A stretch of DNA of 64,000 nt from assembly GCA_947495555.1 (NCBI GenBank), contig CANLZI010000001.1:224861-288860 (forward strand), written 5' to 3'. The position numbers and the translations under genes were made by a program. Origin of the DNA: an uncultured Erythrobacter sp. GTDB taxonomy: Bacteria > Pseudomonadota > Alphaproteobacteria > Sphingomonadales > Sphingomonadaceae. Shown here one piece after another: positions 1 to 64,000 of this stretch. The notes under the pieces were generated by a model that saw only the letters and a program-made list of their open reading frames with translations, did not search any database and was not told the DNA's origin. Each line of letters opens with the position of its first letter. Within the stretch, counting starts at the first letter, position 1.

Positions 1-1830
1 CTGCCGATTAGGCCCGTGATCTTCACCTTGGCCTTTGTAGAGCTGTTGCAGCCGGTCTTGCTGCTGATTGCGCTGCGTTTTGCTCTGACGCCAGAAATTG
101 CCAGCCTGACCTTTCAGATCAGTGCGTTCTTGCGTCTGTTGGTGGCCATTGGTGCGCTGGTGTTGCTGCACAATCTGTATGCTGGTGGATCGGCCAGCTC
201 GCGGCAGTTGCTCCGCTGGAGCACCATCGCCTTGGGTTGCGCCTATGCCTATGATCTCAATTTCTACGGCATTGCTTATCTCAGCGGGTCGGCGCCCATG
301 CTGCTGGTTGCGATGCGCGGCATCATTGCAGGAGCGTTTGCAATCCTGCTCGCCTTTGGTTCCAGCCCTGCCAGCGCGGGATTGCAGTTCAGCCCATCGC
401 GCGCGGTCGCGTTTCAATCGTTCTCGCTGGTCATCATTGGTGCCTATCTGCTCGGCATGATGGTGGTAACCCAATCGCTGTCCCTGTTGGGCGGCGAGGT
501 GGGGCGCCTGGTCCAGATTGGATTTTTGGTGCTGGCCAGCATTGCTGCGGTTTTGTGGCTTCCCTCTCAACGAATGCGCGCCTGGATCCGTGTGACGGTT
601 GCCAAGCACCTGTTCCAACACCGCTATGATTACCGCCAAGAATGGCTGCGTTTCACTCAGACTATCGGTCATGCTGCATCGCGCTCTGAAAGTTTTCACG
701 AGCGTGCTGTCAAAGCTCTGGCGGACATTACTGAAAGCCCAGGTGGGTTGCTGTTGTCTCCCAATGAAGAGGCAGAACTAGAGCTGGTTGCGCGTTGGCA
801 GTGGCCAACCATCCAGCATTCGGCCCCGGCGGGCAGCTATCAGCTGGCGGCCATGTTGGAAGAGCGCAATTTCGTGCTCGATCTGGACGAGGTGCGTGCT
901 GGCATTGATCGCATTGGCGAAAACGCATTGGTGCCGGATTGGCTGCGCAATGCCGAGGATGCATGGGCGGTTGTACCGCTGTTGCACTTTGATCGTTTGG
1001 TGGGCGCCGTGGTGCTGGCCAGGCCCAAGGCGCAGCGCTCGTTGGATTGGGAAGATTTTGACCTGCTGCGAGTGGTGGGGCAACAATTGGCCAGCTATCT
1101 TGCCGAGCAATCGGGTCAAGAAGCCTTGATGGAAGCCAACCGGTTCGACGAATTCAATCGCCGGATCGCTTTCGTGATGCACGACATCAAGAACTTGGCG
1201 AGCCAATTGGCCTTGTTGGTTCGCAACGCTGAAAAGCATGCTGACAATCCCGAATTTCGCGCTGACATGCTGGTGACGCTGCGCAACAGCGCGGACAAGC
1301 TGAACGCGCTTCTGGCTCGACTGGGACGGTATGGTTCTGGCCAGGTCAGCACGCGCGAGTTGATCGATCTTGCAGGTGTGGCAGAGCGTGTGGTTGCCCG
1401 GTTCGATGGCATTCATGACGTCACCATCACACGTAGCGAAACTTGTACGGTTTATGCTGATGCTGAAGGTGTGGAACAGGCGCTGATCCACTTGGTCCAG
1501 AATGCGATAGATGCAAGCGAAGCGGGTTCCCCGGTCTTTGTGCAAGTTTCCAGCGATGGCCTGTCCGGATTGATCGAAATTGTCGATTCAGGCGCGGGTA
1601 TGTCACCAGCGTTCGTGCGCAACGGTCTGTTTAAGCCGTTTGTTTCCTCCAAGAATGGTGGATTTGGGATCGGCGCCTATGAGGCTCGCGAAATTATCCG
1701 GGCCATGGGCGGCCGCCTGAATGTTGAATCGCAAGAAGGGATAGGCTCGCGCTTTATCCTCAGCCTGACGGTAGCGGCGGCGCAAGGGCTTTTGACCAAG
1801 AACAAAGATAACCAAAGCGAGGTGGCGTGA
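1..1830 (+). CDS. prsK: PrsK-type sensor histidine kinase, 5' end outside window
   Basis: The frame is open from the first base, so the N-terminus is cut off by the window edge and the GTG at 16 is probably internal. The visible part has about six hydrophobic membrane segments, then a GAF-like region, then a kinase core. The likely phospho-acceptor lies in MHDIKN, the N box is HLVQNAIDAS, and the G boxes are DSGAGM and GGFGIG. This layout, with a PrsR-like regulator directly downstream, matches PrsK, the kinase linked to exopolysaccharide and PEP-CTERM protein-sorting genes. No PEP-CTERM or exosortase gene is visible here; it could lie upstream of the window. Confidence 0.9.
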   Translation: MPIRPVIFTLAFVELLQPVLLLIALRFALTPEIASLTFQISAFLRLLVAIGALVLLHNLYAGGSASSRQLLRWSTIALGCAYAYDLNFYGIAYLSGSAPMLLVAMRGIIAGAFAILLAFGSSPASAGLQFSPSRAVAFQSFSLVIIGAYLLGMMVVTQSLSLLGGEVGRLVQIGFLVLASIAAVLWLPSQRMRAWIRVTVAKHLFQHRYDYRQEWLRFTQTIGHAASRSESFHERAVKALADITESPGGLLLSPNEEAELELVARWQWPTIQHSAPAGSYQLAAMLEERNFVLDLDEVRAGIDRIGENALVPDWLRNAEDAWAVVPLLHFDRLVGAVVLARPKAQRSLDWEDFDLLRVVGQQLASYLAEQSGQEALMEANRFDEFNRRIAFVMHDIKNLASQLALLVRNAEKHADNPEFRADMLVTLRNSADKLNALLARLGRYGSGQVSTRELIDLAGVAERVVARFDGIHDVTITRSETCTVYADAEGVEQALIHLVQNAIDASEAGSPVFVQVSSDGLSGLIEIVDSGAGMSPAFVRNGLFKPFVSSKNGGFGIGAYEAREIIRAMGGRLNVESQEGIGSRFILSLTVAAAQGLLTKNKDNQSEVA

Positions 1831-3194
1831 TGGCCGACAAGAAACCTGCACTGCTTGTAATCGAGGATGATGCTGGTCTGCAAGCTCAGCTGAAATGGGC
1901 TTATGACGATTTCGAAGTCACCATCGCGGGTGATCGCGAAAGTGCGATTGCAGCGCTGCGGCAGATAGAGCCGGTTGTTGTCACCCTGGACTTGGGCTTG
2001 CCGCCTGACCCTGATGGCACAACGGAAGGGTTTGCCGTGCTGGATGCCATCATGGAGCTTAAGCCCGACACCAAGGTCATCGTGGCATCGGGACACGGCG
2101 CGCGCGAAAGCGCCCTGCAAGCAATTGAGCGCGGCGCTTATGATTTTTACCAAAAGCCGGTTGATATCGAGGCGTTGGGCCTGATCGTTCGTCGAGCCTA
2201 TAATCTGCACGAAATCGAGCAGGAAAACCGCCGCCTAGTTCAGCGAGTGGGTGATGATCACAGGGTCCTGGGTCGGATGATTACGGGTGCGCCTGAAATG
2301 GTCAAAGTTGCGCGGACAATCGAGCGGGTGGCCAACACCAATGTATCGGTCATGCTGCTGGGTGCGAGCGGCACCGGCAAGGAATTGTTGGCGCAAGGTC
2401 TGCATGATGCCAGCGATCGAAGCGATGGTCCGTTCGTGGCAATCAATTGCGCGGCGATCCCGGAGAATTTGCTGGAGAGCGAGCTTTTCGGTCATGAGAA
2501 GGGCGCCTTTACCGGCGCGGTTAAGACCACAGAGGGCAAGATCGAAAGCGCCAATGGCGGCACGCTTTTTCTTGATGAGGTGGGCGACATTCCGCTGCCA
2601 TTGCAGGTCAAATTGCTGCGCTTCCTGCAGGAACGCACGATTGAACGCATTGGTGGTCGCAAGGAAATTGCGGTCAACACTCGGATTGTCTGCGCAACGC
2701 ATCAGGATCTGGAAGCCATGATTGGCGAAGGAAACTTCCGTGAAGACTTGTTCTACCGTTTGGCCGAAATTGTTGTTCGGATCCCTAATCTGGCCGAGCG
2801 TCATGGCGATGCGACCTTGCTGGCCAAGGCCTTTCTGAAACGCTTTGCGACCGAAATGAACCCGCAAGTCAGCGGCTTTGGTCCGGATGCTCTGGCAGCG
2901 ATTGATGCATGGAATTGGCCGGGCAATGTGCGCGAGTTGGAAAACCGGGTGAAGCGCGCGGTGATCATGGCCGATGGCAAACTGATTTGTGCAGGCGATC
3001 TGGATCTACAGGAAAGCGGTGAAGACCGGGACGATGTCTTGAACATCAAGGCCGCGCGAGAGCAGGCCGATCGCAAGGTCATTCGCCATGCATTGGCGCG
3101 TAGTGAGGGCAATATTTCCAGCACAGCCAAATTGCTGGGTATCAGCCGTCCAACATTGTATGATTTGCTGAAGCAATATGATCTGCAGGCTTAA
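1830..3194 (+). CDS. prsR: PrsR-type sigma-54-dependent response regulator
   Basis: This is a 454-residue NtrC-class activator. The receiver domain carries the likely phosphorylation site Asp54 and conserved Lys109. The AAA+ domain has Walker A GASGTGKE (178-185), the sigma-54 contact loop GAFTGA (225-230) and Walker B LFLDE. A Fis-type helix-turn-helix ends the protein (AKLLGISRPTLYDLL). It should receive phosphate from PrsK and activate RpoN-dependent promoters. The ATG at 1830 overlaps the prsK stop as TGATG and has GAGG seven bases upstream; an in-frame GTG at 1827 is the alternative. Confidence 0.92.
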   Translation: MADKKPALLVIEDDAGLQAQLKWAYDDFEVTIAGDRESAIAALRQIEPVVVTLDLGLPPDPDGTTEGFAVLDAIMELKPDTKVIVASGHGARESALQAIERGAYDFYQKPVDIEALGLIVRRAYNLHEIEQENRRLVQRVGDDHRVLGRMITGAPEMVKVARTIERVANTNVSVMLLGASGTGKELLAQGLHDASDRSDGPFVAINCAAIPENLLESELFGHEKGAFTGAVKTTEGKIESANGGTLFLDEVGDIPLPLQVKLLRFLQERTIERIGGRKEIAVNTRIVCATHQDLEAMIGEGNFREDLFYRLAEIVVRIPNLAERHGDATLLAKAFLKRFATEMNPQVSGFGPDALAAIDAWNWPGNVRELENRVKRAVIMADGKLICAGDLDLQESGEDRDDVLNIKAAREQADRKVIRHALARSEGNISSTAKLLGISRPTLYDLLKQYDLQA

Positions 3195-3248
3195 CCGCTA
3201 AGGCAGCTTGGTATCGACAATCGGTCTGCTGAAGTGCAGGGCGGCGCA

Positions 3249-4208
3249 ATGAAATCTCGTCTTGCCTTGCTGGCCGATCCGATGATCGCGGTCTTGCTGA
3301 TCGCGACAATGGCCGGGTTTGTGTTGCCCGCTGTTGGTGCTGCCCGTGAAACCGCGCAATTGGTCACCAGCGTTGCCATCTTCCTCCTGTTTCTGGTCAA
3401 CGGGATGCGGGTGCCGCGCGGGGAGATATTGCGCGGGTTGGCCAATTGGCGGTTCTTCTTGCCATTGTTCATCTGGGTGTTTGGCGTGATGGCGCTCGCT
3501 GGACTGGGAATTTCGATCTTGGCGCAAGACATCCTGCCTCCCTTGGTGGCCTTGGGCTTCCTCTATCTCGGCACCCTGCCATCCACCATTCAATCAGCGA
3601 CCAGCTACACTACGATTGCGGGCGGGAATGTCGCTTTGTCGGTCGTCGGAGCGGCGTTGATCAATATCGCTGGAGTATTTGTGACAGCGCCGCTTTTCGC
3701 AATTTTGGGTGGTGGAGAGGTTGCAGACATTGGCAGTGATGCAATTGTTCGCATCGGAACAATATTGGTGCTGCCATTCGTCATTGGACAGGCTGTCCAG
3801 CATTGGACTCGTGACTGGATTACCGAGCGCAAAGCAAAGGTCGTCTGGCTCGACCGGATTGTGATTGGTATTGCCGTCTACGTCGCATTTTCCGGTGCGG
3901 TTGAGCAGGGTATTGCCCAGATGTTTGATGCCATCGGATGGGCCTGGCTGATTGGAATTACGCTGGCCTTTCTGGCTGTTGCCAATTGGGGGGCGTGGCA
4001 AGCGGCCACAGCACTGCGCTATCCACGCGAGGACAGGATAGCTTTTCTGTTCGCTGGCGCGCAGAAAAGCGTTGCCATTGGTGCCCCCTTGGCAGCGATC
4101 CTGTTCGCCCCGGAAGTGGCCGGATTCGTTATCGCCCCGCTGCTGCTTTACCACCTGCTGCAACTGCTGATCGCAGCCCCACTGTCGGCTAAGCTGTCGG
4201 CAGGTTAG
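3249..4208 (+). CDS. Bile acid:sodium symporter-like membrane protein (SLC10A7/YfeH type)
   Basis: The 319-residue product is almost entirely hydrophobic, with about nine or ten predicted membrane segments. It carries the TLPSTIQSA stretch typical of the SBF-like family that includes YfeH and SLC10A7. Family members are sodium-coupled organic anion carriers or calcium-homeostasis proteins, so the substrate is not predictable. The ATG at 3249 is preferred to the upstream GTG at 3234 because the hydrophobic region starts just after MKSRLALL. Its stop interlocks with that of the convergent gene at 4205. Confidence 0.85.
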   Translation: MKSRLALLADPMIAVLLIATMAGFVLPAVGAARETAQLVTSVAIFLLFLVNGMRVPRGEILRGLANWRFFLPLFIWVFGVMALAGLGISILAQDILPPLVALGFLYLGTLPSTIQSATSYTTIAGGNVALSVVGAALINIAGVFVTAPLFAILGGGEVADIGSDAIVRIGTILVLPFVIGQAVQHWTRDWITERKAKVVWLDRIVIGIAVYVAFSGAVEQGIAQMFDAIGWAWLIGITLAFLAVANWGAWQAATALRYPREDRIAFLFAGAQKSVAIGAPLAAILFAPEVAGFVIAPLLLYHLLQLLIAAPLSAKLSAG

Positions 4209-5281
4209 TCAGCCACATCCGGCAGCTTCGTGGGTTCAGCCCCTTCGCGCTTGTTGTGGCGAATGGACCAGAACAAGGACAGGCCGATCAACACCGCACC
4301 CAGCAAGCCGGTGATCGTTTCGGGGATGTGGTATTTGGCTGAAAACAGCATGATACCGCCGAGCACGATGATTGCCCAGAACGCTCCATGCTCCAGATAG
4401 CGATATTGCGCCAAGGTGCCGGTTTGAACCAGGTGGATGGTCATGGATCGGACGAACATAGCGCCTACAGACAGGCCCAATGCAATGATGATCATATTGT
4501 TCGACAAAGCGAAAGCGCCGATCACACCATCGAAACTAAAGCTGGCATCCAGCACTTCGAGATAGAGAAAACCGCCTAGGCCGGATCGCACGATTTCCCC
4601 GGCGGCTTTTTTGCGCGCTTCGCGTTGTTCAATGATCGCACCCAACGCATGGACGCCAATGAAGGTGACAAGGCCCAGAATGCCGGCGGTGAGGAAAGTG
4701 TTGGCATCGTCAGGGGTCAACTGGGTGGAAACACCGTAGATGATCAGCAAGACCAACCCCAATTCAACAGCAGGTACGCTGCTAAAACGAGAGATGGCGC
4801 GCTCAACCGAGCCGATCCAATGCACTTGCTTATCGGAATCAAAGAAGAAGGTGAGGCCCACCATGGCCAGGAATGCGCCACCAAAACCGGCAATGCCCAC
4901 ATGAGCGCCTGAAACGATCCGCTCGTATTCCTCAGGCTCGTTCAATGACAAAGTTACGGCATCAACCGGGCCGATGCCCGCTGCAATTGCCACAATCGCT
5001 ATAGGGAATACGATCCGCATGCCGAAGACGGCGATCAGAATTCCCCAGGTCAAAAACCGCCGCTGCCAAACGGGGTCCATTTCTCGCAACACTGTGGCGT
5101 TGACCACGGCGTTATCAAAGCTGAGCGAGACCTCCAGAATGGACAGCACAATCACGATCCAAAGGATCGAGAGTGTTGCCACGACTGAACCTGTGCTGGC
5201 CCAGCCGTACCACACGGCCAGTCCCATACAGATGGCAGTGAATATCAATGAAAATGTGTAGTAACGCAGCAGCGTTTGCAT
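4205..5281 (-). CDS. DUF475 family integral membrane protein (TerC-like)
   Basis: This 358-residue polytopic protein has about eight or nine membrane segments. It carries LEVSLSFDNAVVNA near the N-terminus and a second related stretch, LEVLDASFSFDGVIGA, in the C-terminal half. This duplicated acidic motif within membrane helices is characteristic of the DUF475/TerC superfamily, whose members are associated with metal-ion export or tellurium resistance. The actual substrate is unknown. It is convergent with the SBF-like gene and shares four bases with it. Confidence 0.85.
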   Translation of the reverse strand: MQTLLRYYTFSLIFTAICMGLAVWYGWASTGSVVATLSILWIVIVLSILEVSLSFDNAVVNATVLREMDPVWQRRFLTWGILIAVFGMRIVFPIAIVAIAAGIGPVDAVTLSLNEPEEYERIVSGAHVGIAGFGGAFLAMVGLTFFFDSDKQVHWIGSVERAISRFSSVPAVELGLVLLIIYGVSTQLTPDDANTFLTAGILGLVTFIGVHALGAIIEQREARKKAAGEIVRSGLGGFLYLEVLDASFSFDGVIGAFALSNNMIIIALGLSVGAMFVRSMTIHLVQTGTLAQYRYLEHGAFWAIIVLGGIMLFSAKYHIPETITGLLGAVLIGLSLFWSIRHNKREGAEPTKLPDVAD

Positions 5282-5351
5282 GACGGCCCCCGGACCCGAT
5301 ATTTCTCACAGCTCGCTAGGCAGAGCGCCCGCAAGGCGCAAGGACAGCGGC

Positions 5352-6224
5352 CTATTTTTTGGGCTGATAAGTTTGTTCTTCGCTCGGAAAGCTGCGGTTG
5401 CGGACTTCTGAAGCAAAGGAAGCGACCGTTTTGTCAATGATCGCTGCGATGTCCTCATAGCGTTTAACGAACCGTGGCACCCGTTCGAACATGCCGAGCA
5501 TATCCTCGGTCACCAGCACTTGGCCATCGCATTGGGCCGAGGCGCCGATACCAATCACAGGTATTTCGAGCGTATTTGTGAGTGCAATTGCGATCGGCTC
5601 GATAACCCCTTCGACCACGATCGAGAATGCGCCCGCGTCCTGCAACGCCTGTCCGTCAGAGATGATCTTATCGTGTTCCTGCTGGCTGCGTCCGCGCGCT
5701 GCGTAACCACCCAAAACATTGACGGCTTGAGGGGTAAGACCAACATGGCCCATTACAGGGATGCCGCGATTGGAAAGAAAGGAGACGGTTTCGGCCATTG
5801 CCTCGCCGCCTTCCAACTTAACTGCCGCACAGCCGGTTTCTGCCATGATTTGGCTGGCAGTATTAAAGGCTTGCTCTTTGGATGCTTCGTAAGACCCAAA
5901 TGGCATGTCGACCACGACAACGCTGTGATAGCTTCCGCGCACCACCGCAGCACCGTGGTTGACCATCATGTCGACCGTCACGGGCAGGGTAGAGTCGAGG
6001 CCATAGATCACCTGTCCGAGCGAGTCGCCCACCAGCAACAGATCGCAATGGGCATCCAGCAATTGTGCCTGACGGGCAGTGTATGCAGTCAGCATGACCA
6101 AAGGTTGTTTGGTTTTGCCATCCTTCTTGTGATCGCGGATGCGCGGCACCGTTAGCCGCTTGCGCGGCTTTGGTGTGGGGTTGGCGCGACTGGTCGATGT
6201 ATCGAGTTGAAATGTTGTAGACAT
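5352..6224 (-). CDS. panB: 3-methyl-2-oxobutanoate hydroxymethyltransferase
   Basis: This enzyme transfers a hydroxymethyl group from methylenetetrahydrofolate to 2-oxoisovalerate to give ketopantoate, the first committed step of pantothenate synthesis. At 290 residues it is slightly longer than usual because of about 25 polar N-terminal residues ahead of the TIM barrel. Family signatures visible are MLTAYTARQA, LLVGDSLGQVIYG (metal-binding Asp), MPFGSYE, AAVKLEGG, MGHVGLTPQ and EGV. It stands alone, divergent from the sodium symporter gene. Its substrate is also a valine precursor made by the ilv enzymes encoded at 30-33 kb. Confidence 0.97.
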   Translation of the reverse strand: MSTTFQLDTSTSRANPTPKPRKRLTVPRIRDHKKDGKTKQPLVMLTAYTARQAQLLDAHCDLLLVGDSLGQVIYGLDSTLPVTVDMMVNHGAAVVRGSYHSVVVVDMPFGSYEASKEQAFNTASQIMAETGCAAVKLEGGEAMAETVSFLSNRGIPVMGHVGLTPQAVNVLGGYAARGRSQQEHDKIISDGQALQDAGAFSIVVEGVIEPIAIALTNTLEIPVIGIGASAQCDGQVLVTEDMLGMFERVPRFVKRYEDIAAIIDKTVASFASEVRNRSFPSEEQTYQPKK

Positions 6225-6280
6225 AGAACGCTTTTAGCCGAGCGGGGGATTTGCGCAAATGCTTGCTCGACTAACGACGT

Positions 6281-6308
6281 TTTGCAGGGCAAAGATGCTT
6301 GGTATAAC
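6281..6308 (+). promoter_or_regulatory. Candidate sigma-70 promoter of the NSS symporter gene
   Basis: TTTGCA (6281-6286) and TATAAC (6303-6308) are separated by 16 bases, about 47 bases before the ATG. This was judged by eye only and is not scored against a lineage-specific matrix. Confidence 0.4.
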
Positions 6309-6354
6309 GCCGTGATAGAGCGTAAATTTGTCTGATTAGGGGACGGGACAGCAC

Positions 6355-7788
6355 ATGGTAGCAACCGCAGGTACAACCGAGCGCGAAGGGTGGTCTTCGC
6401 GGACAGCATTCATTCTGGCGGCAGTGGGGGCCGCGGTTGGCTTGGGAAATGTGTGGCGTTTTCCCACACTGGCTGGCGAGAATGGCGGAGGCGCTTTCGT
6501 CTTGTTCTACGTCGGCTGTGTGTTCTTGTTGGGTCTTCCGTTGGTAATCTCAGAAATTTTCATCGGCCGGACCGGGCAAAATGATGCTGTTGGTTCGATC
6601 CGCAAAGTGGCTGAGAAGTCTGGCGCCGCCAAGTCGTGGTCCGCCTTTGGGCTGTTGGGGGTTGCCGGGGCATTTCTGATCGTTTCGTTTTATTCGGTCG
6701 TGGCTGGTTGGGTGCTTTATTACGTCGGAGTGATGGGCGCTGACTTTGTGGGCGCGTTGACAGCTGGTGAACCCTTGCGTGGAGCTTTGGTCGGAGAAAG
6801 CCAAGAGGCAATTCAGGGACGCATGGGCGATCTGTTCGCTAATCCGGCGTTGCTGCTTGCGATGCACTTGGCGTTCATGGGTGTAACCTTGTTCATCGTC
6901 GCGCGGGGTATTGGATCAGGCATCGAAAAGGCGGCCACTATCCTGATGCCGATGTTCTTTGTGCTGCTGATTGGGATAGCCATTTACGGTGCATTTGTGG
7001 GCAATATGGGTGAGGCTGTTGCCTTCTTGTTTACGCCCGATTGGTCAAAATTGACGCCGCAGGTCATGAACACTGCATTGGGTCAGGCGTTGTTCTCTCT
7101 GTCTTTGGGTGTGGCCGGTCTGATTACCTACGGCTCTTATATCAAGGGGAGCGCGGGCCTTGGCCCTACGTCTGTAACCATCGCTTTTGCTGATACAGGT
7201 GTGGCTCTGATTTCCGGCTTGATGATTTTTCCGATTGTCTTTGCGGTTGGTCTTGATCCTGCGGCAGGGCCGACTTTGGTGTTCCAGACCCTGCCATTCG
7301 CATTCCAGACGATGCCGGGCGGTGCGCTGATTGGCTTTTTGTTCTTTGTGCTGATCCTGGTCGCTGCGGTGACAAGCTCTATTTCTCTGCTGGAGGTTCC
7401 AACCGCGTGGGGCATTGGAGAATTGGGTTGGAGTCGCCGGAAATCGTCGCTGACCTTTGGAACGGGAGCGTTTCTGATCGGGATTGCGTGTTTGCTCGGT
7501 TACAATGTGTGGTCGGACGTCCGATTGCTCGGCTTCTGGCCGCTGTTCGCCGAGACAGATATTCTCGATACGGTCGACGGGTTTACGGGTAAGGTAATGT
7601 TACCGCTGGGCGCATTGTTCACAGCCGTTTTCGTTGGCTGGAAGGCTGACCGAAATTTGGTTGAGGAAATGACGGGCCTATCGGGTTTCTGGCTGGGAAT
7701 TTGGCGTTTCTTGATCGCTTGGTTGTGCCCGCTAGCGGTCGGTGCAATTTTGGTGACGGGTCTGTTCCCTGGCATTCTAGGAGGCTGA
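6355..7788 (+). CDS. Sodium-dependent transporter, neurotransmitter:sodium symporter (NSS) family
   Basis: The 477-residue protein has about twelve membrane segments of the LeuT fold. The first contains GLGNVWRFPTLAGENGGGAF, the family signature that forms part of the sodium and substrate sites. Bacterial members carry amino acids or similar small amines with sodium; the substrate here cannot be read from the sequence. The ATG at 6355 follows a GGGGAC stretch about ten bases upstream that may serve as ribosome binding site. It is monocistronic, followed by a hairpin terminator. Confidence 0.93.
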   Translation: MVATAGTTEREGWSSRTAFILAAVGAAVGLGNVWRFPTLAGENGGGAFVLFYVGCVFLLGLPLVISEIFIGRTGQNDAVGSIRKVAEKSGAAKSWSAFGLLGVAGAFLIVSFYSVVAGWVLYYVGVMGADFVGALTAGEPLRGALVGESQEAIQGRMGDLFANPALLLAMHLAFMGVTLFIVARGIGSGIEKAATILMPMFFVLLIGIAIYGAFVGNMGEAVAFLFTPDWSKLTPQVMNTALGQALFSLSLGVAGLITYGSYIKGSAGLGPTSVTIAFADTGVALISGLMIFPIVFAVGLDPAAGPTLVFQTLPFAFQTMPGGALIGFLFFVLILVAAVTSSISLLEVPTAWGIGELGWSRRKSSLTFGTGAFLIGIACLLGYNVWSDVRLLGFWPLFAETDILDTVDGFTGKVMLPLGALFTAVFVGWKADRNLVEEMTGLSGFWLGIWRFLIAWLCPLAVGAILVTGLFPGILGG

Positions 7789-7824
7789 CGGCTCGGTTTC
7801 TTTTAAACAAGCACGGTCTTCAAT

Positions 7825-7855
7825 GGGGCGGAAAGGGCAACTTTCCCGCCCTTTT
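7825..7855 (+). terminator. Intrinsic terminator after the NSS symporter gene
   Basis: A GC-rich imperfect inverted repeat (GGGGCGGAAAG with CTTTCCCGCCC, or alternatively AAAGGGC with GCCCTTT) is followed by TTTT on the plus strand. It lies about 37 bases after the stop codon. Confidence 0.7.
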
Positions 7856-7896
7856 GCATGGCTGAGAAGAGAGCGATTGCGAATCACCAATAAATA

Positions 7897-7911
7897 GAAC
7901 ATAATAAGAAC
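7897..7911 (+). promoter_or_regulatory. LexA (SOS) box upstream of the imuA-like gene
   Basis: GAAC at 7897-7900 and GAAC at 7908-7911 are separated by exactly seven bases (ATAATAA). This is the direct-repeat LexA site of alphaproteobacteria (GTTC-N7-GTTC on the other strand). It ends on the base before the ATG at 7912, so LexA binding would cover the transcription and translation start. Confidence 0.8.
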
Positions 7912-8736
7912 ATGCCTCCATCTCTGCGATCCTGTTCTCTTTCCGATTTTCCTTCCGTGGTTCCGACGTGTGATGTTTCAGCGCTGGCGGCCCGACAGGA
8001 CAATCGCTGGCGACCAGGCGTTGCAGGTTCCGTGCATAGCGAGGTGTTTGCCTCTGCCGGTGATGGAGCAGGCGCAGGCCTGACACTGGCTTTGGCGCGC
8101 GATGCGATACAGGCCGTTTCTGATCAGCGCAGCATGGATGATGGCCGGATTATGTGGGTGCAGGATCGCAGGGCCGTGCGACTTTCGGGCAGGCCCTATC
8201 GTCATGGCCTGCCGCAGCAATGGCGTGATCGGTTGATTCATGTTGAAGCCAGCAGTTGCGAGGATGCTCTGTTCGCATTGGAAGAAGGGCTTCGATGCCG
8301 CGAGCTGGCCTTTGTGATCGGTGAAATTGCTGGCAATCCGCGCGCGCTGACATTCACTGCCTCGCGCCGTTTAAGCTTGGTTAGCGAGCGTTACGGCGTC
8401 CCCTTGTGTTTAATTCGGTTGGACGCGCGGCCTGATCTTTCCTCAGCCCGTATGCGCTGGTCGGTTACCTCTGATCGCTCGCTGGCGGCGCTGTGGGATC
8501 GTCAGGCACCCGGCTTGCCTTCGTGGAAGGCGGAATTGTTCCGCTCACGCAGTCATGCGCCCGGGGTTTGGAATTTGTATGAGGATGCCGGTCAACTCAG
8601 GCAGTCCCCGCAGCGGCAATCGCATACAGCTGCAAAACAGCAGATGGTGGGCAATGCCTTTGTCCGCAAAAGGTTGATCGGGGCTGATGCGATCCGAAAT
8701 CAGGCTCAACCCGATCTGCTTCAGGCTGCTGGTTAG
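7912..8736 (+). CDS. imuA: ImuA-like SOS mutagenesis accessory protein
   Basis: The product of up to 274 residues resembles ImuA, the RecA-related partner of the ImuB/DnaE2 error-prone translesion machinery. The match is to the core: GAGLTLALARDAI, GRIMWVQDR, AFVIGEIAG, then the C-terminal WSVTSDRSLAALWDRQAPGL and WKAELFRSRSHAPG. I recognise it by family resemblance only. A canonical P-loop is not visible, as in other ImuA proteins. The ATG at 7912 directly follows the LexA box with no room for a ribosome binding site, so the mRNA is leaderless or translation starts later. No imuB or dnaE2 follows; the next gene encodes a PilZ protein. Confidence 0.78.
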   Translation: MPPSLRSCSLSDFPSVVPTCDVSALAARQDNRWRPGVAGSVHSEVFASAGDGAGAGLTLALARDAIQAVSDQRSMDDGRIMWVQDRRAVRLSGRPYRHGLPQQWRDRLIHVEASSCEDALFALEEGLRCRELAFVIGEIAGNPRALTFTASRRLSLVSERYGVPLCLIRLDARPDLSSARMRWSVTSDRSLAALWDRQAPGLPSWKAELFRSRSHAPGVWNLYEDAGQLRQSPQRQSHTAAKQQMVGNAFVRKRLIGADAIRNQAQPDLLQAAG

Positions 8737-8777
8737 CCCCGAAACTGGCGAAAACCCTTAGCAAAGCTTATAATTCA

Positions 8778-8785
8778 TTAACCAT
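8778..8785 (+). promoter_or_regulatory. Candidate CtrA half-site upstream of the PilZ gene
   Basis: TTAACCAT is an exact match to the CtrA half-site described in alphaproteobacteria. It lies 19 bases ahead of the PilZ ATG within an AT-rich stretch. An 8-mer can occur by chance, so its position ahead of a c-di-GMP effector gene is the main support. Confidence 0.4.
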
Positions 8786-8804
8786 TATCTGGCATCACGG
8801 CCAA

Positions 8805-9125
8805 ATGGATCAGGACACAACTCGCTCATCCCTGCGCAAACCACTCGACATTCTTGTCGAAGGACGCCTTCGTGCGCGCCCAATTTGCGTTGAATTGATT
8901 GATGTTTCCGAAGGTGGCTGCAAAATTCGCGGACGCCACGGTTTCGCCAAAGAAGGCGAGCACGTTACCTTGAAGGTTAACGGCATCCGCGCGCCTCTGG
9001 GCAATGTTGTGTGGGTCGAAGGCAAATATGCCGGTGTCAAATTCACCGGGACCATGCACCCCGGGGTGATTGATCATCTGTGCAAGCAGGAATTGATCAA
9101 GAAGCGCGACCGCGGAGAAGAATAG
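8805..9125 (+). CDS. Small single-domain PilZ protein
   Basis: The 106-residue protein is essentially one PilZ domain, the cyclic-di-GMP receptor fold. The DVSEGG stretch (residues 29-34) is the D/N-x-S-x-x-G motif. The arginine motif expected before it is less clear (LRKPLD or EGRLRAR), so ligand binding is likely but not certain. The second half, VNGIRAPLGNVVWVEGKYAGVKF, has the usual beta-barrel pattern. It probably acts in motility, cell cycle or surface regulation. It is preceded by a CtrA-like half-site and is not part of an obvious operon. Confidence 0.85.
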   Translation: MDQDTTRSSLRKPLDILVEGRLRARPICVELIDVSEGGCKIRGRHGFAKEGEHVTLKVNGIRAPLGNVVWVEGKYAGVKFTGTMHPGVIDHLCKQELIKKRDRGEE

Positions 9126-9500
9126 GCTCATTGGCCGCGGTTACGCCATAGCATCTGACGACAAATGGAACCGGCACAAGCCAGTCCAACATCATCGAAT
9201 ATACTCGCCTCTGGGTGGATCCACATGATTTCGCCGACAATTCCGGCTGCGTCAGTTCGGGACAAACCAGCACAATCGCCCTTGTGCCAACGCCAATAGT
9301 CGTTAGTTTGCTGCTCAATCCGGTGCTAAAAAATAAACAGCCGGGTCGTTATCGCACCACGTAATACATTGATTATACGTGAGGGTATAACGGCTGATGA
9401 GCGAACAGTTTCACAATTTAAAACAGACCAATGATGGCCGCGTGTGCAAACACATCGGCCAATATCTGTGTCCTGCTCGCACAGGGCGAGGGGGCGAATA
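9126..9500. other. Non-coding stretch between the PilZ and extensin-like genes
   Basis: These 375 bases hold no reading frame I can support. One plus-strand frame is open for about 64 codons from about 9152 to 9361 but lacks a start codon and looks like nothing I know. The stretch contains an 18-base inverted repeat at 9373-9390. It also contains a small hairpin at about 9437-9461 (GGCCG and GTGT pairing around a GCAA loop), 40 bases ahead of the next start. Confidence 0.6.
9373..9390. repeat. Inverted repeat TTATAC-N6-GTATAA
   Basis: Two perfect 6-base arms are separated by GTGAGG, 110 bases upstream of the extensin-like start. It could be an operator for a dimeric regulator, or overlap a promoter because GTATAA resembles a -10 element. 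Function is unknown. Confidence 0.4.
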
Positions 9501-10223
9501 GTGGCGCTCAAATTCTCCAAACGGATTGGCCAATTTAGCTTCGACAGCCGTATATTGGGGTGGCTGGTCGGAGCAGCATTCCTGTTTGCTGGATGGATGT
9601 ATTTGCAGGCCTATCCGCAGCATAATCCACTTGCTCCGCTGGACGTTCGGCATCCTCCCGGAATAGCAACCTCGTCAAAACTGCTCGCCGTTACAGAAAA
9701 TCGAGGCGAATGCCGTGCAGCGCTTGCGCGCAGCGGTGTGCAATTCCGCCAATTGCCGGCACAGGGCGAGGGGCCTTGCGGCTTGTTGGATAGAACCCAG
9801 CTGACGCAAGCCGCCTTGGCTCCATCTGGCCCGGTCATGACGTGTCCTGTCGCAGCTGGATTGGAGATCTGGGTCCGGCATGGCTTGCAGGCCGCCGCAC
9901 AGCAGCATCTGGGCGCCACTGTGACGCAAATCGATCATATCGGCACCGTCAACTGTCGCAGGATGAACAATCGTCGTTCTGGTCCATGGAGCGAGCATGC
10001 GCCTGGCAATGCGATCGATATCCGCTCATTTACTCTCAGCGATGGTCGGGTAGTGGATATCGAATCGGGCTGGGGGCAGGGCAAAAAAGGTGAATTTCTG
10101 GTGGCGGCCAGAAATGCCGCATGCGCAAGTTTCCGCACGGTTTTATCGCCTGATTACAACGCATCGCACAGCAACCACTTTCATCTTGATCAGGGCACGC
10201 GCTGGGCAACTGTTTGCCGCTAA
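9501..10223 (+). CDS. Extensin-like C-terminal domain protein
   Basis: The 240-residue protein has one N-terminal membrane anchor (ILGWLVGAAFLFAGWMYL) and an extensin-like C-terminal domain outside the membrane. Visible features are paired cysteines (GECRAAL, GPCGLLD, MTCPVA, VNCRR) and the histidine-acid motifs HAPGNAIDIRSF and HSNHFHLD, which resemble the metal sites of LAS-type peptidases. A role in cell-envelope processing is plausible but unproven. The GTG at 9501 is chosen because GAGGGGG precedes it and the anchor starts soon after; the in-frame start at 9444 would add 19 unlikely residues. Confidence 0.85.
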   Translation: MALKFSKRIGQFSFDSRILGWLVGAAFLFAGWMYLQAYPQHNPLAPLDVRHPPGIATSSKLLAVTENRGECRAALARSGVQFRQLPAQGEGPCGLLDRTQLTQAALAPSGPVMTCPVAAGLEIWVRHGLQAAAQQHLGATVTQIDHIGTVNCRRMNNRRSGPWSEHAPGNAIDIRSFTLSDGRVVDIESGWGQGKKGEFLVAARNAACASFRTVLSPDYNASHSNHFHLDQGTRWATVCR

Positions 10224-10302
10224 ACTGGTATATTGGTTCCATCACCATGATGGTGTAATCTCGCGGTAGAGATCCCCAAAATCGAGCAGGGTGGGCCAAG
10301 GT

Positions 10303-11355
10303 ATGATATTTGAAATTGTCGCCGATGGTGGGTGCAAATCCTATGTAATCGGCTGCGAGGCCACCTGCAGTGCGGCAATAATCGATCCCAATCTCAACCA
10401 GCTTGACCGGTATCAAGGCATCGCCAATCGCGAAGGTTTGCGGATCAAATATATCTTCGAAACGCACACACATGCCGATCATTTTTCTGCGGCCGCCCAA
10501 TTGGCCAAGCTGTTCGATGCTCGCGTGGTAATGCACCGTGATAGCCCTGCGCCGCATGTCGATATTCATGTTGAAGACGGTCATCTGATCCCGCTGGGAC
10601 AATTGCGGGTTCAGGTCATCCACACGCCCGGGCATACGCGCGATTCGGTGTGCTATTATGTTGAAGACCACCTGTTCACTGGCGACACCTTGCTGATTGG
10701 GGGGACGGGCCGGTCCGATCTTCCCACAGGCGATCCCGCCCAGCTGTATTCCAGCCTATTCGACAAATTGCTGAGCCTTCCGGGCGAAACGCTTGTCTAT
10801 CCCGCGCATGACTACAAGGATTTGGGCTCATCGACCATCAGCACAGAAATCGCTGGCAACAGACGCCTAAAGCCCCGGACTGAGGCCGAATTTGTCGAGC
10901 TGATGCAAAGTCTCAATCTGGCGGCACCCACACATCTGACAGAAGCCTTACGGACCAATATGACGGGCGGGAAAACAGTTCAGCAGATGCTGGGTGAGGC
11001 TGGCGAAAGCGTCCCCTTCATCTCGATGAAAGAGCTCAATGCGCGTTTGGGCCAGCAGCGCAATGATCTGGTCGTCCTGGATGTGCGCGAGCGCGACGCC
11101 TATTCCACCGCTCATATTCCCGGTGCGATGCATCTTGCGCGAGGGCAGTTGGAATTGAAGGTAGACGAGAAATTTCCTGATCCAGGCATCGAGATTATTA
11201 CCGTTTGCACGGTTGGAAAAATCTCGACATTGGCCGCTGCAACCCTGCGGGAATTAGGATTTGTTCGCGCTGTCGCTTTGGATGGCGGTATGAAACAGTG
11301 GCGCGAGCAGGGTTTTCCCATCGATAGCGGAGAAGACCCCGCATTGCTGATCTGA
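10303..11355 (+). CDS. Persulfide dioxygenase (ETHE1-like MBL fold) fused to rhodanese
   Basis: Residues 1-240 form a metallo-beta-lactamase fold of the ETHE1/Blh type: HTHADH (55-60), HTPGH, FTGDTLLIGGTGRSDL and YPAHDY supply the mononuclear iron ligands. Residues 240-350 form a rhodanese domain with Cys302 in the loop CTVGKIS. Such fusions oxidise glutathione persulfide to sulfite and pass sulfane sulfur to an acceptor, detoxifying sulfide. The ATG at 10303 is preferred, with a GTG at 10291 as alternative. It is convergent with phoB, seven bases apart, with no sulfide:quinone reductase nearby. Confidence 0.9.
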   Translation: MIFEIVADGGCKSYVIGCEATCSAAIIDPNLNQLDRYQGIANREGLRIKYIFETHTHADHFSAAAQLAKLFDARVVMHRDSPAPHVDIHVEDGHLIPLGQLRVQVIHTPGHTRDSVCYYVEDHLFTGDTLLIGGTGRSDLPTGDPAQLYSSLFDKLLSLPGETLVYPAHDYKDLGSSTISTEIAGNRRLKPRTEAEFVELMQSLNLAAPTHLTEALRTNMTGGKTVQQMLGEAGESVPFISMKELNARLGQQRNDLVVLDVRERDAYSTAHIPGAMHLARGQLELKVDEKFPDPGIEIITVCTVGKISTLAAATLRELGFVRAVALDGGMKQWREQGFPIDSGEDPALLI

Positions 11356-11362
11356 CAATTCG

Positions 11363-12052
11363 TCAGGTGGCCTCGAACGAATAGCCCGCCGCACGAACGG
11401 TCCTGATGGGATCGGATAAACCATCTATCATGATAGCTTTACGCAGCCGGCGAATGTGAACATCCACGGTGCGCAATTCGATATCGCTATCAGTGCCCCA
11501 AACTCCATCGAGCAATTGCCCGCGACTGAACACCCGGCCCGGGCTTTCCATGAAGAATTTCAACAGCCGATATTCGGTTGGGCCCAGCTGCAACTGCTGG
11601 TTGTTGCGGACCACTTTGAAGGCAATCGGATCGAGCTGAATATCACCGACTTTGATCGACTCACCTGCCAGCGCAGGGCGAATGCGACGCATGACAGCGG
11701 CAACCCTTGCCAGCAACTCACGCGGGCTGAACGGCTTGGTCAGATAATCGTCTGCTCCAGTATCCAGACCGCGCACCCTGTCATCTTCCGCTTCGCGCGC
11801 AGTCAGCATGATGATCGGGACATGTGCGCATTGCTTGCTGCGTCGCAATTGCCGGCAGACCTCGATCCCGCTGGTTCCTTCAATCATCCAATCAAGGATG
11901 ATCAGGTCGGGCAGGTCTTCATGAGCCAATATCAAGGCTTCGTCCCCGTCTGGCGTGCAGCGGACAGAGTAGCCTTCCTTGCGAAAGCGAAACTCCAACA
12001 GCTCTGATAGCGCTGGATCGTCTTCTACCAGCAATAGCTTTGCGCCCGACAT
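11363..12052 (-). CDS. phoB: Phosphate regulon response regulator PhoB
   Basis: The 229-residue OmpR-family regulator has a receiver domain (acidic pocket EDD at 10-12, phosphorylation site Asp54, Lys in TKPF) and a winged-helix DNA-binding domain ending ELRTVDVHIRRLRKAI. It is the last gene of the phosphate cluster and should activate Pho-box promoters when PhoR phosphorylates it under phosphate limitation. A strong ribosome binding site, GAAGGAG, stands seven bases before the ATG, and the 67-base gap to phoU contains a perfect 8-bp hairpin, so its expression may be partly separate. Confidence 0.95.
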   Translation of the reverse strand: MSGAKLLLVEDDPALSELLEFRFRKEGYSVRCTPDGDEALILAHEDLPDLIILDWMIEGTSGIEVCRQLRRSKQCAHVPIIMLTAREAEDDRVRGLDTGADDYLTKPFSPRELLARVAAVMRRIRPALAGESIKVGDIQLDPIAFKVVRNNQQLQLGPTEYRLLKFFMESPGRVFSRGQLLDGVWGTDSDIELRTVDVHIRRLRKAIMIDGLSDPIRTVRAAGYSFEAT

Positions 12053-12071
12053 GATTTACTCCTTCAACCGC

Positions 12072-12096
12072 CAATCGCCACAAAGCACGGCGATTG
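12072..12096 (-). other. Stem-loop between phoU and phoB
   Basis: CAATCGCC and GGCGATTG form a perfect 8-bp stem with a 9-base loop, ending about 20 bases before the phoB start. No T-run follows, so it is not a classical terminator. It may be an mRNA processing or stability element that sets phoB output relative to the pst genes. Confidence 0.5.
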
Positions 12097-12119
12097 TTGC
12101 GATTGTAAGACAGGCTTGC

Positions 12120-12788
12120 TCAGCCTTCATCGTCAGGAGGGTAAACACCCGTTGCAGCGTAATGCACCATCTCGGCAACATTGGTTGCGTGATCGCCAAT
12201 CCGTTCGAGATTTCGAGCGACAAACAGCAATTGAGCAGCGCTGGAGATCGTTGCCGGATTTTCCACCATATAGCTGACCAGATTGCGGAAAATGCTGTTG
12301 TAGAACGCATCAACCTTGTCATCGGTGGCAATAACTTCGCGGGCCAAATCGGGGTCTCGTGCGGAGTAGGCGGTTAGCACATCGTGCACCATCTCACCGG
12401 CAAGCTCTCCCATCGCGGGCAGCAATGTCAGCGGCTCAAAATGCTGACGCCCGTCAATCTGGCCCACGCGTTTTGCGATGTTTTTGGAATAATCGCCAAT
12501 GCGCTCAACCACGCCAGCGATTTTCAAGGCCGCGATTACTTCGCGCAAATCGTCGGCCATGGGCGCCCGCAAAGCGATGACCCGAACCGCCAGCTTATCA
12601 ACCTCGGTTTCCAGCTCATCAATCTTCTTGTCGCCATCGACGACCTTCTGAGCGAGCTCTTGATCGCCTTTGACCAGCGCATCCATGGCGCCCTGGATTG
12701 CCACTTCGGACAAACCGCCCATTTCCGCAATCAGGCCGCGAAGCCGGGTGATGTCCTCGTCGAAGGCCTTAACCGTATGATCTGACAT
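12120..12788 (-). CDS. phoU: Phosphate signalling protein PhoU
   Basis: The 222-residue, all-helical protein contains two PhoU repeats. Each carries an acidic metal-binding segment, KKIDELETEVDKLAVR in the first and DDKVDAFYNSIFRNL in the second. PhoU links the Pst transporter to PhoR and represses the Pho response when phosphate is plentiful. Its start overlaps the pstB stop by one base (12788), giving tight co-translation within the pst operon. Confidence 0.96.
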   Translation of the reverse strand: MSDHTVKAFDEDITRLRGLIAEMGGLSEVAIQGAMDALVKGDQELAQKVVDGDKKIDELETEVDKLAVRVIALRAPMADDLREVIAALKIAGVVERIGDYSKNIAKRVGQIDGRQHFEPLTLLPAMGELAGEMVHDVLTAYSARDPDLAREVIATDDKVDAFYNSIFRNLVSYMVENPATISSAAQLLFVARNLERIGDHATNVAEMVHYAATGVYPPDDEG

Positions 12789-13576
12789 TAGCCGTAGCGT
12801 CCTGTGATATAATCTTGAGTGCGTTGCTCAATCGGGTTGGTGAAAATATCCGAAGTCTTGCCGTATTCTACCATTTTACCGAGATGGAAGAAAGCAGTCC
12901 GCTGGGAAACGCGCGCGGCCTGCTGCATCGAGTGCGTAACGATGACAATGGCGTAACGGCCATTAAGATCATCGATCAGCTCTTCGATTTTGGCGGTGGC
13001 GATGGGATCCAGGGCCGAGCATGGCTCGTCCATCAAGATCACTTCGGGATCGACGGCGATGGCACGGGCGATACACAGCCGTTGTTGCTGGCCGCCAGAC
13101 AGTGCGGTGCCGGAATCGCTCAAGCGGTCCTTGACCTCTTCCCAAAGACCAGCGCGGCGCAATGAACGCTCGACCACTTCGTCAACTTCATCCTTGGTTT
13201 CGGCCAAACCGTGAATGCGTGGGCCATAGGCGATGTTGTCATAAATTGACTTGGGGAAGGGGTTTGGCTTCTGGAACACCATTCCGACCCTGGCGCGCAA
13301 TTGCACAACATCCATCGCGGATGTGTAGATGTTTTCGCCATCCAGCTCGATCAAGCCTTCGACCCGGGCCGAAGGGATCGTGTCATTCATCCGATTCAGT
13401 GTCCGCAGAAAAGTCGACTTGCCGCAACCGGAGGGACCAATGAAGGCCGTGACATACTCGGACGGAATGTCGATCGAGACTTCGTCGATCGCTTTCTTGT
13501 CGCCATAGTATACCGACACGTCGCTTGCGCGCATTTTGGCTTCAGTTTGCTTCAAATTGGGATGAATTACAGTCAC
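12788..13576 (-). CDS. pstB: Phosphate ABC transporter ATP-binding protein
   Basis: The 262-residue ATPase shows Walker A GPSGCGKS (47-54), the signature LSGGQQQR and Walker B VILMDEP, followed by SALDP, which is usual for PstB. It powers phosphate import through PstC and PstA and also takes part in signalling to PhoR. It overlaps pstA by four bases and phoU by one, so the order pstA-pstB-phoU is translationally coupled. Confidence 0.97.
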
Positions 13577-14823
13577 CAGGTTTTCTCAAATTTGTTGCGA
13601 AGATAGATAGCCAAGCCGTTCATTAACAAGAGGAACAGCAGCAGCACGATGATTGCGGCGCTTGTGCGTTCGACAAAGCCGCGGTCGATTTCGTCTGACC
13701 ACAAGAAGATTTGCACCGGCAATACCGTGGCTGGAGCGGTAAAGCCGTCAGGCGGCGTTGCGACAAATGCGCGCATGCCGATCATCAATAGCGGAGCGGT
13801 CTCGCCCAAGGCGCGGGCCATGCCGATGATCGTACCGGTCAATATTCCGGGCAGCGCGAGCGGCAGGACATGGTGGAACACCACTTGGATGGGCGAGGCA
13901 CCAACCGCCAATGCGCCGTCACGGATCGATGGAGGAACCGCCTTGATGGCGTTGCGGCCGCTGATAACGATGACGGGCATCGTCATGAGCGCCAGCGTCA
14001 TCCCGCCGATCAATGGTGCGGATCTGAAGTTCGGGAAGATCCATAAGAACACTGCCAGGCCGAGCAGACCAAATATGATGGAAGGCACGGCGGCCAAATT
14101 GTTGATCGAGACCTCGATAACGTCGGTCCACCGATTCTTCGGCGCGTATTCTTCCAAATACAATGCTGCCAGCACCCCGACCGGGAACGCCATCAGCAAT
14201 GTCACAATCATCGTCAGGATCGAGCCTTTGAGCGCGCCCCAGATACCGGCCAGTTGAGGATCGGTCGCATCCGATCTTTGCAAAAAGCCGAAATCAAAAT
14301 TTTCTGACAAGACGCCTTGGCTGGCCAATTGGTCTGCCAGCGTCTGCATTTCAGGAGAGCCTTCATTATCCAACCCGGCTGCCAAGTCAGCGCTGGCGGG
14401 CAGATTGAATGTTTGTGGACCCTGGGCGAGCTCTGGATTGGCAATGATTTGCCCGGCAAGGTCGCGCCATGCTTGCGAGCTTAGCTCGCTGGCGGCTTGT
14501 TCGCCCAAGGCGCTTTCAGCTGACAATTGCACAATGTCGGGCAATCCCTGCGCTTCCAGGGCTTGCTCGGCGGAGGGCGATGCCATCTGTTCGGCAGTGG
14601 CGCTGAGGCCATATTCGGACAGATCGATAGGCACGGCCAATTCGGCGCGCTGAAACCCGCCCAAACCATTCAACGTCATGCTGCTGAGCAAGAAAATCAG
14701 CACAGCAACAGAAAACGCAATCGCGCTAAGGCCAGCCAGTTTGAACCGGCGCTCAGCCGCGTAACGCTTCTTCAGGCGCTTAGCGAACGCCTCGTTGCGG
14801 GTAGGGGCCGTGATCTTACTCAT
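13573..14823 (-). CDS. pstA: Phosphate ABC transporter permease PstA, long N-terminal form
   Basis: The permease has about 416 residues, longer than the roughly 290 of the enterobacterial protein. The extra part is an N-terminal membrane segment plus about 150 soluble, Ala/Glu/Gln-rich residues, like the DUF3333-type extension common in alphaproteobacteria. The transporter core follows, with the coupling-helix region [16 protein letters not shown] and [14 protein letters not shown]. The ATG at 14823 is chosen because it overlaps the pstC stop by eight bases and gives [13 protein letters not shown]; an in-frame start at 14862 lies inside pstC. Confidence 0.94.
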
Positions 14824-16201
14824 AGGCTTCTCGGAACCTTTTAACGACGCGCAGGGCCACAAAGTTCAGGCCCAGCGTGACCATGAACAGAACAAAGCCC
14901 AGCGCAAATGCGCTGAGCGTGGCTGGGTGGTCAAAACTGCCTTCGCCGGTCAGCATGGCCACAATTTGGAATGTGACCGTGGTCATGGCTTCTAACGGGT
15001 TGCCGGTGAGATTGGCGGCGGCGCCTGCGGCCATCACCACAATCATTGTCTCGCCAATGGCACGGCTGATGGCCAGCATCACGCCAGCCACAATGCCGGG
15101 CAGGGCGGCGGGCACCAGGACCTTTCGAATGGTTTCAGACGTCGTGGCCCCCATCGCCAGGCTGCCATCTCGCATTGCACTGGGCACAGCGGCGATAGAA
15201 TCATCAGCCATGGACGAGACGAACGGGATGATCATCACCCCCATCACCAAGCCAGCCGCCAAGGCGCTTTCGCTAGAGGCGCTGGTAAAGCCGACCGAAT
15301 AGGCCATGTCGCGGATTGCCGGTGCGACCGTAAGCGCGGCGAAATAGCCATAAACAACGGTGGGGACACCGGCGAGAATTTCCAGCGTCGGTTTGACCCA
15401 GGCACGAACCTTTGGGTGGGCATATTGTGTTAGGTAAATCGCGCTCATCAGGCCCAGCGGAATGGCCACAATCATCGCGATGACCGCGCCAATATAGATC
15501 GTTCCCCAGAACAGAGGAATGGCGCCATAGCGTGAACCGTCTGGATTGTCGGGGTTGCTCATGGGATCAGGTCCCCAGAACGTGCCAAACAAGAAATCTA
15601 TCGGATTGACCATTCCGAAGAACCGGAATGTTTCGAAAACCAGGCTGGCGAAGATGCCAAAGGTGGTCAGGATCGCCACCAAAGACGCTAGCAGCAGGAT
15701 CGCCATTACGGTCCGCTCAACCCGGGTGCGCGCCGTGAAATCAGGCCTCAGGCGCAGGAATGACGCCACTCCGCAGCCAAAGGCAATCACCACCGCAACC
15801 GCGATGCCGATCAAGTGATACCGATTGATAGCCTCGCGAAAGGGCTCGACGAATTCTTGCGCAGCAGGGTTGAACACCGAACCTGCGTTTCCGCTCGCCA
15901 CAGCGCGGGCCTCGGAAAGAATCGATTCGCGTTGAAAGCCAAATTCGGGAAGCGCGCTGGCAGCTTCACTGGCCAGTACGGATTGGATGACCAATTGCGG
16001 TGCCGCCAGCGCCCATATCAATGCGAAGGCAAGCGTTGGGATTACAATCCACAATGCGACATACCATGCATGATAATTGGGGCGAGCGGCCATGCGCTTA
16101 GCACCGGATTCCTGTTGGAAGCTCCACGCCTTAGCGCGGGCTGCAAGCCAACCGGCCAATCCCAGGCCAAACGCGATAAGAAAGAGGGTTATCGGCGACA
16201 T
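14816..16201 (-). CDS. pstC: Phosphate ABC transporter permease PstC, long form
   Basis: The 461-residue permease is about 150 residues longer than the enterobacterial PstC. The added N-terminal part has membrane segments and a soluble stretch. The conserved core includes AVPSAMRDGSLAMGATTSETIRKVLVPAALPGI and ISRAIGETM. It is the first gene of the pst run after the 219-base gap behind phoR. A periplasmic phosphate-binding protein gene (pstS), often found just upstream of pstC, is missing here. Confidence 0.95.
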   Translation of the reverse strand: MSPITLFLIAFGLGLAGWLAARAKAWSFQQESGAKRMAARPNYHAWYVALWIVIPTLAFALIWALAAPQLVIQSVLASEAASALPEFGFQRESILSEARAVASGNAGSVFNPAAQEFVEPFREAINRYHLIGIAVAVVIAFGCGVASFLRLRPDFTARTRVERTVMAILLLASLVAILTTFGIFASLVFETFRFFGMVNPIDFLFGTFWGPDPMSNPDNPDGSRYGAIPLFWGTIYIGAVIAMIVAIPLGLMSAIYLTQYAHPKVRAWVKPTLEILAGVPTVVYGYFAALTVAPAIRDMAYSVGFTSASSESALAAGLVMGVMIIPFVSSMADDSIAAVPSAMRDGSLAMGATTSETIRKVLVPAALPGIVAGVMLAISRAIGETMIVVMAAGAAANLTGNPLEAMTTVTFQIVAMLTGEGSFDHPATLSAFALGFVLFMVTLGLNFVALRVVKRFREAYE

Positions 16202-16393
16202 GGGTTAGAGCCTGATACTTTCCAAGATTGCTTCACCGAAACAGACATTATCAAGCCTTCGATCCACTAACTTTCTGGCCAACGACATTTTGGCGACTAC
16301 GGTTTGCAGGCTTGGCGATCAAGTGGCGACGGCTCAACAAAGCTGAGGCTGGGGATATGTTCGCCCTTATGAGGACGTCCATGGTCAAATAAT

Positions 16394-16411
16394 AAGACGG
16401 TTTTATGACAA
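16394..16411 (-). promoter_or_regulatory. Candidate Pho box upstream of pstC
   Basis: On the minus strand TTGTCAT-AAAA-CCGTCTT fits the PhoB consensus CTGTCAT-N4-CTGTCAT with 11-base spacing; the first repeat matches six of seven positions and the second five. It lies just after the phoR stop and about 190 bases before pstC, oriented toward the pst genes. A further GTCAT occurs 18 bases upstream. Confidence 0.5.
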
Positions 16412-16420
16412 TTGGGCCGT

Positions 16421-17629
16421 TTATGACGCCGTTGATGGCTGACCAGCTGATTGATCCTCAAGGATCGGGAATCTTGCGCTGATGACGGTGCCTGATCCAA
16501 CTTCGCTGGTGATATCCAGACGTCCGCGATGGCGCTCAACGATATGTTTCACAATCGCCAGACCCAATCCGGTACCTCCCGAGGCTCTGCTGCGCCCCGG
16601 ATCCGTCCGATAAAACCGGCGGGTCAGATGCGGGATATGTTCAGCGGAAATACCTTCGCCTTGATCCGTTACGGACAGCCTGGCGTAATTGTCAGCCCTG
16701 CGATCAATCTTGACTGTCACAGGAGCATCAGCTGCCCCGTATTTGAAAGCATTGTCGACCAGATTGCGCACCAATTGCTCCATCTGCTGAGTGTCGCCAG
16801 CAATCGACACCTTATCGGCAAGATCGAATATGAGGCGAGAGGCACGCTCTGATCCGGCCGCATCGCGAGCTGCCCGTTCAACCACAACTGCCAAGTCAAT
16901 CGGTTCGCTCGGTTGATCATGCTTTTCCGCTTCGACCCGGGATAGCGACATCAAATCGCTGACCAGGCTTTGTAGCCGCCTTGCCTCGCGCAGGATCGTT
17001 GTCAGAAACTTGCGCTCTGTCGGCTGATCAATGTCACCTTCGGCCTCGTCCAGCGTTTCGACATATCCAATGATTGAGGCGAGGGGCGTGCGCAGTTCGT
17101 GGCTGGCATTGGCAACAAAATCGGTGTGGGCGCGGCTTATGTCTGCTTCGGCGGTTCTGCTGACCAGCTCTACAACAGACAAATCGTCAGAGATGCCTTG
17201 AACCTGCATCCGCCAAATATCACGTCTGCGCACAAGTCCGCGGACCATGGCGGTTCCGTTGCGGCCTTTGTCCAACAAAGCGATCGCTTCGGGCTGGCGA
17301 AAGGCAACGCGCACGTCCTGACCAATGATGTGTTTACCCAGCATTTTGCGCGCCGCACGATTCGCCTCGGCGATCTTATTGCGCTCGGTCAGCAGCAAGG
17401 GAGTGGCGGCATGCTCGATCAGGCCGCTCATATTATCGCGCGACAAGGTTTTGTCCTGTTGAACTGGTTGTCGCTCAGGCGCACGCATGGTGGCCAGGAA
17501 CAAGGTCCCGATCCATAATACCGCCACGGCAATTGCTAAGGCAAAGTCCAGCCCGGCAATTAGCAGCAGGCAAAAGGTACCCAGCGCTGCCATGACGCCG
17601 AACCAGGGAATCGAGTTGCGCGTTTCCAT
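16421..17629 (-). CDS. phoR: Phosphate regulon sensor kinase PhoR
   Basis: The 402-residue histidine kinase has two N-terminal membrane segments (about residues 11-48), a PAS-like cytoplasmic region, and a HisKA domain with the phospho-acceptor His177 in NASHELRTPLASIIGYVE. The ATPase domain shows LVDNAFKYG, DQGEGI and GGTGLGLAIVKHI. It lacks a sizeable periplasmic sensor domain, as usual for PhoR, which is thought to sense phosphate through PstSCAB and PhoU. It precedes the pst genes, separated by a gap carrying a Pho-box-like sequence. Confidence 0.95.
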   Translation of the reverse strand: METRNSIPWFGVMAALGTFCLLLIAGLDFALAIAVAVLWIGTLFLATMRAPERQPVQQDKTLSRDNMSGLIEHAATPLLLTERNKIAEANRAARKMLGKHIIGQDVRVAFRQPEAIALLDKGRNGTAMVRGLVRRRDIWRMQVQGISDDLSVVELVSRTAEADISRAHTDFVANASHELRTPLASIIGYVETLDEAEGDIDQPTERKFLTTILREARRLQSLVSDLMSLSRVEAEKHDQPSEPIDLAVVVERAARDAAGSERASRLIFDLADKVSIAGDTQQMEQLVRNLVDNAFKYGAADAPVTVKIDRRADNYARLSVTDQGEGISAEHIPHLTRRFYRTDPGRSRASGGTGLGLAIVKHIVERHRGRLDITSEVGSGTVISARFPILEDQSAGQPSTAS

Positions 17630-17687
17630 CTGGGCTGGGCCATATCAGATGCAGGTTTCTAGTGAAGCCGCAATTGCACCTCTTGCA

Positions 17688-17701
17688 CGCCAAATTTGGC
17701 G
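17688..17701. repeat. Perfect 14-base palindrome between tRNA-Glu and phoR
   Basis: CGCCAAATTTGGCG is self-complementary over its whole length. It lies 26 bases after the tRNA-Glu 3' end and about 59 bases before the phoR start, on the path of minus-strand transcription. It has the form of an operator for a dimeric regulator; it has no loop and no T-run, so a terminator role is unlikely. Confidence 0.5.
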
Positions 17702-17726
17702 CACATACTTCCGTATTGAAGAGAGG

Positions 17727-17801
17727 TGGTGACCCCTACGGGAATCGAACCCGTGTTTCAGCCGTGAAAGGGCCGCGTCCTAACCGCTAGACGAAGGGGC
17801 C
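17727..17801 (-). tRNA. tRNA-Glu (anticodon TTC)
   Basis: The minus strand gives a 75-base cloverleaf. The acceptor arms GGCCCCT and AGGGGTC pair with one G-U, and an A discriminator and an encoded CCA follow. The D-loop carries AGCGGTTAGGA, the anticodon loop is CTTTCAC with anticodon TTC, and the T-arm contains GGTTCGAATCC. It lies between recJ and phoR on the same strand. Confidence 0.97.
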
Positions 17802-17863
17802 ATCGCAATCGCGAGAGCGCGCCTTTACGAGGCACTTGGATAGGGGTCAACCCCTGCAATGCC

Positions 17864-19651
17864 TCAATCTGCAAAAGCTGCATCTTCCAGATGCAATTCC
17901 GCTGCCGGACGATTGCCCCAATCATCAATCTTGGCGCGCCCGGCCAGATGGAACCTGCGCCCTGCAGAACGGTGCAAAAGCGTCTGTGCCATCTCAGTTT
18001 CGGCAGCTCGAAATGCGATGCCTTTGATCGATTTTCCATCTTCACCCGCGGCGATGATGCGCAAATGATCTTGCCCAACAATATCTGCCTTGATGATTCG
18101 AACTGGTCCCACTGCAATGCGCGGGCCGGGCCAGCCAACGCCATAGGGGCCCGCTGTATCCAGCGTTTCAACCAATTCGGGGGTCAGGCCACCCGGTGCC
18201 ACAGAAATATCCAGCAGCATCGACTGGTTTTCGCGAGCCCGCGCAATATCCTTGGACAATCGCTCGTCGAGGAAATCTGCAAATGCATCGACTTGGCTAG
18301 CATCGATAGACAATCCCGCTGCCATTGCATGGCCACCGCCCGCGCTGAGCAAGTCTGTTTCGCGCGCTGCGATGATGGCTGCACCCAGATCAACCCCAGA
18401 GATCGAACGGCCAGAACCCTTTCCGGTCCCGCTTTCTTCATCCAGTGCAATGACGATGGCGGGCTTTCCGGTCTTCTCTTTCAATCGGCCCGCGACAATT
18501 CCGATCACACCGGGATGCCAGCCTGTGCCCGAAGCGACGATGACGGCTCTGTTGCCTTGACCGGTAATCTGTTCCTCGGCCTGTTGCTGGACTGCTGCCT
18601 CTATCGCTCGGCGGTCCTCGTTCAGATCGGACAATTGCTCAGCAATCGCGCGGGCTTCTTCGGGATCATCGGTCGTCAACAGCCGCACCCCGAGCGTGGA
18701 TTCACCCACCCGGCCGCCGGCATTGATCCGTGGCCCCAAGGCAAACCCCAAATCGCTGCATTGGGGCGCTCGCTTTAATCTACTGGCATCGATCAAAGCT
18801 GCCATGCCAATCCGCTCGCGGCGGGCCATGATCTTCAAGCCCTGAGCCACAAAGGCGCGGTTCAAGCCGTGCAAAGCGGCGACGTCCGCCACGGTGCCCA
18901 GAGCGACCAAATCCAGCAATGCCATCAGATCAGGCTCTTTGCGGTCGGCAAAGAACCCCCGGCCTCGCATGGTTCGCACAATGGCTATGGCCAAAAGGAA
19001 GGCCACTCCAACAGCAGCCAGATGGCCATGCGCAGCGGCAATATCGTTCTCGTCCAACCGATTGGGATTGACCAGAGCAGCGGCCTTGGGAAGCTCGGGC
19101 GAGCATTTGTGATGGTCGACCACAATCACATCGATCCCTGCGTCATGCGCCTGCTTGAGGGCATCATGAGCCATCGCGCCGCAATCGACCGTGACGATAA
19201 GGCTCGACCCGTCCTTGCCCAGGCGAACCAAGGCCTCGCCGCTTGGGCCATACCCCTCCAGCAGGCGGTCAGGGATGTAGTAATTGGCCTGTGCGCCCAG
19301 ATTGCGCAGCAAATCGATCAGCAAGGCGGCGCTGGTTGCTCCATCAACATCATAATCGCCATAAACCGTGATGTTCTCTTTGCCGACAATGGCTTGAGCA
19401 ATCCGCTCTGCTGCCGCTTCCATATCCATGAACTGGGATGGGTCCGGCAGAAATTCACGCAGAGTTGGTTTCGCGTGCCTGGCAATGTCATCTTGAGCAA
19501 CGCCGCGTGTCAGCAGCAGTTGCGTTAGGATATCCTCGCCCAGTGTATGAGCACCGGTTTCCAGCGCCATATTGCCGCCACGCCATTGCCACGCGCGACC
19601 AGATAAAGAGGAGGATACGCCAAGGACGGGAGCAAGAGATGTTGAAGCCAT
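17864..19651 (-). CDS. recJ: Single-stranded-DNA-specific exonuclease RecJ
   Basis: The 595-residue DHH-family nuclease degrades single-stranded DNA 5' to 3' in RecF-pathway recombination and mismatch or base-excision repair. Visible catalytic motifs are DYDVDGATSAALL (motif I), VTVDCG, VVDHHK (DHH motif) and the later SGGGHAMAAG of the DHHA1 region. The ATG at 19651 gives MASTSLAPVLGVSSS; the longer open frame to 19846 would overlap the divergent flavodoxin-like gene. A TACAAT -10-like box six bases before this ATG suggests a leaderless transcript. Confidence 0.95.
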   Translation of the reverse strand: MASTSLAPVLGVSSSLSGRAWQWRGGNMALETGAHTLGEDILTQLLLTRGVAQDDIARHAKPTLREFLPDPSQFMDMEAAAERIAQAIVGKENITVYGDYDVDGATSAALLIDLLRNLGAQANYYIPDRLLEGYGPSGEALVRLGKDGSSLIVTVDCGAMAHDALKQAHDAGIDVIVVDHHKCSPELPKAAALVNPNRLDENDIAAAHGHLAAVGVAFLLAIAIVRTMRGRGFFADRKEPDLMALLDLVALGTVADVAALHGLNRAFVAQGLKIMARRERIGMAALIDASRLKRAPQCSDLGFALGPRINAGGRVGESTLGVRLLTTDDPEEARAIAEQLSDLNEDRRAIEAAVQQQAEEQITGQGNRAVIVASGTGWHPGVIGIVAGRLKEKTGKPAIVIALDEESGTGKGSGRSISGVDLGAAIIAARETDLLSAGGGHAMAAGLSIDASQVDAFADFLDERLSKDIARARENQSMLLDISVAPGGLTPELVETLDTAGPYGVGWPGPRIAVGPVRIIKADIVGQDHLRIIAAGEDGKSIKGIAFRAAETEMAQTLLHRSAGRRFHLAGRAKIDDWGNRPAAELHLEDAAFAD

Positions 19652-19657
19652 GAACGC

Positions 19658-19663
19658 ATTGTA
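19658..19663 (-). promoter_or_regulatory. Candidate -10 element of recJ placing the start at the ATG
   Basis: TACAAT lies six bases from the recJ ATG on the minus strand, so transcription would begin at or next to the start codon. The -35 region (TGTCGC or CTGTCG, spacing 17 or 18) is weak. Confidence 0.35.
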
Positions 19664-19733
19664 ACGGATAGTGCCCAATTGCGACAGATGGTGTGATTGA
19701 CAATCGACAGGCCGCGCGCTTTGACCATGCGCC

Positions 19734-20219
19734 ATGTTGGATGTTCCAATCCTGATTGCCTGGCACAGCAGAACTGGAGCCAGCGAGGCGCTGGCAAAGG
19801 CTGTGCACCAAGGGGCCGATGGAGCTGCGTTGTTAATGCGCGCCAATGCGGTTCAGCCAGAACATTTGCTGGCCGCGCAAGCCTGTGTTTTCGTCTGCCC
19901 CGAAAATCTGGCGACCATGTCGGGCGAAATGAAAGAGATGTTCGATCGCTGCTATTATCCCGTTTTGGGCGAAATAGAGGGCAAGCCCTACGCCAGTGTC
20001 ATTGCTGCTGGATCAGACGGGGAGGGAGCTCAGCGTCAATTGGATCGCATTGTTAAGGGTTGGCGGATGCGCAGAGTTGCCGAACCGATGATCTACAACT
20101 TCTCGGCGCAAACAGAACAATCCATTATGGCTCAGAAAACTGTGCCAAATGCATATTTGATTGCCTGTGATCAATTGGGTAACGCTCTGAAAGAAGGTCT
20201 GGAAATTGGATTGTTTTAG
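19734..20219 (+). CDS. Flavodoxin-like / NAD(P)H-dependent FMN oxidoreductase
   Basis: The 161-residue protein has the flavodoxin fold. The N-terminal WHSRTGASEALAKAV is the phosphate-binding loop after the first strand. VFVCPENLATMSGEMKEMFDRCY is the middle segment typical of the WrbA/NAD(P)H oxidoreductase group. It probably binds FMN and works as a small cytoplasmic reductase; the substrate is unknown. It is divergent from recJ and lies 60 bases before an unrecognised gene in the same direction. Confidence 0.8.
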   Translation: MLDVPILIAWHSRTGASEALAKAVHQGADGAALLMRANAVQPEHLLAAQACVFVCPENLATMSGEMKEMFDRCYYPVLGEIEGKPYASVIAAGSDGEGAQRQLDRIVKGWRMRRVAEPMIYNFSAQTEQSIMAQKTVPNAYLIACDQLGNALKEGLEIGLF

Positions 20220-20279
20220 CTGTCACTTGCAATCCCACGAAATTGACCCCGCAGATGACTTTGCGACGGGAATGTCGTA

Positions 20280-21137
20280 ATGGTTTCAAGTGTAATTTGC
20301 GCCAGCTCGGGAGGTGACGCAATCGGTTCTTCCTTTAACCGTCAAATTGCTGATCAGCATGACGTGCAAGGAATCTTCTTTGTCTTCGACAAGGGGGAGA
20401 TGCCGGATATTGGCGCAATTCGCTCTTTCGCAGAGACGGCCCGAAACACATTTATCTCTGTCGAGCGGCATCGCGGTGCAATGAACAAGCCGGTATTAGC
20501 GACGGAAGATGCATCAGATGATCTGTCTGAACCGCAATCATTGTCGGTGCAATTGTTGCACGGCGGTCTGACCTTTGATTTGGGTTTTCCAAACGATGGG
20601 CAAGATGATGCCCTTCCGTCGAGCCTGATAAATTTCGATTGCGATTGGCCAGTTGAGGCAGGATCTTCCAGCGTCCTCCAACTTTGCCCCGGATACCATA
20701 TCGGCTCGGGCGCAAACAGCTTGCCGATCATGCGCAGCTTTATGGAACTTGCGCGCGATTTTGTGCTGCATTTCAAGCAGGTATCCGCAGTTATCTGGCC
20801 CCCTGCAAACAGCGTGATCGGTCGCCGCTATTTCGATTCGAGTATTTCGGCATGGTTGGAACGCGGCATCTTTCCTCCGCAAGGTCTCGTCGCCTTTCAA
20901 GAGGTTGCGAATGGAGAATTTTGCAGCCAGGGCTTGGACTTTTTTATCGGACAGGAATTGCGCATAGCAGCAGGGCTAATGGACGATACTGCGTCGCCTG
21001 CCGGCCTTAGCGCGCGGCTGGTCAACCAGCTGGTTCTGAGTGGCCCAGCAACCGAGCAACAAGAATTGATCGCACCCAATGGGCGCAGGGTCAATTTGAT
21101 CCCCGCGGAAGAGGGCAAGGTACTCTTGGTTCGATAG
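20280..21137 (+). CDS. Unrecognised conserved-looking protein
   Basis: I do not recognise this 285-residue protein. It has no signal peptide or membrane segment and is mixed alpha/beta in appearance, with moderately acidic composition. Distinct stretches are LLHGGLTFDLGFPND, AVIWPPANSVIGRRYFDSSI and LFFIG-like hydrophobic strands near the middle of the C-terminal half. Codon use looks like that of the neighbours. It follows the flavodoxin-like gene by 60 bases, so it may be cotranscribed, and is convergent with the nitronate monooxygenase gene, 19 bases apart. Confidence 0.75.
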   Translation: MVSSVICASSGGDAIGSSFNRQIADQHDVQGIFFVFDKGEMPDIGAIRSFAETARNTFISVERHRGAMNKPVLATEDASDDLSEPQSLSVQLLHGGLTFDLGFPNDGQDDALPSSLINFDCDWPVEAGSSSVLQLCPGYHIGSGANSLPIMRSFMELARDFVLHFKQVSAVIWPPANSVIGRRYFDSSISAWLERGIFPPQGLVAFQEVANGEFCSQGLDFFIGQELRIAAGLMDDTASPAGLSARLVNQLVLSGPATEQQELIAPNGRRVNLIPAEEGKVLLVR

Positions 21138-21156
21138 CGAATAACGGCAGAGGTAA

Positions 21157-22140
21157 TTATTCCCAGCTGTTGTAATCTGTTTTGGCCACCAATTCAGCTT
21201 TGGCTGCGTGATATTCCGCCTCCATGCGTGCGACCAAGTCTTCAACCGTGCCGACGCTCTTGATGGCACCCACGCCTTGGCCCGATCCCCAGATATCTTT
21301 CCACGCTTTGGCTTTGGTGTTGCCGCCGCTGCCAAAATTCATCTTGCTGGGGTCGCTAACGGGCAGATCATCGGGATCCAGGCCTGCTTGTTCAATGCTT
21401 GAACGCAAGTAATTGCCGTGAACACCGGTGAACAGATTGGTGTAGACAATACCTTCCGAGCTGCCGCCGACAATGCCTTCTTTGTATCCTTGCGTGGCAT
21501 TGGCTTCTTCGGTCGCAATAAAGGCGCTTCCGGCATAGCCAAAGTCTGCGCCCATCGCCTGCGCAGCCAATATGGAATAGCCATTGGCGATTGAGCCAGA
21601 CAGAGCCACCAAGCCGTCAAACCATTCGCGGATTTCCTGCATCAGCGCGAAGGGCGACAATGCGCCAGCATGCCCGCCAGCACCAGCGGCCACTGGGATC
21701 AATCCGTCAGCGCCCTTCTCAACCGCCTTTTTGGCAAACCGATTGTTGATCACATCATGCATTGTGATGCCGCCCCAATTGCGGACAGCGTCAAACAATT
21801 CAGTACGCGCGCCAAGCGATGTAATGATCATAGGCACCTGCCACTTCTCGCAAGTCGCCATATCCGCATCGACCCGGTCATTCGTTTTATGAACGATCTG
21901 ATTAACGGCAAAGGGCGCTGCGGGTCTGTCGGGGTTTTCCCGATTGTGCTTGGCCAGTTCTTCGGTGATCTGATGCAGCCATTCGTCCAACAGGCTTTGC
22001 GGGCGAGCGTTGAGCGACGGGAAGCTGCCGATGATGCCCGCCTTACATTGCGCGATGACCAATTCCGGGCCCGACACGATGAACAAGGGCGATCCGATCA
22101 GAGGAAGGCGCAGGCGATCAAATGGTGCGGGTAGGGACAT
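21157..22140 (-). CDS. Nitronate monooxygenase (2-nitropropane dioxygenase family)
   Basis: The 327-residue FMN-dependent TIM-barrel enzyme shows LPLIGSPLFIVSGPELVIAQ near the start, VPMIITSLGAR, GLIPVAAGAGGHAGALSPF (phosphate- and FMN-binding) and AMGADFGYAGSAFIATEE. Family members oxidise alkyl nitronates such as propionate 3-nitronate, or reduce enoyl substrates in related subgroups; which applies is not shown. It is transcribed away from the amidohydrolase gene start and lies 114 bases after that gene's stop. Confidence 0.9.
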   Translation of the reverse strand: MSLPAPFDRLRLPLIGSPLFIVSGPELVIAQCKAGIIGSFPSLNARPQSLLDEWLHQITEELAKHNRENPDRPAAPFAVNQIVHKTNDRVDADMATCEKWQVPMIITSLGARTELFDAVRNWGGITMHDVINNRFAKKAVEKGADGLIPVAAGAGGHAGALSPFALMQEIREWFDGLVALSGSIANGYSILAAQAMGADFGYAGSAFIATEEANATQGYKEGIVGGSSEGIVYTNLFTGVHGNYLRSSIEQAGLDPDDLPVSDPSKMNFGSGGNTKAKAWKDIWGSGQGVGAIKSVGTVEDLVARMEAEYHAAKAELVAKTDYNSWE

Positions 22141-22254
22141 GCAAAACTCCGTTGGAACTTGTTCGTAATCGCTTTCGCTTAGGCAGCCGATCGGCGCCTG
22201 TCGAGAGAGCGAATGTGCTAGGGACGTGCAGCATCAAGATGCCGTAGCGTCACC

Positions 22255-23298
22255 TTAGTTGAGGAATTGATCCAGACTGTAAAACCGAGCGGCTGTGTTG
22301 GAATAGAGGTCATGCTTTTCAGCTGCACTTGCGGCAGATGTTATCCGTTTGAAAGCGTTCCACAGGACGGGGTATGTCGCACCCCAACGATCCACCGGAT
22401 AATTGCTTTCAAACATCGCCCGGCGCGTTCCAAAGGCTTCGATACAGGTTTCGATATAGGGCCGCCACATTGCGGCCAGTTCCTCTGATCCCACACCTGC
22501 AGCAGGGCCTTGTGCCGGCATGGCGCAATTATGCATAGCCAGTCCGCCCAGCTTCACGCTGACATTCTCGCATTTGCCCAGCTCTAGAATATTGGAACGC
22601 CAGATATCAAAGCGCTCTTCCAGTCGACCCTCGTACGATGCCATGCCAAGCGGCGTACCGCAGTGATCGATGCAAATCGGTTGATCAGGGAACGCCCTAG
22701 CCAGATCGATCACATCAGGGATTTGCGGTTCGACAATCCAAGCATCGAACGTCAAGCCCAGCTTGCCCAAATGCGCAAACCCTTCGCGAAAGGCTGTTTC
22801 GCGATACAAACCCTCAACCTTTTGGATGGGCACCCCTAAGACTTCGGGGTCAGCGTCCCATGCCGCTGCGTATCGGATGCCTCTAAACCGGTCTGGGGCG
22901 GCGCTTTGAAGGCGCTCCAACACGGGTCCTGCTCCGTCTCCCAGCATTAAGTCCGCATGCCCGACGATACCGGCACAGGCGCGCAAATTGCCATAGAGCC
23001 CGCTGGCGGACTGGGCTGCGACACCATTTACATATTCAACTTCGCCAATCACTTTCATGTCATCTGTCGTGTCGGCACGATAAAACGCGCCGCATTCCAT
23101 AAACACTGTGGCGATAACGTTGTGGCCGGTTTCAATGTCACCGCGCAAATGGTCAAAGTTGTAATAGGCGGTGGGTACAATGGTTTCGATGAACCTATGG
23201 CGAGGCTCAGGAAACATCGGCACCATGGGACGAAGATCCCAAAAATGGTGATGCGGATCAATAATCTGCAGATCAGGTTCGAGAATTTCTTCAGCCAT
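22255..23298 (-). CDS. TIM-barrel amidohydrolase (amidohydrolase 2 family)
   Basis: The 347-residue metal-dependent hydrolase carries the N-terminal HxH motif in IDPHHHFWDL, the later ICIDHCGTPLG and the terminal ESNYPVDRW segment with a catalytic Asp. This pattern fits the group that includes lactone hydrolases and 2-pyrone-4,6-dicarboxylate hydrolase-like proteins; the substrate is unknown. The ATG at 23298 is chosen because AAGGGA lies seven bases upstream; a GTG six bases earlier is the alternative. Confidence 0.9.
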   Translation of the reverse strand: MAEEILEPDLQIIDPHHHFWDLRPMVPMFPEPRHRFIETIVPTAYYNFDHLRGDIETGHNVIATVFMECGAFYRADTTDDMKVIGEVEYVNGVAAQSASGLYGNLRACAGIVGHADLMLGDGAGPVLERLQSAAPDRFRGIRYAAAWDADPEVLGVPIQKVEGLYRETAFREGFAHLGKLGLTFDAWIVEPQIPDVIDLARAFPDQPICIDHCGTPLGMASYEGRLEERFDIWRSNILELGKCENVSVKLGGLAMHNCAMPAQGPAAGVGSEELAAMWRPYIETCIEAFGTRRAMFESNYPVDRWGATYPVLWNAFKRITSAASAAEKHDLYSNTAARFYSLDQFLN

Positions 23299-23411
23299 GC
23301 ACACATCCCTTGGTCAGGCTGCGTTCTTGTTGGAACGACAGTTTTTTGACACTCTCATTTTGAGAGAGTTCCATCAAGTGGCTGATATGGATGACCGGAG
23401 GGTTGGGCCGG

Positions 23412-25652
23412 TCAATCTTCCTGAGGCGAACTTTGGCGAAATCTTGGTTGAGTTTTGGGTTCTTCGATTTCCTGCAGTTCAACCTCGGCTGTGCCCTGGT
23501 CATTTACTAAGGCCGACGGTTGGCCCGCAACGCGCGCGATTTTTGAATGACCATCTGAGCGGCTGGGCGCGCGCTGCTTGGTGCACCAATCCCCGCCACC
23601 ATCGCTGGTCAGATGCTCTTCAAATTCGACACCAATCCAGTCATCGACTGCGCGCCGGACTTCCGCACCAACGGTCTGGCCATCTCCAAAGTCGACGATG
23701 AAGCGCGTGCCAACCGGGACATCGCACAGGCCCTGAAGACGAGCGCCGGTCTGAGACAGATCGCGCATTGTCACTTCGTATCGATAATCATCATGGATCA
23801 GGCCTACCTTGCGCAACACAGTTCGGCGGTTTGATCGCGCTCTGCTCGGCCCTTTGGGGACGAGTTCGATAACATCGTTTTCGACCATTTCCAGAACTTG
23901 GGTATTAGGCGTGGCTTTGCCATAGATATAACCTTGGACGCTGGTCACGCCCTGGGATCTCACGAAATCCAATTCGTCAATTGCCTCAATCCCCTCGGCT
24001 GTGGTTTCCATTCCAAGGGAGTTTGCTAACCCAACAATTGCCGCAATAATGGCAGCGTTGCCGCGCACGCTGTTGTCGACTGCGCCCCGAATAAAGCTCT
24101 GATCGATTTTGATTTTGTCAAACGGAGCATCACGCAAGTAACCGAGCGAGGAATAGCCCGTTCCAAAGTCATCCAGTGCAAAGCGAATGCCAAGCTCTTT
24201 CAGCGACTGGAACCGGCGAGTGGTGCCATCCGTATCGCCCAAGAATACACTCTCAGTGATCTCCAACTCGAGCCGGTGTGGCTGCAAACCAGAATTGGCC
24301 AAAGCGCTCGTCACCACCCCGGCTAGGTTTTCGGTCATGAATTGAACAGGTGATACGTTCACCGCGACCCTAATGTCTTCTGGCCACAGCGCAGCATCAT
24401 CGCATGCTTGGCGGATTGCCCATTCGCCCAACGGAACAATCAAGCCGGTCTCTTCGGCTACAGAGATGACGATGTCCGGACTCATCCAACCTCTTTCGGG
24501 ATGGTTCCAGCGCAGCAAAGCTTCGAAGGATTTGACCTGGTTGGTTTGGGGGCATGTCAAAGGCTGATAATGCAATTCCAGCGCGCCTTCAGGGATCGCG
24601 CGCCGCAAATCTTCCTCGATCAGCCGGCGTTCTTCGGCGCGGCTATGCAGGTCGCTCGAATAGAAGCGGAATTGACCGCGCCCTCCGGCTTTGGCTGCAT
24701 ACAGCGCCAGATCGGCACTGCGGACTAGATCATCGACATCTTCCCCGTCAAACGGTGCGATGGCAATGCCGACCGAGGCACCAATAACGCAGCTATTGCC
24801 TTCAATCACATAGGGTTGAGACAACAATTGGATTATGTGATTTGCCAGATTCCCAAGTTCGCTGCGATCGTCTTCATCTGGGATGAAGATTTGAAACTCG
24901 TCTCCACCCAACCGTCCGATTTCACCTTTGCTGCCCACAATGCGCTGCAATCTTTGGGCAACTTGCTGCAGCAAGGCGTCTCCGGTCGGGTGCCCCAAGG
25001 TATCATTGATGTGTTTGAACCGGTCCAAATCCAGCATCAGCAAACTGCACGGCCTCTGAGCCACTTTGTAGCCCGTCAATAGGATTTGCAGGCGCGTGCT
25101 CATGCGCAGGCGGTTGGCCAATCCGGTGAGGGAATCAAATTGCGAAAGGCGGGTTGTATCCGCTCGCTCGCGGCGCTGAATGGTTACATCGCTAGCGTTG
25201 CCGCGATAGCCAATAAATGTTCCGGCTGAATCAAATTGCGGCCTTCCACTGATCGACCACCAGGCCTCTTCGGTGCCCAGCCTTGTGCGCACCTCCTTGT
25301 GGGTAAAAGTATTCTTGGCTCGGATCAGAAACTCTACATTGCGGCCAGTGGCGGCTTCTGAAGACATGTCATTTTCAGAAACAGTTCTCAGGTCAACCAA
25401 TGCATTGAGTGGCCTGCCGATCAGTTCTTCAACATTGCTGTCTAAAGATGCGGCCGCCTGCTGCGATACGTAGGTTAGTGCGCCATCGCTGTCGGTTGCC
25501 CAGAACCAGGCAAGACCGGAATCTTCATAGTCAAGGAACAGGGCGATTTGCTCTCGAGATAGGGAGCGGTCATTCTTCCAGCGCGACAGGGCACCCAGCG
25601 TTGAACCGCCGCGTGCCGTTTGTTTGCCAGATGATGCTTGAGCATTAGCCAT
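23412..25652 (-). CDS. PAS-GGDEF-EAL-PilZ cyclic-di-GMP signalling protein
   Basis: The 746-residue cytoplasmic protein has an N-terminal PAS domain (about 40-160), a diguanylate cyclase domain with intact GGDEF (249-253), and a phosphodiesterase domain with EALLR (377-381), NVSPVQF, ELEITES and ALDDFGTGYSSL. A C-terminal PilZ domain (about 640-710) has RxxxR in RRTVLRK and the DLSQTGA motif. Synthesis, breakdown and binding of c-di-GMP are all possible on paper. The last 60 residues are polar and likely disordered. No membrane segment is visible. Confidence 0.93.
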   Translation of the reverse strand: MANAQASSGKQTARGGSTLGALSRWKNDRSLSREQIALFLDYEDSGLAWFWATDSDGALTYVSQQAAASLDSNVEELIGRPLNALVDLRTVSENDMSSEAATGRNVEFLIRAKNTFTHKEVRTRLGTEEAWWSISGRPQFDSAGTFIGYRGNASDVTIQRRERADTTRLSQFDSLTGLANRLRMSTRLQILLTGYKVAQRPCSLLMLDLDRFKHINDTLGHPTGDALLQQVAQRLQRIVGSKGEIGRLGGDEFQIFIPDEDDRSELGNLANHIIQLLSQPYVIEGNSCVIGASVGIAIAPFDGEDVDDLVRSADLALYAAKAGGRGQFRFYSSDLHSRAEERRLIEEDLRRAIPEGALELHYQPLTCPQTNQVKSFEALLRWNHPERGWMSPDIVISVAEETGLIVPLGEWAIRQACDDAALWPEDIRVAVNVSPVQFMTENLAGVVTSALANSGLQPHRLELEITESVFLGDTDGTTRRFQSLKELGIRFALDDFGTGYSSLGYLRDAPFDKIKIDQSFIRGAVDNSVRGNAAIIAAIVGLANSLGMETTAEGIEAIDELDFVRSQGVTSVQGYIYGKATPNTQVLEMVENDVIELVPKGPSRARSNRRTVLRKVGLIHDDYRYEVTMRDLSQTGARLQGLCDVPVGTRFIVDFGDGQTVGAEVRRAVDDWIGVEFEEHLTSDGGGDWCTKQRAPSRSDGHSKIARVAGQPSALVNDQGTAEVELQEIEEPKTQPRFRQSSPQED

Positions 25653-25766
25653 AATGCGCGCGTCAATTTTCCCTGTGACATCAATGAATCCCAGTGGAAC
25701 TATAGTAGTAGATACTTACAGAATGACTAATGGTCTGTTAAACAATGCTTGGCGCAGTAAAAGCCA

Positions 25767-27437
25767 TTAAATTGCACTATTTGCGGCGCTAAGCACGGCT
25801 CTGACAGATGCCGTTGCGACGTCCTCGTCAATCCCGCAGCCCCAGAATTGCTTTCCACCGGATTGGCAGTGCAAATAAGCTGCCGCGCGCGCGTCGCGGC
25901 CAGATCCCAAAGCATGCTCGCTGTAATCGAGCACTTTGATCTCCAGACCAAATGTATCTTCGATTGTGCTGACTACCGACGAAATTAGGCCATTTCCGCG
26001 ACCGCTAACGCTCTGTTCCTGGCCCGCTACAGCGATTGTGCCGGCAAACAGCCGCGTCCCATCGGACCCACGGCTTTCTTCATAGCTGACCAATTGAAAG
26101 TGCTTATCCGGTGTTTGGACATGATAACTGGACTTAAACGCTTCCCAGATGTCGTCAGCATTCAATTCGCGGCCCAATTCATCGGCTAGGTTCTGAACCT
26201 GTTTTGAGAAGTCAGCCTGCATCTTCTTGGGTAGTTTGAGACCCTGATCCTGCTCCAGAACCCAGGCAAAGCCGCCTTTGCCGCTTTGCGAGTTAACTCG
26301 GATTACTGCCTCATAATCGCGGCCCAAATCGGCTGGATCGATGGGGAGATAGGGCACGCGCCATTGTTCGTCATTCTGCTGGCTGTTCGCCTCAAAGCCT
26401 TTCTTGATCGCATCTTGATGCGACCCGGAAAAGGCAGTGAACACCAGCTCACCACCATAGGGGTGGCGCTGATGCACGGGCAACTCGTTACAGTACTCCA
26501 CCGTTTCAATGACACGATCGATGTCAGAGAAATCCAGTTCAGGATCAATGCCCTGAGTGTATAAGTTAAGAGCAACTGTGACCAAGCAACAATTGCCAGT
26601 CCGCTCGCCATTGCCGAACAGGCAACCTTCAACCCGGTCTGCGCCTGCCATCAGGCCCAATTCGGCCGCGGCCACGCCCGTCCCGCGATCATTGTGCGTG
26701 TGCAGGCTGATGATGGCGCTGTCACGATTGGGCAAATTGCGACAGAAATATTCGATCTGGTCGGCGTAGATATTGGGTGTTGCAGCCTCTACTGTTGCGG
26801 GCAGATTGAGAATGATTGGTTTGTCTGGTGTTGGTTCGAGAACCTCCATCACGGTTTCGCAGACTGCGATGCTGAAATCCAATTCTGCAGTCGAGAATGT
26901 CTCGGGCGAATATTGGAAGTGCCAATCGGTGTCTGGTCGCTTGGCTGCTTCGTCTCGCATCACCATGGCGCCGTCTCGGGCGATCTGGCGCACTTCATCC
27001 TTGCTCATACGGAACACGATGTCGCGCCATGCCGGGCTGACAGCATTGTACAAATGAACAATGGCGCTTTTAGCGCCATCCAGGCTTTCAAAGCTGGTGC
27101 GGATCAGATCTTCGCGGCTTTGCGTGAGGACCTGCACCGTCACATCATCGGGAATATCACCCGAGCGAACCAGACCTTGGATGAAGTCAAATTCGGTCGC
27201 TCCCGCGCTGGGGAAACCGACTTCGATCTCTTTGACGCCAATTCGGACCAGTTCCTCAAAAAATCGCCGTTTTTTTACGGCATCCATCGGGTCAATGATC
27301 GATTGATTGCCATCGCGCAGATCGGTCGACAGCCACCGGGGCGGGGCAGTGATAGTCCGACTGGGCCATTGCCGATCGGGCAAGTCCACTTGCGGGAATG
27401 CGCTGTATTTTTGCGAAGGATTGGAAAGCATGGGCAT
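25767..27437 (-). CDS. leuA: 2-isopropylmalate synthase
   Basis: The 556-residue enzyme condenses acetyl-CoA with 2-oxoisovalerate, the first step of leucine synthesis, and is usually feedback-inhibited by leucine. The TIM barrel shows [33 protein letters not shown] (metal-binding HxH) and [14 protein letters not shown]; the C-terminal part is the leucine-binding regulatory domain. It is the longer LeuA form, as in actinobacteria and many alphaproteobacteria. A leucine-rich leader peptide and RNA stems lie upstream. It is separate from the ilvBHC run 2 kb away. Confidence 0.96.
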
Positions 27438-27455
27438 GGGGCAAGCTCTTAAACT

Positions 27456-27550
27456 GAGATTTCGTTGGGAAGTGCGGCTAAATGCGCGTTCTAAATCTCC
27501 CTTGGGCGCTTGCCGCGCCTTCAGAGCACGCGGCCGCCTACGCCCAAGGG
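27456..27550 (-). promoter_or_regulatory. Putative leucine attenuator ahead of leuA
   Basis: Minus-strand RNA can form a perfect 10-bp stem, CCCTTGGGCG (27541-27550) with CGCCCAAGGG (27499-27508), whose 5' arm is the end of the leader peptide. Nested inside is GCCGCG with CGCGGC. A competing hairpin GGCGC-GGCAA-GCGCC uses bases of the long stem. A third stem pairs GAGATTT (27493-27499) with AAATCTC (27456-27462), just before the leuA ribosome binding site. A ribosome paused at the Leu codons leaves the long stem free, and one at the stop codon covers its 5' arm. No T-run follows any stem, so control may be translational or Rho-dependent. Confidence 0.65.
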
Positions 27551-27588
27551 CGGGATAGTCGTAGCAGTAAGTTTGCCATGCGTTTCAT
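27538..27588 (-). CDS. Leucine leader peptide of leuA
   Basis: A 16-codon frame encodes [16 protein letters not shown] followed by TAG. Four of the sixteen codons are for leucine, three of them consecutive (TTA CTG CTA), and two are the infrequent CTA. It starts with ATG behind a weak CAGG and ends 100 bases ahead of leuA. The size, leucine run and overlap with an RNA stem fit a leader peptide for attenuation; leader peptides of this kind are known ahead of leu operons in proteobacteria. Confidence 0.75.
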
Positions 27589-27707
27589 GACCTGTGTCTT
27601 CGCCCAAAACCACAAAGATGGCAAGCGGATTGAAAAATTGTGTAACCTTACAGCGCCGCCTTGCGAAAGAGTGGGCATCCCGCACTTACGCGGTCAGGAG
27701 TAATTCA

Positions 27708-28244
27708 ATGCACAAGTCACTTATTTCAATCGCTCTGCTGGCAACGGTAGCTGCGTGTTCACCCGCAAACGAAAATGTCGCTCAAGATACTGCCGCTGTT
27801 GAAGCTGGCGCTCTTACCCAACTTGGCGGCACACCTGCCGGCCCAATCCACACGGCTTCAATTGGTGATACTCTGGCACTCAGCGGCTATGATGCGGTCA
27901 GCTATTTCAACGCCGATGGCGGCCCGGTTGAAGGAACAGAAGAGTTCACCGTAAACTATCAAGGCTATGACTATCGTTTCACGAGCGAAGAGAACGCGAA
28001 AACCTTCAGCGCAGACCCGGCCAAATATGCGCCGCAATACGGCGGCTATTGCGCATGGGCGATTGGCGCCAATGATGCGCTGGCACCAGGTGATCCCAAT
28101 GTTTACAAGATTGTAGATGGCAAGCTGTATCTGAACTTCAGCGAAGGCGTTGCCGAGCGTTGGAACAAGGACATTCCCGGATTTATCGAGAAGGGTGACG
28201 TAAATTACCCGACCCACTCGCCGGACGAACACTTCACCAGCTAA
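27708..28244 (+). CDS. YHS-domain lipoprotein
   Basis: The 178-residue protein begins with a lipoprotein signal (MHKSLISIALLATVAAC), so it should be lipid-anchored after cleavage at Cys17. It carries a YHS domain: GYDAVSYFNADG, YRFTSEENAKTFSADPAKYAPQYGGYCAWAI. YHS domains are short metal-associated modules; proteins of this kind with a signal peptide are widespread in sphingomonads, without a firm function. The ATG at 27708 has AGGAG eight bases before it. It is divergent from leuA and followed by a terminator. Confidence 0.88.
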   Translation: MHKSLISIALLATVAACSPANENVAQDTAAVEAGALTQLGGTPAGPIHTASIGDTLALSGYDAVSYFNADGGPVEGTEEFTVNYQGYDYRFTSEENAKTFSADPAKYAPQYGGYCAWAIGANDALAPGDPNVYKIVDGKLYLNFSEGVAERWNKDIPGFIEKGDVNYPTHSPDEHFTS

Positions 28245-28270
28245 TCGCTGCGAAGACCATGAATTTGGCT

Positions 28271-28304
28271 GAGCCCCTGTTCTTAACTGAGCGGGGGCTT
28301 TGTC
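28271..28304 (+). terminator. Intrinsic terminator after the YHS lipoprotein gene
   Basis: AGCCCC (28272-28277) pairs with GGGGCT (28294-28299), and TTTGTCG follows on the plus strand. The short gap to the convergent oxidase gene (28309) suggests it may serve both. Confidence 0.6.
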
Positions 28305-28308
28305 GTTT

Positions 28309-29463
28309 CTATCGCCAGCGCAATCTGTCCGGGGTGAGCTGATCCACCGATGTGACGCCCATCAGGCGCATTCCTCGGGTGATCTCATCTTGCAAAATAC
28401 CAATGGCACGTTCGACCCCATCCTGCCCAGCTGCTGCAAGCGCATAGAGGTAAAGTCTGCCGCCGCTGGCCGCAGTGGCACCGGCGCAAACCGATTTCAG
28501 CGCATGCGTGCCCCGCCGCACGCCGCCATCGCAAATGATCTCTATCTCGCCGCCAACTGTGTCGACAATTTCGCGCAATTGATCGAACGGAGCGCGGCTC
28601 CCATCCAGCTGGCGGCCACCATGGTTGGAGATCATGATCGCATCGGCCCCAATCTCTACTGCACGCCGAGCATCATTCGCGCTCATCACGCCCTTCAGAC
28701 AGAACTTGCCGCCCCAATCTTGCCGGATCTTGGCCGCCGTGTCCCAATCCATCGATATGTCGAGCATGGTGTTGAAATACTCAGCGATGCTGACGGCTTT
28801 TCCGCTGCCTTCGCTGACATGGGTATCCAGATTGGGCAGACGAAATTTCTCGCGGAATAAGTAATCCAGCGTCCAGCGCGGGCGCGTAGCGTAGGACCAA
28901 ACCGCTGAGGGGGTAAAGCGGGGCGGGGTGGTGAAGCCGCTGCGCAGACACCGCTCACGCTTGCCGGATACAATAGTGTCCACTGTCAGCGCCAATGCAT
29001 CAAACTTTGCCTCCTTGCATCGCTCAATCATCGAGGCGTTCAGGCCCTTGTCCTTGTGAACATACAACTGGAACAGCTTGGGGGCGTTGGTCAGCGCGGC
29101 AATCTCTTCAATACTGCGCGTGGCTAGGCTGGAAATTCCAAACCACAGGCCGAATTTCTCTGCCGCCTTGGCAACAGCGGTTTCGCCTTGATGATGAAAG
29201 GCCCGTTGCACCGCTGTGGGGCTGAGCATCAGGGGCAGGGCGCTTGTGCGGCCCATGATGGTGCAACTGGTGTCAATGTCCGCCACGCCGGCCAAGACAT
29301 CAGGAACCAGATCGCAAGAGCCATAGGCATCGGTATTGCGCGCCTTGGTCACTTCATCATCGGCCGCACCGTCGATATAATCGAACACAGGCCACGGCAG
29401 ACGCGCTTTGGCGAGCGATCTGAAATCATCGATATTGTGGCAATCGCTAAGGCGCATCAGCAT
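28309..29463 (-). CDS. FMN-dependent alpha-hydroxy-acid oxidase / L-lactate dehydrogenase-like
   Basis: The 384-residue TIM-barrel flavoenzyme carries PWPVFDYIDGAADDE, LMLSPTAVQRAFH, ALTVDTIVSGKRERCLRSGF and the active-site segment ISNHGGRQLDGS with its catalytic His. Family members oxidise L-lactate, glycolate or mandelate-type 2-hydroxy acids, passing electrons to quinone or oxygen. The substrate is not settled by sequence. It overlaps the upstream DUF4329-like gene by seven bases (or TGATG if started at 29457), at the end of the ilvBHC run, so a link to branched 2-hydroxy or 2-oxo acids is possible. Confidence 0.9.
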   Translation of the reverse strand: MLMRLSDCHNIDDFRSLAKARLPWPVFDYIDGAADDEVTKARNTDAYGSCDLVPDVLAGVADIDTSCTIMGRTSALPLMLSPTAVQRAFHHQGETAVAKAAEKFGLWFGISSLATRSIEEIAALTNAPKLFQLYVHKDKGLNASMIERCKEAKFDALALTVDTIVSGKRERCLRSGFTTPPRFTPSAVWSYATRPRWTLDYLFREKFRLPNLDTHVSEGSGKAVSIAEYFNTMLDISMDWDTAAKIRQDWGGKFCLKGVMSANDARRAVEIGADAIMISNHGGRQLDGSRAPFDQLREIVDTVGGEIEIICDGGVRRGTHALKSVCAGATAASGGRLYLYALAAAGQDGVERAIGILQDEITRGMRLMGVTSVDQLTPDRLRWR

Positions 29464-30056
29464 ACTCCCAAGTCGTTTTCGAACCGACTGCGCAAAGCGT
29501 CAAGCGTATAGGATTGTTCGGGCTCATGCGCAGGGCAGGCCCGATATGCGCTGTCTTGCGGAAGGCAATTGGTGCCGCAAACCATGATCGCTTGCTGTCC
29601 CACCCAATCGATCCGCCACAATCGCCCGCCGGGCGTCGAGACATAGCCATCCATCCTGCTGGCGATGTCGCTTTCCATGTCCAAGACCGAAGGGACTTCG
29701 CTGTCAAATTCACTGTCAAAGCCGCCGTGCGTATGCAGGCTGGCGACAGGCGCCATCCCCGGCTCGTCAAAATAGAAAATATCGCAGCTGGCCCGGGCGC
29801 CATCAATGATCGGGCTGGTCCCCAAATTGCCATCGCTATCTTCGAAGATGATCTGACACAATTCGGTGTTCTGATCGAACGATGGTTGCTGTAATTGGCC
29901 CAATTGCTGCTTGGCATAGGCTTGCACCTGGCCGGGGGTTACCGTCACCACAAAGTCTTCTGGACCCTTGGTGCTCAGGATCGACTTTGCAACGATAACC
30001 ACCCAGCCAAGCGCACATAGCGCCAAGACCAGTTTGAATGTTCGAGCATCCTGCAT
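29457..30056 (-). CDS. Membrane-anchored DUF4329-like protein
   Basis: The roughly 199-residue protein has one N-terminal membrane segment (LVLALCALGWVVIVA), with the rest probably periplasmic. The C-terminal half contains LHTHGG and later PSVLDMESD, the HxH and S-x-x-D spacing of DUF4329/JAB-like domains, plus at least six cysteines that could form disulfides (ELCQ, ASCD, VCGTNC, ACPAHE). Such domains occur in deubiquitinase-like peptidases and toxins, but here no toxin or immunity pair is visible. It lies 19 bases after ilvC and overlaps the oxidase gene. An alternative start is at 30065. Confidence 0.72.
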   Translation of the reverse strand: MQDARTFKLVLALCALGWVVIVAKSILSTKGPEDFVVTVTPGQVQAYAKQQLGQLQQPSFDQNTELCQIIFEDSDGNLGTSPIIDGARASCDIFYFDEPGMAPVASLHTHGGFDSEFDSEVPSVLDMESDIASRMDGYVSTPGGRLWRIDWVGQQAIMVCGTNCLPQDSAYRACPAHEPEQSYTLDALRSRFENDLGVC

Positions 30057-30075
30057 GATGCTCACCGGGCTGGAC

Positions 30076-31642
<1,567 letters not shown>

Positions 31643-31654
31643 GAGAATCTGTCC

Positions 31655-33418
31655 TTACACCAAAGCCTTGGCTTCATCATCCATGGTGCCTTCAACCTGG
31701 TCACCATAGAGCAACATTTCCGTATGCGCTGCGCCCGACGGGATCATCGGGAAGCAATTGGCATCCTTGGCCACCATACAATCGACGATCACCGGACCGT
31801 CATGCGCCAGCATCGCTTCGATGCCCGCGTCCAGATCGGCTCCATCTTCAATCCGGATGCCTTTCCACCCATAGGCCTCTGCCAGCGCAACAAAGTCAGG
31901 CAGGCTGTCAGAATAGGAATTTGAATAGCGGCTTTCATAGGTCAGTTCCTGCCATTGGCGGACCATGCCCATATACTCATTGTTCAGGACGAAGATCTTG
32001 ACCGGCAGACGGTATTGGCTGGCCGTGCCAAGCTCTTGAATATTCATCTGAATGGAGGCTTCGCCAGCAATATCGATAACCAGATCATCGGGATTACCCA
32101 ATTGCGCGCCGATGGCAGCGGGCAGACCATATCCCATTGTTCCCAGGCCGCCTGAAGTGAGCCATTTGTTGGGATCGAAGAAATGGAAATATTGGGCTGC
32201 CCACATCTGATGCTGGCCAACCTCTGTCGTGATGATCGGATTGCGATCCTTGGTCAGCGCAAACAGGCGTTCGATTGCCTTTTGCGGCATGATGGCGCTG
32301 GGGTCCTTGGCCGACTTTTCGGGGTAGGCCAGACATTCGCGGGCACGCCAGCCTGTGATGCGGGCTTTCCATTCGCCCAGATCTTGTGGTTTGCGATCAC
32401 CCCATGCCTCGATCAATTGCCCTAATACGGTCGCGCAATCGCCAACTATGCCCAGATCAACCGGCACATTCTTATTGATGCTGGCTCGGTCGATATCGAT
32501 GTGGATTTTCTTACTATCCGGAGAAAACGCATCGAGCCGACCAGTTACGCGATCATCAAAGCGCGCACCTATGCAAACCATCACATCGCATTTGTTCATC
32601 GCCATATTGGCTTCAAATGTGCCGTGCATACCCAGCATGCCCAGCCAATCGGGATGATCGGCAGGCAACGCGCCCAGACCCATCAATGTGCTGGTAACGG
32701 GCGCGCCGGTCAGGTCTTGCAACTGCCGGAGCAAACGACTTGCCTCGGGACCGGAGTTAATGATGCCGCCGCCCGTGTAGAGGATTGGCCGCTCGGCCTT
32801 AGCCATCAATTCAATGGCCTCGGCAATCTTGCTGTCCGTGCCTGCCATCTGCGGCTGATAGCGATGCGATGGCGGAGCAGCGTCGGCATTACTGCTGGAA
32901 GCGATGGCAATCTGCACGTCCTTGGGAATATCAACCACAACGGGGCCTGGGCGGCCACTGGTGGCGATGCGAAATGCCTCGTGCAAAATGGCTTCGAGCT
33001 CGTCCGGGTCTTTCACCAGATAATTATGCTTGGTGCAGTGGCGCGTGATGCCAACCGTATCGGCTTCTTGAAAGGCATCGGTGCCGATCAGTGCGGTTGG
33101 TACTTGACCTGTAATAACCACCATCGGGATCGAGTCCATAAAGGCATCGGCAATGCCGGTAACGGCGTTTGTTGCGCCTGGGCCAGAGGTGACCAAAACC
33201 ACTCCTGGCTTACCGGTGGACCGGGCATAGCCTTCGGCTGCATGCGCTGCGCCAGCTTCATGCCGCACAAGAATGTGCCGCAAGCGTTCATCTCCGAACA
33301 GCTCGTCATAGATGGGCAGCACCGCGCCGCCGGGATAGCCGAATACAAATTCGACCCCTTGCTCAACCAGGCACTCAACCAGGATAGCTGCGCCGCTGCG
33401 CTCCTGTGACACTTGCAT
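31655..33418 (-). CDS. ilvB: Acetolactate synthase large (catalytic) subunit
   Basis: The 587-residue ThDP- and FAD-dependent enzyme condenses two pyruvates, or pyruvate and 2-oxobutyrate. Glu54 in RHEAGAAH activates the cofactor. The ThDP/magnesium motif reads AGEASIQMN, with Glu453 where most relatives have Asp (GDG or GDA type). Other parts are regular, including VTSGPGATN and [12 protein letters not shown]. It is the first gene of the run; I searched its leader for a regulatory peptide and saw no convincing one. Confidence 0.97.
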
Positions 33419-33516
33419 TTCCTTCCATCAGCAGCACGGATGCTGGATTCGCGATGCGTGCTTCTAACAATAAATGAGGCCCGGGGCAGCAAAAGCGCAC
33501 CGAGCCGTTGAAGCCT

Positions 33517-33545
33517 CCGCTATGCGTTCGTTTATAACGTGTCAA
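33517..33545 (-). promoter_or_regulatory. Candidate promoter of ilvB
   Basis: TTGACA (33540-33545) is followed after 17 bases by TAGCGG (33517-33522) on the minus strand. The -35 box is perfect but the -10 is weak. It begins just after the miaA stop, leaving an untranslated leader of about 90 bases that contains an imperfect AGCACG/CGTGCT hairpin. Confidence 0.4.
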
Positions 33546-33548
33546 CCG

Positions 33549-34496
33549 CTAATTGCGTAATAATGATGCGAATATTGCATCAATGTCGCAATTTTGAGAC
33601 TCAACCTTTGGCCAGTCCTCACCCGTTTGCCGCCGAAACCACGTATATTGGCGCTTTGCGTAGTTTCTGGTCGCTTGCTGACCTTGCTCCACCATTTCGG
33701 CTCGCGAGCACAATGCTCTGAGATAGCCCGCGATTTCGCGCACGCCGATGGCCCGCATAACCGGGAGGCCGGGGTCAAGGTCACGGGCGACCAGTTTTTC
33801 TACCTCGTCCAGCGCCCCTTGTTCCAGCATAAGCAAGAACCGCCGGTCACACCGCTCGTACAGCCAATCACGATCGGGCAGCATAATCATGGGATGCAAC
33901 TCAATTTGATCGGCAATGCCGCCCGATTTATGTTTCAGCCAATGTTCCATCGGCTTTCCGGTTGAGCGCACAACTTCCAAGGCTCGGGCGATCCGCTGGC
34001 TGTCGTTTGGGGCAAGGGCAGCGTGACGTTCGGGGTCTTCTTCGGCCAGCGCGTTATAGGCATCATGTGTGGGCAGTCTGCGCACCATCTCGCGAATGGA
34101 GGGGGTGATCTCTGGAATGGGCGCGATACCTTCTAGCAAGGTTTTGACATACATCCCGGTCCCGCCGCACAGGATCGGCACGGCATCTTGCGCATGCAAG
34201 GCGGCGATCTCTCCCTTGGCCTTGGTGGCCCAATCCGCCGCTGAACACGCCTCCGCGCCATCCCAGGTCCCGAACAAGCGGTGCTCGATCCCGCCCATCT
34301 CTTCACTGGTCGGGCGAGCGCTCAATATCTGCAAGTCAGCATAGACTTGCGCACTGTCGGCATTGATAATGGCGGCCTTGCGACCCTGCTTTTCCAGAGC
34401 CAAGGCAAGCTGAACCGCGCAATCGCTCTTGCCGCTGGCGGTTGGCCCTGCGATGAGCGCCACGCTTGTTCGTTTTGGAGATTCTCGCTTGCTCAT
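33549..34496 (-). CDS. miaA: tRNA dimethylallyltransferase
   Basis: The 315-residue enzyme adds a dimethylallyl group to A37 of tRNAs reading UNN codons. It has the P-loop GPTASGKSD near the N-terminus, INADSAQVYADL, GGTGMYVKTLLEG and the C-terminal AIGVREIAGYL and TRNYAKRQYTWFRRQ. The ATG at 34496 places the P-loop about 15 residues in, as usual; the frame stays open to 34595, inside serB. Its 5' end overlaps serB head to head. Confidence 0.95.
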   Translation of the reverse strand: MSKRESPKRTSVALIAGPTASGKSDCAVQLALALEKQGRKAAIINADSAQVYADLQILSARPTSEEMGGIEHRLFGTWDGAEACSAADWATKAKGEIAALHAQDAVPILCGGTGMYVKTLLEGIAPIPEITPSIREMVRRLPTHDAYNALAEEDPERHAALAPNDSQRIARALEVVRSTGKPMEHWLKHKSGGIADQIELHPMIMLPDRDWLYERCDRRFLLMLEQGALDEVEKLVARDLDPGLPVMRAIGVREIAGYLRALCSRAEMVEQGQQATRNYAKRQYTWFRRQTGEDWPKVESQNCDIDAIFASLLRN

Positions 34497-35373
34497 CGCC
34501 CGACTGATAGCAGACCCTGCGTCGCTGGAAACGTCTGTTGAACAGGCTATCGCCGCTTTGGATGCGCGCGGAATGCCGGTTGCGATGGCTCGCATGCTGG
34601 ATCACCACGGCGGCGCGCTGCATTTGTCCCTGCCTGATGGTGACGAAGCAGCATTGCGCGAGGTACTGGATCAACACTTCTCGCCGTCCGATGTGCTGAC
34701 TGCCCGTGCAGACATTACGTTGCCGCGACTGTTCGTGTCCGACATGGATTCCACCATGATTGAGCAGGAATGCATTGATGAGCTGGCCGATTATGCTGGC
34801 CTCAAGGACAAGATCGCCGACATTACCGAACGCGCTATGTTGGGCGAACTCGACTTCGAAAGTGCATTGCTGGAGCGGGTGGGGCTGTTGGCTGGCCTCG
34901 ATGAAGATGCAATTGAGCAATGTTTGACAGAGCGGATCACAGCCATGCCCGGCGCGCGCGCTTTGGTTCAAACCCTGAAAGCGCGTGGATGCCGGACCGT
35001 GCTGGTTACCGGCGGTTTCCACCATTTTGCTGACGTGATCGCGCAGCAGCTTGGGTTTGACCGGGTGGTAGGCAACCAGCTTGAGGTCGCCAACGGCAGG
35101 CTGACGGGCGGATTGGTTGGCACGATTACGGACAGCGCAGTCAAACGAGCCGTCCTGCTGGAGGAATTGGAGCAATTGGGCGCCAATGCAGTTTCTTTGG
35201 CGACAGGTGACGGAGCCAATGACATCCGCATGCTTCAGGCTGCCGATTACGGGCTGGCCTATCGTGCCAAGCCCAAAGCGCGCCAAGCTGCCAATGGCTG
35301 GATCGATTATGGTGACTTGAGCTCGATCCTAAAACTGATGGATATTCCCGAGGGCGACTGGATCCGCGCCTAG
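34489..35373 (+). CDS. serB: Phosphoserine phosphatase
   Basis: The roughly 294-residue HAD-family enzyme makes serine from phosphoserine. An ACT-like N-terminal part (LIARLIADPASLE) precedes the HAD core: SDMDSTMIEQE (nucleophile Asp), LVTGGFHHF and ATGDGANDIRML. The TTG at 34489 is chosen because GGAG lies eight bases upstream and the protein then starts like its relatives; an ATG at 34453 would extend it by 12 residues over the miaA start. It is divergent from miaA and convergent with the ferric-reductase-like gene, sharing four bases. Confidence 0.95.
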   Translation: MLIARLIADPASLETSVEQAIAALDARGMPVAMARMLDHHGGALHLSLPDGDEAALREVLDQHFSPSDVLTARADITLPRLFVSDMDSTMIEQECIDELADYAGLKDKIADITERAMLGELDFESALLERVGLLAGLDEDAIEQCLTERITAMPGARALVQTLKARGCRTVLVTGGFHHFADVIAQQLGFDRVVGNQLEVANGRLTGGLVGTITDSAVKRAVLLEELEQLGANAVSLATGDGANDIRMLQAADYGLAYRAKPKARQAANGWIDYGDLSSILKLMDIPEGDWIRA

Positions 35374-35966
35374 GGTGCATTTGCCGAGATCCTTTTGCGA
35401 CGTATTTTCAGCCATGCGATGAGCCTGATGGCTCCTGTCAGTCCAAGGATAGAAACGGTTATCACACCCAGCAAGCGTGTGTCAGGATCAAGCAAGCGGC
35501 CGGAATAGCTCGCCAAATAGATGAACCACAGCGCGTGGATGCCCAGCGTATGGAGCCGTTTCCACCAAACCCCCATTGCCGTCATTGCGGCCCGGTTTGA
35601 GGTGAAGGCCATAGCGTACAAAATGACATAGCCAGCACCTCCGCCGTAAAGTGTTGCAACAGGCGCTGGTTGGCCGCTGATTTGCAAATAGGTGATCAAG
35701 GCAAACAGATGAACTGTGTGGCTCAAGGCAAACCCAAGGCCAAAGTATTTGCGCATGCTGAGCAATGCTTTGGAAAACCCGTTGCTCCAAATTTGCACAA
35801 GTGGTCGAGCGACATAGGCAAGAATCAGCAACGGGAACCCTACTCGGGACGTCCACCGGGTTGCCAATTGCCATTGTGTCACCCAGTCGATCTGCAAGAA
35901 AAATGGCACCAGCAGGGCGCCTAATCCCAACAGTAAACCCAGCCACATTGGCCACCGTTTCGTCAT
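35370..35966 (-). CDS. Ferric-reductase-like transmembrane protein (MsrQ-like)
   Basis: The 198-residue protein has six likely membrane segments of the ferric-reductase-like (MsrQ/YedZ) domain. Histidines suited to heme b lie in SHTVHLFAL and in KRLHTLGIHALW. MsrQ passes quinol electrons to the periplasmic methionine sulfoxide reductase MsrP; no msrP is adjacent, so the partner is open. Its stop interlocks with that of serB. Confidence 0.82.
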   Translation of the reverse strand: MTKRWPMWLGLLLGLGALLVPFFLQIDWVTQWQLATRWTSRVGFPLLILAYVARPLVQIWSNGFSKALLSMRKYFGLGFALSHTVHLFALITYLQISGQPAPVATLYGGGAGYVILYAMAFTSNRAAMTAMGVWWKRLHTLGIHALWFIYLASYSGRLLDPDTRLLGVITVSILGLTGAIRLIAWLKIRRKRISANAP

Positions 35967-36067
35967 GTGCCGTCTCCCTCTAGCTCAGCCTAGCTGACAG
36001 TACGCATGTGAGGAAGTAGACAGGCTATTAACATTACTGTAAATAGTGCCGCGTTACGGAGGTAATT

Positions 36068-36862
36068 ATGGCTCTTACTGATCTCCCGCTGGTCCATCCA
36101 GACCGCAAAACATCGGGTTTCCGCCCGTTCAAGGTGCTGCACCATTTCCGCAAATTGGTCGAGGATAAGGAAGACACCGAGCAGGTGTTCCATATTATCG
36201 AGGCTTTGAAGGGGAAAAAGGGCCACAAACAGGGTTGGAATTTCATCCGATCGCCAGAAGGCCAGCGCATGATGCGCGAGAATGTCGATCTGCCGGCTAT
36301 GCTGGACGATCATAACCGCTGGGCTGATTGCGGCGCGAACACCGTCGCTCAGCACTATATGAAGTTTATGAAGCGCGAAGGCCTTTCTGCCGCGGGCCTG
36401 GTGGCAGAAAGCCACAAATGGCAAGACAAGAAAGCGCGTCTACAAGATCAAACCGAATGGTATTTTGAACGGCTGCGCGACACGCATGATCTGTTTCACG
36501 TATTGACCAGCTATAACCGCGATGGTCTGGGGGAAGCGGCATTGCTGGGCTTTAGCTATGAACAGAACCACAATCTGGGTGTGTTGTTCATTGCCTATGC
36601 CGGAACCAGGCAGCGCTTGAAGGAATCCGACACCAACGCGCCGTTGTTCGAGGCGATCCGCGAAGGGCGGCGCCTGGGTAAGGCGGCTGCGAAAATTGCG
36701 CATGAAGATATCGAAGCACTGATGCGCGAAGATATTGATGAAGCGCGCAAGCGGTTGAATATCGGCGAGCCGGTTATTTATCGCCAATGTATCGCCCAGA
36801 TGATTGCCGAGGGCACTGCCGACGAAGACATGCGTATGCCGGAAGAGGCTCTCGCAGCTTAA
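36068..36862 (+). CDS. coq4: Coq4 family ubiquinone biosynthesis protein
   Basis: The 264-residue protein carries the Coq4 signature HDxxH-x11-E exactly (HDLFH followed 11 residues later by Glu), the metal site of the family. Coq4 is required for ubiquinone synthesis and was linked to C1 decarboxylation and hydroxylation in eukaryotes; alphaproteobacterial homologues are thought to act in the same pathway. The ATG follows GGAGG six bases upstream. It stands alone, with its stop interlocked with that of the MFS gene. Confidence 0.93.
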   Translation: MALTDLPLVHPDRKTSGFRPFKVLHHFRKLVEDKEDTEQVFHIIEALKGKKGHKQGWNFIRSPEGQRMMRENVDLPAMLDDHNRWADCGANTVAQHYMKFMKREGLSAAGLVAESHKWQDKKARLQDQTEWYFERLRDTHDLFHVLTSYNRDGLGEAALLGFSYEQNHNLGVLFIAYAGTRQRLKESDTNAPLFEAIREGRRLGKAAAKIAHEDIEALMREDIDEARKRLNIGEPVIYRQCIAQMIAEGTADEDMRMPEEALAA

Positions 36863-38115
36863 GCAGAGGCCTCGGTTGTTATTCGGCCAAGATTCCAGCG
36901 CAGCAACGCCAGCGCTGCAAACAGGATAAAGACCGAGAGCAAGAACGGTGCGCCGGGGAAGTATAGGCCCTTGTCATCGGCAAAGGCACCAAACAATCCG
37001 GTCATGACAACGGGCCCGATGATGCTTGTCAGACTGATGACAGAGGCGATAGCGCCCTGCAATTCACCCTGCGCATCGTCGCTGATCCGTTCGGTCATCA
37101 ATTGCTGCATCGCCGGGAAGCTGAGGCCGGCAAGGCTGCCCAGCAATATGCCTGCCAGCATGGCCCAACCGCCTGGCGCAAAAGCGAACATGGCATAAGC
37201 GGGCACCGCAAATAGAAACCCGATCATGCTCGTCGTTTTGGCGCCGAAGCGCGCGATTGCAGGACCAGTCAACCCGCCCTGCACGATGGCAAGCAGCAGG
37301 CCATAAAAAGCAATGCTCAAACCGATCTGCAATTCATTCCAGCCAAAGGCGAGGACGTTGTAATACGCCCAAACGGTGAAGGTTGATTGGGACGCCAGTT
37401 GCATCAGCAAGATGATGCCCAAGAAGCCGAGCACGATGGGGGTCTGGGCCATCTGGATGATCGTTCCAAACGGATTGGCGCGCCCAATAGTGAACCGGCG
37501 GCGCTTTTCTGCAGGTAGAGTTTCTTTGAGGATAAAATAGCCAACCGCCGCGACGGTGATGGAGAGAATTGCCGCTGCCACAAAAGGCAGGCGCTCATCG
37601 ACACTGCCCAGAACGCCGCCGATGGCTGGTCCTACAACAAATCCACTGGCTCCTGCACCGCCCAAAATGCCGAAATAGCGGCCTCGATCTTGCGGCGAGA
37701 CAACATCGGCAACGCAGCTGTTGGCCGCGCCCCAGCTTGCCCCCATGATGCCCGACAACAATCGTCCAACAAACAGCCACCATAGATCCGGAGCCCAGGC
37801 CATGATGGCGTAATCAATGCCCAGGAAAAACAGGGTGAACAGCAATATCGGACGTCTGCCAAAGCGATCCGACAGGCCACCAATGATCGGGGCAAACAGG
37901 AATTGCATGACGGCATAGGCAAACAGCAGCCAGCCGCCAATTTCGGCGGTTTGGTCCACGCCTTGCCCCGTTAGCGTCTCGAGCAAGGCGGGCATGACCG
38001 GAATGATCAGGCCTATGCCGACCATGTCGATGAACAGTACAAAGGCGACGAACAACAGAGTGGAAGTATCGGGCCGTCCCGATTCAGGCGCGCCGGTGGC
38101 CGGTTGGCTGGTCAT
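36859..38115 (-). CDS. MFS efflux transporter, TetA-like
   Basis: The 418-residue protein has 12 predicted membrane segments and the MFS motif A GGLSDRFGRRPILLF between segments 2 and 3, plus the SWGAANSCVADVV stretch in segment 5 region. It belongs to the drug:proton antiporter group with TetA; many such chromosomal proteins do not confer tetracycline resistance, so the substrate is unknown. It overlaps the DUF3052-like gene by four bases (ATGA) and ends a six-gene minus-strand run. Confidence 0.9.
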   Translation of the reverse strand: MTSQPATGAPESGRPDTSTLLFVAFVLFIDMVGIGLIIPVMPALLETLTGQGVDQTAEIGGWLLFAYAVMQFLFAPIIGGLSDRFGRRPILLFTLFFLGIDYAIMAWAPDLWWLFVGRLLSGIMGASWGAANSCVADVVSPQDRGRYFGILGGAGASGFVVGPAIGGVLGSVDERLPFVAAAILSITVAAVGYFILKETLPAEKRRRFTIGRANPFGTIIQMAQTPIVLGFLGIILLMQLASQSTFTVWAYYNVLAFGWNELQIGLSIAFYGLLLAIVQGGLTGPAIARFGAKTTSMIGFLFAVPAYAMFAFAPGGWAMLAGILLGSLAGLSFPAMQQLMTERISDDAQGELQGAIASVISLTSIIGPVVMTGLFGAFADDKGLYFPGAPFLLSVFILFAALALLRWNLGRITTEASA

Positions 38116-38519
38116 CGGTCAGCTTTCGGGATCACAAATTTAAGGCCGGACCAAATCTCGTCTACGGCGCATTTCTTGGTATCAACCAGTCCAGCTGCCA
38201 GCCCGATGCGCTGTACGGCGGCTTGATCTAAAACGGTTTCCTGACCAGAGCCTTTCTTGGGCCAGCTGACCCAGATCTGACCCTTCTTATCGATCAACCC
38301 ACGCAGATTTGCCAACTTAGTGGTCAAATCGTCTTCTTCGGTTACAAAGATATGGGCTGCGTCCAGCCCCTCAAACGGTTCAGAAGCAAAGCGCAGCTCC
38401 AGCGCATATTCGTCAATTTCGTCGATGATATTTTCGGGCATGGCATCAAACCAGCACACCTGGCCATCGCGCAGAGTGAGCTTTTGAGCGAGCGGCGTTC
38501 CTGAATATCCGGCAGTCAT
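38112..38519 (-). CDS. DUF3052-like protein
   Basis: The 135-residue cytoplasmic protein starts MTAGYSGTPLAQKL and contains IFVTEEDDLTTKLANLRGLIDKKGQIWVSWPKKGSG and a C-terminal AVDEIWSGLKFVIPK. This resembles DUF3052 proteins, of unknown function. The ATG at 38519 is chosen; the upstream open frame to 38684 is unlike the family and overlaps the next gene. It is coupled to the MFS gene by a four-base overlap. Confidence 0.85.
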   Translation of the reverse strand: MTAGYSGTPLAQKLTLRDGQVCWFDAMPENIIDEIDEYALELRFASEPFEGLDAAHIFVTEEDDLTTKLANLRGLIDKKGQIWVSWPKKGSGQETVLDQAAVQRIGLAAGLVDTKKCAVDEIWSGLKFVIPKADR

Positions 38520-38527
38520 GTCGTCAC

Positions 38528-41097
<2,570 letters not shown>

Positions 41098-41129
41098 AGC
41101 TGCGCCTTAGCGCCGCATGCTTTGCCTCG

Positions 41130-41786
41130 CTAGCCCCGAGCGCGTTTGTGCCACCGGTTATTCCCAACCCAGCGTGCAAACAGTGCCGCAACGCCAAATG
41201 CCAGCAGCGATTGCAGGTATAGGAACAGGTTCGCTTCTTGCGGGGCAGGGCCAAACCAATTGATCGCTTGGAAGGCCAGCAACAGCGCCATCAGGATTAT
41301 CGGCGGAGCAATCGGGCCGCGCGTGCGCTTGATGTACCAGATAAAGGCTCCCACAGTGATCAGCAATTCGAGCGGCATGGCGATATAGGGGTAATTCCAC
41401 AGCCCAAGGCCATAGGTCTGCTCTCCGCCGCCAATGGTTAGATCGGGTCGATGGGTTAGAAAGTCGAGCAACCAATGCGAGGCGACCACTAGTGCGGCCA
41501 GCAAAGCAGCCCCGCTATCGCGGTCTCGATATCGTATGAACAAACCCAACAATATGGCCCAAACCGCCGCCCCCAGCAGGCTGTGCGTATAGGGCATGTG
41601 GTACAAATCGAATGGAACCATCACCGTCGCATTGGGGTCCACTCGCATCTTCTCGATGCCAATTGCGGCAAATATGAAAAACGCCCAGTCGACCAATTGG
41701 GCCGCAATAAACAGCGTACCAAGTTTAGGCGCGCGCGGGCTGACCGCGGCCGCTGCAAATGCAGGGGCAAAGTGACCGATAAACAT
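41130..41786 (-). CDS. YdjM-like membrane-bound hydrolase family protein
   Basis: The 218-residue protein has about six membrane segments. It carries FIGHFAPAFAAA, LYHMPYTHSLLGA and SHWLLDFLTHRPDL, the histidine/aspartate pattern of the YdjM/LexA-regulated membrane hydrolase family (metal-dependent hydrolase in annotation, activity unproven). It lies three bases after the DUF2177 gene and 32 bases before purL. Confidence 0.75.
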   Translation of the reverse strand: MFIGHFAPAFAAAAVSPRAPKLGTLFIAAQLVDWAFFIFAAIGIEKMRVDPNATVMVPFDLYHMPYTHSLLGAAVWAILLGLFIRYRDRDSGAALLAALVVASHWLLDFLTHRPDLTIGGGEQTYGLGLWNYPYIAMPLELLITVGAFIWYIKRTRGPIAPPIILMALLLAFQAINWFGPAPQEANLFLYLQSLLAFGVAALFARWVGNNRWHKRARG

Positions 41787-41789
41787 GGC

Positions 41790-42191
41790 TTATCCCTTCA
41801 ATTTCAAGGTGATCCAGGTCGCCACAGTGCTGGCCACTCCCGTGGCAAAGCCGCCCCAAAGTATGTCGAGCACGGTAACCTTGGTGTCCCAAACCTTGAA
41901 GACAGCTTGGCTGGTCAGATCAAAGGTCGCGTAACACAGCATGCCAAGCAAAATGCCATTGATTGTGGCGGTCTTGACCTTGCCGCTTTCCAAGCCGGGC
42001 CTAATCGCGAACCACACCATTCCCGCAATATAAGAAATGTAGAAAACACCGGCGGCGCCCATCCGAATCTCGTCGGTCATTATCTCGCCAATGATCGGAC
42101 GGTACAGATTGGGGTCGGCCCAACCCAACCACAAAAAATCCAGCATGCCAAAGGTCAATGCCGCAGCGATATATGCAATTATCCACTTCAT
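41790..42191 (-). CDS. DUF2177 family membrane protein
   Basis: The 133-residue protein has four membrane segments and the family-like FGMLDFLWLGW, YRPIIGE, GILLGMLCYATFDLTSQAV and ILWGGFATGVAS. Function is unknown. It heads the six-gene minus-strand run and is divergent from xseB with 65 bases between starts. Confidence 0.88.
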   Translation of the reverse strand: MKWIIAYIAAALTFGMLDFLWLGWADPNLYRPIIGEIMTDEIRMGAAGVFYISYIAGMVWFAIRPGLESGKVKTATINGILLGMLCYATFDLTSQAVFKVWDTKVTVLDILWGGFATGVASTVATWITLKLKG

Positions 42192-42256
42192 TCATGCTTC
42201 CCCGTCTAGCTAATCAGCTTGACCACCTGCGCCGCTCGGGTCAATGCTCCTTTGCT

Positions 42257-42508
42257 ATGGCAGAGGGTAATTCCGATATTTCGCAGATGAGCTTTGAGCA
42301 GGCTTTAGGAGCGCTCGAAGAGATTGTGCAGCAGCTGGAGACGGGCAATGTCCCGCTGGACCAGTCCATCACGCTTTATGAAAAGGGAGAGGCCTTGCGA
42401 CAGCATTGTCAGGCTCGCCTCGATTCAGCGCAGGCACGAATTGAAAAGATCGTGACCGATCGTGAGGGCAATCCAACCGGCACCCAGCCGTTTGATTCTG
42501 CTGGATAG
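42257..42508 (+). CDS. xseB: Exodeoxyribonuclease VII small subunit
   Basis: The 83-residue, two-helix protein (MSFEQALGALEEIVQQLETGNVPLDQSITLYEKGEAL) binds the XseA nuclease subunit and is required for its activity on single-stranded DNA. XseA is not in the window. The ATG at 42257 gives the usual length; the longer open frame begins inside the divergent DUF2177 gene. It is followed six bases later by ispA. Confidence 0.95.
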   Translation: MAEGNSDISQMSFEQALGALEEIVQQLETGNVPLDQSITLYEKGEALRQHCQARLDSAQARIEKIVTDREGNPTGTQPFDSAG

Positions 42509-42513
42509 CAACA

Positions 42514-43419
42514 GTGTCGAGCGTGCAAAATATTCCAATGCTCAGTGAAGGCCTAAAGCGTGTTCAGCGAGAGGTCGATTCGGTGTTTGATGCCTTTCTA
42601 CCTGTGCCAGGTGACACCCGCGCAAAGCTGGTAGAGGCCATGCGCTATGCCGCGATTGGCGGCGGCAAACGGGTCCGCCCCTTGCTGCTGGTCAGCACGG
42701 CCGAGATGTTCGGGGTGGATCGCGATGCCGCGCTGCGCGCAGGCTGCGCGGTCGAGGCGATACACGTTTATTCGCTGATCCATGATGATCTGCCCTGCAT
42801 GGACGATGACGATCTGCGTCATGGCAAGCCCACTTTGCACAAAGTTTTCGACGAGGCGACAGCGGTTTTGGCGGGCGATTCTCTGCATGCTCTGGCGTTC
42901 GAGATCCTGTCCGATTTGGGAACCAGCAATGATCCTTTCACGCGGGCGGAACTGATTGCCACGTTGGCGATGGCGAGCGGCAAGGATGGCATGGCCGGCG
43001 GTCAGATGATGGATATGGTGGCCGAGGATGCCGATTACGATTTGCACACCATCACCCGCTTGCAGCAGCTGAAAACGGGCGCTCTATTGGCGGCTTCGGT
43101 CGAAATGGGAGCAATATTGGGTAGGGTTCCGCCCGAAGGTCGGGCTCAGTTGCGTGCCTATGCTCGCGACATCGGACTTGCCTTTCAGATTGCTGACGAT
43201 TTGTTGGATGAAGAGGGTGACGAAGCCAAAGCGGGCAAGGCGCTGCGCAAGGATGGTGAGCAAGGCAAGGCCACCTTTGTCAGTCTGATGGGCGCAGACA
43301 AGGCGCGCGAACAAGCGCATGCACTGGTTGAACAGGCAGTGGCGCATTTGGCCAGTCACGGCGAAGAAGCGGATATGTTGCGCGCTTTGGCGCGGTTTAT
43401 CGTGGAGAGAGACAGGTGA
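42514..43419 (+). CDS. ispA: Farnesyl diphosphate synthase
   Basis: The 301-residue trans-prenyltransferase carries the first aspartate-rich motif in LIHDDLPCMDDDDLRHGKPT and the second in QIADDLLDEEGD, with GGGKRVRP near the start for diphosphate binding. It makes C15 (or C10) prenyl diphosphate for quinones, carotenoids and hopanoids. The xseB-ispA order is common. The GTG at 42514 is used; an ATG at 42538 is possible. It overlaps the next gene by four bases. Confidence 0.94.
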   Translation: MSSVQNIPMLSEGLKRVQREVDSVFDAFLPVPGDTRAKLVEAMRYAAIGGGKRVRPLLLVSTAEMFGVDRDAALRAGCAVEAIHVYSLIHDDLPCMDDDDLRHGKPTLHKVFDEATAVLAGDSLHALAFEILSDLGTSNDPFTRAELIATLAMASGKDGMAGGQMMDMVAEDADYDLHTITRLQQLKTGALLAASVEMGAILGRVPPEGRAQLRAYARDIGLAFQIADDLLDEEGDEAKAGKALRKDGEQGKATFVSLMGADKAREQAHALVEQAVAHLASHGEEADMLRALARFIVERDR

Positions 43420-43835
43420 GGATTTATCATCTTGCTGGCGGCCTTGCTGCGCTTTTGTTGAGCGCATGTACTGCAGAACAGTCAGAAGCCGGATCAAATG
43501 TGACTGAGCAGGTGGAGCTAGCCCAAACACCCAATGTTGATCAGTTTGTAAACTCCTTGGTGGACAGCTTCGATGTCGCGACTTGCATTGATGCGCAACT
43601 GCGTTTTGTAGGACGTAAGAACTTTGACGGATCTGTATTTCACCAACGACGCTTCGTGGCTTCAGATGAATGTTTGCGAGACTTGAAAGCGTCCGCCGTT
43701 CGGTTTGGGTTCAAGCAAGGTAAGTCTGGTGAATTGAGTGGATCCATCGTGGATGGTGTTGTCGAGCGATTGAGTTTCGATTTGAACGAAGACCTTATGC
43801 CAGGAAACCTTTTGTGGGAGGTTGATGTCACATGA
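43416..43835 (+). CDS. Small predicted lipoprotein of unknown function
   Basis: The 139-residue product begins with a lipoprotein signal ending LLLSAC, with acylated Cys at 18. The mature part is mostly polar with two cysteines (VATCID and DECLRD) that may pair. I recognise no domain. A GTG start overlaps the ispA stop (GTGA), and its own stop overlaps the coaD start (ATGA), so it is translationally coupled on both sides. Lower GC in this gene than in ispA or coaD is suggested by AT-rich codons. Confidence 0.8.
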   Translation: MRIYHLAGGLAALLLSACTAEQSEAGSNVTEQVELAQTPNVDQFVNSLVDSFDVATCIDAQLRFVGRKNFDGSVFHQRRFVASDECLRDLKASAVRFGFKQGKSGELSGSIVDGVVERLSFDLNEDLMPGNLLWEVDVT

Positions 43836-44344
43836 CACAGCGCATCGGAATTTATCCCGGAACATTTGATCCCATTACCCTGGGGCATGCCGATATCATT
43901 CGGCGCGGGTCCAAGCTGGTCGACAAATTGATCATCGGGGTCACCACCAATCCATCAAAGAATCCGATGTTCACTACCGAAGAACGCTTTGCGATGGTTG
44001 AGCGAGAGGTCGCCAATTTGGGCCTGAAGAATGTTGAAGTCACTGGTTTCAACGCCTTGCTCGTCAAATTCGCTCGGAAGCAGGGTGCAAATGTGCTGAT
44101 CCGCGGTCTGCGCGCCGTGGCCGATTTTGAGTATGAGTATCAAATGGCTGGAATGAACCAGCAATTGGATGATGACATCGAAACAGTGTTTTTGATGGCC
44201 GATGTCTCGCTGCAGCCTATCGCATCCAAACTGGTCAAGGAAATCGCCTTGTTTGGCGGCGATATCACGCCGTTCGTCAGCAAGGATGTGTGCGAAGATG
44301 TTGTGGCGCGGGTGAAGAAAATCGGCCCACTCGGCGATTATTAG
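43832..44344 (+). CDS. coaD: Phosphopantetheine adenylyltransferase
   Basis: The 170-residue nucleotidyltransferase joins ATP and 4'-phosphopantetheine, the penultimate step to coenzyme A. It has GTFDPITLGHADII (T/HxGH motif), RGLRAVADFEYEYQMAGMN and the signature ISSKLVKEI-like PIASKLVKEIALFGGDI. panB, acting earlier in the same pathway, is encoded at 5.3-6.2 kb. Confidence 0.97.
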   Translation: MTQRIGIYPGTFDPITLGHADIIRRGSKLVDKLIIGVTTNPSKNPMFTTEERFAMVEREVANLGLKNVEVTGFNALLVKFARKQGANVLIRGLRAVADFEYEYQMAGMNQQLDDDIETVFLMADVSLQPIASKLVKEIALFGGDITPFVSKDVCEDVVARVKKIGPLGDY

Positions 44345-44466
44345 GTCAGTATCGATCTGCGCGCACGCATTCCTAAGTTGTGCAGCAAGCTGGATCATTC
44401 ATTGAAGTGACAGACGCCAGCGGCTAGACCGCGTCGAAATCAATTTCAGGGTACTCAAAGGCTCTT

Positions 44467-45132
44467 ATGTTCAAGACGATTCTTACATTGGTTGCATCGC
44501 TTTCTCTGTTGGCTGGCCCTCAAATAGCCGCCGCTCAGGAAGAGGCACCCGTTGCACCGCGCAGCTATCCTCCAGTAAATTTCAACATCACCGAGGAGCC
44601 GGAGAATATTTGGGTACTCGATCTGTCGAATGGAGAGCGGGTCAAAATCCGCCTGATGCCGGAATGGGCGCCCAGCCATGTTGAGCGGATCAAGACTTTG
44701 ACTCGCCAAAACTTCTATGACGGGGTGATTTTTCACCGCGTGATCGATGGATTTATGGCGCAAGGCGGGGACCCGACCGGCACCGGACAGGGCGGTTCGG
44801 CCATGCCTGATCTGGAAGCTGAGTTTAACCCTATGCCGCATGTTCGCGGTTCACTGGCGATGGCGCGTGCTGCCGATGAAAACAGCGCGAACAGCCAGTT
44901 TTTCATTGTGTTTTACCCGCGTTTCTCGCTCGATAAGCGGTACACCAACATCGGCCGAGTGATCAGCAATATGGGCGGCGTGGATGCAATCGCGATGGGC
45001 GAGCCTCCTTCCAACCCGACCCGCATTGTGCAGGCTTCAATGGCTTCGGACAATGCGCCCATGCCAGCACCGCAGGCGCCTCCGGTTGAAGAACAGATCA
45101 CACTGGATGATCTCAACGCTCCGCTGCAGTAA
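44467..45132 (+). CDS. Secreted cyclophilin-type peptidylprolyl isomerase
   Basis: The 221-residue protein starts with a signal peptide (LTLVASLSLLAGPQIAAAQ, probable cleavage after AAA or AQ), so it should be periplasmic. The isomerase domain shows FYDGVIFHRVIDGFMAQGGD, GTGQGGS, RGSLAMARA and NSANSQFFIVF. The last 35 residues are proline- and acid-rich. It precedes queA by 43 bases, an order common in alphaproteobacteria. Confidence 0.93.
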   Translation: MFKTILTLVASLSLLAGPQIAAAQEEAPVAPRSYPPVNFNITEEPENIWVLDLSNGERVKIRLMPEWAPSHVERIKTLTRQNFYDGVIFHRVIDGFMAQGGDPTGTGQGGSAMPDLEAEFNPMPHVRGSLAMARAADENSANSQFFIVFYPRFSLDKRYTNIGRVISNMGGVDAIAMGEPPSNPTRIVQASMASDNAPMPAPQAPPVEEQITLDDLNAPLQ

Positions 45133-45175
45133 TATTCGCTTGGCAGCAGACCTTGGCTGCGCTTAGGGGCGCGGC

Positions 45176-46216
45176 ATGAAGGTTGATCTTTTCGATTTTG
45201 AATTGCCGCAGGAAAGCATTGCGCTTCGTCCTGCGCGACCGCGCGATTCCGCGCGCATGCTGGTGGTGCCTGGCGGTGAGGCTATGCGCGACCAGATCGT
45301 GCACGATCTGCCGCAATGTCTGCGCGCTGGCGATGTGTTGGTGTTCAACGATACACGGGTAATTCCGGCCCAGCTGGATGGACGCAGGGTTTCTGCCACC
45401 GGCGAAGCCAAGATTGGCGCCACGCTGCACAAGCGGATCGATTTGCGGCGCTGGCAGGCCTTTATCCGCAATGCAAAACGGTTGCGCGAAGGCGATACAA
45501 TCGAGTTTGGCGGCGGGGTTACTGCTATTGCAGAGGAACGCCATGACGATGGCAGCTTTACCTTGGCTTTCGACGGGGAAGAGCCGGTAGAGGTCTTGCT
45601 GGAGCGGGCGGGGCGGATGCCGCTGCCGCCCTATATCGCGGGTAAGCGACCGACAGACGAGCAAGACAAGCAAGATTACCAAACTATCTTTGCCAAGGAA
45701 GACGGAGCTGTTGCTGCTCCCACTGCGGCCCTGCATTTTACGCCCGAGCTGTTGGCGGCGCTGGATGAGGCGGGCATCGCCCGTGAAACGCTGACGCTGC
45801 ATGTTGGAGCCGGGACTTTTCTTCCGGTGAAAGCGGACGATACAGACGATCACCATATGCATGCCGAGTGGGGCCGGATCGAGCCGGAGGTGGCCGATCG
45901 GTTGAATGCGGCGCGCGCTGCTGGCGGACGAATTATCTCTGTTGGCACAACATCGCTACGATTGCTGGAAAGTGCTGCGCGTGAAGACGGGGTGATTGAG
46001 CCCTTTGCCGATGACACATCGATCTTCATTACGCCGGGCTATCGATTCCGCGCGATTGATGGCCTGATGACCAATTTCCATCTGCCCAAATCAACATTGT
46101 TTATGCTGGTTAGCGCTCTGATGGGCACAGACCGGATGCAGCAGGCCTATGCCCATGCGATCGCGCAAAACTATCGGTTCTATTCCTATGGTGACTCTTC
46201 GCTTCTGCTGCCCTAG
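45176..46216 (+). CDS. queA: tRNA preQ1 ribosyltransferase-isomerase QueA
   Basis: The 346-residue enzyme moves the ribosyl group of S-adenosylmethionine onto preQ1 in tRNA to form epoxyqueuosine. Family stretches are [61 protein letters not shown] and [19 protein letters not shown]. tgt, acting one step earlier, is encoded 1.7 kb downstream with an ABC exporter pair in between. Confidence 0.97.
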
Positions 46217-46225
46217 CGCGGAAAT

Positions 46226-47167
46226 ATGAGCGATCCCATTTTGGATATTACGGGCCTGACCAAGGTCTATGCTGGCGGCCTGAAGGCGCTGGACAATGTT
46301 GATCTGAAAATTCAGCAGGGCGAGATTTTTGCACTGCTTGGTCCCAATGGAGCAGGCAAGACAACCTTGATTGGCGCTGTTTGCGGTTTGGTGCGCCCAA
46401 CATCGGGCACCATCACCGCCTTTGGCCATGACATGCGCAAGCATTGGCGCAGCGCCAGATCGCGGATCGGCTTGGTGCCGCAAGAACTTTCAACCGACAT
46501 GTTCGAAACAGTCATTCGGGCTGTGTCCTATTCACGCGGGCTGTTTGGCTATCCGCCCGATTCTGCCCGGATCGAAGAAGTGCTGAGAAGCCTCAGCCTG
46601 TGGGATAAGCGCAACGAAAAAATCATGGCTCTGTCAGGCGGGATGAAGCGTCGCGTGCTGATTGCCAAGGCCCTGTCGCACGAGCCCGATCTGTTGTTTC
46701 TGGACGAGCCAACTGCGGGTGTAGACGTCGAATTGCGGCGCGATATGTGGGCGTTGATTGAACAAATGCGCCAGCGCGGGACCACCATCATCCTGACTAC
46801 CCACTATATCGAGGAAGCCGAAGAAATGGCTGACCGAGTCGGTGTGATCCGCAATGGCAAGATCCTGATGGTGGACGATAAGCATGCGATGATGACGCGC
46901 TTGGGTCGGACAGAAGCGCGGATCGCCTTGGCTGCGCCGCTTGATGCGATACCGCCTGCACTCCAGAGCTTTCCCATCGAGTTGATCGAGGATGGGCGCG
47001 AGATTTGCTATCGTGGCGGAGATGGCACCGGCAAGGGACGCGCTGAAGTAGCCGATTTGACCAAGGCATTGATCGCTGCCGGGATCGACTACGTCGGGAT
47101 CGACGTGCGAGAATCCAGTCTGGAAGACATTTTCGTCGGGCTGGTGGCAGAGCAGGAGGCACAATGA
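46226..47167 (+). CDS. ABC transporter ATP-binding protein (ABC-2 exporter type)
   Basis: The 313-residue ATPase has Walker A GPNGAGKT, signature LSGGMKRR, Walker B LLFLDEPTAGVD and the H loop TTHYIEEAEE. It resembles NodI/CcmA-like exporters for drugs, polysaccharides or lipid-linked compounds; the substrate is unknown. It overlaps its permease gene by four bases and begins nine bases after queA. Confidence 0.93.
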   Translation: MSDPILDITGLTKVYAGGLKALDNVDLKIQQGEIFALLGPNGAGKTTLIGAVCGLVRPTSGTITAFGHDMRKHWRSARSRIGLVPQELSTDMFETVIRAVSYSRGLFGYPPDSARIEEVLRSLSLWDKRNEKIMALSGGMKRRVLIAKALSHEPDLLFLDEPTAGVDVELRRDMWALIEQMRQRGTTIILTTHYIEEAEEMADRVGVIRNGKILMVDDKHAMMTRLGRTEARIALAAPLDAIPPALQSFPIELIEDGREICYRGGDGTGKGRAEVADLTKALIAAGIDYVGIDVRESSLEDIFVGLVAEQEAQ

Positions 47168-47934
47168 TGCATTTTAACCTGCGCGGCGCTTGGTCGATTT
47201 ACGTGCGCGAACTGATGCGCGCCCTGCGCACCGCGTTCCAATCCATCCTGTCACCGGTGCTCACGACATCGCTTTACTTCATCGTGTTTGGTTCTGCCAT
47301 CGGCGATCGGATGCCCGATCTGGGCGGGGTGGAGTATGGTGCATTTATTGTGCCTGGATTGCTCTTGCTGACGTTGCTCAGCGAAAGCACATCAAATGCC
47401 AGCTTTGGCATTTACATGCCGCGCTTCACCGGCACGATTTATGAGCTGCTTTCTGCACCGGTTGGAGTGGCCGAGACGCTGGTCGGCTTTGTTGGGGCCG
47501 CCGCCACAAAAAGCCTGATATTGGCGGCAATTATCCTGTCCACGGCAACATTGTTTGTGGATTACCACATCGCGCATCCGGTTCTGGCAGCGTGCTATAT
47601 CATGCTAGTGGCGGCCAGCTTTTCTCTGTTCGGCTTTATCCTGGGCGTTTGGGCCGACAATTTCGAAAAACTCGGCATCATTCCGATGCTGATCCTGATG
47701 CCGCTGACATTCCTGGGCGGGACATTTTACTCGATCGATATGCTGCCAGAGCCATGGGACACAGTCGCCTTGGCCAATCCGATTGTCTATCTGGTCAATG
47801 GCTTGCGCTGGACCTTCTATGGCTCGTCGGATGTATCGATTGGTCTATCCTTTGGACTGACGTTGGGCTTTCTGGCGCTGTGCGTCACTGTGATTGCCAT
47901 TATTTTCAAGACCGGATGGCGGTTAAGAGACTAG
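47164..47934 (+). CDS. ABC-2 type permease
   Basis: The 256-residue protein has six membrane segments and the ABC-2 signature region LMPLTFLGGTFYSIDMLPEPW near segment five and NPIVYLVNGLRW. It pairs with the ATPase encoded upstream to form an exporter of the NodJ/YadH type. The pair sits within the queA-tgt run, though no link to queuosine is known. Confidence 0.93.
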   Translation: MMHFNLRGAWSIYVRELMRALRTAFQSILSPVLTTSLYFIVFGSAIGDRMPDLGGVEYGAFIVPGLLLLTLLSESTSNASFGIYMPRFTGTIYELLSAPVGVAETLVGFVGAAATKSLILAAIILSTATLFVDYHIAHPVLAACYIMLVAASFSLFGFILGVWADNFEKLGIIPMLILMPLTFLGGTFYSIDMLPEPWDTVALANPIVYLVNGLRWTFYGSSDVSIGLSFGLTLGFLALCVTVIAIIFKTGWRLRD

Positions 47935-47957
47935 TCTCGTCGCCTCTTTGCCGCTAG

Positions 47958-49102
<1,145 letters not shown>

Positions 49103-49103
<1 letters not shown>

Positions 49104-49405
49104 TGCCGAACAGCCCTGATCAATGCAGAACGATGGTCGATGTTCGCGAAGGCGTGGATGCCACTGATCGCGAGTTGGTTGCGCTGCTCGATCGCCGGTT
49201 CGGCTATATGCGGGCTGCTGCCCGGATAAAGACCAGCCGTGACACAGTGCGCGATGAGGACCGTAAGGCGGCCGTGATCAAGGCTGCACAAGATGATGCG
49301 GCTGCGCGCGGCATTCCTGCCGATGTGATAGGCGATATCTGGGAACGTTTGGTCGAAGGCTCAATTGCCTATGAGCTGGTCGAGTGGGATCGCCTGAGGG
49401 ACTGA
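49103..49405 (+). CDS. AroQ-type chorismate mutase
   Basis: The 100-residue helical protein (VDATDRELVALLDRRFGYMRAAARIK, then VRDEDRKAAVIKAA and IWERLVEGSIAYELVEWD) fits the AroQ fold, with Arg and Lys residues for chorismate in the first helix. It converts chorismate to prephenate for phenylalanine and tyrosine, or acts as an isochorismate pyruvate lyase-like PchB relative. It follows tgt with a one-base overlap and is convergent with the next gene, nine bases apart. Confidence 0.88.
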
Positions 49406-49414
49406 TCGGCGGAT

Positions 49415-50050
49415 TTACGTTGTAGTTTTGCCAAGGAATTTGGCCAGCCGAAGCTCTTTCGCATCGGGCTTGGCCTGTTTGATCGTCCGGGCTAGCTTTT
49501 CTACCCGGGCCGTCCATTTGGCAGCGTTTTTCTCTGCTCCGCCAAATTTCACCTGTCCCAAAGCTAGAATTCGCGCAGGCTTGAAACCGCAGAACTCCAA
49601 AATCTGTTTCTTCCAGCGGTTAACGATCGCATTGCCATGCGCGAGCCGGTGATACCACGGGGGTGTATCCATCGTGATGATGACATCGGCAGAGCGACCA
49701 ACCATGTTCTTGTCCCACCATGTGTCTTCATCGTGATAGGCAAAAGTGAAGCCGGGGAGCATTATTCGGTCGAGTAGGCCCTTTAGCAAAGCTGGTTCAG
49801 CGCCCCACCACATAGGAAATACAAAGACGACATGGTCACAGGCGTCTAGCTTCTCGGCCAAAGCTGCGATGTCGGGTTCCCAATCGGTGCGCTTGCGATA
49901 GCCATGTGAAAGGTTCGGCGTGAAGGAGAGGTCACGAACGGCCACTCGGGTTACATCGCATGTTGCCGGTAGCGCTTGCTCATAGATGTCGAGCAAATGC
50001 GAGCAATAACGCCCTTCGTCAGGGTGTCCGTCGATCAAAAGCACCTTCAT
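49415..50050 (-). CDS. NAD(P)H-dependent oxidoreductase, quinone reductase/flavodoxin-like
   Basis: The 211-residue flavodoxin-fold protein starts VLLIDGHPDEGRYCSHLLDIY and contains VFVFPMWWGAEPALLKGLLDRIMLPGFTF, typical of the NQO1/MdaB/KefG group that reduces quinones or flavins with two electrons. Physiological substrate unknown. It is transcribed alone, upstream of a conspicuous non-coding gap toward rpsD. Confidence 0.9.
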   Translation of the reverse strand: MKVLLIDGHPDEGRYCSHLLDIYEQALPATCDVTRVAVRDLSFTPNLSHGYRKRTDWEPDIAALAEKLDACDHVVFVFPMWWGAEPALLKGLLDRIMLPGFTFAYHDEDTWWDKNMVGRSADVIITMDTPPWYHRLAHGNAIVNRWKKQILEFCGFKPARILALGQVKFGGAEKNAAKWTARVEKLARTIKQAKPDAKELRLAKFLGKTTT

Positions 50051-50144
50051 TAATTTTTCCTCTTACGCCTTCTGGACGAGTGAATGCCCGCCCAGCGCAG
50101 GAATGAAAAGGGCTCTTACAAAAAGGGCCATATGAAGCGCACAC

Positions 50145-50170
50145 AAAAAAGGCGGCCCCGAAAGGCCGCC
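50145..50170 (-). terminator. Intrinsic terminator after rpsD
   Basis: On the minus strand GGCGGCC and GGCCGCC form a perfect 7-bp stem with a 6-base loop (TTTCGG), followed by TTTTTTG. It begins 27 bases after the rpsD stop. Confidence 0.9.
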
Positions 50171-50196
50171 CCGTTTGTTTCAGGCTGGTCAATCGA

Positions 50197-50811
50197 TCAG
50201 CGTGAGTAGAACTCGACCACTAGGTTCGGTTCCATCGTTACCGGATAAGGAACTTCGTCCAGCTTCGGTACGCGAGTGAAGCTCACCTTGTCGGTGCCAT
50301 CCGCAGCAACATAGTCAGGAACTTCACGCTCGGGCAGGCTCTGCGCTTCGATAACCAGCGCCATGTCCTTGGCTTTGCTGCCCAGGCTGATCACATCACC
50401 AACGTCGATCCGGCGGCTAGGGATGTTACACTTCACACCGTTTACATAGATGTGACCGTGGTTGACGATTTGACGTGCAGCAAAGATAGTCGGCGCGAAT
50501 TTTGCGCGGTAGACAATCATGTCCAGACGGCGCTCAAGCAGACCGATCAGGTTCTGGCCGGTGTCACCCTTCATGCGGGTGGCGTCGGTGTATGTGCGCT
50601 TGAACTGCTTCTCGGTCACGTCACCGTAATAGCCTTTGAGCTTCTGCTTGGCGCGCAATTGCAAGCCAAAGTCGCTCATCTTGCTCTTACGACGCTGACC
50701 GTGCTGGCCAGGACCATAAGAACGCTTATTTACGGGAGAATTTGGACGACCCCAGATGTTTTCACCCATCCGGCGGTCAAGTTTATGCTTTGCGCGTGTA
50801 CGCTTCGACAT
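50197..50811 (-). CDS. rpsD: 30S ribosomal protein S4
   Basis: The 204-residue primary 16S rRNA-binding protein carries the S4 RNA-binding domain ([34 protein letters not shown], then [12 protein letters not shown]). It lacks the N-terminal zinc cysteines, so it is the C-minus form. It is a single gene with its own promoter, leader hairpin and terminator. AAGGAAA lies before the ATG. Confidence 0.98.
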
Positions 50812-50834
50812 GAGTCGTTTCCTTCAATTTGCAG

Positions 50835-50853
50835 GATCGCCCTAGTGGCGATC
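50835..50853 (-). other. Hairpin in the rpsD leader
   Basis: GATCGCC and GGCGATC form a perfect 7-bp stem with a 5-base loop in the transcribed leader, about 25 bases before the rpsD ATG. It could be a site for S4 feedback control, which many bacteria have in different forms, or simply a leader structure. Confidence 0.45.
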
Positions 50854-50936
50854 GTTTAACCCGGCATCGCTCCGCCAAACCTGTTGTCTGACGCGGCTTC
50901 CGCTTCACCGGGGTGCGGAGCCAATTGCGAGCGCGC

Positions 50937-50964
50937 GGATTAGCAGGATTATTCCTCAGGTCAA
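50937..50964 (-). promoter_or_regulatory. Candidate promoter of rpsD
   Basis: On the minus strand TTGACC (50959-50964) and TAATCC (50937-50942) are separated by 16 bases. They would give an untranslated leader of about 120 bases that includes the hairpin at 50835-50853. Confidence 0.45.
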
Positions 50965-51058
50965 GACGTTTGGAGAATGGCAAGCACATGTGTAGTCTCG
51001 CCTGCTTGGATATGGCGGGGTCGCTCCATTTGCCTAAACTGATTGGGAGAAACTCTGA

Positions 51059-52906
51059 ATGTCTGCTTCATTTGACTTTGTAATTGTTGGTGGTGGTTCT
51101 GCCGGGGCGGCATTGGCTGCTCGATTGAGCGAAGATCCTAGCGTTACGGTTGCTTTGTTAGAGGCTGGAGGCAAGCCTCCTGCACGTGAAGCCATACCGG
51201 CAGCATGTGCGACGCTGCAGCTGGATCCAGAGGTGGATTGGATGTTCAAGGGAGAGGCTGGCAAGGCCGGACGCGGTTTGAACGACCGCCAGATCCCGGT
51301 GCCGCGCGGCAAGATGCTCGGCGGCTCATCCGCGATGAATTATATGGTGTTCGTGCGCGGGCATCCCGGCGATTTCGACAATTGGGAAGCCAAGGGTGCG
51401 TCGGGCTGGAGCTTTGCCGATGTTGAGCATTGTTTTGAGCGTCTTGAGCAGGTCACGCCGTCCAATGAGGCAGCCATCGATGGGAAGGGCCGAGGGCGTT
51501 CTGGTCCAATCGGAGTCGGTATCCGGTCGCCCGTTCTGCCCTGCTCGCGGCAATTTGTGACGGCGGCAACGCGCACGGGCATGCCTGAAGGCGATTACAA
51601 TGGCAGCGGACGCTTTCAGGAAGGCGGCGTTTCTTCTCTGGTGCAAACCAATACGCGCGACGGAAAACGTTCCAGCAGCTATCACGGATATCTGGAGAAT
51701 GCGGCTGAGAACCGGCCCAATCTGACCATTATCACCAATGCCCATGCCAACGGCTTGATTCTGGACGACGAGGCTGGTGGCTTGTCTGCGCGCGGCGTGG
51801 AATATCGCGATGCGGATGGCAATGTGCATGAGGTTCACGCCACACGCGAGACAATCTTGTCAGCAGGTGCTGTGGGATCACCGCATTTGCTAATGCTGTC
51901 CGGTATCGGTCCAAGGCGCGAGCTGGAAGAGGTCGGGGTGACCTGCCTGCTCGATCAACCGCATGTCGGTAAGCATTTGAAGGACCACTATCTGGTCGGA
52001 ATGACCTTTCACGCGCCCGGCATCGGGCAAAACGTCGCAGAGATCGGCCTCGCTTGTGGGCCAGAATTGTTGCGCGGTCCCGACGGGCCATTGCCGGTTG
52101 ATCCCGCCGATGATGTAAATCTGGACGAGGAGCAAAAGGCGCTAAAAGCCGAAGCCGAGCGGCAATTGGCCGAATGGGAAAGTTCGGGCAGCAGTTTGGC
52201 CTCGTCCAGCACATATGATGGCGTGTGCTTCTTCTCTACGGGACTGGGCGATGAATTTACCCATGATGGGCAGATCGGCTTTCTGACGGCGACCAATACC
52301 GCTGAATTTTATCGCACGGGTCTCAATATGGATATCGATATGATGTTCGATGACCCAGAAGCTGTATTGGCAACCGATCGAGAGAACATCATTCTTATAC
52401 CCAGCAACTGCGTGCCGCGCAGTGAGGGCGAGATCGTGCTGAAATCAAGCGATCCAGCAGAAGCTCCTCTTATCGATTTCAATTACTTTGCCGATCCGCA
52501 TGACCTCAAGGTTATGGTTGCCTTGATGCGCAAGTCATTGGAAATTGCCAAGAACTGGCCGACCGATGTGCCGGGGGAAGGTCCAGGGGAACTGCTGATC
52601 CCGCCAATGCTGGCCGAAAAGCACGGCTATAAAGAGGGCGACGAGCCAAGCGACGCACTGCTCGAAAATCTGGCGCTGCATTTTGGCAATACGATCTATC
52701 ACCTCAGCTGCACCTGCCGGATGGGCGATGTGGTGGACAATCGCTTGCGCGTGATGGGGGTCAATAATCTGCGCGTGGCCGATGCCAGCATCATGCCCGA
52801 AATCCCCAGCGGCAATATCAATGCCCCCACCATGATGATTGGTGAGCGGGCGTCTGATTTGATCAAGGAAGATCACGGATTGATGGTTGCGGCCGAGGCA
52901 GCTTAG
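51059..52906 (+). CDS. GMC family FAD-dependent oxidoreductase
   Basis: The 615-residue flavoenzyme has the N-terminal FAD site VIVGGGSAGAALAARLSEDP, the GMC signature RGKMLGGSSAMNYMVFVRG, and the C-terminal NTIYHLSCTCRMG, PEIPSGNINAPTMMIGERASDLI with the catalytic His/Asn pair. It resembles choline or alcohol dehydrogenases but is about 60-80 residues longer because of an acidic, Glu/Ala/Ser-rich insert around 340-400. The alcohol substrate is unknown. It is monocistronic. Confidence 0.93.
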   Translation: MSASFDFVIVGGGSAGAALAARLSEDPSVTVALLEAGGKPPAREAIPAACATLQLDPEVDWMFKGEAGKAGRGLNDRQIPVPRGKMLGGSSAMNYMVFVRGHPGDFDNWEAKGASGWSFADVEHCFERLEQVTPSNEAAIDGKGRGRSGPIGVGIRSPVLPCSRQFVTAATRTGMPEGDYNGSGRFQEGGVSSLVQTNTRDGKRSSSYHGYLENAAENRPNLTIITNAHANGLILDDEAGGLSARGVEYRDADGNVHEVHATRETILSAGAVGSPHLLMLSGIGPRRELEEVGVTCLLDQPHVGKHLKDHYLVGMTFHAPGIGQNVAEIGLACGPELLRGPDGPLPVDPADDVNLDEEQKALKAEAERQLAEWESSGSSLASSSTYDGVCFFSTGLGDEFTHDGQIGFLTATNTAEFYRTGLNMDIDMMFDDPEAVLATDRENIILIPSNCVPRSEGEIVLKSSDPAEAPLIDFNYFADPHDLKVMVALMRKSLEIAKNWPTDVPGEGPGELLIPPMLAEKHGYKEGDEPSDALLENLALHFGNTIYHLSCTCRMGDVVDNRLRVMGVNNLRVADASIMPEIPSGNINAPTMMIGERASDLIKEDHGLMVAAEAA

Positions 52907-52926
52907 CTGCCCTGGCAGGTTGGCTG

Positions 52927-53250
52927 CTAACCCATCCGGTTGAATTCAACCCATTGCTCTTTGGTCAGGCAGACCTTTTCCTTACGGCGGCTGCTCATGT
53001 CCATTGAGACGCGGCGGCAAATCCGTTTATCCTCGGCCTTAGCTGCCTTTTTCTGGTCGGCCTGATCGGCTTGCATAGGTTGAGCTGGAACAGGTTGAGT
53101 AGAGGTAGCCTCGGCCGCATCTGCGCTTTTTTCGGTCGCTTCAGACTGCGCGTATTCAGAATTGGCCTGATCTTCGGCCTTCTCTCCGGCGAATGCTGGT
53201 GCGAAAGTTAGGGCTAACGCAAAAGCGAGTGTGGGGGCAGCAAATTTCAT
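52927..53250 (-). CDS. Small secreted protein of unknown function
   Basis: The 107-residue product has a clear signal peptide (APTLAFALALTFAPAFAGE), an Ala/Gln/Glu-rich, probably disordered middle part and a basic end with two cysteines (RICRR and KVCLTKEQWVEFNRMG). It is probably periplasmic. Similar short proteins with an RxCR...CLT-x-x-QW ending seem common in sphingomonads, without a known role. It is convergent with the GMC gene, 20 bases apart. Confidence 0.8.
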   Translation of the reverse strand: MKFAAPTLAFALALTFAPAFAGEKAEDQANSEYAQSEATEKSADAAEATSTQPVPAQPMQADQADQKKAAKAEDKRICRRVSMDMSSRRKEKVCLTKEQWVEFNRMG

Positions 53251-53318
53251 GATGTAAATCCTGGGGGGATGTAAGTAAAAACGGGGACTTAGTCGGCAAA
53301 ATTGAGTTTGTCGAGGTG

Positions 53319-54053
53319 TTAGCTGCGATCGCGATCTTCACGATTAAGATGGGATAAAACACCGCGCAAGGTCCGCACTTCCAGGTGATTCCAGCCCGGC
53401 TTTGTCAGCACATTGCGCAGGGTTCGGCGGGTCATTTCGACGCGATCTGGCGGATAAAAATATCCCTTTGGCTCAAGCATCGCCTCCAAATGTTTGACCA
53501 ACCCATCCAACTCCTCTTGTGGAGCAGGTGGTAGGGTCTCTTCCACTGTGGGCTGGACCAGATTTTGCAATTTGGACCATTCGTAGGTGCAAAGAATTAC
53601 CGCTTGGGCAAGATTCAATGAGCCAAATTCCGGATTGATCGGCACGGTTAGAATTTCGCGAGCTAGCGCGACATCCTCTGTTTCCAGCCCGGACGCTTCG
53701 CGTCCAAATAGGATTGCGCTGCGTCCGGGTTGATTCATGATCTGCTGGGCGGCCTCATCCGGTCCAACAATCGGCTTTGTCAGCCCGCGTTTGCGCACCG
53801 TTGTGGCATAAATATTGGCGCAATCGGCCACTGCCTCTGCCGTGGTGTTGTAAATCTTTGCCTCGTCCAGCACCTGATCTGCGCCCGATGCGGCGGGGCC
53901 TGCAGAGGGATTTGGCCAACCATCGCGCGGATTGACGATGCGCATTTCGGTCAGACCGAAATTGAGCATGGCCCTTGCGGCTTTACCTATATTCTCGCCC
54001 AATTGAGGGCGCACCAAGATGATGACAGGCCGGTTGGGTGCTGCGTCAGCCAT
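53319..54053 (-). CDS. trmJ: SPOUT-class tRNA/rRNA 2'-O-methyltransferase (TrmJ-like)
   Basis: The 244-residue protein has the SPOUT motifs [60 protein letters not shown], which form the knotted SAM-binding site. It fits TrmJ, which methylates position 32 of tRNA. The ATG at 54053 overlaps the nrdR stop by eight bases and gives the expected N-terminus; the longer frame to 54149 lies in nrdR. Confidence 0.88.
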
Positions 54054-54543
54054 TGGGGCCGGTCGGATCGCTTTGCGCGGCTTCCTGTACGGTGCTGGCG
54101 AATTCTTCAAAATCGCGCGCTTCGGAAAAATCACGATAGACACTGGCAAAGCGAATATAGGCCACGCTGTCGATCTGGCGCAGACCGTTCATAACCATTT
54201 CGCCAATTTTCGCCGATGGGACTTCGGCATCGCCTGCAGTTTCCACTTGGCGCTGGATGCCTGAGACCAATTGATCGATCCGTTCTTGCTCAACCCCGCG
54301 TTTGCGGCAGGCGAGTGCGACCGATTGTTCCAGCTTGGTCCGGTCAAACGCCTCGCGGCGCGGTTCCTGCCCATCGATCCCGCTTTTTACGACCACAACT
54401 TCGCGCAATTGCACGCGTTCAAACGTCGTGAATCGAGCACCGCAGCTGGCGCATTGACGACGGCGCCGGATCGAGGTGTTGTCCTCGGTCGGTCGACTGT
54501 CTTTTACCTGGCTGTCTTCATTGGCGCAGAAGGGGCAACGCAC
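54046..54543 (-). CDS. nrdR: Transcriptional repressor NrdR
   Basis: The 165-residue regulator has an N-terminal zinc ribbon ([13 protein letters not shown], then [14 protein letters not shown]) and an ATP-cone ([25 protein letters not shown]). It represses ribonucleotide reductase genes when dATP is high. It belongs to the glyA-small protein-nrdR-trmJ run, usual in alphaproteobacteria. Confidence 0.97.
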
Positions 54544-54544
54544 G

Positions 54545-54760
54545 TTACTTCTTCACCCGGCTGTAAATCGCTAGGCCGGCCCCTGCGAGCAGTCCGATGG
54601 GCCAAGTGATGATGGGCAACAGTCCGCCACCCAGCGCGCCAATAGCGGCCCCTGCCAACAACGGCTTGGTTCCGGGATGCTTCATCCCTTCCTTGGCGAT
54701 GCCGGTCAGTTCTTCCTTGGTGTCATTGACCCAGTCGGGGCCATCGGATTTGTCGCTCAT
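54545..54760 (-). CDS. Small membrane protein of unknown function
   Basis: The 71-residue protein has a polar N-terminal half and one long hydrophobic, glycine-rich segment ([34 protein letters not shown]) that could form two helices in a hairpin, ending in RVKK. No family recognised. The ATG at 54760 has GGAG eight bases upstream; a GTG three bases earlier is possible. It lies just after the glyA stop and just before nrdR, so it is part of that operon. Confidence 0.75.
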
Positions 54761-54763
54761 CAC

Positions 54764-56074
54764 TTATGCTCCGGGGTACACTGGGAAGGCCGCGCACAAT
54801 TCGCTCACGCGTGAGCGCACGCTTTCTTCAACCTGCGCATCGCCTTCCGGACCGTTCTTGGACAGGCCAGTGATCACTTCGGCGATCAATGCGCCGACAT
54901 TGCGAAATTCTGCTGGACCGAAACCGCGCGTTGTTCCCGCCGGGGTGCCAAGACGGATGCCGCTGGTCACAAAGGGACTGCGCGTATCGTAGGGAATGCC
55001 GTTTTTGTTGCAGGTGAGCCAAGCGCGGTCGAGACCAACTTCGGCCGATTTGCCTGTCACATCCATCGCGGTCAAATCAACCAGCATAGAGTGATTGTCT
55101 GTACCGCCAGACACGATCCGCAGACCGTTTTCTTCCAGACTTGCGGCCAAAGCGCGGGCGTTCTCTACCACAGCACTCGCATAGGCTTTGAACTCAGGGC
55201 GCAAGGCCTCTCGGAAAGCGACAGCCTTGGCGGCAATGACATGCATCAACGGACCACCTTGCAGGCCTGGAAAGACCGCCATGTTGAAAGGTTTGGTCAG
55301 TGCCTCGTCATTCCACAAAATGATGCCCGAACGCGGACCGCGCAGGCTCTTGTGGGTCGTGCTCGTCACGACGTGAGCGTGAGGGAAGGGCGATGGATGA
55401 GCGCCGCCTGCTACCAAGCCAGAGATATGGCTCATATCGCATAAAAGATATGCGCCCACTTCATCGGCAATCTCGCGGAAGCGCTTGAAGTCCCAAAGAC
55501 GCGAATAGGCCGTGCCGCCGCAAATGATCAGCTTTGGCTTGTGCTCGCGTGCGGTTGCGGCGACCGCGTCCATATCGATCAGCTCGTCATCCTTGCGTAC
55601 GCCATAGGATACTGGGTTGAACCATTTGCCGCTCATATTGACGGGTGACCCGTGAGTAAGGTGGCCGCCTGAATTCAGATCAAGCCCCATGAAGGTGTCG
55701 CCCGGTTGCAGCAGAGCCAGGAACACCGCTTGGTTCATCTGGCTGCCCGAATTGGGTTGCACATTGGCAAAATTGCAGCCGAACAACTCCTTGGCGCGCT
55801 CAATCGCCAGAGTTTCGACCACATCGGCATAATCGCAGCCGCCATAGTAACGCTTGCCCGGATAACCTTCGGCATATTTGTTGGTGAAGACGCTGCCGGT
55901 TGCTTCCAGCACGGCCTTGGAGGCGATATTCTCGCTCGCAATCAGTTCAATTTTGTCCTGCTGGCGGCTCAGCTCATTACCGATCGCAGCGGCGATTTCG
56001 GGATCAGCCGAGGCAAGGTCATCGTGCCAAAAACGGTGCATAATATCAGTATGTGTAGAAGGTGCGGTGCTCAT
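54764..56074 (-). CDS. glyA: Serine hydroxymethyltransferase
   Basis: The 436-residue PLP enzyme converts serine and tetrahydrofolate to glycine and methylenetetrahydrofolate, the one-carbon donor also used by panB. Lys242 in [13 protein letters not shown] binds [26 protein letters not shown] and [13 protein letters not shown] are family stretches. It follows rpiB by 33 bases. Confidence 0.98.
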
Positions 56075-56107
56075 GATCGTGCTCTTTAAACTGGGGCAGA
56101 GAAGGTA

Positions 56108-56587
56108 TTATTGAAGCGGTTCAATCGTGTCCGATCCGTCCGGCGGATGACCCAATTTGTCCACCCGGCGACGGTGGCGGCCTTTAAAGTCGTCGGCATC
56201 GGCAAAATCGGTCGCAAGGAAAGTTGCGATGCAGGATTTGGCCATTTCGATGCCGGTCAGTCTAGCGCCCAAGGCAATGCAATTGGCGTTATTGTGCTCG
56301 CGCGCAAGGGCAGCGGATAGCGGTTCTGACACCAATGCGCAGCGCAGAGCGGGGTGGCGATTGACGCTGATCGAGATGCCAATGCCGCTGCCGCACAGCG
56401 CAACTCCGCGTTCCACGGTTCCATCAGCAACCACCGCTGCCAATTTGTAACCATAGTCGGGATAATCGACACTTTCCCCCGGATTGGGGCCGAGATCGGC
56501 CACCTCGTGGCCCTGGTCCATCAACCATTCAACAAGCTCGGCCTTCATGTCTGTGGCCGCGTGATCTGAAGCTATCGCAATACGCAT
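56108..56587 (-). CDS. rpiB: Ribose 5-phosphate isomerase B
   Basis: The 159-residue enzyme interconverts ribose 5-phosphate and ribulose 5-phosphate. It shows IAIASDHAATDMK, GHEVADLGP, SVDYPDYGYKLA and GVALCGSGIGISISVNRHPALRCAL with the active-site Cys. It is the first gene of the rpiB-glyA-nrdR run and starts back to back with the open frame of the sterol-desaturase gene. Confidence 0.96.
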   Translation of the reverse strand: MRIAIASDHAATDMKAELVEWLMDQGHEVADLGPNPGESVDYPDYGYKLAAVVADGTVERGVALCGSGIGISISVNRHPALRCALVSEPLSAALAREHNNANCIALGARLTGIEMAKSCIATFLATDFADADDFKGRHRRRVDKLGHPPDGSDTIEPLQ

Positions 56588-56669
56588 GGCCGCCTACATA
56601 GTGTGGCGGTTTGATTCTCTCCACCCTAAGTATGGATTTTTCGACCGCATATCGTATTTTGCTTATTAT

Positions 56670-57854
56670 ATGCCAAACCATGTCGCACCGATCGGATCCG
56701 ATCCGAGCCTCACAGCTAGGATGGAATCTTGGTTAAATCGCTTCTTCAACGATGCCGTCCGGCGGAAATTTGGCAGTGGCTGGTTAAGCGGTTTGCTGTC
56801 GATTGTGCTGGGCATTCTGGCAATTTCGGCGGTGCTTGCGCTTCACTTTCCCGCACTACTTACCGTGCCTGAATTGCGCGATCGCTATCCTTTGGATTTG
56901 GTAAGGCTGGCAATTGATGGGGGCATTTTGCTTGGAATGGTTCTGGCCGCTGTTTCCATGGCCCTGCGCCGCCGAAAAGTTTTGGGGCTAACCGGCCTAT
57001 TGCTTGCGGCCATCGCGCTTGGGCTGGGAGCAGGAGGCGTCGAGATTGGGCGAAGCGAGGGCTCGGCCATCTACCTCGGCCTCGACTGGTTCGTGCTAGG
57101 GGTGCTGACAACGGCAGCGGTTTTTGTGCCGCTAGAACGGGCATTTCCGCTGCGAAAGGAGCAAGGATCGTTTCGCCGGAGCTGGCTGACCGATACACAA
57201 TACTTTTTCATGAGCCATGCCTTGGTTCAGTTGATGTCGGTCCTGGTCCTACTTCCCGTTGTTAGCCTGAGCGAGTTCATCGCGATCGACAGCCTTCAAA
57301 GTTGGATTTCGGCCACGCCACTAATTTTGCAATTTGCTGCGTGCGTCGTCTTGGCTGACATCTCGCAATATTGGGTTCATCGCGCATTCCATCGGATCCC
57401 GCTTCTTTGGCGCTTTCATAAGGTGCATCATTCGGTGGAGAAGATGGATTGGTTGGCCGGATCAAGGCTCCACCTTGTCGACGTGATCGTCACCCGAGGA
57501 ATTGTGCTCCTGCCGTTGATGGCTGCCGGTTTTGATGAGCGCGCAATCTTCGCCTATCTTGCTTTCGTGTCAGTCCACGCGGTGTTTATTCACGCCAATT
57601 TTGCGCCATCAATGCTCTGGCTTGAAGGATGGCTTGTGACACCCCGCTATCACCATTGGCATCATGCGAATGAGCCACAAGCAGTGGACACCAATTTTGC
57701 AGTGCACGTTCCACTACTCGACAGAGTTTTCGGCACTCAATTCTTTCCCGACGAACGCTGGCCAAAGAGCTATGGGATCGATGGCGTGCGGGCGCCGGAC
57801 GGCTATTTGACGCAGCTGGTTTGGCCCTTTGCCAAGACCAAATCAAACAACTAA
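56670..57854 (+). CDS. Sterol desaturase / fatty acid hydroxylase family membrane protein
   Basis: The roughly 394-residue protein has several membrane segments and the eight-histidine di-iron pattern of the fatty acid hydroxylase superfamily: VHRAFH, FHKVHHS, HANF and YHHWHHAN. It would hydroxylate or desaturate a lipid, possibly a carotenoid, hopanoid or fatty acid. The start is uncertain: the frame opens at 56586, MPNHVAPIGSDPS begins at 56670, and ATG 56721 is a third option; a TTATTAT stretch just before 56670 resembles a -10 box. Its stop interlocks with that of the parA-like gene. Confidence 0.85.
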   Translation: MPNHVAPIGSDPSLTARMESWLNRFFNDAVRRKFGSGWLSGLLSIVLGILAISAVLALHFPALLTVPELRDRYPLDLVRLAIDGGILLGMVLAAVSMALRRRKVLGLTGLLLAAIALGLGAGGVEIGRSEGSAIYLGLDWFVLGVLTTAAVFVPLERAFPLRKEQGSFRRSWLTDTQYFFMSHALVQLMSVLVLLPVVSLSEFIAIDSLQSWISATPLILQFAACVVLADISQYWVHRAFHRIPLLWRFHKVHHSVEKMDWLAGSRLHLVDVIVTRGIVLLPLMAAGFDERAIFAYLAFVSVHAVFIHANFAPSMLWLEGWLVTPRYHHWHHANEPQAVDTNFAVHVPLLDRVFGTQFFPDERWPKSYGIDGVRAPDGYLTQLVWPFAKTKSNN

Positions 57855-58510
57855 GCGTCGAGCTTGTTGAGCTTCTTGCCGAGCCATTTCCAAAGGGCTT
57901 CGATTTCCTGTGCGGCCTTGCCCGTTGGATCAATTTCAGCGGCCGTTTCGCCTTTCGCAGACGAGCGATGAAAGGCGGCACGATCACCCAAAGTGACCGG
58001 ACAAAGCTTTAGCCCCATCGCCTTGGCCGAGGCCTTGGCATCCTTGGTCAGCACGCTTGCGCCCGCTGGAACCGAGTTTAGCACCACAAAGGCGGGCGTT
58101 TTGGCGAAACTGACCAGCTCTGCAATGGGCTCAAGCGCGTGGAGATCGAACGCTCGCGGCTTGCTGGGGATCAGAACAATATCGGCGGCCTTGATCGCTT
58201 CGCGCGCAGCGGCATCGGCATGCGGGGGCGTGTCGATCACGACAAAGTCGACCCCGTTCTTCTGCGCGCCCTCAATCGTCCGGCCAAGCCGGGCAGGGGG
58301 GCTGGTGACAACCACGGGCAGAAAATCGCCGCGCCAATCGCTCCACGCCGCCGCGGTCGCTTGCGGATCGGTATCGATCACGCAGCTTTCGTGTTTGGCT
58401 TGCGCTGCACGGGTGGCCAGATGGATGGCGAGCGTGGTTTTGCCCGAGCCGCCCTTCTGGCTGACGATGGCGATTGTTTTTGGCTTAGTCTGCGGACCGG
58501 TAATGGCCAT
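57851..58510 (-). CDS. Orphan ParA/MinD-family ATPase
   Basis: The 219-residue ATPase has the deviant Walker A SQKGGSGKTT, the Walker A' CVIDTDPQ and VVIDTPPHADAAAREAI. Such proteins position chromosomes, plasmids or large complexes. No parB or parS-like gene is adjacent and the rest of the neighbourhood is chromosomal, so it is more likely a cargo-positioning or unlinked ParA than a plasmid partition remnant. Confidence 0.88.
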   Translation of the reverse strand: MAITGPQTKPKTIAIVSQKGGSGKTTLAIHLATRAAQAKHESCVIDTDPQATAAAWSDWRGDFLPVVVTSPPARLGRTIEGAQKNGVDFVVIDTPPHADAAAREAIKAADIVLIPSKPRAFDLHALEPIAELVSFAKTPAFVVLNSVPAGASVLTKDAKASAKAMGLKLCPVTLGDRAAFHRSSAKGETAAEIDPTGKAAQEIEALWKWLGKKLNKLDA

Positions 58511-58591
58511 ATCGGGTGCTCCCTAACATTGGTCAGGCAATTCCTCTCCCGATAAAAAACTGTGATGTAACGCGGGTCTTTTGCCCGTTGA

Positions 58592-60619
58592 TTACTGATC
58601 CAGGAACGAACGCATTTTGCGCGACCGGCTTGGGTGCTTCAGCTTGCGCAGCGCCTTTGCTTCGATCTGACGGATACGTTCGCGCGTCACGCTGAACTGC
58701 TGACCAACTTCTTCCAAAGTGTGATCGGTGTTCATGCCGATGCCAAAACGCATGCGCAGCACGCGCTCTTCGCGCGGAGTAAGGCTGGCGAGCACGCGAG
58801 TGACGGTTTCCTTCAGGTTGGCCTGAATCGCAGCGTCCACCGGAATGATCGCGTTCTTGTCCTCGATGAAGTCGCCCAGATGCGAATCTTCCTCGTCACC
58901 AATCGGCGTTTCGAGTGAAATCGGCTCTTTCGCGATCTTCATGACCTTGCGCACTTTTTCCAGTGGCATGGACAGACGCGCTGCCATTTCTTCTGGCGTA
59001 GGCTCGCGCCCTTCTTCGTGCAGGAACTGACGGCTTGTGCGGACCAGCTTGTTGATCGTTTCGATCATATGGACTGGGATACGGATCGTGCGGGCCTGAT
59101 CGGCGATAGAACGCGTGATCGCCTGACGGATCCACCACGTCGCATAAGTGCTGAATTTATAGCCGCGACGGTATTCAAACTTATCAACCGCCTTCATCAG
59201 GCCGATGTTGCCTTCCTGAATAAGATCAAGGAATTGCAAGCCGCGATTGGTGTATTTCTTGGCGATGGAGATAACCAGACGAAGGTTGGCTTCAACCATT
59301 TCCTTCTTGGCAATGCGCGCTTCGCGTTCGCCCTTTTGCACCATGTTCACGATGCGGCGGAATTCTTCCAGGCTCATGCCGGTGTTGGCGGCAATGTCAG
59401 CGATTTCAGCGCGGATACGCTCAACCGCATCGGCTTCTTTCTCGGCGAAAGCAGCCCATTTCTTGTCCTTCTTGGCCTTTTCTTTCAGCCAAGTGTCGTC
59501 CATTTCGTTGCCGATATAGACTTTCAGGAAGTCGACCCGCTTAACTTTATGGCGCTCTGCCAAACGCAGCATTTGACCACCCAGAGCGGTTAGGCGACGG
59601 TTAAAGGCGTACAGATTGTCGACCAGAAATTCGATCTTGGTCGCGTGGAATTGCATGCTTTCCACTTCAGAAGTCAGCTCTTCACCCAACTTCTCGTAAC
59701 GATTTTCCTTGGCCTTGGGCAGCACTTCACCGCGAGCAAGCGTATCCACGCGCTCTGCCTGAAGTTTCTCGAACTTCTTGAAGGTGTTGGTGATGCGGGC
59801 GAAGCGTTCGATCGCGTCGGGCTTCAGCGCTGCTTCCATCTGGGCAAGCGAAAGAGTGTTATCCTCTTCCTCTTCTTCGTCGTCCTTTTTGGAGCCACCT
59901 TCGCCGCCTTCGCCATCTTCAGCGTCTATGTCTTCGCTGTCGCTGTCGTCCTCGTCATCGTCGCGGATAGAGGGGCCTGCAGAATCTTCGGTGATCTCGC
60001 CGTCGTCGTCTTCCTCGGCGCCTTCTTCCATCTTGTCAGCCGGCGGTTCTTTCGAGAGCATGGCGTCCAGATCGAGGATCTCGCGCAGCTGCATCTCTTC
60101 GCTGTTCAGCGCTTCGGACCATTGGATAATAGCGTGGAAAGTGATCGGGCTTTGGCACAGGCCGATGATCATCGTGTCACGGCCGGATTCGATCCGCTTG
60201 GCGATAGCGATCTCGCCCTCGCGGCTGAGCAATTCAACCGCGCCCATTTCGCGCAAGTACATCCGCACCGGATCATCGGTGCGCTCGCCTGTGCCGGTTT
60301 TCTTGGCAGCGGGTGCCTTGGTGTCTTTCTTGGCGTCTTTCTTGGCGCCGACGCTGATTTCCTCGACTTCGGCTTCTTGCTCGGCCTCGGCCTCGGCTTC
60401 TTCGTCATTCTCGACGATCTGCACGCCCATTTCAGACAATGCCGTCTGCACGTCTTCGATCTGGTCAGAGCCCATGTCGCCCGGCAAAGCTGCATTCAGC
60501 TCGTCCAGAGTGACGTAGCCCTTCTTCTTGGCCTTGGTGATCAGCTTCTTGATCGTGCCTTCGTTGAGGTCGATCAAGGGAGCATCTTCAGAATCAGCAG
60601 ATTTCGCTTTCGAAGCCAT
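58592..60619 (-). CDS. rpoD: RNA polymerase primary sigma factor RpoD
   Basis: The 675-residue sigma-70 factor has region 1.1 at the N-terminus, a long Asp/Glu-rich stretch around residues 190-260, and the conserved regions 2 ([39 protein letters not shown] is typical in full), 3 and 4 ([30 protein letters not shown]). It directs housekeeping transcription. It follows dnaG by nine bases, the classical macromolecular-synthesis order. Confidence 0.98.
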
Positions 60620-60628
60620 TATTTTCTA

Positions 60629-62530
60629 TCAATCCGTTTCCAGATCACCAACCGGATGGTCTTCCGGTTCGTGAACAATATCCACATCGGCCGCATTAGC
60701 CGCTTTTTTTCGCCCGAAAGTTTTCAGGCGGTCATTTAAAGTTTTCAGCCGCTGACGCAGTCTTGCCTGCTCGGCAAAAGCCCCTTCGGGATCTGAGTCG
60801 AAACGAGCAGTGGACGCAGCTATCGCAGCCTCCAAAGCCGGTTTTTCGACCAGCAACGTCACAGCCTCAGCCAATTCCGCGCACGCATCTACCGGGTTGG
60901 TGCCCTCTCTGAGGAAGGCGTATCGATCTCGATCCGGTGGGGCGGGAAGGCCTTGCTCTAGCGATATGGCTGTTCCTGCGCCCGAATCAAGCGTTTCTGC
61001 AATTTCAAACAGCGATTCCACCAGAATTGTGGTTTTTGGATCAAGTCTGGCCAATCTGCCCAGGGCTTCCGTGTGCTGCTCGATCTGATCGGGATAGCGC
61101 AATAGGCCCGCCAAAACCCCGGCAATCAGGGCATCGCGCGACCCGCCCGAAATGGCTTTGCGCAACCGTCCCAATGCATCGCCGGACATTTGCGGGATAG
61201 GTTGTTTGCGGTCACGATTTTTCCAATCGGAGCGTTGGCCGCTTTGGCGCGGCGTGAATTCCCGCTTGGGGAAGGCAAAGGCAGAAAAACGGTCGAGCAA
61301 TTCGCGCCGATACAATGCTTGAATATCAGGATGCTCGATGGCGTTCACATGATCCATCAGTCGTGCTTTCAATCCGGCCTTGTCTTCCGGCGTGCTGAGC
61401 GATTGCGCATCGCGTTCAAACAGCCACAACATTTCCAGCAGGCTGGTCGGTTCGGCCAGCACTTGTTCCATTGCCGCTGTACCGCGTTGGTTGATCAAAT
61501 CATCGGGATCGAGCCCCGCTGGCAGTTGCACAATCGACAAGGATTTACCCGGCTGCAGCATCGGCAGCGCCCGCCCGATGGCGCGCATGGCGGCGCGCTG
61601 GCCCGCCGCATCTCCGTCAAAGCACAGCACCGGCACATCGACCATCCGCCACAGCATCTGCAACTGCGTTTCGGTGAGGGCGGTCCCCAGCGGAGCAACA
61701 GCATCTTCAATTCCGGCATTGGCCAGAGCGATGACGTCCATATAACCCTCGACCACCACCATCCGGTCGGTCTTGCGCGATGCAGGGCCAGCACGGTGCA
61801 AATTATACAGCGTGCGACCTTTGTCGAACAAAGGCGTGTCGGGCGAGTTGAGATATTTCGCGACCCCATCTCGCGATTCCAGAATGCGTCCGCCAAAAGC
61901 GATCACGCGTCCGCGTGCATCTTGAATAGGCAGCATCAAACGATCGCGAAAACGGTCATAGGGCGCTTTGTCTTCGACGCTGATTTGCATGCCCGATTCA
62001 ACCAGCATCCCCGTTTCGAACTTCGACAGCGCGCCTTTCAAAGCAACCTTGCTGTCAGGCGCATAGCCAAAGCCAAATTCTTCGATGATGGACCGACTGA
62101 ATCCGCGATTGATCAGATAATCGCGCGCATGCTTGCCGTCATCGCCGCGCAAATTGTCAAAGAACCATTGCTGGGCGGCCTCGGTCACATCGATCAGGCT
62201 GGCGCGCTTTTCCGCCTGCTTGGCTGCGCGTGGATCGGGCGCGGGCACTTCCATCCCGGCTTCTTCGGCCAATTGCTTGACTGCATCCATGAAACCCATG
62301 CCGCGCTGATCGGTCATCCAGCGGATGACATCGCCATGCGCGCCGCAGCCAAAACAGTGGTAAAAGCCCTTTTGATCATTGACCGTAAAGCTGGGCGATT
62401 TCTCGTCATGGAACGGGCAGCACGCCTTCCACTCACGTCCGGCGCGCTGCAATTTGTCGGTCCGCATAATGACGGTCGACAGCGTCACACGCGCGCGTAA
62501 TTCGTCCAGCCATTGCGGGGAAAGTGCCAT
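60629..62530 (-). CDS. dnaG: DNA primase
   Basis: The 633-residue primase makes RNA primers for replication. It has the CHC2 zinc site (CCPFHDEKSPSF, YHCFGCGAHGD), the catalytic core with TOPRIM motif VVEGYMDVIAL and later FDGDAAGQRAA, and a C-terminal DnaB-interacting helical part. It sits between yqeY and rpoD. Confidence 0.98.
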   Translation of the reverse strand: MALSPQWLDELRARVTLSTVIMRTDKLQRAGREWKACCPFHDEKSPSFTVNDQKGFYHCFGCGAHGDVIRWMTDQRGMGFMDAVKQLAEEAGMEVPAPDPRAAKQAEKRASLIDVTEAAQQWFFDNLRGDDGKHARDYLINRGFSRSIIEEFGFGYAPDSKVALKGALSKFETGMLVESGMQISVEDKAPYDRFRDRLMLPIQDARGRVIAFGGRILESRDGVAKYLNSPDTPLFDKGRTLYNLHRAGPASRKTDRMVVVEGYMDVIALANAGIEDAVAPLGTALTETQLQMLWRMVDVPVLCFDGDAAGQRAAMRAIGRALPMLQPGKSLSIVQLPAGLDPDDLINQRGTAAMEQVLAEPTSLLEMLWLFERDAQSLSTPEDKAGLKARLMDHVNAIEHPDIQALYRRELLDRFSAFAFPKREFTPRQSGQRSDWKNRDRKQPIPQMSGDALGRLRKAISGGSRDALIAGVLAGLLRYPDQIEQHTEALGRLARLDPKTTILVESLFEIAETLDSGAGTAISLEQGLPAPPDRDRYAFLREGTNPVDACAELAEAVTLLVEKPALEAAIAASTARFDSDPEGAFAEQARLRQRLKTLNDRLKTFGRKKAANAADVDIVHEPEDHPVGDLETD

Positions 62531-62593
62531 GCTCCATTAGTGAGCCAGAGCGGCGCAGGATTCAAGCGAGACTGTGGACCAGTCTGTGCGAAA

Positions 62594-63058
62594 TTATGAA
62601 AGCGCGTCTTTTACCAATCCGCTGGCCAGCCCCATATCCAGCACAGCGCCATATTTGCCCTTCAGCTGGCCCATGACTTTGCCCATATCTTTCATGCCTA
62701 CAGCACCGGTTGCGGCCTTGATTTCAGCGATGGCGGCTTTGGTTTCATCCTCGCTCATCATTTGTGGCAGAAATTCTTCGATAATGGCCAATTCGGCGCG
62801 TTCGGCATTGGCCAGCTCTTCGCGGCCGCCATCATCATACATGGTGATCGATTCGCGGCGCTGCTTGGCCATCTTCTGAAGAACCGATGTGACCAACTCG
62901 TCATCGGGCGTTTCCTTGTCCGACGTGCGCAATTCGATGTCCTTGTCCTTGATCTTGGCAGAGATCTGCCGAAGCGTTGCCGTGCGCTCTTTTTCCTTGG
63001 CCTTCATGGCTGTGATGGTGGCCGCCTTGATGGCATCGCGCATGTTTGTATCGGACAT
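62594..63058 (-). CDS. GatB/YqeY domain protein
   Basis: The 154-residue YqeY-like protein is mostly helical with the GatB-tail domain: [36 protein letters not shown], then [17 protein letters not shown] and [12 protein letters not shown]. It may help tRNA-dependent amidation or bind tRNA; the role is unproven. The ATG at 63058 has AGGAAA eight bases upstream; a longer frame to 63094 is less likely. It precedes dnaG and is divergent from carA. Confidence 0.92.
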
Positions 63059-63205
63059 GTTTGGTGTTTCCTGTGGATGGATCGTTGTTGGCACGCCACT
63101 TATCGCACATTTGGCCCTTGCGATAGGTTGACGTGGGGGAGGGGCACCCCTAGCGAATGTCTCTTAGCGACATCGCCGGAAAACCTTTTACTTGGAGAGC
63201 CCCCA

Positions 63206-64000
63206 ATGGCTTCTGCCTCTACGCCTGCGCAACCCAAAGATGCGACGGGAGTCATCGTCCTCGCCGATGGCACTGTGGTGTGGGGGATGGGCTTCGGCGC
63301 GAGCGGTTCTGCCGTGGGCGAGGTGTGCTTTAACACCGCCATGACCGGTTATCAGGAAGTGATGACCGACCCCAGCTATGCCGCGCAAATCGTCACCTTC
63401 ACCTTTCCCCATATCGGCAATGTTGGCACCAATGGCGAAGATCTGGAAAGCCGGGTCGAAAGCGCGGTAGGCTGTATCGTTCGCGAAGCTGTGACCCCCG
63501 CTAGCAATTTCCGGAGCGAGCAGGAATTCACCAGCTGGATGGAGGCCAATGGCAAGATCGGCCTGTCCGGCGTCGATACGCGTGCGCTGACGCGCCGCAT
63601 TCGCCTGTCGGGCGCTCCCAATGCGGTGATTGCGCATGATGCCGATGGCAATTTCGACATTCCCGCCTTGCTGAAACAGGCGCAGGAGTGGTCTGGCCTA
63701 GAGGGACTGGATCTCGCCGAGACTGTGACCCGTGAAGCTCTGGAAGATTGGGCCCAAATGCCCGGAGGAGCCGGGGCTTGGACGCTGGGCGAAGGCTATG
63801 CCGAAGGTGAGAGCGCAGATCGCCCCCATGTTGTGGCGATTGATTACGGTGCGAAGGACAATATCTTCCGCAATCTGGTTAAGGCCGGTGCGCGGGTGAC
63901 GGTGGTGCCAGCGCAAACCTCGCTGGAGGATATCCTCAGCCACAATCCCGACGGCGTGTTCCTGTCCAACGGTCCGGGTGATCCAGCGGCAACGGGCGAA
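63206..64000 (+). CDS. carA: Carbamoyl-phosphate synthase small subunit, 3' end outside window
   Basis: An ATG at 63206 with GGAG nine bases upstream opens a frame that is still open at the window end (265 codons seen). The N-terminal domain shows [48 protein letters not shown] and [12 protein letters not shown]; the glutaminase domain begins with [16 protein letters not shown] and LSNGPGDPA. The catalytic Cys lies beyond the window. With CarB it supplies carbamoyl phosphate for arginine and pyrimidines. It is divergent from yqeY. Confidence 0.96.

Follow-up and report, generated by a model that had tools for sequence, protein, structure and literature searches.

In the window, that is, the whole stretch of 64,000 nucleotides that was analysed, the gene leuA is preceded by a short frame rich in Leu codons and by a hairpin that is not followed by a U-run. 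This raises the question of how such a leader could control the gene behind it. The gene occupies positions 25767–27437 on the minus strand and encodes a TIGR00970-type 2-isopropylmalate synthase. An earlier note on this DNA had claimed a 16-codon ATG frame with four Leu codons, three of them consecutive, and this frame is present at 27588–27538 of the minus strand. It reads ATG AAA CGC ATG GCA AAC TTA CTG CTA CGA CTA TCC CGC CCT TGG GCG TAG, with the Leu codons TTA CTG CTA as codons 7–9 and CTA as codon 11. The gap between the leader frame and the ATG of leuA (27437) is 100 nt long. The features of the locus are as follows.

25767–27437, minus strand: leuA, match to a TIGR00970-type family
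27434–27456, minus strand: 3′ half of the base stem, formed by the ribosome-binding region and ATG (27437–27435) of leuA; predicted fold and co-evolution
27498–27573, minus strand: matched by R1 and R2, two covariance models that were both built with the window among their sequences
27499–27508, minus strand: 3′ arm of the conserved hairpin (CGCCCAAGGG), with no U-run after it; fold and covariation
27512–27534, minus strand: predicted inner stem-loop of the hairpin, 27534–27528 pairing with 27518–27512
27541–27550, minus strand: 5′ arm of the conserved hairpin (CCCUUGGGCG), within the R-P-W-A codons; fold and covariation
27556–27570, minus strand: Leu codons TTA CTG CTA, then CGA and CTA; CGA kept in 179 of 179 sequences
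27565–27581, minus strand: leader codons 3–8, which make up the 5′ half of the base stem; predicted pairing with the leuA start region and co-evolution
27588–27538, minus strand: leader peptide and its stop codon TAG; codon 4, at 27579, is another in-frame ATG
27589–27630, minus strand: candidate promoter near the leader ATG, consisting of a GCTTGC box and a weak match to GGC(A/G)A; position-specific conservation

A leucine leader and a covarying hairpin ahead of leuA

A scan of the minus strand around the leader with a promoter consensus gave no match. No ribosome-binding site above background level precedes the leader frame, and a GCTTGC box and a GGCAA-like box lie near the leader ATG; the leader transcript is therefore probably leaderless or nearly leaderless. 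The ribosome-binding site of leuA itself is weak in sphingomonads, with an anti-SD energy of −2.49 compared with a background of −2.16. The divergent neighbour at 27594–28244 encodes a (seleno)protein of a family with a YHS domain; should the ATG at 27709 be its start codon, the leader promoter and its own would share about 120 bp. In the 130 nt before ilvB (33419–33548; ilvBNC occupies 30076–33418), no short frame with an abundance of codons for Ile, Val, or Leu was seen, even though leaders of ilv genes are known from Alphaproteobacteria.

The Rfam 15 covariance models of riboswitch, T-box, and leader families gave no match at the leader of the window, and an Rfam scan of ten of the 12 plasmid loci gave no leader match and a single sub-threshold match elsewhere. 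Searches of Pfam and NCBIfam with three leader peptides of at least 20 residues returned no match; the 16-residue peptide of the window is too short for such a search.

The best 80 of 588 leuA-like stretches were taken from named genomes of Erythrobacter, Pontixanthobacter, Novosphingobium, Croceibacterium, and their allies. The sequence CGACT[TA], with [CT]GCCC three bases further on, is present in all 81 regions composed of these loci and the window. A scan for the motif surrounded by at least three Leu codons was applied to 120 further genomes of the genus and family and detected the leader in 115 of them. A conserved Leu-rich frame before leuA is borne out by the pooled Sphingomonadales regions, in which a looser form of the core motif is found upstream of leuA in 200 of 201 cases; the pooled sets overlap and comprise 182 distinct sequences after the removal of duplicates. 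In the single region without the looser motif, L044, leader and leuA are separated by a run of N. A piece of the leader region lies on both flanks of this run, which is probably a scaffolding artefact. The common end of the leader peptide is R-L-(T/I/M)-R-P-W-A, with the W position occupied by tryptophan in 126 and by a stop codon in 43 of 179 sequences. Some Sphingomonadaceae genera contain only distant matches to the LeuA of the window (best E-values of about 1e-14 to 1e-41), and may have another LeuA type or no LeuA in its place.

The perfect 10-bp stem that the earlier note had placed with its 5′ arm in the last leader codons is formed by 27550–27541 and 27508–27499. One U-G pair is added to the ten perfect base pairs of the helix, and the 5′ arm begins with the third base of CGC and extends to the end of GCG. 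As a single sequence, the window has a fold of ordinary stability (z of −1.06; 31 of 200 shuffled sequences were at least as stable), and the question therefore had to be decided by the relatives of the window. The arms of the hairpin match in at least eight of ten positions in 179 of the 182 distinct sequences, as opposed to 301 of 3640 shuffled controls; the three sequences with poorer arms were left out of later counts, which are therefore based on 179 sequences. Among 50 sequences picked from these for diversity, 97.4% of the cells are paired, and 36 cells with two-sided changes are distributed over seven of the ten pairs, a value reached by none of 500 shuffles. The stem thus covaries in the relatives of the window. 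In a mixed set of 38 sequences, 20 of which are from other orders, two-sided changes affect six of the ten pairs and 43 cells.

Distribution of the element in Alphaproteobacteria

The leader frame is real and conserved in many Alphaproteobacteria. The covariance model R1, derived from the sphingomonad core, has matches in 55 of 387 alphaproteobacterial genomes, and all of the best 30 of these 55 matches are located directly upstream of a LeuA-like gene. The LeuA of these 30 loci belongs to the family of the window in six cases, has a sequence identity of 56–57% in two, and of 25–29% in 22. Leaders from outside the sphingomonads mostly end with ...LRL(T/S/I/M)RP and a stop codon, encoded over CGACUUA..CGCCCCUGA. 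Exceptions are L239 and L242, which have no CGA codon, and L226–L228, L237, L238, L230, and L240, in which the RP end varies.

The covariance model R2 was built from 38 sequences of sphingomonads and other orders. It has 47 matches in 144 alphaproteobacterial genomes, 45 of which share the strand of leuA and precede the gene by 47–429 nt. The gene is of the TIGR00973 type in 41 cases and of the TIGR00970 type in four, so that the element precedes two unlike LeuA enzymes. Twelve of the 47 genomes supplied sequences for the model; among the other 35, 33 matches adjoin leuA. The two matches away from leuA rank among the four weakest (E-values of 0.013 and 0.041). The element is present in 41 of the 74 genomes that have a TIGR00973 gene above the cut-off. 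A phylum draw of 249 genomes, for which the share from outside the class is not given, produced 49 matches, all of them in Alphaproteobacteria.

Several loci were noticed alongside these searches. In four plasmid loci from Rhizobium, Ochrobactrum, and Shinella (L206–L209), the CGACUUA core is located upstream of leuA in a frame that is poor in Leu codons, and two of the four have R2 scores of 15.4 and 18.6 bits. A megaplasmid of Cupriavidus metallidurans (L210) carries a Leu-rich short frame ending with SSLLLSLPIGCRA before a betaproteobacterial leuA, which may be the leader of a further relative of the element. In one genome (G012, C1 371133–372801), leuA is covered by two overlapping matches in different frames (residues 1–390 and 386–555), likely owing to a frameshift or an assembly error.

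Pairing of the leader with the leuA start and its interpretation

The predicted fold of the window pairs positions 27581–27565, which include Leu codons 7 and 8, with positions 27434–27456, which include the ATG of leuA. The energy of the duplex of the leader Leu-codon region with its own leuA start region was compared with that of duplexes with swapped start regions in 179 sequences. The mean energy is −14.09 kcal/mol for the own partners, −11.69 kcal/mol for swapped partners (z of −12.1), and −13.05 kcal/mol for partners swapped between the most similar sequences; the own duplex is better than the mean of the similar-sequence swaps in only 112 of the 179 cases. The control pairs had z values of +1.0 (leader with hairpin loop), −2.1 (upstream stretch with leuA start), and −3.9 (loop with leuA start). 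Since none of the three gains over the most similar sequences, these values reflect kinship or composition.

Sliding windows, with leader positions counted relative to the CGA codon, locate the gain. In comparison with similar sequences, t exceeds 2 only for leader positions −36 to +5 and leuA positions −34 to +3, and the largest gain, 1.04 kcal/mol with a t of 5.1, is at positions −22 to −9 of leuA, the ribosome-binding region; these t values are guides only, because the sequences are related. Two windows further on (+18 to +41) gain relative to random partners (t of 3.3 and 4.9), but not relative to similar sequences. When whole leaders are folded, the expected number of pairs with the leuA start is 11.8 for the own leader and 8.1 for leaders swapped between species. 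The pairing is therefore partly generic, because swapped leaders still reach 8.1 expected pairs.

Examples of the pairing in the base stem can be seen by eye: CUUCUUCUUCUUC faces GAAGAGAAG-type sites, and CGUAACG faces CGUUACG in some species and CGCAACGG faces CCGUUGCG in others. Two hand-picked groups with visible pairing, of 12 and eight of the 182 sequences, contain one pair with two-sided changes each; the changes do not exceed those of shuffles in either group, and in the group of 12 the change occurs in three sequences. Both groups serve as illustrations.

A second set was obtained by dropping four near-duplicates from 24 loci of orders other than Sphingomonadales, which left 20. The leuA starts in this set were chosen by their ribosome-binding score, so that single starts may be wrong, and that of L227 lies downstream of another ATG. 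The mean duplex energy is −17.38 for own and −14.74 for swapped partners (p of 0.0002), with a z of 0.0 for the upstream control. The own partner is the best of 20 in three loci and within the top three in eight.

Accessibility of the leuA start was modelled with a ribosome stalled on the leader. In the 179 sphingomonads, it increases from 0.44 to 0.51 when the Leu codons are masked. Masking of the stretch upstream of the Leu codons results in 0.52; hence the effect is weak and unspecific. The same model yields 0.46 versus 0.39 in the 20 other loci. Static accessibility modelling was equivocal and was set aside as support in sphingomonads.

The conserved leader, the covarying stem, terminators near chance level, and the co-evolving pairing support the earlier proposal of a leucine attenuator without a U-run terminator. 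The frame and the stem are kept in close relatives, contrary to the outcome that the earlier note had named as refuting the proposal. Control of translation is favoured because the Leu-codon region of the leader co-evolves with the ribosome-binding region of leuA, which strengthens the suggestion, already made in the earlier note, that the switch may act on leuA translation. Judged from sequence comparisons, the element is probably a translational attenuator through which leuA responds to leucine. With leucyl-tRNA in ample supply, the ribosome would complete the leader and depart, after which the base stem would re-form around the hairpin, cover the leuA start, and prevent its translation. When leucyl-tRNA is scarce, the ribosome would stall on the leader Leu codons and itself occupy the covering strand, leaving the leuA start free for initiation. 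The hairpin probably keeps the two strands of the base stem near each other. The response of leuA to leucine is what we infer from this model, which is supported by the anatomy of the element and by co-evolution.

The search for terminators bears on two other explanations. No U-run follows the 3′ arm in the window, as the earlier note had stated, and runs of at least four T downstream of the arm occur in four of 179 sphingomonad and two of 24 other loci. Terminator-like sites in the interval from leader to leuA number five in 179 (2.7 in shuffled sequences) and one in 24 (0.2 in shuffled sequences); in the sphingomonads, an intrinsic terminator between the leader and leuA is thus near chance. 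The scarcity of intrinsic terminators is compatible with Rho-dependent termination, the alternative named in the earlier note, in which full translation of the leader would open the stretch before leuA to Rho, unless a ribosome stalled or the leuA start was exposed. The co-evolving pairing is aimed at the ribosome-binding region of leuA, however, which Rho alone does not require, and it is improbable that Rho is the main agent. Rho may act jointly with translational attenuation, as untranslated leuA mRNA could by itself give rise to polarity.

It is also possible, with a still smaller probability, that the leader end R-L-x-R-P is a leucine-sensing arrest peptide. The same end recurs in other orders, even in the Leu-poor leaders of L241, L244, and L245. 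The residues R, L, R, and P are constant in the 179 sphingomonads; however, this constancy is no evidence by itself, because the search motif largely imposed these residues. By contrast, the third bases that the motif left free are nearly fixed, with CGA in 179 and CTT in 167 of 179 sequences, which points to a constraint on the RNA or the codons. Among the longer named loci, 2.3% of the Arg codons in LeuA genes are CGA, and 8.6% of the Leu codons are CTT. Moreover, the codons of the second R and of P also form the arm of the hairpin, and the residue between them and the first pair varies (T, I, M, S, A). In L230 and L234, UCCUUCGACU pairs with the ribosome-binding site of leuA, and this pairing may be an old reason for the core. 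The idea that CGACUU has been kept by pairing with an ancestral AGUCGAAGGA ribosome-binding site fits these two loci; it does not account for the core in most sphingomonads, in which such pairing was not seen.

Classical transcription attenuation, in which a ribosome stalled at the Leu codons would cause an antiterminator to form instead of an intrinsic terminator, is very unlikely. The Leu-codon leader with a hairpin overlapping its end resembles the textbook cases, and a few loci have the T-runs mentioned above; against it stand the near-chance number of terminator-like sites and the lack of a match to an Rfam family. The least probable explanation is a protein that binds the near-palindromic arms as a DNA operator or an RNA site, the frame being incidental. 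A protein was proposed for the actinobacterial LEU element in the cited part of Seliverstov et al. (PMC1262725). Against this explanation, a G-C to A-U exchange at column pair 30–98 (AU in 18 of 50 sequences) preserves the pairing of the arms and breaks the local palindrome, as expected of RNA pairing rather than of a DNA operator, and the Leu-codon frame is kept, with Leu at position −3 in 176 of 179 leaders.

Relationship to known leaders and significance

Among the matches listed in a search of the open-access literature, none reports an alphaproteobacterial leuA leader. The enterobacterial leu operon leader (Rfam Leu leader) is a Leu-codon leader ahead of leu genes. The alphaproteobacterial element shares this arrangement but has neither a U-run terminator nor an Rfam match. 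Within Alphaproteobacteria, the Caulobacter ilv leader is described, in the excerpt cited, as an attenuator of transcription that has a Rho-independent terminator ahead of the ilv genes (PMC4117421), and an alphaproteobacterial ilvB leader peptide is mentioned in a passage of another paper (PMC1273637). The Caulobacter leader and the element are branched-chain amino-acid leaders from the same bacterial class; by contrast, the element is located before leuA and has no terminator (comparison based on the same excerpt of PMC4117421).

The closest likeness is to the LEU element of Actinobacteria, which, according to the passages of Seliverstov et al. (2005, PMC1262725) used here, is located before leuA and contains a leucine leader frame, a base stem between the Leu codons and the Shine–Dalgarno box, and a pseudoknot or hairpin in its interior. 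In the same passages, the authors express doubts about classical attenuation, prefer a protein that binds the element, and cite leader mutations in Streptomyces coelicolor that did not fit classical attenuation (PMC1262725). The alphaproteobacterial element resembles the LEU element, as described there, in the leucine leader frame, in the base stem of Leu codons and leuA ribosome-binding site, which is indicated by co-evolution, in the lack of an intrinsic terminator, and in an inner hairpin enclosed by that base stem, which corresponds to the alternative fold of the LEU element. The two differ, as far as those passages describe the LEU element, in that the one analysed here is found in Alphaproteobacteria, precedes two unlike LeuA types, has a near-invariant CGACUUA core, and has a 10-bp hairpin that begins in the last codons of the leader. 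The expectation that the mechanism would be unlike that of a textbook attenuator thus holds in that it differs from the textbook case; however, the cited passages indicate that its parts had already been described in 2005 for actinobacterial leuA (PMC1262725). In Streptomyces lividans, leuL1, which encodes the peptide MRFGLLLLSCRGEGL, is located upstream of leuA, is leaderless, and has no typical Rho-independent terminator, according to the excerpt cited (PMC8079986). The alphaproteobacterial leader is similar to leuL1 in its position before leuA, its probably leaderless transcript, and the lack of a typical terminator, and differs in the end of the peptide, which is SCRGEGL in leuL1 (PMC8079986, same excerpt) and RLxRPWA here. 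The leader of the alphaproteobacterial locus L242, read by eye as LLLLLSCP and a stop codon, looks intermediate between the two ends.

The same base stem is formed, by duplex prediction, in plasmid-borne leuA loci of Actinobacteria (L212 and L214) and Sinorhizobium (L216). When R2 was run with its filters off on seven plasmid-borne leuA loci, the best match was at the leader in five, with low scores (E-values of 0.18–3.9): 10.6 bits in L214 and 8.0 bits in L212 from Actinobacteria, 8.4 bits in L216 from Sinorhizobium, and 6.5 and 5.0 bits in L207 and L206 from Rhizobium. The best matches in the actinobacterial loci L213 and L215 lie away from the leader, and R2 with default filters had no match at an actinobacterial leader up to an E-value of 5. 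The 13-base word CTTCTTAGCTGCC is common to the alphaproteobacterial L242 and the actinobacterial L212 and L214. These observations weakly favour a common descent with the actinobacterial LEU element. Low-scoring matches and a 13-base word are no more than hints of homology, and the element is therefore named a LEU-like translational attenuator.

What is new here is that the Leu-codon region pairs with the leuA ribosome-binding region in Alphaproteobacteria; the LEU element is the known representative of this kind. A tentative and rather doubtful extension would be that a single ancient leucine-sensing RNA exists in Alphaproteobacteria and Actinobacteria before two unlike LeuA enzymes, that its Leu codons are both the sensor and the strand that hides the ribosome-binding site, and that its CGACUUA core has a further role beyond pairing, such as programmed slow decoding at CGA-CUU.

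If the proposed control of leuA is correct, the first committed step of leucine synthesis in many Alphaproteobacteria would be under the control of an RNA for which there is no Rfam family, and this control would be exerted on translation and not on termination. The covariance models enable annotation of the element where Rfam release 15 gave no match. The 2005 prediction for Actinobacteria, which the passages cited above leave open after the odd behaviour of codon mutants, would become a directly testable design. Because the codons that sense leucine would double as the covering strand, codon mutations alter the RNA stem as well, and this overlap could explain the confusing results obtained with mutants.
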